Notes under the pieces: model-generated
The model's database searches: none
What the model was told of the DNA's origin: nothing
Seen by the model: only the letters and a program-made list of their open reading frames with translations
Shown: positions 1 to 64,000 of the stretch, piece by piece
How positions within the stretch are numbered: position 1 is the stretch's first letter
How the letters are laid out: each line of letters opens with the position of its first letter
Translations under genes and position numbers: made by a program
Source: Bacteroidaceae bacterium
GTDB lineage: Bacteria > Bacteroidota > Bacteroidia > Bacteroidales > Bacteroidaceae
Length of the DNA stretch: 64,000 nt
Assembly (NCBI GenBank): GCA_024693505.1
Contig: JAILKU010000022.1
Coordinates: forward strand, 41,197-105,196
Reading direction: 5' to 3'

Positions 1-1
1 G

Positions 2-124
2 GCTAAATATATGCTGCCCCTGGCTGAACAGGCTATGGCTCGCCAAGAGTTCCAGGACGTAGCCTACTTTGAACCCTTCTACCTAAAGGAATTTATCGCA
101 ACAAAGGCTAAAAATCTTATTTGA
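2..124 (+). CDS. tsaB: tRNA threonylcarbamoyladenosine biosynthesis protein TsaB, C-terminal fragment (5' end outside window)
   Basis: Open frame from window edge: AKYMLPLAEQAMARQEFQDVAYFEPFYLKEFIATKAKNLI*; matches the remembered C-terminus of Bacteroidales TsaB. Confidence 0.65.
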   Translation, partial: AKYMLPLAEQAMARQEFQDVAYFEPFYLKEFIATKAKNLI

Positions 125-126
125 AT

Positions 127-723
127 ATGCAATATAACACTCAAAAGAACAAACTGATTATGCCCGAATACGGGCGCGGAGTACAGGACATGGTAGAACT
201 GGCCATTACCCTGCCCGACCGACAGCAGCGCCAAGTGTGCGCCAATGCTATTGTAACCGTAATGTCCAGGATACAGCCTGAGCAGGCCGGACAGTCCGAC
301 TACCAACATAAACTTTGGAACCATCTGGCCCGCATCTCACGCTACAGGTTGGATATTGACTACCCTGTAGAAATCGTTACCGAAGAGGAGGCGATGGCCC
401 ATCCTGCCCCACTGCACTATCCGATGAAGAAGATTTCGCGCAAGCACTACGGTTCTCTGGTGGAGAGCGCGCTGAAATATGCCCAGACACTGCCCGAAGG
501 ACTGGAGCGTGAAACTCTTGTGCAGATGACGGCAAACCAGATGAAGCAGAACCTGTTCGTCTGGAACAGGGACTCGATGGATGAAGAACTGGTGGCACAG
601 GACATTGAACGCTACACCAAGGGCGAGATAAGCCTCGACCTGGACAACTTCCACTTTGCACCTGTCGGAATGCCATCCGCCCAGCAGCTTTCAGGCAACA
701 GTAAGCGAAAGAAGAAGAAATAG
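127..723 (+). CDS. DUF4290 domain-containing protein
   Basis: MQYNTQKNKLIMPEYGRGVQDMVELAITLPDR..., recognisable DUF4290 N-terminus; ATG at 127 preferred over TTG at 121. Confidence 0.8.
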   Translation: MQYNTQKNKLIMPEYGRGVQDMVELAITLPDRQQRQVCANAIVTVMSRIQPEQAGQSDYQHKLWNHLARISRYRLDIDYPVEIVTEEEAMAHPAPLHYPMKKISRKHYGSLVESALKYAQTLPEGLERETLVQMTANQMKQNLFVWNRDSMDEELVAQDIERYTKGEISLDLDNFHFAPVGMPSAQQLSGNSKRKKKK

Positions 724-742
724 TCAGAAAAGGAAACGAGGA

Positions 743-2050
743 ATGGCTTCATTTATCATAGAGGGTGGACACCGTTTATCGGGCGAAATAGTACCGCAGG
801 GCGCAAAGAACGAAGCCCTGCAGGTCCTCTGTGCCACGCTGCTCACCGACGAGTCTGTCAGGATAACGAACCTGCCGGACATAGCAGACGTGAACAACCA
901 GATACGCCTGCTGCAGGATTTGGGCGTCCGCGTTCAACGCAACGCTCCCGGCGACTATACCTTTCAGGCAGACAGAATCAGTTCGGACTTCCTGCAGAAC
1001 GAGGCGTTCGTGCTCCATTGTGCCAGTCTCCGAGGCAGTGTGATGCTGGCTGGCCCTATGCTTGCCCGTTTCGGCAAGGCCGTTGTGGCAAAGCCAGGTG
1101 GTGACCAGATAGGGCGTCGCAGGCTCGACACTCACTTCCAGGGGCTCCAGACATTGGGAGGAGACTTCCGCTATGACCCTGAAACAAGTCTTTTTACCAT
1201 TACGGCCGAAAGGCTGCGCGGTGCCTATATGCTGCTGGACGAAGCCTCTGTGACGGGAACGGCCAACATCGTCATGGCCTCTGTGCTTGCCGAAGGTACC
1301 ACTACCATCTACAATGCAGCTTGCGAACCATACGTTCAGCAGCTCTGCAGGATGCTCAACCGCATGGGGGCAAGGATACAGGGCATCGGCAGCAACCTCC
1401 TCACCATCGAAGGCGTATCGTCGTTGCATGGTACGGAGCATACCGTCCTGCCCGATATGATCGAGGTGGGTTCCTTCATCGGAATGGCGGCAATGGTAGG
1501 AGACGGCATACGAATCCCCCAGGTGTCCTATGACCAGCTGGGCATCATTCCCGATACGTTCCGCCGCTTGGGCATCCAGGTGATGCGCGAGGGTGACGAT
1601 ATCTTCGTGCCCCGGCAGGACCACTACGAGATAGAGTCTTTCATCGACGGTTCCTTCATGACACTGGCTGATGCACCTTGGCCGGGACTGACTCCCGACT
1701 TGCTGAGTGTCCTGCTCGTGGTCAGTACGCAGGCCAAAGGCTCTGTCCTCATCCACCAGAAGATGTTCGAGAGCCGTCTGTTTTTCGTGGATAAGCTGAT
1801 CGACATGGGGGCCCAGATCATCCTTTGCGACCCGCATCGGGCTGTCGTAGTAGGACACGACCACCAGCGCCAGCTTCACGGAGGCAGGATGACAAGTCCG
1901 GACATCCGAGCCGGTATCGCCCTGCTCATTGCTGCAATGAGTGCCGAGGGCAGGAGTCAGATCGACAATATCGGGCAGATAGACCGCGGATATCAGAACA
2001 TCGAGCAGAGACTTAATGCCATTGGGGCCAGAATAAGACGAATTGAATGA
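743..2050 (+). CDS. murA: UDP-N-acetylglucosamine 1-carboxyvinyltransferase
   Basis: MASFIIEGGHRLSGEIVPQGAKNEALQVLCATLL...; start moved from 656 to 743 to fit the conserved N-terminus. Confidence 0.92.
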   Translation: MASFIIEGGHRLSGEIVPQGAKNEALQVLCATLLTDESVRITNLPDIADVNNQIRLLQDLGVRVQRNAPGDYTFQADRISSDFLQNEAFVLHCASLRGSVMLAGPMLARFGKAVVAKPGGDQIGRRRLDTHFQGLQTLGGDFRYDPETSLFTITAERLRGAYMLLDEASVTGTANIVMASVLAEGTTTIYNAACEPYVQQLCRMLNRMGARIQGIGSNLLTIEGVSSLHGTEHTVLPDMIEVGSFIGMAAMVGDGIRIPQVSYDQLGIIPDTFRRLGIQVMREGDDIFVPRQDHYEIESFIDGSFMTLADAPWPGLTPDLLSVLLVVSTQAKGSVLIHQKMFESRLFFVDKLIDMGAQIILCDPHRAVVVGHDHQRQLHGGRMTSPDIRAGIALLIAAMSAEGRSQIDNIGQIDRGYQNIEQRLNAIGARIRRIE

Positions 2051-2559
2051 TTGCAGAAGACAAAGTATATAAGATAGGACGAATCACCCACACTCACGGC
2101 GTTAAGGGTGAAGTGGCCATGACTTTCATCGACGATGTCTGGGACCGGGCAGAGGCGGAGTATCTCATACTGCGCATCGAGGGCATCCTCGTGCCTTTCT
2201 TCATGGATGAATACCGTTTCCGCTCAGATACGACGGCCCTGATTAAATTCCAGGACTATGATTCAGCCGATGCCGCCCGCGAATTGTGTGGCGCAGATGT
2301 GTACTTTCCCCACGACCTCACTCCGCAGGAGAGAGAGGATGAAGAATACGCCTGGCGCTACTTCACCGGCTTCCGTCTGGTGGCAGAGGGCTACGGCGAA
2401 CTGGGCACAATCGACTTCGTGGACGAGAGTACCCAGAACGTGCTCTTCAACGTCGGCCATCATCTGATACCCGCAGCGGAAGAGTTCATAAGGGACATCG
2501 ACCATCAGAACAGGGTTATCACCATGACTTTGCCGGACGGTTTGCTGGAGCTTAACTAG
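2047..2559 (+). CDS. rimM: 16S rRNA processing protein RimM
   Basis: KIGRITHTHGVKGEVAMTFIDD...; ATGA overlap with murA stop. Confidence 0.9.
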   Translation: MIAEDKVYKIGRITHTHGVKGEVAMTFIDDVWDRAEAEYLILRIEGILVPFFMDEYRFRSDTTALIKFQDYDSADAARELCGADVYFPHDLTPQEREDEEYAWRYFTGFRLVAEGYGELGTIDFVDESTQNVLFNVGHHLIPAAEEFIRDIDHQNRVITMTLPDGLLELN

Positions 2560-2580
2560 CGCAAATTTGAATATTAAGGA

Positions 2581-3762
2581 ATGAAAAGAAATAAAGAAGA
2601 TAACGAAAGACAGAGAAAAAGGGTTTGCATACTGGGTTCCACCGGCAGTATCGGCACCCAGGCCCTGCAGGTCATCGAGTCGCACGCCGACTTGTTCGAG
2701 GCATATGTCCTGACAGCCAACACGCAGGCCGACCTGCTGATTCAGCAGGCCCGCCAGTTCCAGCCCTGCTGTGTGGTCATTGCCGACGAGAGCCGCTACG
2801 ATTATGTCCGCGAGGCGCTTTCCGACGAACCTATTCAGGTTTATGCAGGAGCCGATGCGCTGTGCCAGGTGGTGCAGATGGAGCCGGTCGATATCGTGCT
2901 GACGGCTTTGGTGGGCTTCTCAGGCCTCCGCCCTACCATCAGTGCCATAAAGGCCCGCAAGCCCATTGCCCTGGCCAATAAGGAGACGCTGGTGGTGGCC
3001 GGCGAGCTGATAACCCGCCTTTGCATAGAGAACAATGTCCCCATTCTGCCGGTTGACAGCGAGCACAGTGCCATCTTCCAGAGCCTGATGGGCGAGTGCA
3101 GTCCCATCGAAAAGATTATCCTGACGGCCAGCGGAGGTCCCTTCCGCACCTTCAGCCACGAGCAGTTGCGCTCCGTTACGCCCGCTATGGCCCTGAAGCA
3201 TCCCAACTGGGATATGGGCGCCAAGATAACCATCGACAGCGCCAGTATGATGAACAAAGGCTTCGAGGTGATCGAGGCCCGCTGGCTGTTCGATGTGGCG
3301 CCTCAGCAGATTCAGGTGGTCGTGCATCCGCAGAGCATCATCCACAGTGCTGTCGAGTTTCAGGACGGTGCCGTGAAGGCCCAGCTGGGAATGCCCGATA
3401 TGCGCGTCCCCATTCAGCTGGCTCTTTCCTATCCCGAACGGTTGCCAAGCGACTTCCCGCGCATAGACTGGTGGCAGATGAAGGACCTCACCTTCGAGCG
3501 TCCGGACGTTGAGAAGTTCCGCTGCCTTCAGATGGCCTACGAGGCTATTCGTCTGGGAGGCAATGCAGCCTGTGTGGTGAACGCGGCCAACGAGGTGGCC
3601 AACCTGGCTTTCCGCCAGGAGAAGTGCGCCTTCCTGCAGATGGCCGAGGTCATTGAGCAGTCGCTGCAGCGCGTGCCGCACATTGAGTCGCCCTCCCTGG
3701 AGGACTATCTGGCTTGCGATGCGGAAACCAGGCGAGTGGCCCTGGAGATGATTAATAGTTAA
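2581..3762 (+). CDS. dxr: 1-deoxy-D-xylulose-5-phosphate reductoisomerase
   Basis: RVCILGSTGSIGTQALQVIE..., ALANKETLVVAGE, PVDSEHSAIFQ motifs. Confidence 0.95.
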   Translation: MKRNKEDNERQRKRVCILGSTGSIGTQALQVIESHADLFEAYVLTANTQADLLIQQARQFQPCCVVIADESRYDYVREALSDEPIQVYAGADALCQVVQMEPVDIVLTALVGFSGLRPTISAIKARKPIALANKETLVVAGELITRLCIENNVPILPVDSEHSAIFQSLMGECSPIEKIILTASGGPFRTFSHEQLRSVTPAMALKHPNWDMGAKITIDSASMMNKGFEVIEARWLFDVAPQQIQVVVHPQSIIHSAVEFQDGAVKAQLGMPDMRVPIQLALSYPERLPSDFPRIDWWQMKDLTFERPDVEKFRCLQMAYEAIRLGGNAACVVNAANEVANLAFRQEKCAFLQMAEVIEQSLQRVPHIESPSLEDYLACDAETRRVALEMINS

Positions 3763-3788
3763 TAAGTACAAACTGGTAAATATCATTT

Positions 3789-5213
3789 ATGAATATAGTC
3801 TTGATTAAAGCCCTGCAGCTGCTGTGCTGCCTTAGCCTCCTGGTTATATTGCACGAGGGAGGACACTTTGGATTTTCGAAGCTTTTCCGCGTTAAGGTGG
3901 AGAAGTTCTATATGTTCTTCAACCCCTATTTCCATCTGTTCAGCACGCGCGACAAGTGGTTCACCCGCCTGTTCCCCTACTTCTCGAAGAACGAGACGGA
4001 ATACGGTATCGGCTGGGTGCCCCTGGGCGGTTACGTAAAGATAGCCGGTATGATAGACGAGAGTATGGACACCGAGCAGATGAAGCAGCCGGCCAAGCCC
4101 GACGAGTTCCGTTCGCAGAGTGTATGGAAACGCTTCCTCATCATGTTCGGCGGCGTGCTGATGAACCTGCTTACGGCTTGGTTCATCTATAGCGCAGTCA
4201 TGTTCACCTGGGGCCGCGACTATCTGCCGATAGAGAGCATCGGGAAAGGCTTCCAGTTCAACGAGCATGCCCAGCAGCTGGGATTCCGCAACGGCGATAT
4301 CCCCGTCGCTGCCGACGGCAAGGCCATCAGCGAGTGGTCCGCCTCGGTGTTCCGCACCCTGTCAAATGCTAAGCGGATCACCGTATTGCGCGGAACGGAG
4401 CGGGTGGACATCAATCTGGACGAGAAGCTGAACATGCTCACCATCCTGCAGGAGGTGCCGCCCTTTATGAGCATCTACTCGCCCGCCGTCATCGACTCCG
4501 TGCTCCCCACCGGGGCAATGGCCCAGGCCGGAGCCCGCAAGGGTGACCGCCTGCTGGCTATAGAAGGTACGCGCATTGAGACCTGGACCGACTTCGACAG
4601 CCTGATGCAGCGCCGCGCCGACGTCCTGGACATGCCGAACTGCTCGCATGCCGACAGCATCCGGCTCCGCAGCATGAACGTGGTCTTCGGCAGCGCCGAC
4701 GGCCTGCGCAGGGACACCGCCCTGCTGCAGCTCGACGAGAACTACATGCTGGGCATCGTCAAGATGTTCCCCACCAAGCAGTACGAGGCGCAGTTCAAGC
4801 ATCAGGACTACAGCCTGCTCTCCTGCATACCGGCCGGCCTGAAGAAGGGATGGGACACCCTGAGCGGCTACGTCAACGACCTTAAGTACGTGGCCAGTGC
4901 CGACGGAGCCAAGTCGGTGGGTTCGTTCATCACCATCGGCAACATCTTCCCCTCGGCTTGGGACTGGTATCAGTTCTGGATGCTCACAGCCTTCATCAGC
5001 ATCATCCTGGCCGTCATGAACATCCTGCCCATCCCGGGCCTCGACGGCGGCCACATCGCCATCCTGCTCTACGAGGCAGTGACGGGCCGCCAGCCCAGCG
5101 ACCGCTTCATGGAGTGGGCCGAGAAGGTGGGCATCTTCATTCTCTGTGCCCTGATGCTCCTGGCTTTCAGCAATGACATCAGGAACTTCGTCTTGCCCCT
5201 GTTTGGACTTTAG
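3789..5213 (+). CDS. rseP: RIP metalloprotease RseP (site-2 protease family)
   Basis: LLVILHEGGHFGFSK (HExxH-like HEGGH), C-terminal NILPIPGLDGGHI. Confidence 0.92.
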   Translation: MNIVLIKALQLLCCLSLLVILHEGGHFGFSKLFRVKVEKFYMFFNPYFHLFSTRDKWFTRLFPYFSKNETEYGIGWVPLGGYVKIAGMIDESMDTEQMKQPAKPDEFRSQSVWKRFLIMFGGVLMNLLTAWFIYSAVMFTWGRDYLPIESIGKGFQFNEHAQQLGFRNGDIPVAADGKAISEWSASVFRTLSNAKRITVLRGTERVDINLDEKLNMLTILQEVPPFMSIYSPAVIDSVLPTGAMAQAGARKGDRLLAIEGTRIETWTDFDSLMQRRADVLDMPNCSHADSIRLRSMNVVFGSADGLRRDTALLQLDENYMLGIVKMFPTKQYEAQFKHQDYSLLSCIPAGLKKGWDTLSGYVNDLKYVASADGAKSVGSFITIGNIFPSAWDWYQFWMLTAFISIILAVMNILPIPGLDGGHIAILLYEAVTGRQPSDRFMEWAEKVGIFILCALMLLAFSNDIRNFVLPLFGL

Positions 5214-5218
5214 GCAAT

Positions 5219-5520
5219 TCATAATTCATAATTCATAATTGAAATCCATTTGTCCTATTATGAATTGTGAATTATGAACTCCTGGAGCAGCGAGTGGAAA
5301 TCAAGCTTGCTTGAATTTTCCCGAACCGAGAGAGCAGCGAGCGGAGAGTCATGCTTGCATGAACTATCCCGAAGGCTGCGATTAAGCGAGAGGAGAGCCA
5401 AACTTGTTTGAGCTATCCCGAGCGGAAGCAGGCTCGATGCAATCAACCGCGTTCGAGGAAGACAATAAGTCAGTCGTGACAGGAGTCGACCGAAGGTCAA
5501 TTATGAATTAAATATAAATT
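5219..5520. repeat. Composite intergenic repeat: AATTCATAATT iterations, three ~48-bp units with CTTG-loop hairpins, and GAGTCGACCGAAGGTCAA segment
   Basis: Hairpins TCAAG-CTTG-CTTGA (5301-5314), TCATG-CTTG-CATGA (5349-5362), CAAA-CTTG-TTTG (5399-5410); related segments at 7.4 and 12.5 kb. Confidence 0.85.
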
Positions 5521-5528
5521 TTGAATTA

Positions 5529-5888
5529 ATGAACTCAGTTCTATTTGGTATGTCAAAAAAGGTATTACTTGCCCTTGCTCTGATGGGCCTCGCAGCCTGC
5601 AGTTCGGGCAACAAAGAGGAACAACTGGCTTCCCGTATGCTGGGCGACGCACGTTTCGCCCTGCGCCACGGACATTACGATGAGGCGCGAGACAGCATCC
5701 TGTCCATGCGCCGTCAGCATCCCACGGCTCTCCAGGCACGCCGCCAGGCCATTCTCCTGCTCGACAGCATCGAGATGGCTGCTGCTGCCGACAGCCTCAA
5801 GCAAGCCGAGGGACCCGAATGGGAGCGCCTGGACATGAAGGTGAAGTTCTTTGAACGCAAGTTGCAGGAAGACGCAAAGAAGAATTAG
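5529..5888 (+). CDS. Small predicted lipoprotein (hypothetical)
   Basis: MSKKVLLALALMGLAACSSGNKEEQ... lipobox LAAC; ATG at 5550 is an alternative start. Confidence 0.7.
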   Translation: MNSVLFGMSKKVLLALALMGLAACSSGNKEEQLASRMLGDARFALRHGHYDEARDSILSMRRQHPTALQARRQAILLLDSIEMAAAADSLKQAEGPEWERLDMKVKFFERKLQEDAKKN

Positions 5889-5906
5889 GAGACAGGCGTT
5901 TTTGAG

Positions 5907-7373
5907 ATGAGAAGTATTACGCAGGAAGAGATGAGGCAATTGCTGTCCGCGCCGCTGTTCCACCAGATAGGGCAGACAGCCGACGAGATGGGCGTGGAAT
6001 GCTATGTCGTGGGCGGCTATGTGCGCGACCTCTTCCTCGAGCGCCCCTCTAAGGACATTGACTGTGTCGTCGTGGGCTCCGGAATCCGCGTGGCTGAAGC
6101 CCTTAAGGAGCGGCTGGGCAGCAAGGCACATCTGAGCGTGTTCCGCAACTTCGGCACCGCACAGCTGAAGTTCGGAGGCACCGAGGTCGAATTCGTCGGC
6201 GCCCGCCGCGAGAGCTACAGCCACGACAGCCGCAAGCCTGTCGTGGAGGACGGCACACTGGAGGACGACCTCGACCGCCGCGACTTCACCATCAATGCAC
6301 TGGCCGTATGCCTCAATCAGTCGCGCTACGGCGAGCTCATCGACCGCTTCGACGGCCTTCTCGACCTCGAGGACGGCATCATCGCCACACCCCTCGACCC
6401 CGACATCACCTTCAGCGACGACCCCCTGCGCATGATGCGCTGCATACGCTTTGCCACCCAGCTCAGGTTCCAGATCGAGGACGAGACGCAGGAGGCACTG
6501 GGCAGGAATGCCGAGCGCATAAAGATCATCTCCCGCGAACGCATTGCCGACGAGCTCAACAAAATCATGCTCAGCCCCATCCCCAGCATAGGCTTCATCG
6601 AGATGCAGCGCTGCGGCCTGCTCAGCCTGATACTGCCCGAGATTGCCGCCCTCGAGGGCGTCGAGGTCCGCCAGGGACGCGCCCACAAGGACAACTTCTA
6701 CCATACGCTCGAGGTGCTCGATAACGTGGCCCGAGCCCAGGACGGCACCGATGCCGACGACGAGAAGAGGCTATGGCTGCGCTGGGCGGCACTGCTCCAC
6801 GACATCGGCAAGCCGCGCACCAAGCGATGGGAGAACGCAGGTGGCTGGACATTCCACAACCACAACTACGTGGGCCGCAAGATGGTGGCTCCGCTGTTCC
6901 GCCGCATGAAACTGCCGCTGGACGAGCGACTGGCATACGTCGAGAAGCTCGTCGACCTGCACATGCGACCCATCGTCATTGCCGATGATGTGGTCACCGA
7001 CTCCGCCGTCCGCCGCCTCCTCTTCGAGGCCGGGGAGGACATCGACGACCTGATGATGCTCTGCGAAGCCGACATAACCAGCAAGAACCAGCAGCGCAAA
7101 CGACAGTTCCTCGACAACTTCCGCATGGTGCGCGAGAAGCTGGCCGACCTGCAGGCGCGCGACAACTACCGCACCTGGACCAACCCCGTCACGGGCGAGG
7201 AGATCATGCAGACCCTCGGCCTACCACCCTGCCGCCAGATCGGCATACTGAAGCAGGCCGTCAAGGACGCCATCTGGGACAGCCTCATCCCCAACGATCA
7301 CGATGCCGCCTTCGAATATATGATGAAGAAAGCCGAAGAGATGGGACTCCTGAGTTCAATTCATAATTCATAA
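5907..7373 (+). CDS. cca: CCA tRNA nucleotidyltransferase with HD domain
   Basis: VVGGYVRDLFLERPSKDIDCVV, RRDFTINALAV, LLHDIGKP motifs. Confidence 0.9.
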   Translation: MRSITQEEMRQLLSAPLFHQIGQTADEMGVECYVVGGYVRDLFLERPSKDIDCVVVGSGIRVAEALKERLGSKAHLSVFRNFGTAQLKFGGTEVEFVGARRESYSHDSRKPVVEDGTLEDDLDRRDFTINALAVCLNQSRYGELIDRFDGLLDLEDGIIATPLDPDITFSDDPLRMMRCIRFATQLRFQIEDETQEALGRNAERIKIISRERIADELNKIMLSPIPSIGFIEMQRCGLLSLILPEIAALEGVEVRQGRAHKDNFYHTLEVLDNVARAQDGTDADDEKRLWLRWAALLHDIGKPRTKRWENAGGWTFHNHNYVGRKMVAPLFRRMKLPLDERLAYVEKLVDLHMRPIVIADDVVTDSAVRRLLFEAGEDIDDLMMLCEADITSKNQQRKRQFLDNFRMVREKLADLQARDNYRTWTNPVTGEEIMQTLGLPPCRQIGILKQAVKDAIWDSLIPNDHDAAFEYMMKKAEEMGLLSSIHNS

Positions 7374-7540
7374 TTCATAATTCAAAATGCATAATGCATA
7401 ATTCAAAATTTGTAAATTCAAAATTCAAAAATGGGCTGCGCCTTGAACCTCTTGAACGTATGGAGCAGCGAGCGCCATTGAAAGCTTGCTTTCATTTGGC
7501 CTATTATGAATTGTGAATTATGAATTATGAATTAAATAAA
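7360..7540. repeat. Second copy of the AATTCATAATT / GGAGCAGCGAG / CTTG-hairpin composite repeat
   Basis: TGAAAG-CTTG-CTTTCA (7479-7494) and CATTTGGCCTATTATGAATTGTGAATTATGAA, near identical to 5247-5278. Confidence 0.8.
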
Positions 7541-7544
7541 GATT

Positions 7545-8207
7545 ATGAATTTCTACTTAAACGCAGTTCTATTTGATTTCGACGGCACCCTGGTGGACAC
7601 CGAGGGGCAGTACACCGCATTTTGGGCCGGGGTGGGGAAGGAGTACCTGCCCGACATCCCCGACTTTGCGCAGCTCATAAAGGGGAATACACTCAGGAAG
7701 ATGTACGACACCTACTTCCGCGGCTTCAGCCGGGAACGCCTCAACCGGCTCGACGAGCTCCGGGCCGAGATGGAGCGCAACATGACCTTCCCCCTCATCC
7801 CTGGAGCCGAGGCCTTCGTCAGCGAACTGCATGAGAACGGCGTGCGCACCGCCATTGTCACCAGCTCCGACCGCAGCAAGATGGAGAATCCCTGGCGCAA
7901 GATACCGGCGTTCATGAGCCTCTTCGACGAGGTGCTCACCGCCGAGGACTTCCGCGAGTCCAAGCCCAGCCCCGAGCCCTACCTCACTGCCGCAGCCCGG
8001 CTCGGAGTGCCCACCACCCAGACCGTCATCTTCGAGGACGCCATTAACGGACTGCGCTCGGCATACGCAACGGGAATGCTGACCGTGGCACTCACTACCG
8101 AGAATCCGCCCGAGCTGGTAAAACCCCTCTCTCATCACTTCATCCCCGACTTCCGCGAAATGAATATCAGCCTGCTCGAACACTGGCTAAAGGCATTCAA
8201 CCTTTAA
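7545..8207 (+). CDS. HAD family phosphatase (beta-phosphoglucomutase-like)
   Basis: LFDFDGTLVDTEGQY, IVTSSDRSK, VIFEDAINGLRSA. Confidence 0.88.
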   Translation: MNFYLNAVLFDFDGTLVDTEGQYTAFWAGVGKEYLPDIPDFAQLIKGNTLRKMYDTYFRGFSRERLNRLDELRAEMERNMTFPLIPGAEAFVSELHENGVRTAIVTSSDRSKMENPWRKIPAFMSLFDEVLTAEDFRESKPSPEPYLTAAARLGVPTTQTVIFEDAINGLRSAYATGMLTVALTTENPPELVKPLSHHFIPDFREMNISLLEHWLKAFNL

Positions 8208-8232
8208 AACGGAAATTATGAATTGAACCAAA

Positions 8233-8260
8233 TGCAAAAATGCAAAAATGCAAAAAAAAA
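8233..8260. repeat. Tandem octamer TGCAAAAA array (left arm)
   Basis: tgcaaaaa x3 plus A-run; inverted counterpart at 8816-8846. Confidence 0.8.
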
Positions 8261-8270
8261 CGGAGCAAAT

Positions 8271-8340
8271 GTGCCATATCGTGCCTTATCGTGCCTTATC
8301 GCTCCATATCGTTCCATATCGCGCCGTATCGCTCCTCGCG
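8271..8340. repeat. Decamer tandem array 1 (GTGCCWTATC-type, 7 units)
   Basis: gtgccatatc gtgccttatc gtgccttatc gctccatatc gttccatatc gcgccgtatc gctcctcgcg, exact 10-bp period. Confidence 0.93.
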
Positions 8341-8354
8341 CAAAAAAACTGTTG

Positions 8355-8362
8355 TATCTTTG
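8355..8362 (+). promoter_or_regulatory. Bacteroidales -7 box TATCTTTG after decamer array 1
   Basis: CGCGCAAAA starts 8337, TATCTTTGCACC starts 8355 (18-bp offset); no clear -33 TTTG. Confidence 0.55.
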
Positions 8363-8380
8363 CACCGCGAATGAAGCAAT

Positions 8381-8470
8381 AACGTGCAATACCCTGCAAT
8401 ACCCTGCAGTACCCTGCAATATCGTGCAATATCGTGCAATACCCTGCAATACCCTGCAATACCCTGCATC
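8381..8470. repeat. Decamer tandem array 2 (ACCCTGCAAT / ATCGTGCAAT, 9 units)
   Basis: aacgtgcaat accctgcaat accctgcagt accctgcaat atcgtgcaat atcgtgcaat accctgcaat accctgcaat accctgcatc. Confidence 0.94.
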
Positions 8471-8487
8471 GCGCAAAATAAATGTTG

Positions 8488-8495
8488 TACCTTTG
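8488..8495 (+). promoter_or_regulatory. Bacteroidales -7 box TACCTTTG after decamer array 2
   Basis: CGCGCAAAA starts 8470, TACCTTTGCACC starts 8488 (same 18-bp offset as module 1). Confidence 0.6.
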
Positions 8496-8570
8496 CACCA
8501 GAAAAACGTGGACGGCGGCTCGACTTAGTCCGGACAACAACAGAGCTTCCCCACATACCCAACAAAGGTC

Positions 8571-8600
8571 GGTTACCATATAACCAGTGTTCTTTGACTT
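8571..8600 (+). other. Small hairpin GGTTA-CCATA-TAACC followed by boxA-like TGTTCTTTGACTT
   Basis: TGTTCTTTGA at 8588-8597 resembles boxA/rRNA-leader antitermination sequences; no CDS follows on this strand until 9663. Confidence 0.35.
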
Positions 8601-8636
8601 AATGTTACAAACAATACCTTTCAGCCGAAGGCGGCA

Positions 8637-8678
8637 GTAAATTTACCAGACCCGGGTGTAAATTTTACTAGACCCGCC
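8637..8678. repeat. Two-copy ~21-bp repeat GTAAATTTWACYAGACCCG
   Basis: gtaaatttaccagacccg ... gtaaattttactagacccgcc. Confidence 0.75.
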
Positions 8679-8720
8679 TCGCGTAAGAAAAGACCCTTCC
8701 CCAAGAAGACCCTCCCCCAG

Positions 8721-8746
8721 CCCCTCCCTTGTAGGGCGGGGAGGGG
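8721..8746. repeat. GC-rich palindromic repeat CCCCTCCCTTGTAGGGCGGGGAGGGG
   Basis: Same CTCCCTTGTAGGG family as at the xseA/xseB junction. Confidence 0.7.
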
Positions 8747-8815
8747 AATGCTGAGGAAGCTGGAGACGATAGGAGTAGGAATGGGCTGGCGCCGTTGCCA
8801 CTCTCTAACAAAATC

Positions 8816-8846
8816 TTTTGCATTTTTGCATTTTTGCATTTTTGCA
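8816..8846. repeat. Tandem octamer TTTTTGCA array (right arm, inverted)
   Basis: ttttgcatttttgcatttttgcatttttgca, reverse complement of 8233-8260. Confidence 0.8.
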
Positions 8847-9000
8847 CTTAGGTATTTTGCGATTCTTGCTTCCAGGGTAGAGGGCTTGATTGTCGGATCC
8901 GGGGAAGGTGTGGCGCAATCTGATTCAGATACAAATCAGGGGCGTCCGCTTGGGGCGCCCCTGGTAGATTATCCGATGGGATTAAGACAGAGTGCAAGAC

Positions 9001-9483
9001 TTAGAACACGTAGGCAGCGCCGATGGCGATTACGCCGCGGCTACCGTCGGCCCACTGTAACTTACCCTCCAGGTTAGCCTTGAAGTGCTCGCTGAAGTAG
9101 TACTCGAAGCCGCCGCCCAGGTTGAAGCCGATGTTCGTGTCGGAAGTGCTGCCGAAGGGACCCAGGTCCGCCTTCGCGCCCAGCAGAGTCAGACCGGCCA
9201 GGGGATAGAAATTGAACTTCTCGCTGACGATGGGCACGATGTAGTGCACGTTCAGGTTGAAGTCCCACTCGCTAACCATGTCCTTCTTGAAGAAGTAGTT
9301 GAAGCTGGCTTCGCCGCGCCACTTCTCGGCAAAGCTGTACTGGAACTTGGGGCCGATACCGAAGTTGTTGTAACCGTCCTCAAGACCGATGTTCAGGTTG
9401 GCACCTACAGACATCTCGCCCTTCTGGGCACTGGCAGTGAAGGCCATCAGCAGACCGACTGCAAAAAACAGGATTTTTTTCAT
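9001..9483 (-). CDS. Outer membrane beta-barrel protein
   Basis: MKKILFFAVGLLMAFTASAQKGEMSVGANLNIG... ending AIGAAYVF; signal peptide plus terminal aromatic. Confidence 0.8.
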   Translation of the reverse strand: MKKILFFAVGLLMAFTASAQKGEMSVGANLNIGLEDGYNNFGIGPKFQYSFAEKWRGEASFNYFFKKDMVSEWDFNLNVHYIVPIVSEKFNFYPLAGLTLLGAKADLGPFGSTSDTNIGFNLGGGFEYYFSEHFKANLEGKLQWADGSRGVIAIGAAYVF

Positions 9484-9512
9484 AATAGTTGTTTTTAAGA
9501 TGTTAAACAATG

Positions 9513-9590
9513 CAAAGGTAGGATTATTTCCCGAAACTACAAAGAAAAAGTTGATATATTTGCATTTTCTTTCGTTTTATATTATCTTTG
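9513..9590. promoter_or_regulatory. Divergent promoter region (TACCTTTG on - at 9513-9520; TATCTTTG on + at 9583-9590)
   Basis: TAnnTTTG boxes positioned upstream of both flanking genes. Confidence 0.65.
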
Positions 9591-9662
9591 CACCCGAAAA
9601 AGTGCAGTTTATCCTGCCTGGCGGAGACAAAACACAAATATAACCGATAAAACATAGATACA

Positions 9663-11996
9663 ATGAAAAGAAACACACCTGAATGCATGAGAAGGCGTCT
9701 GAACGGAACGTCTCTCCGTAGCTCGTTACTTAGTGCGCTCGTCCTGAGCCTTGTCCTGGCCTCGTGCCGGATGCAGGAGCTGGAGGTGGAGCCGTCGCCC
9801 GGCGACCTGCAGTTTACCGACCTGGCAACGGTATGGGACGAGGCGATGCCCCTGGGCAATGCCACGCTGGGCACCCTCGTCTGGCAGAGGGAGGGCCGCC
9901 TGCGCTTCTCGCTGGACCGCAGCGACCTGTGGGACCTCCGTCCGCTGGACTGTTTCCAGGGTGAGTATTTCTCGTTCGACTGGATAAGCCGGAAGATACG
10001 GGAGAAGGACTATATGCCGGTCGTCAACGAGCTGGAGACGAAGGGGCACAGCAGTCCCGCCCCCTCGAAGATTCCCGGCGCGGCGCTGGAGTTCGACAGC
10101 GAGGGATGGGGGGAGGTCACGCAGTCGCGCCTCTTCCTGAACAATGCGCTGTGCCAGGTCTTGTGGGACAGCGGCATCCGCCTGCAGACGTTCGTCCAGG
10201 CCGACAGTCCCGTGGGCTGGTTCGTGCTGGAGAATGTCCCCGACTCGCTGCAGCCCCGCCTGATCCCGCCTGCTTACCAGCCCGAGACGAACTCGGCAGG
10301 CAACGGCGGGCTGGGCGACGCCTCGCTGGCACTCCTGGGATACGAGCAGGGGAAGGTGGAAGCGGGAACGCTAACGGGAACGAAAACGAAAACGGGAACG
10401 AAAACGAAGGAGGGGCTTATCACCTACCATCAGCCGGGCTGGGGCGGTTTCTTCTATGATGTTGCCGTGGGGTGGAAGCGCGTGGGCAGCGGTATCGTGG
10501 GTGCCTGGAGCATCACCTCCTCGCTGAGCGGTGACCACGCCGAAGAGGTTGTCAGGGAAGCGCTCTGCCAGGGCATCGCGACGGCCTACCGCCGGCACAT
10601 GGCCTACTGGACGCCCTACTGGCAGAAGTCGGTGGTGGAGGTGCCCGATACGGTTGTGCAGTATCAGTACGACCGCGAAGTGTATAAGTTCGGCTCGGCC
10701 AGCCGAAGCGATTCCTATCCCATCTCACTGCAGTCGGTATGGACGGCCGACGACGGACGCCTGCCGCCCTGGAAGGGAGACTATCACCACGACCTGAACA
10801 CGCAGCTGAGCTACTGGCCTGCCTATAGCGGCAACCGCCTGGACGAGGGGCTGGCCTACCTGAACACCCTCTGGGCGCAGCGCGACGTTCACAAGGAGTT
10901 CACCCGCACGCTCTACGGCAAGGACGGCCTGAACGCACCGGGCACCTGCTCGCTGGACGGGCATGTCATTCCGGGCTGGACGGCCTATACCATGTCGCAG
11001 ACCACCAGTGCCTGGCTCGCCCAGCACTTCTATCTGCACTGGAAGTACTCGGCCGACAATGACTTCCTGGCCGAGCGCGGCTATCCCTACCTGCGCGACG
11101 TGGCTCTCTTCCTGGAGCAGCAGAGCCAGGTGGACGGACAGGGCGTGCGCCGGCTGGAGTTCAGCAGCAGCCCCGAGGTAAACAACAACAGCCTGGAGTC
11201 GTGGTTCTCCGACTTCACGAACTTCGACCTCTCGCTGATGCACTTCGCCTTCCAGGCCGCCGGTGAGATGGCCGACTCGCTGGGCATCCCGACCGAAGCA
11301 GCCCATTGGCGGGAGCTGGACGCCCAGCTGCCGGGCTATGCCACGGACGAGACGGGGGCGCTCTGCTTTTCTCCCAGCATGCCGTACAATCAGTCGCACC
11401 GCCATTTCTCCCATGCGATGGCCATTCATCCGCTGGGCCTGATCGACATCAGCCACGGCGAGGAGGAGAAGCGTATCGTAGAAGCCACCCTGGCCAAGCT
11501 GCATGAGTACGGTCCCGACTGGTGGTGCGGCTACTCCTACTCGTGGCTTGCCAATATGGAGGCCCGGGCTGGTCATGGCAACGAGGCCCGCGAGGCGCTG
11601 CGCACCTTTGCCCAGTGCTTCGTGCTGCGCAACTCGTTCCATGCCAACGGAGACCAGACGGCCAGCGGGAAGAGTCTCTTCACCTATCGCCCCTTCACGC
11701 TGGAGGGCAACTTCGCTTTTGCCGCCGGCGTGCAGGAGATGCTGCTGCAGAGCCATACGGGCGTCATCAACGTCTTCCCCGCCATCCCCGCCGACTGGAA
11801 GGATGTCCGCTTCGAACGCCTCCGTGCCCGCGGCGCCTTCCTGGTGTCGGCTGAGATGAAGGAGGGTCGCGTAGCATCGCTCAGCATCCATAGCGAGCGC
11901 GGCGGACTCCTGCGCGTAAGGCATCCGCAGACGGGGCAGGTCATCGAGCGGTCAACGAAGCCGGGCGACGATATCATCATTGACTTGAAGGAATGA
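9663..11996 (+). CDS. Glycoside hydrolase, GH95-like (alpha-L-fucosidase-type), lipoprotein
   Basis: WDEAMPLGNATLGTLVW, FHANGDQTASG, RPFTLEGNFAFAAGVQEMLLQSHTGVINVFPAIPADW; lipobox VLASC. Confidence 0.75.
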   Translation: MKRNTPECMRRRLNGTSLRSSLLSALVLSLVLASCRMQELEVEPSPGDLQFTDLATVWDEAMPLGNATLGTLVWQREGRLRFSLDRSDLWDLRPLDCFQGEYFSFDWISRKIREKDYMPVVNELETKGHSSPAPSKIPGAALEFDSEGWGEVTQSRLFLNNALCQVLWDSGIRLQTFVQADSPVGWFVLENVPDSLQPRLIPPAYQPETNSAGNGGLGDASLALLGYEQGKVEAGTLTGTKTKTGTKTKEGLITYHQPGWGGFFYDVAVGWKRVGSGIVGAWSITSSLSGDHAEEVVREALCQGIATAYRRHMAYWTPYWQKSVVEVPDTVVQYQYDREVYKFGSASRSDSYPISLQSVWTADDGRLPPWKGDYHHDLNTQLSYWPAYSGNRLDEGLAYLNTLWAQRDVHKEFTRTLYGKDGLNAPGTCSLDGHVIPGWTAYTMSQTTSAWLAQHFYLHWKYSADNDFLAERGYPYLRDVALFLEQQSQVDGQGVRRLEFSSSPEVNNNSLESWFSDFTNFDLSLMHFAFQAAGEMADSLGIPTEAAHWRELDAQLPGYATDETGALCFSPSMPYNQSHRHFSHAMAIHPLGLIDISHGEEEKRIVEATLAKLHEYGPDWWCGYSYSWLANMEARAGHGNEAREALRTFAQCFVLRNSFHANGDQTASGKSLFTYRPFTLEGNFAFAAGVQEMLLQSHTGVINVFPAIPADWKDVRFERLRARGAFLVSAEMKEGRVASLSIHSERGGLLRVRHPQTGQVIERSTKPGDDIIIDLKE

Positions 11997-12030
11997 AGCG
12001 CCTCCCCCCGGCGCAACTGACGGCAGGGCT

Positions 12031-12522
12031 TCAGCGCGGGATCTCGATAACCTCGAGGTCCTCGAAGGCGCCGTCGCGGGCGGTGAAGCGGACAAGGGTG
12101 CGCACCAGGTGCCATCCCTGCAGGCCCGCCGCTCCGGGATTGATATGGAGCAGGCCGAGCCGCTTGTCGTACTGCACCTTCAGGATATGGCTGTGGCCGC
12201 TGATGAAGAGCTTGGGCGGACGGGCATAGATCTGCTGGCGTATGCCGGGATCGTAGCGGCCCGGATAGCCCCCGATATGGGTCATCAGCACCTCGGCGCC
12301 CTCGCAGTCCCAGCAGAGCTTCACCGGGAACATACGGCGAAGGTCGCCTCCGTCGCAATTACCGCAGACTGCCCGCAGGGGACGGAACTCCTGAAGGCGC
12401 AGGGCAAGCTCGAGCGACCCGATATCGCCGGCATGCCAAATCTCGTCGCACGACTCGAAGTATTCCAGGTATCTGGCATCCCAATAGCCGTGGGTATCAC
12501 TTAAAAGACCAATGCGCTTCAA
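12031..12522 (-). CDS. Metallophosphoesterase, YfcE/MJ0936 family
   Basis: MKRIGLLSDTHGYWD, WHAGDIG, CGNCD, THIGGYPG, ISGHSH, LLHINPGA. Confidence 0.9.
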   Translation of the reverse strand: MKRIGLLSDTHGYWDARYLEYFESCDEIWHAGDIGSLELALRLQEFRPLRAVCGNCDGGDLRRMFPVKLCWDCEGAEVLMTHIGGYPGRYDPGIRQQIYARPPKLFISGHSHILKVQYDKRLGLLHINPGAAGLQGWHLVRTLVRFTARDGAFEDLEVIEIPR

Positions 12523-12530
12523 CTTTTTTT

Positions 12531-12625
12531 AATTCATAATTCATAATTCAAAAGGTTCAAAGTTGACCTTCGGTCGACTCCCTTGACCTTTTGAACTTTT
12601 GAACCTCTTGAACCTTTTGAGCCTT
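12531..12625. repeat. Third composite repeat: AATTCATAATT, GTTGACCTTCGGTCGAC and degenerate TTTTGAACC iterations
   Basis: TTGACCTTCGGTCGACTC is the reverse complement of GAGTCGACCGAAGGTCAA at 5483-5500; overlaps 3' end of MATE gene. Confidence 0.8.
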
Positions 12626-13969
12626 TCTCACTTTCCTCACCAGCCAGTAGAGCATGCCGATGGCTGCGAAGAAGCTGATGCAGTCTGATATGGGATGGGA
12701 GAGCCAAACGCCATCCAGGCCCCAGCGGCGGGGCAGGAAGATGAGCAGGGGAATGAGAAACAGCATCTGGCGGCTCACACTCAGGAAAATGCTCTTGCCT
12801 GCATGACCGATGCTCTGGAAGAAATTGCCTATCACGATCTGCGAACCCACGATAGGGAAGGCGGCAGCTGTGATGCGGAACCCGCGAACGGCAATCTGCG
12901 AGATGGTGGGGTCGCTGGTGAAGGCGCGCACCAGGAGCTGAGGCATGAACTGCACGATGAGGAATCCGGCGGTGGTGACCAGTGTGCCGGCTATCATCGT
13001 ATAGCGAAGCACGCGCCAGACACGGTCGTTCTGATGAGCGCCCCAGTTGTAGCCGGCAATGGGCTGCATGCCCTGGTTGAGTCCCATAACGACCATGGTA
13101 AAGAGGAACATCACGCTGTTCATGATGCCGTACGCCCCGATGGCATAGTCTCCTCCGTGGGTGCGCAGGCCGCGGTTGATGAGCAGCACCACCAGACAGG
13201 CGCAGCTGTTCATCAGGAACGGGCTCATACCGATGGCCAGCGTCTGGCGTACGATATCGGGTCTTACGCGGAAGATGCCCCGCTTCAGGCGCAGCAGTTC
13301 GGTGGGGGCGGAGAACATGTAGATCTGCCATACGAGGCTTACGGCCTGGCTGAGGATGGTAGCTATGGCCGCACCGCGGATGCCCATATGGAGACCCCAG
13401 ATGAAGAGGGGGTCGAGGATGGTGTTCAGTACGACAGTCAGGATGGTGCAGTTCATGGCTGCCCGCGGATGCCCTGCCGCCCTGAGGATGGCGTTCAGGC
13501 CGAAATAGCTGTGGGTGATGATGTTGCCGATCAGGATAACCTGCATATATTCTCGGGCATAGGGAATAGTGGCCTCGCTTGCGCCGAAGAGATAGAGGAT
13601 GCGGTCGAGGTATGGCCAGCACGCAAGGGTGAAGAGCAGGCCGATGATGATGTTCAGGGTGATGGCATTCCCCAGTACGAACTGCGCCGTGCGGTAGTCC
13701 TTCTGGCCCAGGCGTACGCTGATCACGGTGCTGGCTCCCACGCCAACCATGGCTCCCAGCGCGGCGCTCAGGTTCATGAAGGGGAAAGTGGTGGCCAGTC
13801 CGCTGATGGCCAAGGGGCCTACGCCCTGTCCGATGAAGATGCGGTCAACATTGTTGTAAAGGCTGCTGGCCGTCATTGCGATAATGGCAGGCAGGGCATA
13901 TTGCCAGAGCAGTCGTCCGATGCTCTTCATGCCCAGTTCGGTGGGAATGTATTGTCTCTTCTGCTCCAT
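12557..13969 (-). CDS. MATE family efflux transporter
   Basis: MEQKRQYIPTELGMKSIGRLLWQYALPAIIAMTASSLYNNVDRIFIGQGVG...; start moved to 13969. Confidence 0.9.
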   Translation of the reverse strand: MEQKRQYIPTELGMKSIGRLLWQYALPAIIAMTASSLYNNVDRIFIGQGVGPLAISGLATTFPFMNLSAALGAMVGVGASTVISVRLGQKDYRTAQFVLGNAITLNIIIGLLFTLACWPYLDRILYLFGASEATIPYAREYMQVILIGNIITHSYFGLNAILRAAGHPRAAMNCTILTVVLNTILDPLFIWGLHMGIRGAAIATILSQAVSLVWQIYMFSAPTELLRLKRGIFRVRPDIVRQTLAIGMSPFLMNSCACLVVLLINRGLRTHGGDYAIGAYGIMNSVMFLFTMVVMGLNQGMQPIAGYNWGAHQNDRVWRVLRYTMIAGTLVTTAGFLIVQFMPQLLVRAFTSDPTISQIAVRGFRITAAAFPIVGSQIVIGNFFQSIGHAGKSIFLSVSRQMLFLIPLLIFLPRRWGLDGVWLSHPISDCISFFAAIGMLYWLVRKVRKAQKVQEVQKFKRSRESTEGQL

Positions 13970-14144
13970 TTGTTCTGATGAACCCTTCGGTAGTATAATA
14001 TAATAATGTGTGCGGGGGTCCGAAACGCCCAAAACGGGGGTGAAAAAGTTCCCGCATTTCCTTCCGCAGTGCAAATTTACTCATTAATTGGTTTATTATC
14101 CAATTTTTTTGCGCGAAATGATAGGCTGGTTCACGTTTTTTTAC

Positions 14145-14152
14145 TAATTTTG
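14145..14152 (+). promoter_or_regulatory. -7 box TAATTTTG upstream of carboxyltransferase operon
   Basis: TAnnTTTG match ~50 bp upstream of ATG 14203. Confidence 0.55.
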
Positions 14153-14202
14153 TGCCGTTTTTGCGAAACGAACACATACTTTTATATTAACTTTCAAAAT
14201 AA

Positions 14203-15774
14203 ATGAGTACTCAAGCAGAAAAGATCAAGGAGTTGGTTGAACTCCGTGCCAAAGCCCGTATAGGCGGTGGCGAGAAGGCTATTGAGAAGCAGCATGAGAA
14301 GGGCAAGTACACAGCCCGCGAGCGCATTGCCATGCTGCTGGACGAAGGTAGCTTCGAGGAAATGGACATGTTTGTGCAGCACCGTTGCACGAACTTCGGA
14401 ATGGACAAGAAGCATTATCTGGGCGACGGTGTGGTGACCGGTAGCGGAACTATCGGCGGCCGTCTGGTTTATGTCTTTGCACAGGACTTTACCGTAAGTG
14501 CCGGTTCTCTGAGCGAGATGCTGGCAAGCAAGATTTGCAAGGTGATGGACATCGCCATGAAGGTAGGTGCCCCCGTTATCGGTCTGAACGACTCGGGCGG
14601 TGCCCGTCTGCAGGAGGGTATCAATGCCCTGGCCGGCTATAGCGAGATATTCCAGCGCAATATCATGGCCAGCGGTGTGATTCCCCAGATTTCCGCTATC
14701 ATGGGTCCGTGTGCCGGCGGTGCCGTTTATAGTCCTGCCCTGACCGACTTCACCCTGATGATGGAGAACACTTCCTATATGTTCCTCACCGGTCCCGCAG
14801 TCGTAAAGACCGTGCTGGGCGAGGTGGTTACCCAGGAGCAGCTGGGCGGTGCCAGCGTACACAGCACCAAGTCGGGCGTTACGCACTTCACGGCTTCCTC
14901 CGAGGAAGAGGCTATGGCCATGATCAAGCAACTCATCAGCTATATTCCCCAGAACAACCTGGAGAAGACGCCCCGTGTGGCTTGCACCGATCCCATCGAC
15001 CGCAAGGAGGACTACCTCAACGAGATTATCCCCGAGAATCCCAACATGCCCTACGATATGTACGAGGTTATTGCCGGTATCGTGGACAATGGCGAGTTCT
15101 TCGAGGTTCAGCCCAACTTTGCCAAGAATATCATCGTGGGCTTTGCCCGCTTCAACGGCGAGAGCGTGGGTATCGTAGCCAATCAGCCCAAGCAGCTGGC
15201 CGGTGTGCTTGACTGCAATGCCAGCCGTAAGGGCGCCCGCTTCGTGCGTTTCTGCGACTGCTTCAATATTCCCATCGTCACGCTGGTTGACGTTCCCGGC
15301 TTCCTGCCCGGTACAGGTCAGGAGTATAATGCCGTTATCCTGCACGGAGCCAAGTTGCTCTATGCCTACGGCGAGTGCACGGTGCCCAAGGTAACCGTTA
15401 CGCTGCGCAAGTCATACGGCGGTTCGCATATCGTGATGAGCTGCAAGCAGTTGCGCGGCGATATGAACTACGCTTGGCCCACTGCCGAGATAGCAGTGAT
15501 GGGTGCTGCCGGTGCTGCCGCTGTGCTGTATGCCAAGGAGGCCAAGGCCCTGAAGGAAGAGGGCAAGGTGGACGAGGCAAAAGCCTTCATCAAGGAGAAA
15601 GAGGACGAATACACCAACCTCTTTGCCAACCCCTACAACGCTGCACGCTACGGCTATATCGACGATGTCATCGAGCCGCGTAACACGCGCTTCCGCATCA
15701 TCCGCGCTCTGGCTCAGCTGGAGAACAAGCGTCTGACGAACCCCGCCAAGAAGCATGGCAATATTCCTCTGTAA
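14203..15774 (+). CDS. mmdA: Acyl-CoA carboxylase beta / methylmalonyl-CoA decarboxylase carboxyltransferase subunit
   Basis: LNDSGGARLQEGI, MGPCAGGAVYSPALTDF, VPGFLPGTGQEYNAVILHGAKLLYAY. Confidence 0.9.
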   Translation: MSTQAEKIKELVELRAKARIGGGEKAIEKQHEKGKYTARERIAMLLDEGSFEEMDMFVQHRCTNFGMDKKHYLGDGVVTGSGTIGGRLVYVFAQDFTVSAGSLSEMLASKICKVMDIAMKVGAPVIGLNDSGGARLQEGINALAGYSEIFQRNIMASGVIPQISAIMGPCAGGAVYSPALTDFTLMMENTSYMFLTGPAVVKTVLGEVVTQEQLGGASVHSTKSGVTHFTASSEEEAMAMIKQLISYIPQNNLEKTPRVACTDPIDRKEDYLNEIIPENPNMPYDMYEVIAGIVDNGEFFEVQPNFAKNIIVGFARFNGESVGIVANQPKQLAGVLDCNASRKGARFVRFCDCFNIPIVTLVDVPGFLPGTGQEYNAVILHGAKLLYAYGECTVPKVTVTLRKSYGGSHIVMSCKQLRGDMNYAWPTAEIAVMGAAGAAAVLYAKEAKALKEEGKVDEAKAFIKEKEDEYTNLFANPYNAARYGYIDDVIEPRNTRFRIIRALAQLENKRLTNPAKKHGNIPL

Positions 15775-15793
15775 TCCCTAAAACATACGCAAT

Positions 15794-16129
15794 ATGATTT
15801 TGGCAACTAATTGGTCTGCGGCCTGGCTGATGACAGGCATGGGTGTGGGTACGGTGTTTGTCATCCTTATCCTGCTCGTGCTTATACTTCAGATATTCAG
15901 CGTGGTCGCTGCCGCCGGAAAGGACAAGGCGCCCACAACGGTGAAGAGCGTGTCGAGGGACAATGGCGAAGAGCATCCCATCCTGAGTGAGTACAAGGAT
16001 GACATGGCTGCCATAGCCACCACCCTGTATCTGTATATGAACAATGCGCATGACGAAGAGAGCGGTGTGCTGACCATCCACATGGACGAGCACACCCTTT
16101 GGCATGCCGAACTCAATCCGGATTGTTGA
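15794..16129 (+). CDS. OadG family small membrane subunit
   Basis: Single N-terminal TM segment, position between carboxyltransferase and biotin subunit. Confidence 0.75.
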   Translation: MILATNWSAAWLMTGMGVGTVFVILILLVLILQIFSVVAAAGKDKAPTTVKSVSRDNGEEHPILSEYKDDMAAIATTLYLYMNNAHDEESGVLTIHMDEHTLWHAELNPDC

Positions 16130-16167
16130 GAGTGAGAGTAAAGTTAAACAATTAAAGAACACAAACA

Positions 16168-16899
16168 ATGAAAGATTTCAAGTTTAAGATAGCCGGTCGG
16201 GACTATACCACAAAGGTGGAAGAACAGGAAAATGGCGCCCTGCTGGTAACCGTCAATGGAAAGGCCTATGAGGTTGAACTGCCCGAGCAGGCTCATGCCG
16301 CTCATAAAACAATTGTAAAGGCCGCTGCCTCAGCAGCTCCCTCCGCTCCTTCTGCTGCCCCCTCTGCCGCTGCAGCCAAGGGCAACACGATGAGCGCTCC
16401 CTTGCCCGGCACGATCACCAAGGTGATAGCTCAGGCCGGTCAGAAGGTGAAGAAGGGCGATGTGCTCATTGTCATGGAGGCCATGAAGATGGCAAACGAT
16501 ATCGTGGCCGAGGCCGACGGAACGGTGAAGGCCGTGTGCGTCAGCGTAGGTCAGAGTGTGAACCAGGGCGATGCCCTCATTGAGTTCCAGGCTGATGCAG
16601 CACCCGCTGCTCCCAAGGCTGCACCTGCTGCTCCTAAGGCCACACCCGCGCCTGCTGCTCCGGCTGCTGCCAAGCCCGCCGCTGGGGCCAGTGTTGTTTC
16701 AGCCCCTCTGCCCGGTACGGTCACCAAGATACTGGTTCAGCCCGGTCAGGCTGTGAAGGCAGGCGAAACCGTGCTGACGATGGAGGCTATGAAGATGGAG
16801 AACAACATCACGGCCGAGACCGACGGTACGGTAAAAGCAATTCTTGTTCAACAGGGTGCTCAGGTTCAGAGCGGAGACGCCCTTATAGAAATGGCATAA
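16168..16899 (+). CDS. Biotin carrier protein with two tandem biotinyl domains
   Basis: Two copies of SAPLPGT...EAMKM...DGTVKA...GDALIE separated by an Ala/Pro-rich linker. Confidence 0.92.
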
Positions 16900-16904
16900 G
16901 GCGT

Positions 16905-18194
16905 ATGAAAAGCAAGATCCAATTCTTCAGTATCCTGGCCCTTCTGTGTCTCTCGGCCATGCCTGCCATGGCGGCCGATCTGGACGTGCAAGAGGGGTTG
17001 GTAAAGTTTGTTGAGGAGATGGGCATCGTCAGCTTCTTCGCAGGCGAGGGTTGGAAGAATGCCGTGATGATCTGCATCGGCTGCTTTCTGCTCTACCTTG
17101 CCATTAAGAAGGAATACGAGCCCCTGCTTCTGCTGCCGATTGCCTTCGGTATGATTCTGACCAATCTGCCGGGTGCCGGCATGTTCGACTCCGAGATGTG
17201 GAACAACGAGTTCCTGAACCCCAGCAGTCCGAACTATCACAGCTACGGCTATGTGATGGCTCATGGCGGTCTGCTGGATATCCTCTATATCGGTGTCAAG
17301 GCCGGTGTCTATCCGTGTCTCATTTTCCTTGGCGTGGGTGCAATGACTGACTTCGGTCCGCTGATTGCCAACCCCAAGAGCCTTATTCTGGGCGCCGCTG
17401 CCCAAATAGGTATCTTTGCCACCTTCTTAGTCACGCAGATTGACATTCCCATCTTCGGTTTCTCGCCCGCTCAGGCCGCTTCAATCGGCATTATCGGCGG
17501 TGCCGACGGACCGACTGCCATCTTCCTGACGAGTAAGCTGGCTCCCGAGCTGCTGGGTCCCATTGCCGTAGCCGCCTATAGCTACATGGCCCTGGTGCCC
17601 GTTATTCAGCCTCCTATCATGCGTGCACTGACTACCGAGAGCGAGCGTCGCATCCGCATGAGCCAGTTGCGCAGCGTCAGCAAGAAGGAGAAGATCCTCT
17701 TCCCCATCATCGTGGCTATCGTGGTGTCGCTGATCGTACCGTCTGCTGGCACCCTCATCGGTTGCCTTATGCTGGGCAATCTGATGAAGGAGAGCGGCGT
17801 AGTGGAACGTCTGAGCAAGGCCGCCCAGAACGAGCTGAACAACATCGTGGTCATCTGTCTGGGCCTCACCGTGGGTGCTACGGCAACAGCCACTTCGTTC
17901 ATGAACCTTCAGACGCTGGGTATCCTCTGTGTGGGCATCGTGGCCTTTGGCATCGGTTCCGCTTCGGGCGTGGTGATGGCCAAGGTGATGAACCTCTTCC
18001 TGAAGGAGAAGATTAACCCGCTCATCGGTTCTGCCGGTGTGAGTGCCGTGCCTATGGCTGCCCGTGTGAGCCAGATGGAGGGTGCTAAGGCTGATCCCCG
18101 CAACTTCCTGCTGATGCACGCTATGGGTCCCAACGTGGCCGGCGTAATCGGTTCGGCCGTAGCTGCGGGCATCCTGCTCAGCTTCCTGGGATGA
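16905..18194 (+). CDS. Sodium ion-translocating decarboxylase beta subunit
   Basis: [52 protein letters not shown]. Confidence 0.93.
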
Positions 18195-18198
18195 TCCT

Positions 18199-19443
18199 AT
18201 GACGCTCTATGAGCTGAACCATATCGTCCGCACGGTGCTCGCGTCTTCTTTGGACGACGAGTACTGGGTTCAGGGCGAACTCGCCGATGCCTCGGCAGGC
18301 TACGGCGGGCATTTCTATGGCGAGCTCATACAGAAAGATGATAAGGCGCAGGCGATTATAGCGCGAGCCAGAGTGAACTGCTGGGCTCGTACCTATAATC
18401 TCCTGCGTCTTCGTTTTCAGAACGAGACGGGGCAGACGCTGCGTCCAGGTATGCAGGTAAAGCTGCTTGTCCGCGTTACGTTCCACGAGCAGTACGGTTA
18501 TGCCCTTAATATCCAGGACATCGACTCGGCCTACACTCTGGGCGATATGGCACGCCGTAGGCGCGAGATACTCATGCAGTTGGAGGAGGACGGCATTCTG
18601 CACGATAACCAGCAGCTTGCTCTTCCCCGCCTGCTGAAGCGCATTGCCATTGTCTCGTCGGCCTCCGCTGCGGGATATGGCGACTTCTGCAACCAGCTCC
18701 AGCACAACGAGTATGGCCTATGCTTCATCACCCGCCTCTTTCCCGCTGTCATGCAAGGGCAGAAGGTAGAGGAATCCGTCATTTCGGCTCTGCAGCAAGT
18801 GGCGGACGAGGCTGAGGAATGGGACGTCGTGGTCATCATACGCGGCGGCGGTGCAACGGGCGACCTGAGCGACTTCGACAGCTATCCGCTGGCTTCGTTC
18901 ATAGCCCAGTTTCCCATTCCCGTTATTACCGGCATCGGGCACGAACGCGACGAGACGGTGCTCGACTATGTGGCTCACACCCGCGTGAAGACCCCTACGG
19001 CTGCCGCGGCCTTCATCATCGACCATCAGGCACAAGAGGTTGCGCGGCTCGACGACTTGAAGCAGCGTATCGAACGTCACTCTCAGGACCGCCTGGCTCT
19101 AGAGCGCCAGCGCATGGAGCGCTATGCCCTCACCATCCCCCTCCTCTTCGAGCGCTTTAAGCAGCGTGCCGATCATCGGCTGGACATTATATTCCAGCGG
19201 CTCCAGTCTTCCCTCGCTCAGCGCACCGAGCGCGAGCTGCATCGTCTGACCCTCATGGAGCAACGCCTGAAGGGACTCGATCCCTCGCTCCTTCTCCACC
19301 GCGGCTACAGCATCACGCGGCTCGGCTCCCGTATCGTGAGAAGCCCCCGCGACGTAAAGCCCGGGGACGTCATCGTCACCCAGCTGAATGAGGGGGAGGT
19401 TAAGTCAAGGGTGGAAGACCCTAACCCCCGTCCTTCCTTGTAG
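18199..19443 (+). CDS. xseA: Exodeoxyribonuclease VII large subunit
   Basis: VQGELADASAGYGGHFYGELIQKD, IIRGGGATGDLSDFDSYPLA, TGIGHERDETVLDYVAHTRVKTPTAAAAF. Confidence 0.93.
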   Translation: MTLYELNHIVRTVLASSLDDEYWVQGELADASAGYGGHFYGELIQKDDKAQAIIARARVNCWARTYNLLRLRFQNETGQTLRPGMQVKLLVRVTFHEQYGYALNIQDIDSAYTLGDMARRRREILMQLEEDGILHDNQQLALPRLLKRIAIVSSASAAGYGDFCNQLQHNEYGLCFITRLFPAVMQGQKVEESVISALQQVADEAEEWDVVVIIRGGGATGDLSDFDSYPLASFIAQFPIPVITGIGHERDETVLDYVAHTRVKTPTAAAAFIIDHQAQEVARLDDLKQRIERHSQDRLALERQRMERYALTIPLLFERFKQRADHRLDIIFQRLQSSLAQRTERELHRLTLMEQRLKGLDPSLLLHRGYSITRLGSRIVRSPRDVKPGDVIVTQLNEGEVKSRVEDPNPRPSL

Positions 19444-19480
19444 GGAAGGAGTGGTTAGTCCTGAAGGCTGAGGGGAATAT
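19415..19480. repeat. GC-rich hairpin repeat CTAACC..TCCTTCCTTGTAGGGAAGGA..GGTTAG at xseA 3' end
   Basis: Nested inverted repeat; contains the xseA TAG stop. Confidence 0.75.
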
Positions 19481-19521
19481 GGAAGTAAATCTCACAAGTA
19501 GCAAGTTACATATTATTATAT

Positions 19522-19821
19522 ATGAATAAAGACAACAATCCGAATCAAACCGCTCACTCCCTGCAAGGGAGGGCAGGGGAAGGGTCTTCTATTGCTGGAG
19601 GGTCCTCTAAGGCTGAAGGGTCTTCCTCTTCTTTAACCTACGAGCAGGCAATGCAGCAACTGGAGATGCTTGCGGCCAAGATGGAGCAGAACGAGATTAG
19701 TCTGGACGACATGGCCGAACGTTTGCGTGAAGCGCAGCAACTGATGAAGTATTGCCGCGATTGCCTCTATGAAGCAGAAAAAAACTGCAAATCATTACTG
19801 AGTGTCGAAGAAAAATTGTAA
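19522..19821 (+). CDS. xseB: Exodeoxyribonuclease VII small subunit with low-complexity N-terminal extension
   Basis: LTYEQAMQQLEMLAAKMEQNEISLDDMAERLREAQQLMKYCRDCLYEAEK preceded by MNKDNNPNQTAHSLQGRAGEGSSIAGGSSKAEGSSSS. Confidence 0.85.
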   Translation: MNKDNNPNQTAHSLQGRAGEGSSIAGGSSKAEGSSSSLTYEQAMQQLEMLAAKMEQNEISLDDMAERLREAQQLMKYCRDCLYEAEKNCKSLLSVEEKL

Positions 19822-19827
19822 TTTTGC
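19819..19827 (+). promoter_or_regulatory. -7 box TAATTTTGC overlapping xseB stop codon, upstream of ilvE
   Basis: TAnnTTTG match 37 bp before ilvE region; TAA is the xseB stop. Confidence 0.5.
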
Positions 19828-19864
19828 AGAGAATTAGCGTAAAAAGATTTAAAATACAAACATT

Positions 19865-20887
19865 ATGAATGAAATTGACTGGGGTAACCTCTCGTTTGGT
19901 TACATGAAGACGGACTACAACGTACGCTGCTACTATCGCAATGGCACATGGGGCGAGATTGAGACGTGCAGCGAGGAAACGATTCCCATGCACATGGCAG
20001 CCACCTGCCTCCACTACGGCCAGGAGGCTTTCGAAGGGCTGAAGGCCTACCGCTGCCCCGACGGCAAGGTGCGCATCTTCCGCGCTGATGAGAACGCCGC
20101 CCGACTGCAGAGCACATGCCGCGGCATCATGATGCCCGAACTGCCGACAGAGCGCTTTATCGAGATGGTGGAGAAAGTGGTGAGGCTGAACGAGCGCTTT
20201 ATCCCGCCATATGAGAGCGGCGCCACGCTCTATGTGCGGCCCCTGCTCGTGGGAACCAGCGCCCAGGTGGGCGTGCATCCCGCATCGGAGTACCTGTTCC
20301 TCATCTTCGTAACGCCCGTGGGACCGTACTTCAAGGGCGGATTCAGCACCAACCCTTACGTAATCATTCGCGAGTACGACCGCTCGGCGCCTCTCGGTAC
20401 GGGTATCTACAAGGTGGGCGGCAACTATGCCGCAAGTCTGCGAGCCAACCACATGGCCCATGAGCTGGGCTACAGCTGCGAGTTCTACCTCGATGCCAAG
20501 GAGAAGAAATACATGGACGAGTGCGGAGCCGCAAACTTCTTCGGCATCAAGGACAATACCTATGTGACGCCTAAGAGCACCAGCATCCTGCCTTCCATTA
20601 CGAACAAAAGCCTGATGCAACTGGCCCTCGACATGGGCCTGAAGGTCGAGCGCCGTCAGATTCCCGAGGACGAGCTGGCCACTTTCGAGGAGGCAGGAGC
20701 CTGCGGCACGGCAGCCGTCATCAGCCCCATCGCGCGCATCGACGACCTCGAAGAGAAGAAGTCCTTCATCTTCAGCAAGGACGGAAAGCCAGGGCCCGTC
20801 AGCACTAAGCTATACAATAAGCTGCGCAACATCCAGTACGGCATAGAACCCGACGTTCACGGATGGACGCGTGTCGTGATAGAGTAA
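19865..20887 (+). CDS. ilvE: Branched-chain amino acid aminotransferase
   Basis: YGQEAFEGLKAYRCPDGKVRIFRADENAARLQSTC, YLDAKEKKYMDECGAANFF, EEAGACGTAAVISPI. Confidence 0.93.
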   Translation: MNEIDWGNLSFGYMKTDYNVRCYYRNGTWGEIETCSEETIPMHMAATCLHYGQEAFEGLKAYRCPDGKVRIFRADENAARLQSTCRGIMMPELPTERFIEMVEKVVRLNERFIPPYESGATLYVRPLLVGTSAQVGVHPASEYLFLIFVTPVGPYFKGGFSTNPYVIIREYDRSAPLGTGIYKVGGNYAASLRANHMAHELGYSCEFYLDAKEKKYMDECGAANFFGIKDNTYVTPKSTSILPSITNKSLMQLALDMGLKVERRQIPEDELATFEEAGACGTAAVISPIARIDDLEEKKSFIFSKDGKPGPVSTKLYNKLRNIQYGIEPDVHGWTRVVIE

Positions 20888-20921
20888 AGGACGTACGGCG
20901 CAGGAAGACTAAAACATCGGT

Positions 20922-20973
20922 GTTGTTTTGGCAAAACAACGACGTAGAAAAGGCAAAACAATGGCGTTGTTTT
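20922..20973. repeat. Two adjacent palindromes GTTGTTTTG-G-CAAAACAAC and AAAACAA-TGGCG-TTGTTTT
   Basis: Perfect 9-bp and 7-bp arms, shared GGCAAAACAA core. Confidence 0.8.
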
Positions 20974-21105
20974 CTATGGGTGCCCGTTAAGTCTTTCTCG
21001 GCGTCTTTCCTGTCTTGGGCAGAGGTATCTGCTGGTTCTTCTGCAACATGCTTCTGGATTGCTCAAGATAACAGACAGTTTCTTTAAGAACGTTTTATTT
21101 ATAAC

Positions 21106-21138
21106 AAGAAAGGCCCGCCGGATGGCGGGCCTTTCTTT
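21106..21138. terminator. Bidirectional Rho-independent-type terminator between ilvE and the GLUG protein gene
   Basis: AAGAAAGGCCCGCC-GGAT-GGCGGGCCTTTCTTT, 14-bp arms. Confidence 0.85.
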
Positions 21139-21249
21139 GGTTCCTCCCTTGATGTGGAGGTTAGAGGTTTTCACTAAACCAGAACCTTGAGCTTTGCTCG
21201 AGCTTCTTTCCGTTCGGTAGAACACTCGAGCAAGCTCAGCGTTCTATTC

Positions 21250-24200
21250 TCACTTAACAAGAATCTTCTTGCCATTGATGATGTAGATGCCCTTCGGGAG
21301 CTTCTTCAGGTCGTTGCCAACCTTCACACCGGTGAGGGTGTAGATAGCGTCGGAAGCGATGTTCAGCTTAGGCATTGCAATGCTGGTGCTGCCAGTGCCG
21401 ATGAGAACGGGATACTCGCCCTCACCCATGCCGCAGGACCAAATGTTGCTGTCCCATGCGACAACAGCCTGCTGCAGTTCTGCGAAGTTCGTCTTGTTGT
21501 AGTACTTGACGTTCGTCATCTTGTCGGCTGCGGCTGTCTCGCCGAAGTTCTCGAAGTAGTTGTTCCAAACCACGATGTTGTTATAGGTACATGCGGGTGT
21601 TGCGGCCTGCTGGCCACCGCCGATGATACCACCGCCGTGGTTGTGGCTGCCTGCTGCATAGACGTTGTCCATCTGCAGCTTGCCACGTACGCGACCTACG
21701 ATACCGCCAGTCAGAGCAGAGGTGCTGGTGATCTCTACGTTGGCATAGCAGTTGCGGATGTATGCCTCGCCTTCGGTGTGGCCTGCGAGAGCACCTGCAT
21801 AGCCGGCGGCATTCAGCTTACCGGTTACCCAGCAGTGGTCGATGACGCAAATGTCGCTGTAGCTGGCGGTGCGGCCGAGCCAGGCGGTCAGGATACCTGT
21901 ACCGGAGGTGGTGCAAGTCAGGTCGGCATTCTCAACGCCCAAGTTGCGGATTGAACCGTGGTGGATACCGAAGATACTCTGGTAGCTCTGGTCGGTGTTA
22001 GCGGGATGGAAGTTCTTGATGACGTGGTTCTGACCGTCGAAGTCAATCCAGTTCGCATAGCCGGCAACAGCCTGGTCGCAGTTGAGAGGAATCCAGGTGG
22101 TTACGGCATCCATGTCGATATCGTTCTCGAGCACAACCTTGTTCAGCTTGCCGGGACGCAGGTAGTCGATGAGCGAGCAGAACTCTTCAGCAGAATGGAT
22201 GCGGAAGGGATTCTCCTCCGAACCGTCGTTCAGGGCCAGGCCTTCGGCTACGTTGGTATAGGTGCCGGCAGAGGTCTTATAGACAATCTTGTGGGTGTCG
22301 TCCAGTACGGGATAAGCATCCTCGCCGATCGTCTGGAACCATACGGGATCAACCTGTTCGCCGCCATTCAGTCTGTGGCAGACTTCACCGCTGGCCAGAT
22401 TCTCGGCCGTGGCTACGTCAACGATAACGTTGTTGTTGCCGTCAACCACCTTCTTGCCTGCGAAGCAGTTGCTCAGCGTACCCTGGTTGGAGATGAGGTC
22501 GAAGGTCGTGAAGCAGTTGCGGACAGTACCGCTGGCAGCTTCACCTGCGAATGCAGCCTTCTGGCTGTGGGTGGTCTCGAGCACGATGTCGCCCACTACG
22601 AAGCAGTTCTCAATGATCGTACCGTTAGCCTCGCCGCAAAGTGCGCCAACGCGCTTGCCGTCGTTGGGATGGCTGTTCACTACGCGGGCGTTGATGATAC
22701 CCAGGTTGCGAATCTGTGCAGAGGTGCTCGAACGGCTGAAGAGAGCGAGCTCTACGTTGCCATTACCCTCTACGTTCAGGTTCTTGATGACGTGGCCCTG
22801 ACCGTCGAAGGTGCCATTGAAGGCCTGGTTGCCCATGCCCTGATATGAACCGGCGTCGGAGTAGATACCGATGGGGAAGAAGGGCTTGTTCTCGAGGTCG
22901 ATGTCAGCCACAAGACGAGCCTTGGCGCCTGTGTTGCCTGCATTTACGAAGTTTGCAAACCAGCGCAGCTGCAGGGCTGATGCCAGATCGTACCAGCCGT
23001 CAACGGGTGCTACAGTAGCGCCGTTGTAACCGCAGACGGTGCAGATGCCGTCCTCGCCGAACTGATGAGCATCGGGCTCATAGGCAGCTTCTTCGTTGGT
23101 GAAGGTTGTCTCAGGCTTTGGCATGCCGTCGCAGAAGAGGCCGCCGTGAGCGTAAACCTGCTTGTGCGTGCTGTCCAGAGTGGGATACTTGTCCTCGCCC
23201 TTGGTCTGATACCAAGCAATAGTCTCTTGGTTGCCGTTCAGCAGGAAGCAGAGTGCGCCAGAGGGGTTCAGTTCCTCTACGTCGAGTCCAGCGAAGCAGT
23301 TCACCTGTGTGCCTCCGCTGCTGAGCGCGTCGAAGGTGGTCCAGCAGCCGCGCAGTGTGCTCTGAGCAGATTCACCGGCTATACCGCCCTTCTGGTCGTG
23401 GATGGTCTCAACCTTGACGTCTGTGCTCCAGCAGTTCTCCATGAAGCTCTGATAGAACTCACCAGCCAGAACACCGGCACGGATGCCCAGCTCGCCGGCA
23501 TCGCCATAGGTCCAGAGATTCTCCACTGTAGCGTTCTCGAAGCCCAGGTTGCGTACGGTAGCGCCCTGGCAACGGCTGAAGAAGCCGGCCTCGACGCCGT
23601 CGTAGGTCTTTACGGTCAGGTTCTTGATGACGTGGCCCTGTCCGTCGAAGGTGCCAGAGTAGGTAGTGCCGATGGCATCGCCGTTCACATCGCCGTCGCG
23701 GTGACGGGCTATGGGCGTGAAGTTACCAACTTCCTTCATGTCGATGTCGTTGGTGAGCACGGCATTCAGGTTGGTACGTCCGTTGTTGCTCTGGTAAGAG
23801 AACCATACCAGGTTGTAGGCATTAGCAATCTGATAAACGCCATCAATCTCCTCGGGCTCCTCACCCTGCTGCAGCTGATATACGTGGTTGCTCTTCAGCT
23901 CTTCAATCTTGGCCTCTACTTCGGCATTGGAAGCGGAACCATTTTCGAAGAGAGCCATAATGGGCTCGTAGGTCTCCTCAACGAACTTGTTGAATGCGGC
24001 AGGATCGTCTCCGAGCACATCTTCGCAGGTGTGCATTACAGATTCGTTGAGCTGTGCCATTTCTGTGTAGATCTTCTTGCTCTCCCAGATGCCCTGGAAG
24101 ATATTACCGAAGGTCTGAGTCAGGGCGTACTTGTCGGCATTGGTGCTTACGGTGCCTGCGGCAGCGATAGCTTCCTTCAGCTCGTCGGCCAGAGACTTGG

Positions 24201-27093
24201 TGAAGTTGGGGGCATCGGTAGCGTTCATAGCATAGTAGTCGGCTACGTAGTCATAAACGATATGCTTGGCAGCGGCAACCATGTCGGCCAGTTCGGCATC
24301 GAGTGCCTCGGTGACATATTGGCTGTCCATCGTGCCCAGGTAGCGCAGCTTGGCAGCACCCAGGAACATATCGTTGCGACGTCCGACGGCACCCTCGAAG
24401 GTCATGCCCACGGTCAGGCTGTCTTCAATGTTCACCACAACGCGATTGTTCCATACGCCGCGGCCGAACATGATGGCCACGCCCGTAACGTCGCCGGGCT
24501 TGTAACCCAGCACGACATCAATCTCGTCGGGGTTGGCGATGGCGCGCAGATGGCTCTTCTCGTCGTCGCTGAGCGTCTCATAAACTTCCTCTGGCATCAG
24601 CTCTGCGCCCTGAGGCTTGATGTAGTTCACAGCGTCGTTGGCATAGATGAAGCCGCCGCCGTAGTTGTAGGTGGCAGGAGTGGTCCAGTCGCCCAGCTCG
24701 GTGTAGGAGCTCATCTGGAACTCGTAGAGTCCGGGCTTCAGGTCGCCGAGAGTCTGATAGGCGTCGTTGGAGTTGCCGTTGCGCAGCAGGCGTGCATAGC
24801 TGTCGCCGTACTGTCCGTTGCCGTCCTGTCCGCCCTGTATGGTCCAGCCGTTGAAGCCGTCGGCCAGGTTGGCGTTAGCCAGCTTGTTGGTGACTTCGGC
24901 ACCATCGCCGTAACCACGGGCAATAGCTATGTCGAGGAGTTCCTGTACGTAGGCCGTCTCCTGCTTGATGACGTTATTGTTGAGCTGGCGCTCCTCGATG
25001 ATATAAGAATAGGAACCATTGGGGAAGAGCTCGTTCTCGCCCGGCTCGAATGAATCGCTCAGGTAGGCTACGAGGTTATCGCGGTCCTCGCCCGAGAAGT
25101 CATCGTGGGTAGCCAGGTATTGCTTCACCTCGTCCACCTTGTCCTGGTATGCCTTGTAGGCAGCCAGGGAGTTGTTCAGGGCCTCGCGCAGGGGAGCCAG
25201 GTTGTCATAGGCGGTCAGGAACTCCTCGTAGCCGAGTCCCTTCAGCTGGTCGAGTTCGCTCAGATAGGTGGTGATGAGGTTGGCCGATGCCTTAGCCTCT
25301 TCCCATTCAGCCTTCTCCACGTTGATGAGGGTCTCTATCATCTTCTGGAACTCCTCGGCGGTAGTTGCGCTGGCGTATTCCTCGTCGCTTACCTTATATA
25401 CTATACCGTGTGTGGGATCCAGCACGGGGCATTCGTCGGCATCGCCCTCCAGGTTCTGGAACCAGAGTGGATTCTGGAACGAGTTGCCGTTCATGCGCCA
25501 GGCGAGTGCGCCGGTGGGAGCCTGCTCGGCTACGTCTGCGCCGCTGTAGCAGCGGTTCAGGGCACCGGCTGCGTTGGTGAGAGGCCCATCGAAGGTGGTG
25601 TAGCAGTCGTTGAAGGTCGTGCTTGCGCCTTCACCCGAAATACCACCGGCCTGTGTGTGGCTGGTGCTTACGCTGAGGGAACCGGCTGTGAAGACGCGGT
25701 TCACGGTAACGGCATGAATCTCGCCGGCCACAACACCTGCGCGGATAGCGGCAGCGTTGGTGATGTCGGCATTGATGATTCCGAAGTCATGGATGTAACC
25801 GCCGTTGTTAACGCGGCCGAAGAAACCTGCTTCCTGACCGTTGTCAACAAAGACGTTCAGGTTGCTGATGATGTGCTTCTGTCCGTCGAACTCGCCGCGG
25901 AAGCCGATCTTCGTACCGTTGTCGTTGTATTCTCCAATGGGGGGGAAGCTGCCCACGTTGCTCATGTCGATGTTGTTCATCAGTCGGATCTTGATGCCGT
26001 TGTAGAGTGTTCCGGCATTGACCAGACGGCTGACGTAGCGCATCTGCTCGCCTGTGGTTACCTCGTACCATCCGTCTTCGGCGGGCATGAAGAAGTACTG
26101 GTCGGCTCCGCAGTTCATGCAGAGGCCGTCGCCGTCGAAGTCGTGTGCGGGCCAGTCGGTGGGCTGGGTGTTGGAGAAGGTCCAAGTTCCGCCCTCTATG
26201 AGGTCGCCGCCGCAGTTTACGTTACCGCTGGCATATACCTGCTTGTGCTCGGAATTCATCACGGGGCAGGGATCTTCGCCCAGGGTCTGGTAATAAGTCT
26301 GCTTTGGCAGCAGCTTGCTGCCGGGCTTTGCATTCAGGCGCACGCAGAACTCGCCGCTGGCAGCCTGTTCCTTGGTCACGGCGGGGATGGTAACCTCGCC
26401 TGTGCTCTCGTCGATAACCTCTACGCCCTGGTAGCAGTTCACGAAGGTGCCGTTGCTGGCATTGGGACCGCTCAGGTAGTCGTAGGTGGTGTAGCAGTCG
26501 GTCATCGCTGTCGAGTTCGACTCGCCGGCGATACCACCCATCTGGTAGTTGGTACCGGCGAAGGCTTCGAGGCCCTCGTCGAGGAAACTGTTGATTTCAA
26601 TCTCGCCGCCAGAAAAGACGTTGCGGAGTGTGGTGTTGTGAATCTCACCGCCGATAACACCTGTGCGGACACCCTTGTGTTGGGTCAATTTGGCGTTGAT
26701 GACACCGAAGTTCTCCAGTGTGGCACCCGTGGCACGGCTGAAGAGGCCGAGCTCGTAGTTGTCATAGCGGTCCATCACCAGGTTCTTGATGATGTGGCCC
26801 TGGCCGTCGAAGTGACCGGAGAAGCCTACCTTTGTTACGCCCTCATCGCCATACATGCCGATGGGGAAGAGGTCAACGCCGGCCATGTCGATGTCGGCAA
26901 TCAGCCTGGCCTTGGCCTTCGCATTGTCGCCGCCCTGGTTCACGAAGCTCGAGAACCATACGATGTCCTGGGCTGTGGCAAGCTGCCAGAAGCCCTGACT
27001 GTCCTGTCCGGCTGCGGGGACATCCTGGGCACGGAGGGTTCCCATGCCTGTCAGGCAAAATGCTGCCAGAAGGAGTAGTAATTTGTGTTTCAT
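21250..27093 (-). CDS. Very large (1947 aa) secreted/surface protein with GLUG-type repeats and C-terminal sorting-like tail
   Basis: Signal peptide MKHKLLLLLAAFCLTGMGTLRAQ; repeated F.G.FDGQGHVIKNL...LGLFSR..G..; C-term LPKGIYIINGKKILVK. Confidence 0.85.
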   Translation of the reverse strand: MKHKLLLLLAAFCLTGMGTLRAQDVPAAGQDSQGFWQLATAQDIVWFSSFVNQGGDNAKAKARLIADIDMAGVDLFPIGMYGDEGVTKVGFSGHFDGQGHIIKNLVMDRYDNYELGLFSRATGATLENFGVINAKLTQHKGVRTGVIGGEIHNTTLRNVFSGGEIEINSFLDEGLEAFAGTNYQMGGIAGESNSTAMTDCYTTYDYLSGPNASNGTFVNCYQGVEVIDESTGEVTIPAVTKEQAASGEFCVRLNAKPGSKLLPKQTYYQTLGEDPCPVMNSEHKQVYASGNVNCGGDLIEGGTWTFSNTQPTDWPAHDFDGDGLCMNCGADQYFFMPAEDGWYEVTTGEQMRYVSRLVNAGTLYNGIKIRLMNNIDMSNVGSFPPIGEYNDNGTKIGFRGEFDGQKHIISNLNVFVDNGQEAGFFGRVNNGGYIHDFGIINADITNAAAIRAGVVAGEIHAVTVNRVFTAGSLSVSTSHTQAGGISGEGASTTFNDCYTTFDGPLTNAAGALNRCYSGADVAEQAPTGALAWRMNGNSFQNPLWFQNLEGDADECPVLDPTHGIVYKVSDEEYASATTAEEFQKMIETLINVEKAEWEEAKASANLITTYLSELDQLKGLGYEEFLTAYDNLAPLREALNNSLAAYKAYQDKVDEVKQYLATHDDFSGEDRDNLVAYLSDSFEPGENELFPNGSYSYIIEERQLNNNVIKQETAYVQELLDIAIARGYGDGAEVTNKLANANLADGFNGWTIQGGQDGNGQYGDSYARLLRNGNSNDAYQTLGDLKPGLYEFQMSSYTELGDWTTPATYNYGGGFIYANDAVNYIKPQGAELMPEEVYETLSDDEKSHLRAIANPDEIDVVLGYKPGDVTGVAIMFGRGVWNNRVVVNIEDSLTVGMTFEGAVGRRNDMFLGAAKLRYLGTMDSQYVTEALDAELADMVAAAKHIVYDYVADYYAMNATDAPNFTKSLADELKEAIAAAGTVSTNADKYALTQTFGNIFQGIWESKKIYTEMAQLNESVMHTCEDVLGDDPAAFNKFVEETYEPIMALFENGSASNAEVEAKIEELKSNHVYQLQQGEEPEEIDGVYQIANAYNLVWFSYQSNNGRTNLNAVLTNDIDMKEVGNFTPIARHRDGDVNGDAIGTTYSGTFDGQGHVIKNLTVKTYDGVEAGFFSRCQGATVRNLGFENATVENLWTYGDAGELGIRAGVLAGEFYQSFMENCWSTDVKVETIHDQKGGIAGESAQSTLRGCWTTFDALSSGGTQVNCFAGLDVEELNPSGALCFLLNGNQETIAWYQTKGEDKYPTLDSTHKQVYAHGGLFCDGMPKPETTFTNEEAAYEPDAHQFGEDGICTVCGYNGATVAPVDGWYDLASALQLRWFANFVNAGNTGAKARLVADIDLENKPFFPIGIYSDAGSYQGMGNQAFNGTFDGQGHVIKNLNVEGNGNVELALFSRSSTSAQIRNLGIINARVVNSHPNDGKRVGALCGEANGTIIENCFVVGDIVLETTHSQKAAFAGEAASGTVRNCFTTFDLISNQGTLSNCFAGKKVVDGNNNVIVDVATAENLASGEVCHRLNGGEQVDPVWFQTIGEDAYPVLDDTHKIVYKTSAGTYTNVAEGLALNDGSEENPFRIHSAEEFCSLIDYLRPGKLNKVVLENDIDMDAVTTWIPLNCDQAVAGYANWIDFDGQNHVIKNFHPANTDQSYQSIFGIHHGSIRNLGVENADLTCTTSGTGILTAWLGRTASYSDICVIDHCWVTGKLNAAGYAGALAGHTEGEAYIRNCYANVEITSTSALTGGIVGRVRGKLQMDNVYAAGSHNHGGGIIGGGQQAATPACTYNNIVVWNNYFENFGETAAADKMTNVKYYNKTNFAELQQAVVAWDSNIWSCGMGEGEYPVLIGTGSTSIAMPKLNIASDAIYTLTGVKVGNDLKKLPKGIYIINGKKILVK

Positions 27094-27208
27094 AATTAAA
27101 TCTCTCTGGGTCTTAAGGTTAGTTTGGCCCTGGCGGCAGGCTGACCCTTTTTCCGGCCGTTGGGCACTATTGATATTAAATTATGTTCTAATTTGTGCTC
27201 TGCCAATG

Positions 27209-27216
27209 CAAAGATA
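27209..27216 (-). promoter_or_regulatory. -7 box TATCTTTG upstream of GLUG protein gene
   Basis: CAAAGATA on + strand. Confidence 0.6.
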
Positions 27217-27377
27217 CGAATATTTCCTGATATGCTGTCCTTTTTTTTCGTTTTTTTTTTTCTCATTGTTCTGTTTTTTCCCTTTGGCAGGGTAAATGGT
27301 GGGGATTGGGCCCCGAACTCCCGTCACTAAGCCTTTCGCAACAGAAACCGATGGGGATTTCGTTCTGTCTTGCAGCC

Positions 27378-27443
27378 GTGGAAAAATATTTTCCCAGGGG
27401 TGGAATATTATTTTCCCAGGGGTGGAAAAATATTTTCTCAGGC
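27378..27443. repeat. Three-copy 22-bp tandem repeat GTGGAAAAATATTTTCCCAGGG
   Basis: gtggaaaaatattttcccaggg / gtggaatattattttcccaggg / gtggaaaaatattttctcaggc; each contains a GGAAAA..TTTTCC dyad. Confidence 0.92.
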
Positions 27444-27567
27444 ATAGAACGGATCGGCGAGTGCCGCAAGGAAGTTGAGACCAGCCCGTCGAAAACGGCG
27501 CGAAAGCCTGGTGAATTCCCCGGCCAAGCTTCAGTTATAGGCGGAACTTGCATAATAATTTATGTAT

Positions 27568-30500
27568 TTACCTCACAAACTTGACGGCGCATTGCTGGCC
27601 GCTTGGGTCGATGAGGCGTGCTATGTATGTTCCACGGGCAAGGACGCTGATTTGTACCTGAGCATGACCGCCCTCGGTCTGCACTTCGGTCTGCATTGCC
27701 AGTCGCCCGTCGGTTGTATATATACTCAGTCGGACATTTGGTTCCTCCTCGCTCTTTATGAAGAGTACGCCCTGCGAGCAGCGCAGACTCATACCGCCCT
27801 GGCTCTGAGCCATAGTGGGCTGCCCGATGGAACTGGGCGTCTGAGGCTCCTGCCAGATGGTGGTGTAGAGGTTCATGCGGTTCGGACCGTCTATCGAGGG
27901 GCGGTACATCCGGTATAGCTCGCTGCCTCCGTCGGGGAAGCGGCCTACCGACTCGCCGCCTTCGTGGGCGCAGTAGATGAGGGTGTCGGCCCAGGACTGG
28001 TCGGCGCTGGTCAGCAGGACGAGGGCGCTGTCGGCATTCTCGAGCTTAAAGGGGGCGTGCAGTTGGTCGATGGACTGCATGCCGTCGCACCAGATGATGC
28101 GGGTGCCGCCTGCCGGTACAACGGTGCTGGCCTCGCTGCCCCCGGCTGTTATCTGCCACTTCATGGGCTTCTGCAGGTTGTCGGAGAGGTACATGCCCTC
28201 AAGGTCGATGTCCTCTTCGGTGGTATTGTAGAGCTCCACCCAGTCGTTCTTCTTGAAGTATTCGTTCACGAAGACGCTGTTTCCGGCACTCACCTCATTA
28301 ATCACCACAGGCCGTGCCAAGGGTTGCGACTCGTCGCGCTCGTAGGTGGCAACGAGGTTTTGGCGCACATTGACGTATCCCAGGGCGAACTCCTCGTTCT
28401 CGGAAATCAGCGCATCGCCATACTTCCACCCCTTAAAGACCCATCCCTCGGGAGCTACGGCGCGAATGGTGACGGGGCGGTAAAGGGTTCCGTTGAAGCG
28501 GTTGGTGGGTACCTGCTGGCCGTTCACCAGGATCCGTGCCTGGGGCGTATTGGCACTCAGCTTGATGGGCAGGGCACGAGAGGAGCTGGCGCTAAGCGAC
28601 GACGTACTCTGTATGGCCTGGTGGATGACTGAGGCGCGGCCCGAAAGCTGGGACTTTAGTGTCGAGGCCGACCCTTCGGGCGAATCGCTGCGGTTAGGAT
28701 AGCCGCTGGGAATTATCTGCATGGGTGTCACATGCGAAACGTAGCTGTCGATAAGGGCCTGGCTGCGCGTATTTTCAAAAACAGAACCGGCCACCAGGCA
28801 TAGGGCATCCAGGAAATGGCGCGCGAACGTCTTGTTCTTCAATAGGTTCTGGAAAATCGGCACCAAGTCCACCTGGCGAGTGAAGTGGCTGCGGTCGGAC
28901 ATGCCTGGTACGTCGAATAGCTCGCAGAACGTATACATTCGGCGGCCGGAGAACGTCTGGAAAGGATTGTCGGTGCCGAACGTCAGATCCAGGTCGTAGA
29001 GCACGAAGCGGAACTTTCCGCCCTCGCGGATGGGACGCCATCCCTTGCAGTTGTTCTGAGGCCAGTCGGTATTGCCCAGATAGAACTCCACGGCCATATA
29101 GTTGCACAGTTCGTCGATGTCCACCATCTGCTGTATGCGCTCGTAGCCCTCATCGGACGTGGCTTTTGCGCTCGCGGTAAGCAACTCTTGCCAGGCATCT
29201 TTAGTTCCGCACATTTGGATGTAGCACGAGTCGCAGTCTATCTCGAACATGTCTATCTCGTCCTCGTCAAGGCCGTGATTGGCATAGATGTTCAGCTTGT
29301 TGTTCGGCTCGCGCATGTTGATGGTGCCCATATATTGGCCGTTGATGTAGTGGCAGACGGGCTGATAGTTCTGAAGGTCCATGTCTATACCACTTGTGCG
29401 TACCAGGCTTTGCATTGCTGCATCGCGGATGCGGCCGTGGTAGTCGTTGCCGCCACATCGGAACTGTAGGCCGCGGTGTTTCAGATACGGCTGGTCGGGG
29501 AACATCTGGTAGGGAAGGTAATTCTGCTGCTCGTACTTTTTCGAGGCCTTTATCTTGAAACTGAAGGGGGTGAAGCCCTTGCTGTGTCCGCCGCAACGGC
29601 TCAGTTCGCCCTCTTGGTTCAGCAGACTCTCGCCCTTCGGACTCAGAATCTCTATGTTGACTGGACGATCCCAGTCCATGTTCCAGTTGCAATACTGGTC
29701 CGTACCCTTTCCGCGTCGTCCGGCGGTGCCTTTGGTGAAGACGCCTATCTTGTCGCTGTAAAGGTGGTCTGGGGCTGTAACGAGTGAGATAACAGGCAGG
29801 TTGAACGACTTATCCTTGCGGATGTAGGAGCGCGTAACGACCGGACTGCTCAGGAAACCTTCCCTGGACAGCATAAAACGGAATATCTTGGTGGCCGACA
29901 CGGTAAATTGACCTGTCTCACTCGTTTCTCCGTGGTTGACATTTGGAGTGGAGCCGTCTGTCGTATAGTGTAGTGTGGTTCCTTCAGGAATATCAACCTT
30001 CACAGTCATAGTGCGGTTGAATATCTGACTGTCGGCACTGACGTTGGGGGCAGGTAACCGGACATCAGAATACGTGGACCGGCTGTTACTCAGGCCCGGA
30101 GTAGGCATCGATGCGTAGTTCCACTCACGTCCTCCATTGGCTGTTCGGGCCCAACTTGTGCGAGAGATGGCGGGCGGATACTCAACCTTGTCGAGCAGTG
30201 TGCCCGAACTGGAACTCAGACAGATGATGCCGCCGTCGCAATCGAGCTTCAGCTCCAACTGCGTCAGTGCCATTACGTCGTGGTGCCCGAACCAAAGCAC
30301 GGCTACTCCGCGGGCCGGAACAGGCGTATTGTACGTGACGTGAATCTTCTTCAGGTTCTCCGTGTCGTCGCTTACCCACAGCCCCTTCAGGTTCGATGCC
30401 GTATTCGATGCGTTGTAGATTTCAATCCAACCGCCATAGTTGCCGCTGGGATCCAGGAACTGGTCCACGTTGGCCGACATCACCTCGTTGATTCTCAACC

Positions 30501-30579
30501 CGGTGACGCTCTGCGCCTGCATCTGCTGGAAGCTTAGACCCAAAGCTGCTGTTATTATCAGTTTTCCAAACAATCTCAT
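27568..30579 (-). CDS. CotH kinase family protein with two lamin-tail-like domains and C-terminal sorting-like domain
   Basis: LRINEVMSAN...GGWIEIYN and VVINEVSAGNSVFVNEYFKKNDWVELYN (LTD), CotH-like FRFVLYDLDLTFGTDN; C-term TYIARLIDPSGQQCAVKFVR. Confidence 0.82.
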   Translation of the reverse strand: MRLFGKLIITAALGLSFQQMQAQSVTGLRINEVMSANVDQFLDPSGNYGGWIEIYNASNTASNLKGLWVSDDTENLKKIHVTYNTPVPARGVAVLWFGHHDVMALTQLELKLDCDGGIICLSSSSGTLLDKVEYPPAISRTSWARTANGGREWNYASMPTPGLSNSRSTYSDVRLPAPNVSADSQIFNRTMTVKVDIPEGTTLHYTTDGSTPNVNHGETSETGQFTVSATKIFRFMLSREGFLSSPVVTRSYIRKDKSFNLPVISLVTAPDHLYSDKIGVFTKGTAGRRGKGTDQYCNWNMDWDRPVNIEILSPKGESLLNQEGELSRCGGHSKGFTPFSFKIKASKKYEQQNYLPYQMFPDQPYLKHRGLQFRCGGNDYHGRIRDAAMQSLVRTSGIDMDLQNYQPVCHYINGQYMGTINMREPNNKLNIYANHGLDEDEIDMFEIDCDSCYIQMCGTKDAWQELLTASAKATSDEGYERIQQMVDIDELCNYMAVEFYLGNTDWPQNNCKGWRPIREGGKFRFVLYDLDLTFGTDNPFQTFSGRRMYTFCELFDVPGMSDRSHFTRQVDLVPIFQNLLKNKTFARHFLDALCLVAGSVFENTRSQALIDSYVSHVTPMQIIPSGYPNRSDSPEGSASTLKSQLSGRASVIHQAIQSTSSLSASSSRALPIKLSANTPQARILVNGQQVPTNRFNGTLYRPVTIRAVAPEGWVFKGWKYGDALISENEEFALGYVNVRQNLVATYERDESQPLARPVVINEVSAGNSVFVNEYFKKNDWVELYNTTEEDIDLEGMYLSDNLQKPMKWQITAGGSEASTVVPAGGTRIIWCDGMQSIDQLHAPFKLENADSALVLLTSADQSWADTLIYCAHEGGESVGRFPDGGSELYRMYRPSIDGPNRMNLYTTIWQEPQTPSSIGQPTMAQSQGGMSLRCSQGVLFIKSEEEPNVRLSIYTTDGRLAMQTEVQTEGGHAQVQISVLARGTYIARLIDPSGQQCAVKFVR

Positions 30580-32162
30580 TTATACAATACTTTTTTACCT
30601 TCTTCTATATAGATGCCCTTGGTGAGGTGCGTTACCTTCATGCCTTTCAAGTCGTAGCAGGCGCCGTCGGCCTTCTTCTCCTGAAGGCAATCTTGAATAG
30701 CAGTCGTCAGGGCTTCGTTGAACTGGAGCGGCTGCAGGTAAGTGTTCCACTGTCCCCAGCTGCCGATGCCGTATGCATAAGCTATATACTGCTGACGGCT
30801 GAACTGGATGTGGCCCAGCTCGTCGCCCGAAATACCGCAGTTGTGCAGACCGGGCTGAGTGGTGCCCTCCAGCTTGCCGATGTTGCGGAACTTGCGGCCG
30901 TCGTTGGATATCCATACGTCGATGTAGGCATCGGCTGTCATGCGCTTCGAGGTATGAACGGCAATGAACATCCCCAAGTCGTCGCAGTATTTTACATCGC
31001 AATGGTCGGCCGCCGGAATGTTGCTCTTGTCGATTACAGTGCCCACTCTGGTCAGTGCGGCAGGCCAGTTCTCATCCGTTGCAGGGGCAGTTGACAGACG
31101 TGTGGTGGTGCCTGCGTCGTTCCAGGAATAATAGAGGTAGAGGATGTCGTCCAGCACAATCATGCTGGGTTCTCCGCAACCCCACTTGTCTTGATTGCCC
31201 GTGTAGGTGATAACCGGTTGAGGCTTCTTGCCACCCCATCCGCTTCCGTTCCATTTCTCCCACGGACCGGTGGGACTGGTACTGCGGGCCATATACAGGT
31301 GATTGTCAAGCCCCGCAGTATTCTCCGTGCTGGTATAGCCCAGATAGTAATAGCCTCCGAAACGGACTACTCCCGGGTCGCAGGCCGATAGTTGGTCGCG
31401 CGAACCCTGGGTGGGCAACAGGGCCTTTACCTCCTTGGTCCACGTCTTACCTCCGTCGTCGCTGTGCTGGTAGGTAGGGCAGTCCCAATAGAGAGATGCG
31501 CCGGATTCCTGGGTGATCATCATGTATGAACCTTCCACAGGATTACCGTTTTGGAAAGCCCGAGAGTTAAGTTCAGAGACCTTGCCGTTGGAATAATACC
31601 ATACGCCGGCGTAGTCGCTTGGCTCACTGAGCACCCACAGGTACTTTCCTGCAGGGAAACGGATACTCGTGTCTGCTTCTGCTTCGGGGCTGTAATACCC
31701 GTCGATCCAAATGTTGTCGGTCATCTCTACCGTTTTTGTGTAAAGCGGATCCTGATGCAAACTCCCCCGATAGGTGGCCCGCCAGGCATAGACCGATATG
31801 GTTACATGCTCGCCGCTGGGCCTGCTCCACGTAGGGCAACAAATGCTTACACGATAGAAGTCCTCTTTGCTCTCGAACATCTGTCCCACCGTCTTTACCG
31901 TTATCAGCTGAACGGGGCTACTTGTTCTGGCGGCGTTGTAGTATCGCTGTCCGTAGGTGTCTCCCGAAGCAGCGAACCATGCATCCATCTGCCCCTCATC
32001 GTTGAGGATGAAACAGGGGCCATAGCGGTAGGTTCCTGCCTTGTAGATGTCCCAACCGGGCAGGCATGTCATCAAGTCGTTCGCCTTCCTTATAGTCTGA
32101 GCCTGGACACACTGCATAAGCATTGTGCCCAGACAAAAGACTATAATAAGAATCTTCTTCAT
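30576..32162 (-). CDS. Secreted beta-propeller protein, GH43/GH32-like glycosidase fold
   Basis: ACDPGVVRFGGYYYLGYTST, MARSTSPTGPWEKW, GCGEPSMIVLDDILYLYYSWND; signal peptide and KGIYIEEGKKVLYK tail. Confidence 0.65.
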   Translation of the reverse strand: MKKILIIVFCLGTMLMQCVQAQTIRKANDLMTCLPGWDIYKAGTYRYGPCFILNDEGQMDAWFAASGDTYGQRYYNAARTSSPVQLITVKTVGQMFESKEDFYRVSICCPTWSRPSGEHVTISVYAWRATYRGSLHQDPLYTKTVEMTDNIWIDGYYSPEAEADTSIRFPAGKYLWVLSEPSDYAGVWYYSNGKVSELNSRAFQNGNPVEGSYMMITQESGASLYWDCPTYQHSDDGGKTWTKEVKALLPTQGSRDQLSACDPGVVRFGGYYYLGYTSTENTAGLDNHLYMARSTSPTGPWEKWNGSGWGGKKPQPVITYTGNQDKWGCGEPSMIVLDDILYLYYSWNDAGTTTRLSTAPATDENWPAALTRVGTVIDKSNIPAADHCDVKYCDDLGMFIAVHTSKRMTADAYIDVWISNDGRKFRNIGKLEGTTQPGLHNCGISGDELGHIQFSRQQYIAYAYGIGSWGQWNTYLQPLQFNEALTTAIQDCLQEKKADGACYDLKGMKVTHLTKGIYIEEGKKVLYK

Positions 32163-32190
32163 TTCTTCCTTTCTTCCTTCCTTTCTTCCT

Positions 32191-32270
32191 TTTCCAGGTC
32201 TCCTAGGATTTCCTAGGTCTTCCTAGGACTTACTAGGATTCCTAGGGCTTCCTAGTCCTTCCTAGTTTAT
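32191..32270. repeat. Decamer tandem repeat TCCTAGGNYT (7 CTAG-containing units)
   Basis: tcctaggatt tcctaggtct tcctaggact tactaggatt cctagggctt cctagtcctt cctagtttat. Confidence 0.93.
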
Positions 32271-35200
32271 CTTCGCCTTCATATAAGGCTTCACCGTAAC
32301 GGGGCCAATCAGACCGGCAGGAAGCAGTCTGCTCCTGGAGTTCCAGTGCTTATAGGCCACGAATGTGGTGCGGCCGGACTCGCGGGGCTGTTCGGGATGC
32401 TGCATCCACTCGGGCCATTCGGCAAACGAGGCTCCCTTCTGCTCGAAGTCTTCGGGCAGGCGGTCATCGCCGATAAGACGGTTTACCCACTGGTTCGTGA
32501 GCCTGATTTCCAGCTGGTTCTTGCCTGTACGAACTGCTTTGGTAATATCCACATCGTAAGGCGCATTCCACAGGATGCCCAGGTTCTTTCCGTTCAGGAT
32601 CACCTCAGCTATCACATAGACCTGACCCAGGTCAAGCTTCAGTACCAAGTCCTTCTTGGTAAGCGTGTTGGGCATGTCGAACGTCTTGGTGTAGACTGCA
32701 GTGCCGCTGAAGTACTTCACATCCTCGTTGTCTGAAGTGTCCCATGAGATAAGCTCGGGTAGGGTGGTGTCCCACTCGCGGCCCCACTTCTGGTTGAAGT
32801 GTACGTCCCAGCTGCCCTCAATGGTCATGGGTTCAGGTATCTCGGTCACCGTGGCCTCGTGTATCTGGCCCTTTTTGTCGGTCAGTGCGATGTGGCCCGG
32901 TTCAGCCGTTACCCAGTAGGTCTTGTGCCCCTCTGTCATGATGGTCGGCTTCTCGCGGTCGTAGCTCTTGAAGTCCACTTTCATGTTGGCTGAATAGAGA
33001 TTGTCGAAGGGAACACCGGCTATATTATATATAATGTGCAGCTTGGGTTCGCCCAGAATCTCCTGACGCTCGGGCAGGGGAGCCGTGATGTCTCCAGCCC
33101 GGAACGTGTATTCGCCCTTTTGTATACGGGCCTTTATCTGGTCGGTAACGTCAACGGGAGCAGGAACCCGCACCGGCTTGAAGTCCACGCCGAGGCGTCC
33201 GTAGAAAGCACCCTTGATGCTCAACTCGCCCTTTTCGCCAGGTAGCGGCAGGCTGAAGCGCTGGTTCTCGGATACGGTGATGCTGCGGGGCTTACCGCCA
33301 ATGGTGTATTCCACGAGTAGCTCCTTCACCGTGCCAAAGATAGGATCGCCACCAGCCAGGCCGTTTCCGGCCACTTCATTCAGTTGCCCGTTGTGAATCT
33401 TGTCCTGAAGGATGTCTGTGATATCCATTACTCCCTTCATCGGCATCTGCCCGTATTCGGCTTTTGTGATGGACAGGCCGGCAACGGGACGTTTGTCGTA
33501 TTCGGGCATTTCTTCAGTGAAGTCTGTGAACTGCTGGTCGGAGCCGCTGCGTTGATGGAACACCACGAAGTATGCCTCTTCGGGTGAGAAGTCCAGGGTC
33601 AGCTGTGTGCCTCCGTCCGTCTCATTCCATACGGCGATGGGCTCGATGGTTCCCTTCTGCGGATTCCACAGCTCGGGTACCATGTTGCTCACACGGAATG
33701 TGCACACCTCGCGGCGGTAACCCTTCTGCTGGTTGGAGATAAAGTAAATCTCGGCCGACGATGTGCGGCGGTGTATGTAGCGAAGACGGTCTGCCTGACC
33801 GCTGTCTGTGAAGTCAGGCTGCAGACCAGTCGCCTTCAAGGCCTCTGCAAGGCTAGCACGGCGTATCTTGGCTCCGGCGGTTTCATCCAGGCCCCATAGC
33901 TCATCGGCCAGTGCCTGGTATTCGGCATCGCTTTGGGGGTAGCCGTCCAGGCTGGGTGACAGGGTAGGCTTCGGACCGAAGATGATGGCACCGGCATCGG
34001 CCAGTTCCTTCAGCTTGCGCAGGGTGGTAAGTGAGGGGTAGTCGTTCTCGGGCAGCAGAAGCATGCGGTACTTACGTCCTACGGTAGAGCATATCATCTG
34101 GTCCTCGACGGACAGCTTGAGCAGGTTGGTCAGGCCAATCACATCGTAGTCAAGTCCTGCCTCGCGAATGTCGGGGCGGTCGTTGCCGTTGTTGGGCGTC
34201 GATTCGCCGATAAAGAACAGAATGTCCTGTACACCCTGGCCCTGTTGGAGCAGGAACTGGGAACGGGCGCAATAGTCCATCCAGGCGCGGCTCTGCTCCC
34301 ACCACGTATTGTGACGGTTGAAGTTCGTTCCGAATTGTCCCAGACTGAAGCCGGGTCCTATCTCCCAAGGCTGGTGTGCATTAGTGTGCAGGATGAAGCG
34401 GTTGACACCCTCAGTCCAGTTCAAGTCGCCCAAGGCTTTGATGAAACCCGGATGGTTGCGGTGACTGCTCTCGTTTCCTCCTGCGGTGAAAGACTCGCAG
34501 CCGACTATCTGGTTGCCATTGTGGTGAGCAATAGAAGCCGCAACTCTGGCTTTCTCGCCAAAGAAGTTACTGCCCACCCAGAACTCGCTCATAGGTACGT
34601 CGGCCGGAGCACCGATCTCCATAGAGTTGAACGGACCGTCGTATGGCTCGGTCAGGAAACGCATGCCGTTCTGTCGGCACAACTCGGCAAAGTGCTCATA
34701 GTAGTTTTCGGCAGTCAACTGTCCGATAGTGAAGCGGAAATCCCAGAGGAAACGCTCCGTGATCTCGCCGCTCTCAACGTAGTAGCCGGCCAGCGTGGCC
34801 AGGTAGGGGCGTATGTCGTAGTGACGACGGTTCTGGAACTCCTGGTCGAAGCCTTCAGTCCAGTTGCCGCAACCTACTTCGTAGCTATCTACCAGAGCGC
34901 CCGTGAATGCTGTGCCCACCAGAGGACCCAGCTTGTCCAGTATGGGCTGCATGCCGCCTGCCCAATAGTTGTCAAGAGCCTTGCGACTCATCTTGTCCAC
35001 CTCCAGTCCGCGGCCTTCAGCAGGAGCGGGAGCATTCTGCCGGCCCGTAGGAGTGAAGCCGATACGGAGAATAGTCCAGCTCCCAGAAGGGGCATCCCAC
35101 TCAAGGGTGCCGTCGTTCTTCATCTTCGAGGTCAGATCCATGATGTCGCTCAGGCGTACGACAGCCTCGGGAGCTATATCGGGCTTGCCGGGCATCATGT

Positions 35201-35810
35201 GGTTACTGTATGCATGATTCGCCAGAGCCTTGGGATTCAGATTGTCGATGCGTGTGTCGCTCTTTGGAGTGGGGAAGGCCAGCACGGCGATGTCGCGATA
35301 GTAGTCCAGTCGTGTGGCAGGCTGCTCCAGGGTGATAGATGTAGCCTTTCCGCCAAGTACGTTCTGTTGGCTGATGGTCACGGTCTGCATGCCGTCCTCG
35401 GGCTTTACCCACGGGCCACCGCTGGACGACCATCCGGCGCAGTTATGGAAAGATAGTTCCATGCCAAGGCGTTTGGCCTCGCTGACGGCGTGGTGAACCA
35501 GGTCCAGCCATTCGGGGCTCAGGTACTTCACATCGCCAGCGGGGAATCCCATGCCGCCGTTGAAAAGGGTGGCTTCCTGAATGCCGACGCGGTGCATGGC
35601 CTCGAGGTCGGCCGTAATACCTTCTCGGGTGACATTGCCGTCGAGCCAGTGCCACCAGGTGCGCAACTTAGCCTCCTTGGGTGGATTGTTGAAGCCTTTC
35701 CGCAAATCGGATAGCTCATCTTGACGTATACATGCACTTAGAATAAGTGTCATCGCAAACAGGGCGCATAATAGGCGGCCTGCAGTGGGTAGATAATGTC
35801 TTGTTGTCAT
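32262..35810 (-). CDS. Glycoside hydrolase, GH106-like (alpha-L-rhamnosidase-type)
   Basis: GFNNPPKEAKLRTWWHWLDGNVTREGITADLEAMHRVGIQEATLFNGGMGFPAGDVKYLSPEWLDLVHHAVSEAKRLGMELSFHNCAGWSSSGGPWV. Confidence 0.88.
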   Translation of the reverse strand: MTTRHYLPTAGRLLCALFAMTLILSACIRQDELSDLRKGFNNPPKEAKLRTWWHWLDGNVTREGITADLEAMHRVGIQEATLFNGGMGFPAGDVKYLSPEWLDLVHHAVSEAKRLGMELSFHNCAGWSSSGGPWVKPEDGMQTVTISQQNVLGGKATSITLEQPATRLDYYRDIAVLAFPTPKSDTRIDNLNPKALANHAYSNHMMPGKPDIAPEAVVRLSDIMDLTSKMKNDGTLEWDAPSGSWTILRIGFTPTGRQNAPAPAEGRGLEVDKMSRKALDNYWAGGMQPILDKLGPLVGTAFTGALVDSYEVGCGNWTEGFDQEFQNRRHYDIRPYLATLAGYYVESGEITERFLWDFRFTIGQLTAENYYEHFAELCRQNGMRFLTEPYDGPFNSMEIGAPADVPMSEFWVGSNFFGEKARVAASIAHHNGNQIVGCESFTAGGNESSHRNHPGFIKALGDLNWTEGVNRFILHTNAHQPWEIGPGFSLGQFGTNFNRHNTWWEQSRAWMDYCARSQFLLQQGQGVQDILFFIGESTPNNGNDRPDIREAGLDYDVIGLTNLLKLSVEDQMICSTVGRKYRMLLLPENDYPSLTTLRKLKELADAGAIIFGPKPTLSPSLDGYPQSDAEYQALADELWGLDETAGAKIRRASLAEALKATGLQPDFTDSGQADRLRYIHRRTSSAEIYFISNQQKGYRREVCTFRVSNMVPELWNPQKGTIEPIAVWNETDGGTQLTLDFSPEEAYFVVFHQRSGSDQQFTDFTEEMPEYDKRPVAGLSITKAEYGQMPMKGVMDITDILQDKIHNGQLNEVAGNGLAGGDPIFGTVKELLVEYTIGGKPRSITVSENQRFSLPLPGEKGELSIKGAFYGRLGVDFKPVRVPAPVDVTDQIKARIQKGEYTFRAGDITAPLPERQEILGEPKLHIIYNIAGVPFDNLYSANMKVDFKSYDREKPTIMTEGHKTYWVTAEPGHIALTDKKGQIHEATVTEIPEPMTIEGSWDVHFNQKWGREWDTTLPELISWDTSDNEDVKYFSGTAVYTKTFDMPNTLTKKDLVLKLDLGQVYVIAEVILNGKNLGILWNAPYDVDITKAVRTGKNQLEIRLTNQWVNRLIGDDRLPEDFEQKGASFAEWPEWMQHPEQPRESGRTTFVAYKHWNSRSRLLPAGLIGPVTVKPYMKAKIN

Positions 35811-35857
35811 AGTCTTTGTCTATATGATTTTTTTGCAATTAGTGATGATTCCGGTGA

Positions 35858-35865
35858 CAAAGGTA
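35858..35865 (-). promoter_or_regulatory. -7 box TACCTTTG upstream of GH106-like gene
   Basis: CAAAGGTA on + strand ~50 bp upstream of the start codon. Confidence 0.6.
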
Positions 35866-36127
35866 GGCTTTTTTCCTTAGCTGTGTCTTTACTATTTGAT
35901 ATTTCTTCTTAGATATTTGATTTTCTGAGAAAGTTCTTATTTTTCCTTTTGTACGAAGTTAAAGCATTTTGCGAGTTCAGCTTTTATGCATGGCGCACTA
36001 TTGGGCCACACCCTAAGTGTGCCTTTGGGTGCCCAAAATTAGCTCTTTTGCGTCTTATGACCAAATAAGTTGTGTTAAAAAGTGCACTAAATAGGCGTTT
36101 TGCTTTTAGCGCTTCGCAGTTTGGACT

Positions 36128-37243
36128 CTATTTCTTTATTCCTACTATAGATGTGGGGGCTTTCTCCTGGTTGCGGCGGTCGGTTTGTGTGACTATACGG
36201 GCTGCCAGTTGCAGGAAGGCTTGGCCTGTTGCGGTGGCAGGATCCAGAGCTGAGGGAGTACCCTCGTCTCCATTCTGGCAAATGCTCTGCACGACGGGTA
36301 TCTGTCCCAGCAGTGGCACGTTCATCTCCTCTGCCAGCCGCTTCACACCCTCATGTCCGAAAATGTAGTATTTCTCGGAGGGATGCTCGGCAGGCGTGAA
36401 CCACGACATGTTCTCAACCAGGCCCAGGATGGGCACGTCAATCTTCTCGTTCTGATACATGTTAATACCCTTTCGCGCATCGGCAAGGGCTACTTCCTGA
36501 GGGGTGCTGACGATGACAGTTCCTGTTATGGGAATGGTCTGAACGAGGGTCAGGTGTATGTCGCTCGTTCCGGGTGGTGTGTCCAGGATGAAGTAGTCCA
36601 GGTCCCCCCAAGCCGCATCGCCGATGAGCTGTTTCAGCGCGTTGCTGGCCATGCCGCCACGCCATAGCATAGCCTGGTCGGGATCTACGAAGAAGCCGAT
36701 GCTGAGCACCTTTACTCCATATTTCTCTACGGGCACGATTAGGTCTCGGCCGTCAATGCGCTCACTGTTTGGACGGGCATCTTCTATCTGGAACATCTTG
36801 GGCACAGAAGGACCGAAGATATCGCAATCCAGAAGGCCTACGCGATGCCCCAGACGAGCCAGTGCCACAGCCAGGTTGGCGGCTACGGTGCTCTTGCCCA
36901 CACCGCCTTTTCCGCTGCTTACGGCAATGATGTTCTTTACGCCCGGCAACAGGTCAGGCAGGTCGGGGCGGGGCGCCTGAAGGGCACGCGTCTTTATCTC
37001 CACCTCGGCAAGTTTGGAGGCATAGGCGTGGATGGCGGCTTCACAAGCCTTCACTACCGATTTCATGAAGGGATCGGTAGGCTTGTCGAATATCAGGGTG
37101 AAACTGACGTGCAGGCCGGCAATGCGCATGTCGTCCTCCACCATATTCATTTCTACTATGTTTCGTCCCGTACCCGGGTAACGCACAGTTTTCAGGGCGT
37201 CTATGATGAGGGCGGGGTATAGTGTTTCGTTCTCGTTGGACAT
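36128..37243 (-). CDS. mrp: Mrp/NBP35 family ATP-binding Fe-S carrier protein
   Basis: IIAVSSGKGGVGKSTVAANLAVALARLG, LDTPPGTSDIHLTL. Confidence 0.92.
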   Translation of the reverse strand: MSNENETLYPALIIDALKTVRYPGTGRNIVEMNMVEDDMRIAGLHVSFTLIFDKPTDPFMKSVVKACEAAIHAYASKLAEVEIKTRALQAPRPDLPDLLPGVKNIIAVSSGKGGVGKSTVAANLAVALARLGHRVGLLDCDIFGPSVPKMFQIEDARPNSERIDGRDLIVPVEKYGVKVLSIGFFVDPDQAMLWRGGMASNALKQLIGDAAWGDLDYFILDTPPGTSDIHLTLVQTIPITGTVIVSTPQEVALADARKGINMYQNEKIDVPILGLVENMSWFTPAEHPSEKYYIFGHEGVKRLAEEMNVPLLGQIPVVQSICQNGDEGTPSALDPATATGQAFLQLAARIVTQTDRRNQEKAPTSIVGIKK

Positions 37244-37273
37244 ATTATGAAGTAATGCTAAATGTTTTTTTAT

Positions 37274-37768
37274 CTATGTTCTTTTCCACATGACGATGTT
37301 GTCTTCCCTAAGACTTTTCTGCACGTCGATGATGCGTTGGTTTGCACTGCCTCGGAAGGGCAGGTCTTCGTTTCTTTGTGACAAGTCAAAGCGTCCGTCC
37401 ACAATTACGTCGATGTGGTTAAACAGTTTCTGAAACTGGGCTTTGTCGCGAATGTCTTCAAACAGGAATCCCGTGTAGCACCATATATTCTTATTGGTCT
37501 CCTGCTTGATGCGACGTGCCAGTTCGGTGAATGCTGCTGCCTGGTAGAGCGGGTCGCCGCCCGTGAAGGTGACGTCGGCGAAAGGATCCTCGGTTATTTC
37601 TGCCATCAGGTCATCCACACTCCGTTCCTCACCTCCGTCGAAGTCCCACGACTGCGGGTTGTGGCAGCCCGGGCAATGATGACCACATCCCGCACAATAG
37701 ATACTTGTGCGGAACCCGGGGCCATCGACGGTGGTGTCGTGCAGGACAGACAGGACTCTAATTGTCAT
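37274..37768 (-). CDS. nrdG: Anaerobic ribonucleoside-triphosphate reductase activating protein
   Basis: DGPGFRTSIYCAGCGHHCPGCHNPQSWDFDGG radical-SAM motif. Confidence 0.93.
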   Translation of the reverse strand: MTIRVLSVLHDTTVDGPGFRTSIYCAGCGHHCPGCHNPQSWDFDGGEERSVDDLMAEITEDPFADVTFTGGDPLYQAAAFTELARRIKQETNKNIWCYTGFLFEDIRDKAQFQKLFNHIDVIVDGRFDLSQRNEDLPFRGSANQRIIDVQKSLREDNIVMWKRT

Positions 37769-39968
37769 GAATCACACGGTCGTTAAGTTCGGCCAGCTTG
37801 GCCTTGTTCCATCGCTCGGTAGTGCCCACCAGATAGCCAGTGATGCGTTGCAGGCGGTCTATGTGCGTGCTTCCGCACTTTGGGCATACCTTCAGGTCCT
37901 TCTCGGCATTCTCGTAGCCGCATTTCATGCAGCGGTTGCGCGTATGGTTCACACTGCCGTAGCCGATGTTATATTCGTCCATCATATCCACGATACGCAT
38001 GATAGCCTCGGGATTGTGGGTTGCGTCACCGTCTATTTCCACGTAGAAGATATGTCCGCCGCGGGTCAGCTCGTGGTAGGGAGCTTCTATCTGTGCCTTG
38101 TGCAGGGCTGTGCAATGGTAATAGACGGGTACATGATTGCTGTTCGTGTAGTATTCGCGGTCCGTGATGCCGGGCAGGCTGCCGAACTTCTTCCGGTCGA
38201 TACGGGTGAAGCGTCCGGCAAGGCCTTCAGCCGGTGTAGCCAGCACGCTGTAGTTATGCTGATACTTCTCGCAGAAATCGTTCACGCGGTCGCGCATATA
38301 GGTGACAATGCGAAGTCCCAGTTGCTGAGCCTCCTCGCTCTCGCCGTGATGCTTGCCGATGAGTGCGACCAGGCCTTCAGCCAGTCCGATGAAACCGATG
38401 CCCAGGGTGCCCTGGTTGATGACGGAGGCGATGGTCTCATCTGGATCCAGCTTGTCAGCGCCGAGCCACAGCACGCTCATCACCAGCGGGAACTGTTTGG
38501 CAAAGGCTGTCTTCTGGAATTCCATGCGGTCGTGCAGCTGCTGTGCCGTCACCTGCAGCATGTTGTCCAGCTTGGCGAAGAAGGCATCGATGCGTTCCTG
38601 CTTGTTCTTGATGTCCATGCACTCGATTGCCAACCGCACGATGTTGATGGTGCTGAAGCTCACATTACCGCGACCGATACTCGTCTTGGGGCCGAAACGG
38701 TTCTCGAAGACACGGGTACGGCAGCCCATTGTGGCGCATTCCCACTTGTATCTCTCGGGGTCGTCTGCCCGCCAGTTGTCGTTGTAGTTATAGGTGGCAT
38801 CTAGGTTGATGAAGTTGGGGAAGAAACGGCGTGCGCTGACCTTGCAGGCCAGTTTGTAGAGGTCGTAGTTGCGGTCCTCGGGCAGGTAGCTGAGGCCGCG
38901 TTTCTTCTTCCATATCTGAATGGGGAAGATGGCTGTCTCGCCGTTGCCTACGCCCTCGTATGTGCTGTTCAGCAGTTCGCGGATGATGCAACGTCCTTCT
39001 GCGCTCGTGTCCGTGCCGTAGTTTATGCTGCTGAATACCACCTGGTTGCCACCGCGGCTGTGGATGGTGTTCATGTTGTGGATGAAGGCTTCCATAGCCT
39101 GGTGCACACGTCCCACGGTCTTGTTGATGGCGTGCTGCTTGATGCGTTCCCGTCCCTGCAAACCGTTCAGGGGAATGCGGAGGTAGTCTTCGATGGGTGC
39201 CTCGTACAGCTCGCTGTAGTTCTCGGCATAGAGGTCCTCCAGCACCTTTACCTCTTCAATATACGATGCGCGCACGTAGGGGGCCAGGTAGTAGTCAAAG
39301 GCCGGGATGGCCTGCCCGCCGTGCATCTCGTTCTGTGCCGTTTCCATGCTGATGCAGGCCAGTATGCTGGCCGTTTCTATGCGCTTGGCGGGGCGACTCT
39401 CGCCGTGCCCGGCCTGGAACCCGTTCTTCAGTATCTTTTCCAGGGGGTGCTGTACGCAGGTCAGGCTCTTCGTGGGGTAGTAGTCCTTGTCGTGGATATG
39501 CAGGTAGTTGTTCTTCACGGCCTCGCGCGCATCTTCCGAGAGCAGGTAGTCGTCCACGAAAGGCTTGGTGGTCTCGCTGGCGAACTTCATCATCATGCCG
39601 GCAGGTGTGTCGGCATTCATGTTGGCATTCTCTCGGGTAACGTCGTTGTTCTTTATGTTGATGATTTCAAGGAATATGTCTCTGGTCTTGGCTTTTCGTG
39701 CTACGCTTCTTGCGTTGCGGTACTTGATGTAGATTCGGGCCACGTCCTTGCGCGAACTCTTCATCAGTTCGTTCTCCACCATGTCCTGTATCTCTTCCAC
39801 GCTCATCTGGCTCCGTCCCTTCATTGAGATACGGTCGGCTATCTGGGTGATGAGGGCTTCGTCTTCGCCTTCTTCGGTGGTGAGCATCGCCTTTCGGATT
39901 GCGGCAACAATCTTCTGCTCGTTGAACCCGACGATTCTTCCATCTCTTTTTACTACGGTCTGTATCAT
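37758..39968 (-). CDS. nrdD: Anaerobic ribonucleoside-triphosphate reductase
   Basis: ATP-cone N-terminus MIQTVVKRDGRIVGFNEQKI; CMKCGYENAEKDLKVCPKCG; glycyl-radical RITGYLVGTTERWN. Confidence 0.95.
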   Translation of the reverse strand: MIQTVVKRDGRIVGFNEQKIVAAIRKAMLTTEEGEDEALITQIADRISMKGRSQMSVEEIQDMVENELMKSSRKDVARIYIKYRNARSVARKAKTRDIFLEIINIKNNDVTRENANMNADTPAGMMMKFASETTKPFVDDYLLSEDAREAVKNNYLHIHDKDYYPTKSLTCVQHPLEKILKNGFQAGHGESRPAKRIETASILACISMETAQNEMHGGQAIPAFDYYLAPYVRASYIEEVKVLEDLYAENYSELYEAPIEDYLRIPLNGLQGRERIKQHAINKTVGRVHQAMEAFIHNMNTIHSRGGNQVVFSSINYGTDTSAEGRCIIRELLNSTYEGVGNGETAIFPIQIWKKKRGLSYLPEDRNYDLYKLACKVSARRFFPNFINLDATYNYNDNWRADDPERYKWECATMGCRTRVFENRFGPKTSIGRGNVSFSTINIVRLAIECMDIKNKQERIDAFFAKLDNMLQVTAQQLHDRMEFQKTAFAKQFPLVMSVLWLGADKLDPDETIASVINQGTLGIGFIGLAEGLVALIGKHHGESEEAQQLGLRIVTYMRDRVNDFCEKYQHNYSVLATPAEGLAGRFTRIDRKKFGSLPGITDREYYTNSNHVPVYYHCTALHKAQIEAPYHELTRGGHIFYVEIDGDATHNPEAIMRIVDMMDEYNIGYGSVNHTRNRCMKCGYENAEKDLKVCPKCGSTHIDRLQRITGYLVGTTERWNKAKLAELNDRVIHDN

Positions 39969-40021
39969 TTGTGTCGTGTACTGTTGAATGTGTATAATTC
40001 GTTTAATTGAAAAAGTGGGTG

Positions 40022-40029
40022 CAAAGATA
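40022..40029 (-). promoter_or_regulatory. -7 box TATCTTTG upstream of nrdD
   Basis: CAAAGATA on + strand ~55 bp upstream of ATG 39968. Confidence 0.6.
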
Positions 40030-40361
40030 ATATAAAGGCTGTAATCGTGCAAGTAAATACAGGAAAAAATCTTGTTTTTGGGTAAACTATTTGTTGATTG
40101 TTTTTGAAAAGTTTTCCAAATTGTTTTGTAATACTCTGATAATCAATTGCGTATTTCTTTATGCTGAATGAAAAGTTTTCCAAAAATTACTTTTCTGCAC
40201 ATATCTTGAGGCTTCCGTCACGGGGTGGAAATCCCTCGTTGTAAATAGGGGAGAGTGGGATGTTTCTTCACCCGGATTAGCAAAAAATAACAGAATTTAT
40301 TTTGCTCATCTCTCGTTTATTCGTAATTTTGCACCTTGAAAACGAAATAAAAGTAACTGAA

Positions 40362-41237
40362 ATGAACAAAAAAAGCATTTACGGCGTACTTGCAGCTATT
40401 GTGCTGTTGACAGCAATTATAGGTTTCCTGGTGTATCGTATGTATGAGCAACGCAAGGAGAGTAACCAGATGTTGGAGCTGGCTGAAATGGACAAACTTG
40501 AGATGGAAAACGAATACGAAGAGTTTGCCCGCCAATACAGCGAGATGAAGACGCAAATCAACAACGACTCGCTGGTGGCTCAACTGGAGCAGGAGCAGCA
40601 GCGCACTGAGGAATTGTTAGCTGAGCTGAAACGGGTGAAGAGCAACGATGCAGCTGAAATTATGCGATTGAAGAAAGAACTGGCTACCCTGCGTCAGGTC
40701 TTGCGTAGCTACGTATTGCAGATTGATTCACTGAACCGTATGAATGCTGAACTTACTCAGGAGAATACGAACCTGAAGACACAGAATCGTCAGGCACAGG
40801 CACATATCAATTCGCTAAGTTCTGAAAATGAGACACTCAGCAGCAAGGTTGAGATAGCCAGTCAGCTCGATGCTACAGGCATTCGGGCCGAGGGTCGCAA
40901 CAAGCGCGGTAAGGCGGCCAAGAAGATTAAGGATGTAAAGAAGTTTGTCATTAGCTTTACCGTGGCCCGCAATGTCACTACTTCTACTGGAATTCGAAGT
41001 ATTTACCTGAGAATTGCCACACCTACAGGTGATGTCCTCTCTAAAGGTGGTACATTCCAGTATGAGAATCGCAATTTGGAATATAGTATCCGCAAGGATA
41101 TTGAATACACAGGAGAAGAGCAGAGCATACAGGTTTACTGGGATGTTGCTGAAGCCTTAAGTGCAGGCACTTATCGCGTAGATATCTTTGCCGATGGGCA
41201 CAATATAGGTAGCACATCGTTTGCCTTTGAAAAGTAA
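40362..41237 (+). CDS. Membrane-anchored coiled-coil protein (hypothetical)
   Basis: [27 protein letters not shown] followed by a long E/K/Q-rich heptad region; TAnnTTTG at 40324. Confidence 0.75.
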
Positions 41238-42040
41238 TGGGAAAAGGTAAACTTGCCAAGTTTGCCGAGATGGCTCAAAATCCCTTGGTGGTGGAATGTC
41301 CTTTTGCCGTCATGCAACAGGGTGACTTTCCTCTGCGTGGGCGATGGGGTACGGATTTCTTCCACAACGACAATCCAATTGTGTTGGAACTCGGATGTGG
41401 CAGGGGAGAGTACACAGTAGGGCTGGGACGCATTTTCCCTGATAAGAATTATATTGGTGTAGACATCAAAGGTGCCAGAATGTGGACTGGTGCACATGAT
41501 GCACTCAATAGCGGGATGACGAATGTAGGTTTCCTGCGCACCCATATAGAGTTCATCCAGAAGTTCTTCTCGCCCGGCGAAGTCAGCGAGATATGGCTCA
41601 CCTTCTCCGATCCGCAGATGAAGAAGGCTACAAAGCGCCTTTCCAGCACCTGGTTCCTACAGCGTTATCGTCAGTTCCTGAAAGACGGTGGACTCATCCA
41701 CTTGAAGACTGACAGTAATTTCCTTTTTACCTATACCGAGGAATTGTTACGTGCTAACGCTTTGCCAGTCCTCTGTCAGACACGCGACCTCTATGCCGAT
41801 GGTGGAGGCGTAGTTGCCAATACACCGGCCAACAGTCTTGAAGAGGGGGCTTTGGGAAGTGCCCGTGCCATTCAAACCTATTACGAGCAGATGTGGCGAC
41901 AACGCGGCATTCCCATCAAGTATCTATGCTTCCGCTTACCGCAGCAAGGGAACTTAATTGAACCCGATGTGGATATTCCCCTTGATGAATATCGCAGCTA
42001 TAGCCGTACGAAACGCAGTAGTTTGGAGACGGCGAGATAA
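41237..42040 (+). CDS. trmB: tRNA (guanine-N7-)-methyltransferase
   Basis: [51 protein letters not shown] overlap with upstream gene. Confidence 0.92.
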
Positions 42041-42041
42041 T

Positions 42042-42085
42042 GACAGACGGCAGGTAGTCAGAATGAAAACCTGCCGTCTGTCTTT
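42042..42085 (+). terminator. Rho-independent-type terminator after trmB
   Basis: GACAGACGGCAGGT...ACCTGCCGTCTGTCTTT, 14-bp perfect arms. Confidence 0.85.
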
Positions 42086-42141
42086 ATCACTCTTTACCCG
42101 AGGTTTGCGATTGTGGGTAAAGTGGATTCAATTTATGTTAA

Positions 42142-44253
42142 TTAGAATCTCAATGTTCCGCCGGCTAGAACGCAGATGCCAGGCTGTGGTATGTTGCCGA
42201 GGTCGTAGTATTGATGGTTCGTGACATTGGTGCCCTGAACGAATAGGTCGTAGTGCCGTTCCTTCCACAGCAACTTTACGTCCAGTGTGGCATATGGGTG
42301 ATAGCTTACCAGCCTGTTCGAACTCAGCCCTCGCAGATAGCCTGTTGCTGAGTCGATATATGTCTGGTCGTAGAGTAGATAGCTTCCCATGCGGTCCTGC
42401 CAGCGTACGCTCCAATTTGCTGACAGACGGTCCCAAATGCGGTGGTTGAGGCTTGCTACCAGCTTGTTTCTCAGGTACTCCAGTGCATAGTTAGACTTGT
42501 AGATGGCTGTCTCGTCGTGCCGATCCTGATGAATGTAGGTGTAGCCTATGCTCAGACTCTGTACCCAGATGTCCCGACCAACGAGCGGTGTGAAATCCAA
42601 CTTCATTTCGGCCTGTATGCCCAGGTTGTCCAAGTTGAAGGCGGTGGAGTGGTACGTGTCTGTCTCGTCATACATCACCCAGTCAATCATCTGTCGTCCG
42701 CGGTGATAAAAGCCGCGTAGTGTTCCCGTCAGTCCCTGTTGCCGATACTGTGTGCCCAACTGCAGGGAGTGGTTCTCCTCGGGGCGCAGACCCTTGTTGC
42801 CCTCGTGCGTGGCACTCTTATAATATAGTTCGGTAAAGGTGGGCAGTCTGAAGCCCTTGTTGTACGAAGCAAAGACCCTCCACTGCGTGTTGGCCCGCCA
42901 TGCCACGTCCACGCCAGGATAAAAGCGGTGTCGGTGGTTCACGTTCGTAGCCATGTTGGCCAGCAGTCCGGCCGAGATGGTCCAATGGTCGAGCACGATG
43001 TTGTGCTCTATGTTGTACGATACCAGTGTACGGTCGTCCTTCCGGGTATAGCAGATGCCGTCCTGGTTCCTAACCTTTACGTATTGTGACTCCTCCAAGT
43101 CACGTCCCAGGTTCGAACTCAGTATGCTCTCCTGCCTCAGCTCCGTCCCTACGGCGGTGCGTCCCAGTTTCCAGTTGAAGTAACCGCCCAATCGCAGGCC
43201 GTAGACGTCACCCTGGTGGAAATTCTCGCCAAAGCGTTCGCCACGCACCAGTTCGAAGTTGTCGTAGGTGCGGTTCCAGTAGACGCTTGGCGTCAGATGA
43301 AAGTGTCCATTCGTCTCGGCCCCTACGCTCATCATCCATCGTTCGTTGCGCTCATACTGGTCAGGGTAGGCTGCACTGTAGAAGGTATTTGCACCGTATG
43401 CCTTGCGGCTCATGCCTGCTTGCCAGTCGAGGGAGAGGTCATCGCTCTGCCAGTTGCCCTGATAGAAGAATTGCCCTTTGCGCCAGTCGCTGTTCATCGT
43501 GCCCCCGTCGCTGCGCCCACCGCCTCCACTCAGGTTGTTCGTTATGCGGCCTGTTGCAAGACCTACCCGTCCGCTGGCCTCGAAGGTGCCGAACGAACCA
43601 GCCCTGGCCGTCGCGCTCCCCTCTGCACCACTCTTATTGGCGGAATTCGGTAGGGCCTTTTTCGTCACCACGTTAATGGCCCCGCCGAAGGCTGTAGCGC
43701 CATAGACGCGGCTGGCTGCTCCCTCCAGCACCTCGATGCGTTCAATGTCATCGACGGTGACTGGCAAGTCCATCGAAAGGTGTCCTGTGTGGGGATTGCT
43801 GATGTTTACACCGTTGAGCAGCAGGGTCATCTGGTCAAAGGTGCCGCCATCAATGCTGATGTCCGTCTGAACTCCGAAGCCACCGCGCTGACGGACATCC
43901 ACGCCCGTGGCTAATTTCAGCAGGTCATTAATACTCTGTACTCCCGCTCGTTCAATCTCCTGACGGCTGAGTACACTGACGATTCGTGCCGACTGCAACT
44001 CAGTCAGCGGAGCCATGGTGCCGCTCACGGTCACCTCGTCCAGCCTCTCCTCGTGCTCGTCCTCCTGCTCCGCGCAGGGTATAGGGCTTGCTCCCAGTGC
44101 TGCCTCGGCCCGGGCTGCAACGCTCAGGGTAGCTGCACTGAGCACACCTATGCGCACCTGGCGCTTCAGACTGGCAAAGGCGCTGTAGCCACGTCGCGCA
44201 AACTGGCGCCACGTAACCGTTTCCTTGGCTCGTTTAAAATGTGTCTTGTACAT
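42142..44253 (-). CDS. TonB-dependent receptor (BtuB/FepA-like)
   Basis: Plug domain NDLLKLATGVDVRQRGGFGVQTDISIDGGTFDQMTLLLNGVNISNPHTGHLSMDLPVTVDDIERIEVLEGAASRVYGATAFGGAINVVTKK; C-terminal CVLAGGTLRF. Confidence 0.9.
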   Translation of the reverse strand: MYKTHFKRAKETVTWRQFARRGYSAFASLKRQVRIGVLSAATLSVAARAEAALGASPIPCAEQEDEHEERLDEVTVSGTMAPLTELQSARIVSVLSRQEIERAGVQSINDLLKLATGVDVRQRGGFGVQTDISIDGGTFDQMTLLLNGVNISNPHTGHLSMDLPVTVDDIERIEVLEGAASRVYGATAFGGAINVVTKKALPNSANKSGAEGSATARAGSFGTFEASGRVGLATGRITNNLSGGGGRSDGGTMNSDWRKGQFFYQGNWQSDDLSLDWQAGMSRKAYGANTFYSAAYPDQYERNERWMMSVGAETNGHFHLTPSVYWNRTYDNFELVRGERFGENFHQGDVYGLRLGGYFNWKLGRTAVGTELRQESILSSNLGRDLEESQYVKVRNQDGICYTRKDDRTLVSYNIEHNIVLDHWTISAGLLANMATNVNHRHRFYPGVDVAWRANTQWRVFASYNKGFRLPTFTELYYKSATHEGNKGLRPEENHSLQLGTQYRQQGLTGTLRGFYHRGRQMIDWVMYDETDTYHSTAFNLDNLGIQAEMKLDFTPLVGRDIWVQSLSIGYTYIHQDRHDETAIYKSNYALEYLRNKLVASLNHRIWDRLSANWSVRWQDRMGSYLLYDQTYIDSATGYLRGLSSNRLVSYHPYATLDVKLLWKERHYDLFVQGTNVTNHQYYDLGNIPQPGICVLAGGTLRF

Positions 44254-44298
44254 CTTTTAATTAATACTATATATTTGAATTGGTTCTGAAACCAGGCG

Positions 44299-44388
44299 CA
44301 AAGGTACGAATAAGTGAGTGATTTTCCAAATTTATTTGAGAAAACCCGAACGAAAGTACCTTCTATGGCAGTTAAAGGCACGAATAAG
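44299..44388. repeat. 74-bp promoter-bearing repeat, copy 1 (upstream of TonB receptor)
   Basis: CAAAGGTACGAATAAGTGAGTGATTTTCCAAATTTATTTGAGAAAACCCGAACGAAAGTACC...GCAGTTAAAGGCACGAATAAG. Confidence 0.92.
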
Positions 44389-44473
44389 GTTTGGATAACG
44401 CAAATTAAATGTTGTTTTAAATATCTTATGTACTTCTTCCATAGCATATCCCTAGTATATATCTACTTTTAAA

Positions 44474-44506
44474 CTAGAGAGGAATTAGAGAGGAACTAGA
44501 GAGGAA
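44474..44506. repeat. 11-bp tandem repeat YTAGAGAGGAA x3
   Basis: ctagagaggaa ttagagaggaa ctagagaggaa. Confidence 0.85.
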
Positions 44507-44684
44507 CATGAGATGTACAGAGTTGAGCTGGAGATATATAGAGCTCAATATGCGTTCAATTTGACTTAAATATGACTTCAATTAGGGTTTGAGGTGCCTT
44601 TCAGAATCGGTTTGTCTTCATGAAAATGTATGGCGGGATGTGCATTTTTGTGGCCGTATATTTGTGTAGCTCAGATAAAAGGCA

Positions 44685-44692
44685 TATCTTTG
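44685..44692 (+). promoter_or_regulatory. -7 box TATCTTTG upstream of GH2-like gene
   Basis: TAnnTTTG ~70 bp upstream of ATG 44760. Confidence 0.55.
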
Positions 44693-44759
44693 CAGATGGA
44701 ATCCTGAGACGAGATGGCTTCTTGGATTGCAGATTGTATAATGGTGACATTGGTTTGAT

Positions 44760-47507
44760 ATGAATTGCGCGTGCTGTAGATTTCTTCTGGCGGCTCTGTT
44801 GACTGTCGTGGCGGCTTCGCTGCCTGCTCAGAAAACGATTGACCTGTCCGGAAAATGGCAGTTGGCCATCGGTGAGCGGCCCGACTATAGAGACAGGGTC
44901 GTGCTGCCAGGCTCACTGACGACAAACGGGAAGGGCGACGAGGTCACAGCGCATACGGTTTGGACGGGTTCGACCTACGACTCCTCATATTATTTCAACC
45001 CCTATATGCAACGCTATCGGGAGAGGGGGAACGTGAAGTTTCCCTTCTTCCTGACTCCTGAAAGGCACTATGTCGGAAAGGCCTGGTACAGGCGGACGGT
45101 GCGGGTGCCAAAGAACTGGAAGGGGGAGCAGATAGTGCTTTTCATGGAACGCCCCCATATCGAGACGCGGGTCTTTGTGAACGGCAGGGAAGCAGGCCAT
45201 CAGATGTCGCTGTCGGTGCCTCATCAGTATGACATCACTGATCTTATCCGCCCGGGCCGGAAGAATGAGATCGTCGTATGCGTTTACAACGGCATAGAGA
45301 ATGTCGGGGTAGGGCAGGACTCTCACAGTGTGACCGATCAGACACAAGGTAATTGGAATGGGGTTGTGGGACGCCTGGAACTGAGCAGTAGGCCGCAGCC
45401 AGTCATTCGTATCACCCATGATGCAGGCCGTCGAGTGGCATGTATCCAGGTGGATAGCTGCAGATACGAGGTTGCATTGGGCGATACCGTCCGATTGTGG
45501 AGTGAGTTCGACCCATATCTCTATACCCGTACCGTCATTCATCAGGGCCGGCCGCTCACCGTCACCTTCGGCCTGCGCGATATAGCAATTCGTGAGCGTC
45601 AGCTTTTGTTGAACGGGAAACCCATCTGGCTCAGGGGCACCGTAGAGAATTGCTGTTTCCCCGAGACCGGTTATCCTCCCACCGACGAAGCTTCGTGGAT
45701 GCGCATATTCAAGAAACTGAAAGATAACGGGCTTAATCATGTGCGCTTCCACTCCTATTGCCCTCCGGAGGCAGCTTTCGCGGCCGCGGACAAACTCGGA
45801 CTTTACCTGCAACAGGAAGGCCCTTCCTGGCCGAATCATGGCGTCAGGTTGGGTAGGGGACAGGTGATTGACCAGTACCTGATCGAAGAGTCGAAGCGTA
45901 TTATCGACTCTTACGGCCATCATCCTTCGTTCGTGATGATGGCTGCAGGTAATGAGCCGGCAGGCGACTGGGTGACATACTGCAACAACTGGGTGCGCCT
46001 AATGAAGGAATATGACCCTTCGAAGATCTATTGCGGCGCATCAGTCGGAGGCGGTTGGGCCTGGGACGACGGATCGGAATATCACGTAAAGGGCGGGGCT
46101 CGAGGATTGGACTGGAATACTCGCCCTCCGCACAGCGACGACGATTATTACAGCCAGATAGAGTTTCCGCGTAACTACCGGGAAAGCCAGCCTAACCGTT
46201 CGCCTGTCATTGCCCATGAGCAGGGCCAATGGTGTGCCTTTCCCGACCTCAAGGAGATGGGTCAGTACACTGGGGCATATAAGGCGCGTAACTTTGAGAT
46301 TTTCCGCGACCTTCTGACGGATCATGGTATGGCAACTCAGGCAGAGCGTTTCCTGATGGCAAGTGGAAAGTTGCAGACTCTGGCCTATAAATACGAGATT
46401 GAGCGCAACTTGAGAACACCTGACTATTCAGGGTTCCAGCTTCTGGGATTAAATGACTACAGCGGACAGGGCACGGCGCTTGTCGGTGTGCTCAATGTGC
46501 ATTGGCAGGAGAAAGGCTATGCCACGTCTGCCGATTGGACACAGTTCTGCGCTCCTGTAGTGCCGCTTGCCTTGTTCCCCAGGTTTGTCTATGCCAATAC
46601 CGATACTCTGGTTGTGCCTGTCCAGGTGTATAATGCTTCCGACGGCCCCCTCTTGTCGGCTCAGACGATCTACTCTATTAAGGACGGAGCAGGGAGTGTC
46701 GTTGCTGCGGGCGTCCTTTCGGATGCTCATCTGCCCGTCGGTAAGAATAATGCTGTTGGTGTTGTCCGCTTCCCACTCAACAGCATCCTGGAACCGTCGA
46801 AACTAACGCTTTGTGTCCAGATAGGGTCCGACATCTGTAACAGCTGGGAGTTCTGGGTCTATCCGCAGGACTTCATTGAGACATCGGCCGTCCCCGCTGG
46901 TATTTATGTCGCCGACAGCCTGGATACTCAGGCGAAGGAGATGTTGAAACGAGGCGGTAAGGTGCTGTTGACGGCAGCCGGCAAGATACGACTGGGAAAT
47001 GATGTCGTGCAGCACTATCTGCCAGTGTTTTGGAATACAAGTTGGTTCAAGATGCGCCCGCCACATACGACAGGTGCCTATATCGACGCTGCACACCCGC
47101 TTTTCAAATATGGTTTCCCTACCGATGATTGGAGTAATTTGAACTGGTGGGAACTTCTTAACCGTGCCCAGGTGATGAATCTCATGGACTTTCCGGCCGA
47201 CTATCAGTCGCCCATTCAGCCTATTGACACTTGGCACGTCTCGCGTAAGCTTGGAATGCTGATAGAGGCCAATGTGCTTGGCGGCAAACTGTTGATGACG
47301 ACGATGGACATCACTTCCGACCTGGAACATCGTCTGGTGGCGCATCAGATGCGTAGGGCCATCCTTCGCTATATGGCAAGCAATGACTTCTGTCCCAAAA
47401 TGACCTTGCAGCCACAGATTATCAGCAACCTTTATAGCAAGGAAGGACCAAAGGTGGAGATGCACACTAATGAATCGCCCGATGAATTGAAGCCGAAGGT
47501 AAAATAA
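44760..47507 (+). CDS. Glycoside hydrolase family 2-like (beta-galactosidase-type) secreted enzyme
   Basis: IDLSGKWQLAIGE, GKAWYRRTVRVPKNWKGEQIVLFMERPHIETRVFVNG, LLNGKPIWLRGTVENCCFP, NHVRFHSYCPPEAAFAAADKLGLYLQQE, MMAAGNEP. Confidence 0.85.
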   Translation: MNCACCRFLLAALLTVVAASLPAQKTIDLSGKWQLAIGERPDYRDRVVLPGSLTTNGKGDEVTAHTVWTGSTYDSSYYFNPYMQRYRERGNVKFPFFLTPERHYVGKAWYRRTVRVPKNWKGEQIVLFMERPHIETRVFVNGREAGHQMSLSVPHQYDITDLIRPGRKNEIVVCVYNGIENVGVGQDSHSVTDQTQGNWNGVVGRLELSSRPQPVIRITHDAGRRVACIQVDSCRYEVALGDTVRLWSEFDPYLYTRTVIHQGRPLTVTFGLRDIAIRERQLLLNGKPIWLRGTVENCCFPETGYPPTDEASWMRIFKKLKDNGLNHVRFHSYCPPEAAFAAADKLGLYLQQEGPSWPNHGVRLGRGQVIDQYLIEESKRIIDSYGHHPSFVMMAAGNEPAGDWVTYCNNWVRLMKEYDPSKIYCGASVGGGWAWDDGSEYHVKGGARGLDWNTRPPHSDDDYYSQIEFPRNYRESQPNRSPVIAHEQGQWCAFPDLKEMGQYTGAYKARNFEIFRDLLTDHGMATQAERFLMASGKLQTLAYKYEIERNLRTPDYSGFQLLGLNDYSGQGTALVGVLNVHWQEKGYATSADWTQFCAPVVPLALFPRFVYANTDTLVVPVQVYNASDGPLLSAQTIYSIKDGAGSVVAAGVLSDAHLPVGKNNAVGVVRFPLNSILEPSKLTLCVQIGSDICNSWEFWVYPQDFIETSAVPAGIYVADSLDTQAKEMLKRGGKVLLTAAGKIRLGNDVVQHYLPVFWNTSWFKMRPPHTTGAYIDAAHPLFKYGFPTDDWSNLNWWELLNRAQVMNLMDFPADYQSPIQPIDTWHVSRKLGMLIEANVLGGKLLMTTMDITSDLEHRLVAHQMRRAILRYMASNDFCPKMTLQPQIISNLYSKEGPKVEMHTNESPDELKPKVK

Positions 47508-47536
47508 GGATGCCGGCGCCGGCCATCCTACAAAAA

Positions 47537-47589
47537 CTAAAATATCTCCAAAGATTTGAAAGCAGCTTTCATCTTCAGAGATATTTTAG
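47537..47589 (-). terminator. Nested hairpin downstream of tRNA-Arg
   Basis: CTAAAATATCTC...GAGATATTTTAG 12-bp perfect arms enclosing TGAAAGC-AG-CTTTCA-like inner stem. Confidence 0.65.
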
Positions 47590-47595
47590 CTTTCG

Positions 47596-47669
47596 TGATC
47601 CCGCAGGGATTCAAACCCTGGACCTTCAGAACCGGAATCTGACGCTCTATTCAGCTAAGCTACGGGACC
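47596..47669 (-). tRNA. tRNA-Arg (anticodon CCG)
   Basis: Reverse strand GGTCCCGTAGCTTAGCTGAATAGAGCGTCAGATTCCGGTTCTGAAGGTCCAGGGTTTGAATCCCTGCGGGATCA; acceptor, D, anticodon (CAGA-TTCCGGT-TCTG) and T stems fold by eye; CCA not encoded. Confidence 0.93.
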
Positions 47670-47687
47670 AATTTCGATTTCGGGGGA

Positions 47688-47841
47688 CAAAGGTACGAAT
47701 AAGTGAGTGATTTTCCAAATTTATTTGAGAAAATCCGAGCGAAAGTGCTTTCAACGGCAGTTAAAGGTACGAATAAGTGAGTGATTTTCCAGATTTATTT
47801 GAGAAAATCCGAGCGAAAGTGCTTTCAACGGCAGTTAAAGG
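47688..47841. repeat. 74-bp promoter-bearing repeat, two tandem copies upstream of tRNA-Arg
   Basis: CAAAGGTACGAATAAGTGAGTGATTTTCCAAATTTATTTGAGAAAATCCGAGCGAAAGTGCTTTCAACGGCAGTTAAAGG repeated. Confidence 0.95.
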
Positions 47842-48087
47842 TATGAAAGTATGGCAAAACGGAGTTCAATATAGGTGCGGATTGGGTGATAGAACAAAAA
47901 TCTTTACGATTTGTCTTTGGAAAGGGAAAAATGAATTATTCGAAGCTCTTTTTGACTCTTTTGGCGGCTTTGAAAGTAAAAATACGTTATTTTGTGCAGA
48001 TTTATCCCGAAAGATTTTACAAATTGGGCAAAAAGCTATACCTTTGCCTTACATTTTGATTCTGAAATGAGAAAAAAGAGATAGCAA

Positions 48088-49125
48088 ATGAGTAAATTGA
48101 TGAAGCCGGAAGGCTATCGCTCCATGTTAGACCTCAAGCAGACAGAATTGGGGATAAAGAGAGTGAAGGACTTCTTTTTGAGTAGTCTTAGTACAGAATT
48201 GCGGTTAAGGCGAGTTACGGCACCTCTGTTCGTTCTTCGTGGTTTGGGCATAAATGATGACCTGAACGGAGTGGAGAGGGCTGTCTCTTTTCCCATCAAA
48301 GACATGAATGAGGCAACGGCAGAGGTGGTGCATAGCCTGGCAAAGTGGAAGCGCGTTACCTTGGCTGATTATAAGGTGGAAACGGGGTTCGGCATCGTTA
48401 CTGATATGAATGCCATTCGAGCCGACGAAGAATTGGACAATATACATAGCCTGTATGTGGATCAGTGGGACTGGGAGCGCGTCATACGGCCTGAGGACCG
48501 GAATATACGTTTCCTGAAGTGCATCGTAAATAAAATTTATAGTGCGATCCTGCGTACGGAGTTCTTTATTTGTGAGACATTCCCTGCCTTGACGCATTTC
48601 CTGCCTGAAGAAATACATTTCATTCATAGCGAGGAGCTGTTACAGATGTATCCGGACTGCACGCCCAAGGAGCGCGAGGACCTCATTTGCCAGAAGTACG
48701 GCGCAGTATTCATTATGGGCATTGGCGGCAAGCTCAGTGATGGTACGGAACATGACCTCCGTGCCCCAGACTATGACGATTGGAGCACGCCAAACGAAGA
48801 CGGCTACTATGGCCTCAACGGCGATTTGCTAGTGTGGTATCCTCTCTTGCAGCGCAGCATTGAACTCAGTAGTATGGGCATTCGTGTTGACGCAGAAGCC
48901 ATGAACCGCCAGCTGGATCTGCAGGGCAAGGGCGAGCGCCGCCAGCTCTATTTCCATCGCCGTCTGCTGGAGGGCTCTTTGCCCCCAAGTATTGGCGGAG
49001 GTATCGGGCAGAGCAGATTGTGCATGATTCTGCTTCACAAGGCTCATGTCGGAGAGACGCAGTCTTCAATCTGGCCTGATGCGATGAGAAAGGAATGCCG
49101 CGAAAATGGAATCGCCTTGATTTGA
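48088..49125 (+). CDS. asnA: Aspartate--ammonia ligase
   Basis: KQTELGIKRVKDFFLSSLSTELRLRRVTAPLFV, YVDQWDWE, GIGGKLSDGTEHDLRAPDYDDW. Confidence 0.95.
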   Translation: MSKLMKPEGYRSMLDLKQTELGIKRVKDFFLSSLSTELRLRRVTAPLFVLRGLGINDDLNGVERAVSFPIKDMNEATAEVVHSLAKWKRVTLADYKVETGFGIVTDMNAIRADEELDNIHSLYVDQWDWERVIRPEDRNIRFLKCIVNKIYSAILRTEFFICETFPALTHFLPEEIHFIHSEELLQMYPDCTPKEREDLICQKYGAVFIMGIGGKLSDGTEHDLRAPDYDDWSTPNEDGYYGLNGDLLVWYPLLQRSIELSSMGIRVDAEAMNRQLDLQGKGERRQLYFHRRLLEGSLPPSIGGGIGQSRLCMILLHKAHVGETQSSIWPDAMRKECRENGIALI

Positions 49126-49161
49126 TACTTTCTTCGCGAAATGTACTCTAATCGGATAATC

Positions 49162-49199
49162 GGTAAATTATACTTCAGTTGACAGGTAAATTACACTTC
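49162..49199. repeat. Two-copy repeat GGTAAATTAYACTTC (23-bp period)
   Basis: ggtaaattatacttcagttgaca / ggtaaattacacttcgccc. Confidence 0.7.
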
Positions 49200-49254
49200 G
49201 CCCAAAAGGCGGAATGTACTTTTGCCAAAACTGAAACAGGCCTCAAAAATTTGC

Positions 49255-49297
49255 GCAAAGGCCTTTCCGCAAAATTTCAAAGGCCTTTCCGCAAAAA
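49255..49297. repeat. Two-copy repeat CAAAGGCCTTTCCGCAAAA (23-bp period)
   Basis: gcaaaggcctttccgcaaaa ttt caaaggcctttccgcaaaa; AAAGGCCTTT palindromic core. Confidence 0.8.
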
Positions 49298-49448
49298 AAC
49301 AATGGTTTTTCCGTAAAACCGCAAAGGCGGGTTTTACATCGTCGATACAAGATACTTGGTTCGATACGATTGTGGGCAAGTAAGCGTGGCTTTGACCTGC
49401 AAAGTAAAAAAAACACTCCATTTATTTTGTTTTTCGCTTGGTTTGTGT

Positions 49449-49456
49449 TATCTTTG
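49449..49456 (+). promoter_or_regulatory. -7 box TATCTTTG for epimerase-export operon
   Basis: TAnnTTTG; implies the annotated ORF start at 49438 is too far upstream. Confidence 0.6.
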
Positions 49457-49470
49457 CAGCGAATTTCTGT

Positions 49471-50547
49471 ATGTACATAAACTTTATGTTATTGTCCAAC
49501 GTAAAATTAGAGGGAAAAACGGTATTGGTAACGGGTGCGGCCGGCTTTATCGGCAGCAACCTGTCTAAGCGTCTTCTGCAAGATGTCCAGAATGTTTACG
49601 TCGTCGGTGTGGACTCAATCACCGACTATTACGATGTGAACATCAAGTATGGCCGTCTGGAGGAAATTGAGAAACTGGGCGGTCGATGGAGCTTCGAAAA
49701 GGTGAACATAGCGGATAAGGAAAGTCTGGATGCCCTCTTCGAGAAATATAGCCCATCGGTAGTGGTGAACTTGGCAGCTCAGGCCGGGGTCCGTTATAGC
49801 ATAACAAATCCTGGAGCTTATGTGGAGAGCAACCTCATCGGTTTCTATAATATACTGGAAGCTTGCCGCCATTACGGTGTGGAGCATCTCGTCTATGCCT
49901 CTTCATCATCAGTATATGGCAGCAATAAGAAGGTGCCATACAGTACGGACGACAAGGTTGACAATCCTGTAAGTCTGTATGCAGCTACGAAGAAGAGCAA
50001 CGAACTGCTTGCCCATGCCTATTCCAAGCTGTATAACATTCCTTCCACGGGCCTGCGCTTCTTTACCGTCTATGGCCCTGCCGGCCGTCCTGATATGGCC
50101 TATTTCGGTTTTACCAACAAATTGGTGAAGGGTGAGACGATTCAGATCTTCAATTACGGGCATTGTCAGCGCGATTTTACCTATGTGGATGATATCGTGG
50201 AGGGCGTTATCCGCGTAATGCAGCATGCACCGGAGAAACAAAACGGCGAGGATGGCCTGCCCATTCCGCCCTATAAAGTATATAATATAGGTAACAGCTC
50301 GCCCGAGAATCTCCTTGATTTTGTCACAATCCTCCAGGAGGAACTGGTAAGAGCGGGCGTACTGCCTGCCGATTATGATTTTGAGGCACATAAAGAACTT
50401 GTACCCATGCAGCCAGGCGATGTACCTGTGACCTTTGCCGATACTGAGCCTTTGGAACGGGATTTCGGTTTCAGACCGTCAACTCCACTTCGTGAGGGGC
50501 TGCGGAAATTTGCATGCTGGTATGCCGGGTATTATAAACAGAGATAA
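49471..50547 (+). CDS. NAD-dependent epimerase, UDP-glucuronate 4-epimerase-like
   Basis: VLVTGAAGFIGSNLSKRLL, YASSSSVYG, SLYAATKKSNELLAHAYSKLY; ATG 49471 or 49486 preferred. Confidence 0.88.
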   Translation: MYINFMLLSNVKLEGKTVLVTGAAGFIGSNLSKRLLQDVQNVYVVGVDSITDYYDVNIKYGRLEEIEKLGGRWSFEKVNIADKESLDALFEKYSPSVVVNLAAQAGVRYSITNPGAYVESNLIGFYNILEACRHYGVEHLVYASSSSVYGSNKKVPYSTDDKVDNPVSLYAATKKSNELLAHAYSKLYNIPSTGLRFFTVYGPAGRPDMAYFGFTNKLVKGETIQIFNYGHCQRDFTYVDDIVEGVIRVMQHAPEKQNGEDGLPIPPYKVYNIGNSSPENLLDFVTILQEELVRAGVLPADYDFEAHKELVPMQPGDVPVTFADTEPLERDFGFRPSTPLREGLRKFACWYAGYYKQR

Positions 50548-50569
50548 TAAAGATAACAATAAAATACGT

Positions 50570-53038
50570 ATGAAGAGAATTTTCTTTGCATTCCTTTTGT
50601 CGCTTACTTGCCTGTCAACAGTATGGGCTCAGGGAATGAGTGACAGTCAGGTGTTGAGCTTTATTGCAAGTGAGTCAAAGGCAGGAACGTCCCAATCGCA
50701 GATTGTGACCAAGCTGATACAACGTGGCGTTAAGATAGATCAGATACGCCGACTTCGCAACCAATATGACAAACAAATATCCAGTCGTGGAATGAGTGCC
50801 GCAGCGGATGGTGCTGTCAGTATGGCTGCAGACCGGATGAAGGGAAACAGCGATGGCGCTGCAGGTCAGGAGTTAACCACAGCCCGGCAGGGAACGACAG
50901 GTGAGATATATACCGATGCCAGCGAAGAAGTAGAGTCCGTAGAGCATGATGTTAAGGCTACTCAGGGTAAAGTGCCAGATGCAGACGGAAAAACTGTCTT
51001 CGGACGCAATATCTTCAGCCAGGCGAATCCTAATTTCCAACCGAATCCTAATACGCCTATTCCGCAGAATTACATATTAGGCCCTGATGACCAGGTGATA
51101 GTAGATATCTACGGCGCCAGTCAGCAGACGTTGATTCACACTATTTCGCCGGAAGGAACCATTACCGTATCCGGTTTCGGACCAATCTATTTGAGTGGAC
51201 TTACTGTGAAGCAGGCTGAGGCAAAGCTTCGTAATACAATCGGCGGCCGATACCAAAGCAGTGAACTCCGGCTTACGATTGGCAACACTCGTACCATACA
51301 GATTGATATCATGGGCGAGGTGCGTTCTCCTGGTACCTATCATCTGAGTGCATTCGCCAATGTACTATATGCCTTGTATCGTGCAGGTGGTATCAGCTCC
51401 CTCGGTACTTTGCGTAATGTCAAGGTATATCGTAACGGCAAGGTGATAACGACAGTAGATATCTACGACTATATCTTGAACGGACACCTGTCAGGCAACA
51501 TAGATCTGAAGGATAATGATGTTATTCAGGTGCCTCCCTACGAGTGCCTGGTGGGTGTCACAGGAAACGTCAAGCGCCCCATGTTCTATGAGATGCGCGA
51601 AAATGAGAGCTTGGCTACGTTGATTCAGTATGCTGGCGGGTTTACGGGCGATGCCTATAAATCGTCGGTTCGTCTGGTGCGTAAGACTGGCGAGCGTTAT
51701 AAGGTATATAATGTGGACGAGTTCGAGATGGCTACATTCAAGTTGGAGGACGGAGACGCTCTGACCGTGGATGGTATGATTAACCGATATGAGAATATGG
51801 TTGAGGTAAAGGGTGCTGTCTTCCGTCCCGGTCAATTCCAATTGGGCGCTGGCGTCAATTCCGTTAAGTCGTTGATAGAGGCTGCCGAAGGTGTGACAGA
51901 AGATGCCTTTACGGGCCATGCTGTATTGCATCGCCTTAAGGAGGACCGCTCATTGGAAATCTTACCTGTTGACGTGCAGGGTATTCTGGACGGTAAGGTG
52001 GCCGATGTGCCATTGAAGAACGAGGATGTCCTATTCATTCCGACCGAAAGAGACCTTCGTGTGGAGCGTACTCTTACGATTACCGGAGAGGTTATGACTC
52101 CGGGCACCTACGAATATGCAGACAATACGACTATTGAGGATTTAATCGTACAAGCTGGTGGCTTGACTGATCAGGCTTCGTTGGCACGAGTCGATGTGAG
52201 CCGTAGAATTCGCGACCCTAAGTCGACAACTAAAACGAGGGAAATTTCAAAGTCGTACACCTTCGAGATAAAAGACGGGTTGGTGATCGATGGCGATCGG
52301 AATTTCCTGTTGGAACCATATGATGTTGTGCACGTAAGGCGGAGTCCGGCTTTCCATACGGCCAGAAATATTACGGTCAGCGGAGAGGTGAATTATGAGG
52401 GTAGTTTTACCCTGGAGAATAAGGAAATGCGCTTGAGTGATGCTATCAAGATGGCAGGCGGCATTACGGAGCAGGCCTATCTGCGTGGTGCTCGTCTGAC
52501 TCGTACAATGACTGCCGAAGAACGGACGAGAATGAGTTCTACCCTTGATGCTGTACGCACGATACTTACTGACAAGGGCGACTCCGTGGCCTGGAACAAG
52601 ATGGAATTGGGAACAACCTATCCTCTGGCTATTGATCTGGAAGGGGCACTGAAGAACCCTGGTTCCGACAAGGATGTTATCCTGCGTGAGGGTGATGTGA
52701 TTTCCGTGCCAGAGTATAATTCATCAGTAAAGGTTTCAGGCGATGTGTTCTTCCCCAATACCGTTTTCTATGAGCACGGGAAAGATTACAAATACTATGT
52801 GGCTCAGGCTGGTGGTTTCGGACACAGGGCCAAAAAGTCGCGCTCTTTCATTGTATACCAGAACGGGCAGATAGGACTCACCAAGCAGGGTGCTAAGCCA
52901 GAGCCAGGCTGCGAAATCGTCGTGCCCAGTAAGAAGAAGAAGAATCCGATGAACATTACGGCACTTGTCGGTGCCCTGTCGGGTACAGCTTCTCTTGCCT
53001 CTATGGCTGCTGCCATTGTTATTGCTGCGAAGAGATAA
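50570..53038 (+). CDS. Multi-SLBB polysaccharide export outer-membrane protein (Wza-like)
   Basis: NYILGPDDQVIVDIYGASQQTLIHTISPEGTITVSGFGPIYLSGLTVKQAEAKLR, multiple GEVxxPGTYxL SLBB repeats. Confidence 0.9.
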   Translation: MKRIFFAFLLSLTCLSTVWAQGMSDSQVLSFIASESKAGTSQSQIVTKLIQRGVKIDQIRRLRNQYDKQISSRGMSAAADGAVSMAADRMKGNSDGAAGQELTTARQGTTGEIYTDASEEVESVEHDVKATQGKVPDADGKTVFGRNIFSQANPNFQPNPNTPIPQNYILGPDDQVIVDIYGASQQTLIHTISPEGTITVSGFGPIYLSGLTVKQAEAKLRNTIGGRYQSSELRLTIGNTRTIQIDIMGEVRSPGTYHLSAFANVLYALYRAGGISSLGTLRNVKVYRNGKVITTVDIYDYILNGHLSGNIDLKDNDVIQVPPYECLVGVTGNVKRPMFYEMRENESLATLIQYAGGFTGDAYKSSVRLVRKTGERYKVYNVDEFEMATFKLEDGDALTVDGMINRYENMVEVKGAVFRPGQFQLGAGVNSVKSLIEAAEGVTEDAFTGHAVLHRLKEDRSLEILPVDVQGILDGKVADVPLKNEDVLFIPTERDLRVERTLTITGEVMTPGTYEYADNTTIEDLIVQAGGLTDQASLARVDVSRRIRDPKSTTKTREISKSYTFEIKDGLVIDGDRNFLLEPYDVVHVRRSPAFHTARNITVSGEVNYEGSFTLENKEMRLSDAIKMAGGITEQAYLRGARLTRTMTAEERTRMSSTLDAVRTILTDKGDSVAWNKMELGTTYPLAIDLEGALKNPGSDKDVILREGDVISVPEYNSSVKVSGDVFFPNTVFYEHGKDYKYYVAQAGGFGHRAKKSRSFIVYQNGQIGLTKQGAKPEPGCEIVVPSKKKKNPMNITALVGALSGTASLASMAAAIVIAAKR

Positions 53039-53078
53039 CGTGTCTCGTTTAATAATATAAATAAGGAGATGATTCGCT

Positions 53079-54188
53079 ATGAATGAAGAGAATAAGTATA
53101 TAGAAGAGCAGGAAGAGAGCAACATCGACTTCATGAAGATGTTCAATGACTTATTGAAGCACAAGAAATTGTACTACAAAGTGCTGCCCATTACCTTTGT
53201 CTTGGCATGTATCTACTTGCTAAGCCTGCCAAATTATTTCACCTGTACGGTGAAACTGTCCCCTGAAATGAACGGAGGTAATAGGTCGAATAGTCTGCTT
53301 AATCTGGCTAGTACCTTCGGTATGAATATCGGTGCCGGAATGGGAGTGGCAACAGAAGCCCTTTATCCCTGGCTCTATCCAGAGTTGATGAACAGCGTCG
53401 ATTTCAAGACTCAATTATTTCCAGTGGAGGTGACGATTGAACCTGAGAAGGAGGGAGATCCGACCCGTCGGATGTCTTATTACGACTATCTGATGAATGA
53501 GCAGAAGTCTCCCTGGTGGGCAAAGGCGATTGGCGGTGGACTTAAGTTCGTCTTCGGACTCTTTTTCAAACCGGATGTAGTCGATGAACCTGACAGCGTC
53601 AATGCTTTCCGACTGACTCGTAAGCAAGCAGATGTAGTTAAGGCTTTGGATAAGATGGTAGTGTGTGATGTGGATAAGAAGACAATGGTGATTACCATCA
53701 ATGTAACAGACCAGAATGCGCTTATTTGTGCAACGATGGCTGATTCGGTGAAGAACCACCTGCAGAACTTCATTACTGAGTATCGTACTACTAAGGCTAC
53801 TAAGGACCTGGAGTATTACAAGAAAATAGAGGAAGAAACCAAGTCCCGTTACGAAAAGGTGCGGCAGGAATATTCGGAGTATATGGATGCCAACCACGAT
53901 GTGATACTGAATACGGTCCGGCAAAAGCAGACTGACTTGGAGAATGAGATGCAGTTGCAGTACAATGCATACTCGCAAACAGCCACCCAGCGTCTGGCTG
54001 CAGAGGCGAAGGTCCAGGAGGAAACGCCGGCCTTCACGACACTGCAGAGCGCAACAGTACCTGTCAGGAAGGCAGGTCCTCATCGTGCTAAGTCAGCCCT
54101 TGTCTTCTTGTTCCTTGCCTTTATGGGAACATCGGCATGGATTCTCTATAAGGAAGGCGACCTGAAACAGATCTTGGGCCTGAGTTAG
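53079..54188 (+). CDS. Wzz-type chain-length determinant protein
   Basis: N- and C-terminal TM segments flanking a coiled coil; ATVPVRKAGPHRAKSALVFLFLAFMG. Confidence 0.85.
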   Translation: MNEENKYIEEQEESNIDFMKMFNDLLKHKKLYYKVLPITFVLACIYLLSLPNYFTCTVKLSPEMNGGNRSNSLLNLASTFGMNIGAGMGVATEALYPWLYPELMNSVDFKTQLFPVEVTIEPEKEGDPTRRMSYYDYLMNEQKSPWWAKAIGGGLKFVFGLFFKPDVVDEPDSVNAFRLTRKQADVVKALDKMVVCDVDKKTMVITINVTDQNALICATMADSVKNHLQNFITEYRTTKATKDLEYYKKIEEETKSRYEKVRQEYSEYMDANHDVILNTVRQKQTDLENEMQLQYNAYSQTATQRLAAEAKVQEETPAFTTLQSATVPVRKAGPHRAKSALVFLFLAFMGTSAWILYKEGDLKQILGLS

Positions 54189-54231
54189 GAGTTGTAGGAC
54201 CTAAAGGCACATATCTATAAATAAGATGCTT

Positions 54232-54849
54232 ATGAAAAAGTTTTCTCATCTATTGGTGCCTATTTTAGCTGCACTATGCACTCTTGGGCTGACTTCTTGC
54301 GAGGATCAGGACAGTACGCAGGCTATGGTGCTCTCTGGTCAATGGACGGGTGATTTCGGCATGTACTACGATTATGAGTATCGCGGACGCGTATACTCTT
54401 TCGATGCCGACTACACCGATATCGTATTTTATCCCCAGTACGATTTTGCCACCTATGGTTGGGGCAAGCAGGTAGACTACTATTACGATGGACCATACGC
54501 ATATCAGTATTACCGATTTTACTGGAGTGTTGACCGAGGAATTATTTACCTGCGCTATCCTTATGCTCCAGAATTGAACACGACCATCTCTGACTACCGG
54601 ATGAATAATGACCGGCTGACAGGTTGGTTCGAGGGTACTAATTCGCGTTTTAGTCTCTACAAGATTGTTGACTACTATGACTGGACACCGTATGTAGAGG
54701 TATATGGTTATGAGGCATCGGACTGGGTGCCTGACTACTTCTATGATTCACGTTCTGTAGAGGCAGACAATGGTATGGCCCGGTTTGATTCGTCAGAAGG
54801 GCATATATTGAGGCGGGGTTGTCGTTTCACAAATTCGGCTGAGGAATAG
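54232..54849 (+). CDS. Tyr-rich predicted lipoprotein (hypothetical)
   Basis: MKKFSHLLVPILAALCTLGLTSCEDQD lipobox; high Tyr content. Confidence 0.75.
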   Translation: MKKFSHLLVPILAALCTLGLTSCEDQDSTQAMVLSGQWTGDFGMYYDYEYRGRVYSFDADYTDIVFYPQYDFATYGWGKQVDYYYDGPYAYQYYRFYWSVDRGIIYLRYPYAPELNTTISDYRMNNDRLTGWFEGTNSRFSLYKIVDYYDWTPYVEVYGYEASDWVPDYFYDSRSVEADNGMARFDSSEGHILRRGCRFTNSAEE

Positions 54850-56293
54850 TACTGCCGTTGAGATTCTCGGTCATGTCTTGGCTGCCGGTTGTATCGGATG
54901 GCTTAGTCTCAGCTTTGGAAACTTCTTCTAGGCTTGGTATGTCGTCAACGTCTATGAGTTGTGGCAAAGGATTCTTCTCGCTTTGACGGGCTCCCAGTTT
55001 CACTAACTTCCGGCAGGTTTGGATTATACTTTGGCCCTGCGGCTCGAGTTTCTTTCCGGCTTCCTCGTATGCCTTTTGAGCTTTCTCCAGTGCTTCTCCT
55101 ATACCCTGATACTTACGCATAAACAGTCCTACACGGTCCAGCATCTCGTTAGCCAGTGCATAGACTTTTTCATGGTTTTGTTGTTGCACGATTTGTGTCC
55201 AGGTCAGATTAATAATGCGTAGTGCGGCAAAGAGTGTCTGTTCATCGGCGATAAAGACGTTGCGATCCATAGCGCGACGCCACAGGTCGGGCTGGGCATT
55301 CAATGCTGTCCATAGAGCTCCTGAATGCGGCACGAACATGATGACATAGTCCATCCTCACCTTCGGGGCCTTGACATAGGATGAATAATCCTTTGTAGAG
55401 AGTTCCCTGACGTGTTTCTTCATGCTTTCAATGTGTTCACGCAGCAGTCGTTCTTTCTTCCCTTCGTCTTCTTCGTTTACATAATCTATATAGGCCGTCA
55501 TAGAAACCTTGGAGTCTATGATGACTTCCCGTCTCTGGTCGAGATGCAGGATAACGTCTGGTCGAAGCAAGGAACCATCGTCCGACCGTACGGTCTGTCC
55601 CTGCGCATCTCGAAGGACAGCCTGAGTATCATAGTGTATGCCTCGTGTCAGGCCTTGGGATTGTAGAAGTTCGTCCAGCACGGTTTCCCCCCAGTCGCCT
55701 TGAACTTTGGAGCCATGTTTGAAGACCCTCGTCAGCTCATCGGCACTCTGCTGTGCAGCCCGGCTCTGCTTCATCATCATCTCTATGTTTGCTCTCATCT
55801 CGCTGCTCATCGCCGTCTGCTTCAGTGTGCTGTCCTGCATGACTTGTTTCATGCGGTCTATCGTCTCGCGAAGGGGAGTCACAATCTGTCCCAAATTAGC
55901 ATGACTTGACTCTGAGAACTCTTTCTGCCGCTGCTTGAGCATTTCCTCGGTCACCGATTTCATTTCGGCTTTCAGATGGTTGATGGTTGCATCAAAACGC
56001 TCCTGCTGCCTCTGCATGTCCTGTTCGTGGTTCTCACGCATCAGCGTAACCATATTGCGATGGTTCTCCTGCTGCAGGCGCATCTGCTCCTGTTGATACT
56101 GATCCCGTTCAGCATCATATCGTTCCATCTCCTCTCGGGCCAGCTGTTTCGCTTCGGTCAGTCGTTGCTCCATCTCATTCTTCAACTCTGTGAGATGGCG
56201 TTGTTTCTCTTTTTCTTTGAACAGGATTGCGACTATGCTTCCGACAATGAAGCCTAGCACCAGACCGGTTATCAGATATAAGATTGTTTCCAT
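54827..56293 (-). CDS. rmuC: DNA recombination protein RmuC
   Basis: GDWGETVLDELLQSQGL, HLDQRREVIIDSKVSMTAYIDYVN, FVPHSGALWTAL. Confidence 0.92.
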   Translation of the reverse strand: METILYLITGLVLGFIVGSIVAILFKEKEKQRHLTELKNEMEQRLTEAKQLAREEMERYDAERDQYQQEQMRLQQENHRNMVTLMRENHEQDMQRQQERFDATINHLKAEMKSVTEEMLKQRQKEFSESSHANLGQIVTPLRETIDRMKQVMQDSTLKQTAMSSEMRANIEMMMKQSRAAQQSADELTRVFKHGSKVQGDWGETVLDELLQSQGLTRGIHYDTQAVLRDAQGQTVRSDDGSLLRPDVILHLDQRREVIIDSKVSMTAYIDYVNEEDEGKKERLLREHIESMKKHVRELSTKDYSSYVKAPKVRMDYVIMFVPHSGALWTALNAQPDLWRRAMDRNVFIADEQTLFAALRIINLTWTQIVQQQNHEKVYALANEMLDRVGLFMRKYQGIGEALEKAQKAYEEAGKKLEPQGQSIIQTCRKLVKLGARQSEKNPLPQLIDVDDIPSLEEVSKAETKPSDTTGSQDMTENLNGSTIPQPNL

Positions 56294-56314
56294 TTTCGTT
56301 TCGTGACAGGTTCT

Positions 56315-57352
56315 TTATGACTTGTGTTGTATAGCTGAGATGAGGGCTTGCACGTTCTCAGGCTTAGTCGCCCAACTGGTACAGAATCGTACAACAGTAT
56401 GTGTTTCGTCGGGGTGCGACCACGGACTGAGGATGAAATGCTGCTCAAGACGCTCCAGCTCCTCATTGGGCAGAATGAAGAACAATTGGTTGGTCGGGCT
56501 AGGCACGGCCTCCTCGAAGCCTTGGTGCAAGAGAGCTTCACGCAGGCGGGCGGCCATCTCGTTTGCATGTCGGGCCAGGCGGAAGTAGAGATTGTCGGTC
56601 ATCAGCGCCTCGAACTGAATGCCCAGGAGACGTCCTTTGGCCAGCATACCGCCACCTTGCTTGATGAAATAGCGGAAGTCTTTCTTCAGGCTGGGAGACT
56701 GAATGACTACAGCCTCGCCAAAGAGCGCTCCCTGCTTCGTACCGCCTATGTAGAAGACATCTGCAAGGCGTGCCAGCTGTGGGAGCATTATGTCTGAGGC
56801 TTGGGAAGTAAGGCCGTAGCCCAGTCGTGCGCCATCTATGAAGAGCGGTATCTGATATTCGTGGCATACATGGTTTATCTCTTCCAGCTCCCTTCGGCTG
56901 TATAGCGTACCATATTCCGTCGGATAGCTGATATAGACCATACCGGGCTGTACAGTATGTTCGGGCCCGTCCTCTTGATAATGGGCAGTTATGCAATCCT
57001 TTATTTGACGAGCCGTTATCTTCCCGTTTGTGGCAGGCAAAGCCAGTACCTTGTGACCGCCATGCTCTATAGCCCCAGTTTCATGAACGGCTATGTGTCC
57101 GGTCGAAGCTGCTATAACTCCCTGGTGAGCCCGTAGTATAGAGGAAATTACTGTGGCGTTTGCCTGCGTTCCTCCAACCAGGAAATGCACATCGGCATCG
57201 GGAGCCTCGCAAGCCTGGCGGATGAGTTGTCTGGCTTTCTCGCAATGGGCATCCTCACCATAGCCGACGTGCTGTTCCATATTTGTCTTTGCGAGCAGGT
57301 CTAAGATTTCCTGAGCACAACCTTCATTGTAGTCACATTGAAATTGAATCAT
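56315..57352 (-). CDS. Low-specificity threonine aldolase / beta-eliminating lyase family
   Basis: QFQCDYNEGCAQEILDLL, FLVGGTQANATVISSILRAHQGVI, FIDGARLGYGL, YIGGTKQGALFGEAVV. Confidence 0.9.
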   Translation of the reverse strand: MIQFQCDYNEGCAQEILDLLAKTNMEQHVGYGEDAHCEKARQLIRQACEAPDADVHFLVGGTQANATVISSILRAHQGVIAASTGHIAVHETGAIEHGGHKVLALPATNGKITARQIKDCITAHYQEDGPEHTVQPGMVYISYPTEYGTLYSRRELEEINHVCHEYQIPLFIDGARLGYGLTSQASDIMLPQLARLADVFYIGGTKQGALFGEAVVIQSPSLKKDFRYFIKQGGGMLAKGRLLGIQFEALMTDNLYFRLARHANEMAARLREALLHQGFEEAVPSPTNQLFFILPNEELERLEQHFILSPWSHPDETHTVVRFCTSWATKPENVQALISAIQHKS

Positions 57353-57385
57353 AGCTTTTTCTGTATTTATTCTTAAAATCTTTTG

Positions 57386-57433
57386 CAAAGATACGATTTA
57401 TTTTGCATGTATGATTTAAAAATTGTATCTTTG
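57386..57433. promoter_or_regulatory. Divergent -7 boxes (TATCTTTG on - at 57386-57393 and on + at 57426-57433)
   Basis: Two TAnnTTTG boxes 33 bp apart in opposite orientation between the aldolase and GH3 genes. Confidence 0.65.
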
Positions 57434-57489
57434 CAGCACAAAAAAGTCATATTTTAAGTTAGAATAATCGATTTAAACCAGAATTCCCG

Positions 57490-59646
57490 ATGAAACGTTA
57501 CCTAGTATCCTTTTCAGTCTTGCTTGTTACTGTTTTTTCATGTATGACCACCTATGCGCAGTTGTTGCCCTATCAGAATCCTGAATTGTCGCCTGAGGAG
57601 CGTGCCCGCGACCTCTGTTCCCGATTGACGCTGGAAGAGAAGGCGTCGTTGATGGAGAACACTTCTCCGGCAATTGAACGTCTTGGCATACCAGCCTTTA
57701 ATTGGTGGAGCGAGGCGCTGCATGGCATTGGGCGCAATGGCTTGGCTACTGTATTTCCCATTACGATGGGCTTGGCAGCTACCTGGGACGATGCATTGGT
57801 GAAACAATGCTTTGATGCAGCAAGTACTGAGGCGCGGGCGAAGAACAATATTGCTCGTGCCCGAATGGAAACAGAACTCTATTGCAAGAGTCTTTCTTTC
57901 TGGACACCCAATATCAACATCTTCCGCGATCCGCGCTGGGGACGTGGGCAGGAGACCTATGGTGAAGACCCTTACCTGACCGGCAGGATGGGCGTTGCCG
58001 TGGTGAACGGTCTGCAGGGTCCTCGCGACTCGAAGTATCAGAAGCTGCTGGCTTGTGCCAAGCACTATGCTGTACACAGCGGTCCGGAATGGAATCGTCA
58101 TTCGTTTAATGTGGAGGACCTGCCTCTGCGCGACTTGTGGGAGACCTATCTGCCTGCTTTCCAGGCTTTAGTTCAGGAAGGTCATGTGGCTGAGATTATG
58201 TGTGCCTACCAGCGCTATGAGGGTAAGCCTTGTTGCGGCAGTGACCGTCTGTTGCAGCAGATTTTGCGCAATGAATGGGGGTTCGATGGACTGGTGACCA
58301 GTGATTGTGGCGCAATTGATGATTTCTGGAAGCCTGGACGTCATGGTTATTTGGATACCAGAGACGAAGCCATCTCGCAGGCTGTTATCTCTGGAACAGA
58401 TGTGGAGTGTGGTAGTACATACCATCATTTGGGAGAAGCTGTTAAGAAAGGTCTTGTGAGTGAGGCGCAGGTGGATGTCAGTCTGATGCGGTTGCTGAAG
58501 GCACGTTTCCAGCTGGGCGATTTCGACGATGATAGCCAGGTGAACTGGAAGCAGGTCGGCTATGAGGTGATTGATTGTCAGGCGCATCGCGACTTGGCCC
58601 TGAAGTCTGCCCTGGAGAGCATCGTTCTTCTGCAAAACAAAGATGACATCCTGCCTTTGAGCGGCAAGGAGAGGATTCTGGTGATGGGTAAGAATGCCCA
58701 GGACGAAGAGATGCAGTGGGGCAACTACAACGGATTCCCTGCTCAGACCATTACCATTCTGCAAGGTATTAAGTCCCGTGCGTCAAAGACCACTTTCCTG
58801 GACGGCGTCCCTCTGGTACTTGCCGAGGGGGAAGAACTGAAGTTGACCAAGGAGGATATCCTGAAAGCTGCAAAGGATGTGGATGTGGTTGTCTTTGCCG
58901 GCGGTATCTCTCCCCGCCTGGAAGGAGAAGAGATGAGGGTTACTTACCCGGGCTTCAAGGGTGGTGACCGCACAGACATTGAGTTGCCCGAGGTTCAGCG
59001 TCGTGTCTTGGGTTGGCTCTCTCAGGCTGGTAAGAAGGTCATCTTCGTGAACTGCTCGGGCAGTGCCATAGCCCTTAAGCCAGAGACCTCAACCTGCCAG
59101 GCCATCGTGCAGGCCTGGTATGGCGGTCAGGCAGGAGGTGAAGCTTTGGCACAAGTGCTCTTCGGTGAGTACAATCCTGCAGGCAAACTCCCCGTTACGT
59201 TCTATGCCGACAATTCCCAGCTGCCCGACTTTGAGGACTATCGTATGAAGGGGCGTACCTACCGTTATTTCGAGGGACAGCCTCTGTGGCCCTTTGGCTA
59301 CGGCCTGTCCTACACCCAGTTCGCCCTGGATAAAGTGCAGTATAAGAATAATAAGGTACGGGTGCGCGTAAAGAATACCGGGAGCCGTGACGGTCAGGAG
59401 GTGGTGCAAGTCTATCTGAAGCGCCTGGATGACGTTGATGGTCCTCGCCTGTCTCTGCGTGGTTTCCAGCGGGTAGCGGTGAAGGCCGGTCGTTCAGTCA
59501 CGGTAGAGATTCCTATGGATGAGAACAGTTTCAATTGGTGGGATAAAAATACAAACTCAGTTCATCCCCTGCACGGCCGTTATCAAATGATGGTCGGGAC
59601 AAGTAGTCGTAGCGAAGACTTGCAGACGCTGGAAGTGACTTTTTGA
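57490..59646 (+). CDS. Glycoside hydrolase family 3 (beta-xylosidase/glucosidase-type)
   Basis: RDLCSRLTLEEKASLMENTSPAIERLGIPAFNWWSEALHGIGRNG, GFDGLVTSDCGAIDDF, fibronectin-type C-terminus. Confidence 0.93.
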   Translation: MKRYLVSFSVLLVTVFSCMTTYAQLLPYQNPELSPEERARDLCSRLTLEEKASLMENTSPAIERLGIPAFNWWSEALHGIGRNGLATVFPITMGLAATWDDALVKQCFDAASTEARAKNNIARARMETELYCKSLSFWTPNINIFRDPRWGRGQETYGEDPYLTGRMGVAVVNGLQGPRDSKYQKLLACAKHYAVHSGPEWNRHSFNVEDLPLRDLWETYLPAFQALVQEGHVAEIMCAYQRYEGKPCCGSDRLLQQILRNEWGFDGLVTSDCGAIDDFWKPGRHGYLDTRDEAISQAVISGTDVECGSTYHHLGEAVKKGLVSEAQVDVSLMRLLKARFQLGDFDDDSQVNWKQVGYEVIDCQAHRDLALKSALESIVLLQNKDDILPLSGKERILVMGKNAQDEEMQWGNYNGFPAQTITILQGIKSRASKTTFLDGVPLVLAEGEELKLTKEDILKAAKDVDVVVFAGGISPRLEGEEMRVTYPGFKGGDRTDIELPEVQRRVLGWLSQAGKKVIFVNCSGSAIALKPETSTCQAIVQAWYGGQAGGEALAQVLFGEYNPAGKLPVTFYADNSQLPDFEDYRMKGRTYRYFEGQPLWPFGYGLSYTQFALDKVQYKNNKVRVRVKNTGSRDGQEVVQVYLKRLDDVDGPRLSLRGFQRVAVKAGRSVTVEIPMDENSFNWWDKNTNSVHPLHGRYQMMVGTSSRSEDLQTLEVTF

Positions 59647-59675
59647 TACCCTTTTGCTGAAATGATTCAGAGGAT

Positions 59676-60623
59676 ATGCCGAACGTAATAATGGTTAAGA
59701 CTATAGAGGATTTTACCAATATATGGAATCTTCCTCTGTATCACCCTTTGATAGGCGTTTATGATATGAGAAATGCCCAAAGCAGGGTGCCTCATAACCA
59801 TATGTATAGTTTTAACATGCTTCTGCTGAGAAGCTCCTCCGGACATCCCTTCCTATACGGAGATGAGTCTTACAGCTATCGTAACGGTTCGGTCATAGCA
59901 ATCTGTCCCTATCAGCTGGCTGGCCCGCTTAGGGGGTACACCGATGAGTATAAGCCTTCGGGGCGGGTACTGATCTGGAGCAATGATATGTTTCATGGCA
60001 CCAGGGTAAGCCAAATGTATTCTGACTATCATTTCTTTTCTTATAGAAGCAACACGAGCCTGGACGTGAATGATGCAGAACGCTCCATGATATTGACGAA
60101 CATGGATCGTCTTGATGCAATGCTGAAGGAACACGGTCCAGACGTAAATATCATTGAGTCCGCCCAGATACTGTCGGAGATATTGGACGTATGTATGAAG
60201 ACGTTCAAACGTCAGATAGACACTTTCTGCAGGGAACCCAGCGGATTGCTTTCCATGACAGAGTACTTTCTGTTGAAATATTTCAAGGGTGGACTGGCTG
60301 CAAAGCTGGGGCTCCTTCGTGTAAGCCATCTGGCACGTGCTTGTGGACTGGACGAATCTTATTATGGCACTCGGTTTCATCAACTTACGGGCGTCTATGC
60401 GAAAGAGTATATCCAGTTCTGGATGATGAATGCAGCTAAGATTCGGTTGGCTAGTGGATGGGCCGACCTTGAGGCAATTGCCAAAGCATTGGGATTTACT
60501 CATCCGAATCATTTCTCGACCTTCTTTAAGTCCATGACGGGAATGACGCCCTCAGAGTATCGAATGAATCGGTTCCGCAAACTTCGACTCCATCGTACTG
60601 AGGCGGGTCTTGAACTGTACTGA
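59676..60623 (+). CDS. AraC family transcriptional regulator
   Basis: C-terminal HTH: LARACGLDESYYGTRFHQLTGVYAKEYIQ...IAKALGFTHPNHFSTFFKSMTGMTPSEYR; ATG 59691 is an alternative start. Confidence 0.88.
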   Translation: MPNVIMVKTIEDFTNIWNLPLYHPLIGVYDMRNAQSRVPHNHMYSFNMLLLRSSSGHPFLYGDESYSYRNGSVIAICPYQLAGPLRGYTDEYKPSGRVLIWSNDMFHGTRVSQMYSDYHFFSYRSNTSLDVNDAERSMILTNMDRLDAMLKEHGPDVNIIESAQILSEILDVCMKTFKRQIDTFCREPSGLLSMTEYFLLKYFKGGLAAKLGLLRVSHLARACGLDESYYGTRFHQLTGVYAKEYIQFWMMNAAKIRLASGWADLEAIAKALGFTHPNHFSTFFKSMTGMTPSEYRMNRFRKLRLHRTEAGLELY

Positions 60624-60660
60624 GGCGGGTCTTGAACTGTACTTAGGCGGGTCTTGAACT
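60595..60660. repeat. 22-bp tandem repeat GTACTGAGGCGGGTCTTGAACT x3
   Basis: Two identical units and one with a single substitution; a decayed fourth unit follows. Confidence 0.94.
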
Positions 60661-60720
60661 ATACTGATCCCGGGTTGGCGTTTTATCAGGTCCTGGCTCT
60701 GTTGAGATTGAATGAGCGGA

Positions 60721-62586
60721 TTACATGTCGTACTTCAATGTCTCGAATTGTACTTCGTTGTCAAGGCGCTCAAGGAATTCTTGTAAGACCTCGGGTGTGA
60801 TGTCTCCCAGTTCGTACTCCTTTTCCGCATCTTTCCTGATTTCTGCAATCCATGTCCTGCGGGCCGTGATGTAGTCTTGCTGTATCCGGTCGGCATCAGA
60901 CGGAGTGATGTCCCCTTCAATATTATAATATTCACGGATGAGACGGTAGCTCCACGCCCATCGGTATTCAGCGTAGTTCTGTTGGGCACGGACGAATTCA
61001 GCCCTTATATCGCGCACATTATCCAGCAGGCCTTCGCTTATGGCTTTGACGATGCGTTCTTCCTCGCTCAGGGGAATGAGCAGGCCGCTCAGGTCGCTCC
61101 ACTTTCCTGTGCCGACTTGACTGCGCGGATGTTCCAGGCGGTGACGCTTCATGACGGCTCCCATATAGATACGCAGGGCGATGTCATAGTATTTGATGCC
61201 CTTTTTCAGGGAAGAGTTCTTGATGACGTAGTCGTGAAAGTTATAGGTGGCCACGTCGCCCGACACTTCGCGCAGGCTTTCGAGAGTGCGCTTTGCCACC
61301 ATGATGCCTCCGACGCTGAAAGGGGAGAGCCAGTCGAAGTTGACGATGGAGTTCTTTCCTCCGTACGGGCGCTTGTCGCGACTGGGCCACTTGCGTATAT
61401 CACGATAGAGGCCTACAGTGGTGAGATTGCGTCCGGGAATGAGATACATGTCGTCTCCATAGGCTATTAAGTAGGAGAAGGGCAGTTTCCGGGTATCGGG
61501 GTGGTGCAGGAGCTTTCCGAAGCAAACGCTGAAGGTGCCTATGCGGGCGGGCATCAGGATGTATGCTCCGCTCGCGGTTTTAGTGCCCCGCTCGAGAACG
61601 CCCCAGTGCATGGGACCCATCTTGTAGGCGTGGTTGGAGAAATTCGTGCCCGATCCTGCATTATAGAATGAGTACATTCCGCCGATGAGCAATGAACTCT
61701 TGTGATGGCTTGCAGAGAAGGGACCGCAGAAGGCTGCGCAGGCTTCTCCGTTCGACATATAGCAGTTGGCAAAGAACAGGCTGTTCTCGGCGGTGAATCC
61801 GTCCGTTATCTTGCATGCCTCGCCTACGAAGCAGTTCTCCAGCTTGGCGTTGTTGGAGATGACGGAGCCGTCGTAGATAACCGAGTTCTCCAGGATGACA
61901 CCGGTCCCGATGGTTACGTTTGCGCTGGGAATGCTGCGCAGGGTGCATTCATGCATGCGTGATGCACCCAGTATGTGACAGTCGCGGCTGATGTGGCAGT
62001 TCACGACGGTTCCGGTGTTAATGATACGGACATTGTCGCCGATGGTGCCCCGTGTCGTGTGCTGGCGCTTGATTTCTATGTCCTGCCGTACGATGCGGCG
62101 GATTGCTTCGGTGAAAGCCTCGTCCTGTTGATACTTCACCATGAGGGCTGCCAGCTGCGAGTTCAGTCCGTCGAATATCATGACGTTCCCCTCGCCGACT
62201 TCGTTGAGTACCGAAATAATCGTTCCCTCGCCGTAGGATGCCCCCGGCGTCGTTTCGATGGCGCAGACATTGCTGATGTGGCAACGTTCCCCTATCTGAT
62301 AGTTGTTGATGTAGTTCCGGACGTTCTCGATGAGGCAGTTGTCTCCGATGCACACGTCCTTGAGCACGGCATTCCGGATGCCGCAATGCTTGCGGAAGTC
62401 GTGAGTCACTTCGATTTCTTCCCGGTTGGAGCCGAGTTGTACGGTGCCGTAGAATTCAACGTTCCGGACGTAGTCGGCCGAGAACGCCTCGGCTACATGT
62501 ATCGTGTCCCAGTTCTGTGCGGTGCAGCCTTGAGCCTGCAGCTGTGCTATCTCGCCGGCGGATAGCTTGCGGTAGTTTTCTGTCAT
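60721..62586 (-). CDS. DUF4954 family protein (left-handed beta-helix hexapeptide-like)
   Basis: MTENYRKLSAGEIAQLQAQGCTAQNWDTIHVAEAFSADYVRNVEFYGTVQLGS; IGDNCLIENVRNYINNYQIGERCHISN. Confidence 0.85.
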   Translation of the reverse strand: MTENYRKLSAGEIAQLQAQGCTAQNWDTIHVAEAFSADYVRNVEFYGTVQLGSNREEIEVTHDFRKHCGIRNAVLKDVCIGDNCLIENVRNYINNYQIGERCHISNVCAIETTPGASYGEGTIISVLNEVGEGNVMIFDGLNSQLAALMVKYQQDEAFTEAIRRIVRQDIEIKRQHTTRGTIGDNVRIINTGTVVNCHISRDCHILGASRMHECTLRSIPSANVTIGTGVILENSVIYDGSVISNNAKLENCFVGEACKITDGFTAENSLFFANCYMSNGEACAAFCGPFSASHHKSSLLIGGMYSFYNAGSGTNFSNHAYKMGPMHWGVLERGTKTASGAYILMPARIGTFSVCFGKLLHHPDTRKLPFSYLIAYGDDMYLIPGRNLTTVGLYRDIRKWPSRDKRPYGGKNSIVNFDWLSPFSVGGIMVAKRTLESLREVSGDVATYNFHDYVIKNSSLKKGIKYYDIALRIYMGAVMKRHRLEHPRSQVGTGKWSDLSGLLIPLSEEERIVKAISEGLLDNVRDIRAEFVRAQQNYAEYRWAWSYRLIREYYNIEGDITPSDADRIQQDYITARRTWIAEIRKDAEKEYELGDITPEVLQEFLERLDNEVQFETLKYDM

Positions 62587-62755
62587 AATTGAATCTTTCT
62601 TATAGTCTGTAGAGGGGCGATTATCGCCCGTCTTTATATTATAAACGTATAGCCCTGCGGATTATTGTGTGCCCTTTAAGATTTTTTAATCCCCGATGCC
62701 TTGGCCTATTGGCGGGAAAGTATTACATTTGCACGTCAAAACCGCATTAAACTGT

Positions 62756-63271
62756 ATGAATATGTTTAAATTGAAGACTTTTATTTGCACTGCATTCCTC
62801 CTTTTGGCATGCGGTGCCGTGAGTTCGCTCCGTGCACAGGTGATTATGCCCTCGCTGGATAAGCCGGAGGGTGAGACGGTATATAATGCGCCGCAGGTGA
62901 AGGCGACGATGGCCGACCCCAAGACCGGCCGCAAGTGGGAGGACAGCCTGACCGTTATGGTCCACTTCCCACAGGAGATACAGAAGTCGGGCATCGAGGG
63001 CCGCGTGCTATACCGCGTGATTGTGGAGAAGGACGGCAGCGTGGGCCGTGTGGAGCCGATGATGATGATGCTCACCGATGCCACGCGCCAGAAGCTCGGC
63101 GTCGATTCCGACGAGAAGGTCGCCCAGCTGAACGCCAAATACAAGCAGATGCTGGTCAAGGAGGGCCTCCGTTGCGTCAAGCTCCTGCCCCCGTGCAAGC
63201 CTGCGCAGCAGGACGGGAAGAAAGTGCGCTCGTTCGTGACCGTCAGCGCGTCGTTCCGTCCTAAGAAATGA
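62756..63271 (+). CDS. TonB C-terminal-like domain protein (secreted)
   Basis: Signal peptide; GIEGRVLYRVIVEKDGSVGRVEPM resembles the TonB C-terminal fold; TACATTTG upstream. Confidence 0.65.
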   Translation: MNMFKLKTFICTAFLLLACGAVSSLRAQVIMPSLDKPEGETVYNAPQVKATMADPKTGRKWEDSLTVMVHFPQEIQKSGIEGRVLYRVIVEKDGSVGRVEPMMMMLTDATRQKLGVDSDEKVAQLNAKYKQMLVKEGLRCVKLLPPCKPAQQDGKKVRSFVTVSASFRPKK

Positions 63272-63292
63272 CAGTTGGTCTGAAACCCCTTT

Positions 63293-63330
63293 GGAGCTGT
63301 CCGGCAATGCCGTCTCAGCTCCTTTTTTTT
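63293..63330 (+). terminator. Rho-independent terminator
   Basis: GGAGCTG-tccGGCAatgCCgtct-CAGCTCC followed by T8. Confidence 0.9.
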
Positions 63331-63335
63331 CCGTC

Positions 63336-64000
63336 ATGACAATGCGAGAACCCTACGAGAGCCCGGTCGCCGTCTGTGCCGACTTGCCGGACGGCCTGGG
63401 CCGATACCTCTTCGAGGACGTCCTGCCCCGCTATGCCGCGTTTGATGCGGCGCACAGGCAGGACCATGCCCTCGCCGTGCTTCGCCGCAGCCTGCAGCTG
63501 GGCATTCCCCTCGGTGCCGACGCCGCCATGCTCAGCGTCGTGGCCCTCTTCCACGACCTGGGGCTCAGCGGAGGGCGCGAGCAGCACCATCTCTTGAGCG
63601 GGCGCATCCTGCGGGCCGACGCCATGCTGCGCAGCGTCTTCCTTCCCGAACAGATCGAGCTGATGGCGCAGGCCGTCGAGGACCATCGCGCCAGCGCCTC
63701 CCGCGAGCCGAGGAGCCTCTACGGGCGCATCGTGGCCGAGGCCGACCGCCTGATCATACCCGAGCTGATCATGCAGCGCACCCTGCAGTACGGGCTCGAC
63801 CATTACCCCGAGCTCCCGCCCGCCGCTCACGTGGAGCGCGCCCTCAGCCATCTGCACGAGAAATACGGCCCCCACGGCTATCTCCGCCTGTGGATTCCCG
63901 GCAGCGGGAACGAGCGCCGCCTGCACCGGCTCTGGGAGGAGATGAGCGACGAGCCCGCCCTGCGCCGCCGCCTCTCCGAGATGCTTGCCGCCCTGCTTCC
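63336..64000 (+). CDS. HD domain-containing phosphohydrolase, 3' end outside window
   Basis: MTMREPYESPVAVCADLPDGLGRYLFEDVLPRYAAFDAAHRQDHALAVLRRS...VVALFHDLGLSGG; open to window edge, not in the supplied ORF track. Confidence 0.8.
   Translation, partial: MTMREPYESPVAVCADLPDGLGRYLFEDVLPRYAAFDAAHRQDHALAVLRRSLQLGIPLGADAAMLSVVALFHDLGLSGGREQHHLLSGRILRADAMLRSVFLPEQIELMAQAVEDHRASASREPRSLYGRIVAEADRLIIPELIMQRTLQYGLDHYPELPPAAHVERALSHLHEKYGPHGYLRLWIPGSGNERRLHRLWEEMSDEPALRRRLSEMLAALL

Follow-up and report, generated by a model that had tools for sequence, protein, structure and literature searches.

Ten-base-pair arrays phased to the -7 box, and a missing -33 element, at Bacteroidaceae promoters and in a dispersed non-coding element

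The window, a stretch of 64,000 nt from a Bacteroidaceae contig, holds between a HAD hydrolase gene (+ strand) and an OMP beta-barrel gene (- strand) the non-coding element whose parts are collected in Table 1. As had been foreseen from the sequence of this window, no CDS lies directly downstream of the element; a gene of the HU-HIG family, which figures prominently below, does not adjoin it either. Its most conspicuous parts are two tandem arrays of period 10, which TRF places at 8271-8331 (6.1 copies) and at 8376-8468 (9.3 copies, 90% matches). TRF and direct reading together put both arrays, to the base, where the original prediction had them. Read in the register of the promoter box that follows, they comprise the seven and nine units that had been counted, the first unit being degenerate in each. 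Elsewhere in the window, inverted 7-bp arrays, AATTCAT and ATGAATT (7358-7430 and 7503-7534), lie on either side of a small piece of non-coding DNA that precedes the HAD gene.

Each array leads into CGCGCAAAA and a TAYCTTTGCACC box, which begins exactly 18 bp after the start of CGCGCAAAA in both modules (8337 to 8355 and 8470 to 8488), a spacing that had been read correctly. Each array had also been read as ending in CGCGCAAAA. The motif does stand after each of them, but not as an in-phase repeat: the final ATCGCGC lies 7 bp, not 10, past the last unit. The 20-bp cores of the two modules differ at few positions and other copies of the element have one module or two, which bears out the proposal that the modules are diverged duplicates. 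The -7 element TAnnTTTG is present in both (TATCTTTG at 8355, TACCTTTG at 8488). The TTTG or TTG of a -33 element, to be looked for about 19-21 bp upstream, is found at neither box, again as first noticed. What precedes both boxes is an array of units of the degenerate form NNTAWNTNRC, in register and ending 20 bp before the box, except that the ACCC-type units of array 2 do not respect the W position.

Table 1. Features of the element copy in the window (positions refer to the 64,000-nt stretch)
Feature	Position	Strand	Remarks
Left edge of the copy, 8-bp tandem array ATGCAAAA	8230..8256	+	
Array 1	8271..8336	+	Seven 10-bp units, type NNTATCGYGC (CATATCGTGC etc.)
CGCGCAAAA of module 1	8337..8345	+	GCGCMAAA motif, about -17 from the box
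-7 box 1, TATCTTTGCACC	8355..8366	+	Without -33 TTG
Array 2	8376..8469	+	Nine 10-bp units, AATACCCTGC and AATATCGTGC, in the register of array 1
CGCGCAAAA of module 2	8470..8478	+	
-7 box 2, TACCTTTGCACC	8488..8499	+	
Conserved core of the predicted leader RNA	8504..8612	+	Block AAACGTGGACGGCGGCTCGACTTAGTCCGGACAACA nearly invariant
BoxA-like GTTCTTTGAC	8589..8598	+	As in rrn leaders of the genus
Dispersed module TAAATTTWMCHAGACCCG, two copies	8638..8678	+	
GC-rich palindrome CCCCAGCCCCTCCC...GGGGAGGGGAATGCTGAGG	8715..8756	undefined	
Right edge of the copy, inverted 8-bp array TTTTGCAT	8816..8846	-	

Box 2 is predicted to start a non-coding RNA at about 8497-8503, of which some 54 nt are almost invariant across 14 copies of the element. 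At 8589 this predicted leader bears GTTCTTTGACTTAATG; rrn leaders of the genus have GTTCTTTGACATA and close variants of it at a comparable place, and we infer that the signal is of the boxA type, which serves rRNA-like antitermination. GYTCTTTGAC follows none of 219 ordinary boxes within 150 nt. No 16S gene lies downstream of the window element, and its copies are linked to neither 16S nor tRNA genes in the species' own assembly, from which the rrn operon is missing. RNAalifold gave a fold without any compensatory change, and we therefore make no structural claim for the RNA. Rfam has no family for the core of the element, in the window or in its copies. A boxA-like signal is also present in two further array-linked predicted leaders of other species. 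One such leader, which is conserved, lies upstream of sppA (signal peptide peptidase SppA) in G103, G118, G135 and G167, at loci (L323, L324, L345 and L346) that are likewise unmatched in Rfam. In G134 (L348, L363) an array-linked predicted RNA has a boxA-like signal followed by short repeats, AATCAGAGT / TATTCTGAGT.

The two window modules are part of a dispersed family of non-coding elements; this family, the boxA-like leader and the link to HU-HIG and smalltalk genes described below all go beyond what had been read from the single window. A pattern search and a 233-bp probe located many copies in the species' own genome (G000), 14 of which have the core (the conserved leader); the core is also present once in a sister species (G119). 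The own genome has 14 distinct array-and-box modules, at 10 loci. From left to right, a typical copy has a ATGCAAAA or TGCAATAAC array, one or two modules of 10-bp array, core and box, the leader, the TAAATTTTACTAGACCCG module once or twice, a palindrome rich in GC and a TTTTGCAT array. The TAAATTTWMCHAGACCCG module, of which each element has one or two, recurs as partial copies at many places in the genome, and up to ~1 kb of non-coding DNA upstream is common to six copies. Some copies have a second flavour of array, TTATCGTTAC/GTAAAGTGAC, and the modules are interchangeable. Most of the copies whose flanks can be read follow one gene and face the next in convergent orientation. Within 533 kb of own-genome sequence all the strong arrays before boxes (10-bp-lag identity of at least 0.77) belong to the element family, and a single weaker one (L219, identity 0.71) lies outside it. 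The G119 core, which lacks the TTTTACTAGACCCG module, occupies a site apparently orthologous to own locus C174, and like array modules occur at other places in G119. At three leader copies (L076, L079 and L080) the 10-bp array is replaced by unrelated, inverted TCATGACAC / GTGTCATGA repeats upstream, which suggests that the control regions are swappable.

Though inverted ATGCAAAA arrays flank the element, an insertion sequence or transposon was rejected as its nature: the copies examined are non-coding and lack a transposase. For an empty-site comparison at the window locus, the loci of relatives that were compared showed no synteny. The element found no match in the plasmids and phages searched, viral contigs gave seven 15-mer matches, as may be expected by chance, and the exact long pattern found none in named genomes. 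(The genus appears to be represented by metagenome assemblies, which often break at these repeats.) The ATGCAAAA / TTTTGCAT arrays also bound other non-coding stretches of the own genome, such as C126:39638-40120; G119 has them too, but none came up in 1.2 Mb from other relatives. In the window itself, three 22-bp repeats, GTACTGAGGCGGGTCTTGAACT, at 60595-60667, at the end of an AraC-like ORF, have on the opposite strand AGACCCGCCT in common with the TAAATTTTACTAGACCCG module.

The combination of array and box, which it had been proposed to seek in relatives, was found again in other species and genera, with differing units. A pattern of core GCGCMAAA plus box, run on 139 genomes of the genus, gave few matches with real 10-bp arrays outside the own species, made of other units (GCTCTAAGTC, TCTATCTTGC). 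A probe made from one of these gave more, and array promoters with different units are present in G119, G134, G118, G060, G103, G135, G167, G053 and G105. When 399 genomes of the family were searched with a register pattern that uses no gene information, arrays came to light in genera g42, g43 and g70 and in G136. Five of the approximately eight clear arrays obtained in this way stand directly before PF18291 HU-HIG genes, and three of those five loci also have a smalltalk gene above cut-off. The other matches look like chance (a reversed control pattern gave three matches in all). On viral contigs the pattern matched once, at L487, where it overlaps an ORF of a phage-like contig and likewise looks fortuitous. 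Since arrays recur in other species and genera with different units, the suspicion that they are a strain-specific product of slippage fails. Such arrays were not found described in the openly licensed literature, and array promoters are a shared, apparently undescribed promoter class of gut Bacteroidales, found mainly ahead of genes for HU-like DNA-binding proteins. One further 10-bp array in the window, TCCTAGGACT at 32201-32265, lies near the start of an ORF, has no -7 box and is probably unrelated.

What the diverse units have in common is the degenerate form NNTAWNTNRC, phase-locked to the -7 box. With that box as the sole anchor, 33 loci have T at unit position 2, A at position 3 and C at position 9. 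Their common register carries 5.52 bits against 0.87 ± 0.16 (maximum 1.84) for random rotation, a comparison in which the loci are not all independent. With a single representative of each unit type and with the finds of the register pattern excluded, the figure is 4.51 bits against 1.77 ± 0.38 (maximum 3.78 of 5000). The AT fraction at successive unit positions (0.79, 0.67, 0.97, 0.77, 0.77, 0.33, 0.59, 0.33, 0.49, 0.13) describes an AT-rich half-turn followed by a GC-rich half-turn, a composition expected of DNA with easy bending in a single plane. A protein that bends DNA, such as HU, would suit this pattern, which would also account for units that vary in their letters and not in their phase. 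Seven divergent pairs of -7 boxes straddle an array, and they are 117, 127 or 137 bp apart, that is, in steps of one unit.

The sigma-ABfr promoters of Bacteroidetes have a -33 TTTG and a -7 TAnnTTTG element (PMC7366714). In the ordinary boxes of relatives, TTG has a sharp peak at -23/-22, counted from the TA of the -7 element, which is the position of the canonical -33 element. Between -27 and -19, TTG is found at 75 of 222 ordinary boxes and at none of 25 array promoters, among them both window modules (p = 1e-4). The absence of -33 TTG from these promoters and the single register across loci largely uphold the original prediction, the arrays behaving as helically phased stand-ins for the -33 element. 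Array promoters share the -7 box, TAYCTTTGCA, with sigma-ABfr promoters and differ from them in having, in place of the -33 element, a phased 10-bp array, usually with [GC]CGCMAAA. This last motif occurs near -17 in 15 of the 25 array promoters (some of which were found through the pattern GCGCMAAA) against 3/222 ordinary boxes; GTYG stands just before the box in 14/25 against 10/222.

Several array promoters stand ahead of a short ORF with a match to smalltalk (NF033879) and of an HU-like gene with a match to HU-HIG (PF18291). Such clusters sometimes include an amidase; at own locus C19 (L086) the order is array, box, HU-HIG, a GIRNNNPLNIR protein and smalltalk. When PF18291 was searched in 11 genomes and the regions upstream of 67 matches were scanned, a dominant 10-bp period preceded 19 of 145 boxes upstream of HU-HIG genes. 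Among 775 control boxes (TAnnTTTG, in 1.2 Mb of unselected DNA of relatives) it preceded none, and other periods were dominant at nine. Thirteen of the 67 loci have an array, a rate that may be inflated by the choice of the 11 genomes, partly made for known arrays; the contrast with other periods is not so affected, and the family-wide search with the register pattern is free of that bias. At the other 54 loci no array was detectable, and in the own genome C19 alone has one. Array promoters without an HU-HIG gene include those of the sppA-leader RNAs and L348, L363, L473 and L475. Because of the linkage, HU-HIG is the leading candidate for the ligand of the array. HU proteins usually show little sequence preference in binding, which counts against HU-HIG as its reader. 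HU-HIG identity and unit similarity are correlated (Mantel r 0.66-0.71, confounded by common descent), and one shared unit precedes HU-HIG paralogues that are merely ~17-20% identical. Since divergent paralogues share a unit, a common factor acting in trans fits at least as well as recognition in cis. On balance we would give HU-HIG as the array ligand somewhat less than an even chance.

The reading that we prefer, with a probability of about 0.55, is that these are a class of Bacteroidaceae promoters in which a phased 10-bp array replaces the -33 element, making the promoter factor-dependent, and whose orphan copies drive a non-coding RNA. Ahead of a -7 box of the form TAYCTTTGCA, and in most cases with [GC]CGCMAAA near -17, the array would hold its units in register, all facing the same side of the helix. 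A protein that bends or wraps DNA would fill it cooperatively and would recruit, or gate, RNA polymerase, and promoter output would be set by that protein and by the number of units. The home of the class would be the promoters of HU-HIG/smalltalk (sometimes amidase) clusters; under autoregulation, the most likely ligand would be the cluster's own HU-HIG protein. In the window species an array promoter may have been copied into the dispersed non-coding element, where it would drive an RNA, 110 nt long or longer, that bears a boxA like that of rRNA leaders, and the orphan copies would be controlled in trans. Transcription of these promoters, occupancy of their arrays and the direction of control, activation or repression, are here read from sequence. 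A bolder form, which we think unlikely, would make HU-HIG proteins array-reading regulators and not general nucleoid proteins: they would wrap or polymerise along the bendable array and so replace the -33 contact for the housekeeping holoenzyme, as a chromatin-like switch tuned by unit number, with the boxA-RNA elements as a genome-wide regulon.

The array might instead be read by a family-wide dedicated activator, or by a holoenzyme with a special sigma factor, for which HU-HIG genes would simply be the most frequent targets. Register and the NNTAWNTNRC unit are indeed common to loci with very different HU-HIG proteins and to targets of other kinds, and the additional core motifs, [GC]CGCMAAA and GTYG, with the enrichments already given, point the same way. 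Against this, no gene for such a factor came to light, and it would leave the strong linkage to HU-HIG clusters to be explained in some other way. We think it somewhat unlikely. The arrays could also be operators of the repressor or partition type, silencing the promoter in the manner of ParR, omega or MetJ, or mainly sites of chromosome organisation. In favour of this, tandem operators right upstream of the binder's gene typically serve autorepression, arrays are often straddled by divergent box pairs, and convergent genes enclose most element copies. Against it stands the consistent absence of the -33 element, the trace that activation and not repression would leave; nor did a ParA-type partner gene come to notice. 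We judge this alternative unlikely.

Replication slippage in repeat-rich intergenic DNA, with the resulting arrays kept at promoters by chance and spread with a mobile non-coding repeat, is a very improbable origin. Unit number does range from 5 to 13 among copies, presumably through slippage or recombination, identity is higher within arrays (0.78) than between them (0.63), and short tandem arrays with repeats of 7-9 bp occur elsewhere in the genome. But enrichment at promoters is confined to period 10, unrelated units in different genera have the same phase to the box, and the 10-bp step is kept even between units of differing sequence. For the window element there is also the proposal, in our estimation quite improbable, that promoters and leaders of rRNA operons were copied to many places in the genome and that it is mainly a functionless relic of them. 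Its boxA-like GTTCTTTGACTTAAT matches rrn leaders of the genus and the start region of box 1, TTTGCACCGCGAATGA, resembles the TTTGCATCCGCAAATGA of rrn promoters; yet no further likeness between rrn leaders and the element was seen, and its leader block is near-invariant in 14 copies whose flanks have diverged. The rrn promoters of relatives that could be read have no array; for the own rrn promoter, whose operon is missing from the assembly, the features to compare would be an array and the AAACGTGGACGG block.

The preferred reading, of an array in place of a -33 element, has partial counterparts in known systems. Tandem operators of ribbon-helix-helix proteins (MetJ, omega, ParR/parC) consist of short direct repeats, with a spacing close to helical, next to a promoter and in many cases ahead of the binder's gene. 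Array promoters resemble them in having short direct repeats by a promoter, often before the gene of the putative binder, and differ in that the period is exactly 10 bp, a core element is apparently replaced and the adjoining family is HU-HIG. Array promoters stand directly upstream of many clusters of HU-HIG (PF18291) and smalltalk (NF033879, PF20096), in four genera, whereas no gene of either kind lies in cis to the window copies, which precede a predicted non-coding RNA instead. With boxA-bearing rRNA leaders the window element shares GTTCTTTGAC within ~110 nt of the predicted start; in contrast to them it is dispersed in 14 copies, has a different leader sequence and has no rRNA genes downstream.

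Bacteroidales are dominant gut bacteria, and their promoters are known essentially by a single -7/-33 consensus. HU-HIG/smalltalk clusters, which are expanded in this lineage and functionally unexplained, gain a first testable regulatory role and a candidate binding site. The arrays may constitute a natural system in which promoter strength is tunable in steps of one helical turn, and the unannotated, boxA-bearing predicted RNAs are a set to look for. BTncRNA_FopS and other paralogous sRNAs of Bacteroidetes (RF04319) are also multi-copy families of non-coding RNA in a Bacteroidales genome, from which the present element differs in being unmatched in Rfam. An FopS sRNA (RF04319) is encoded at L082, 2978-3053 (- strand); a truncated element copy lies ~0.5 kb away.
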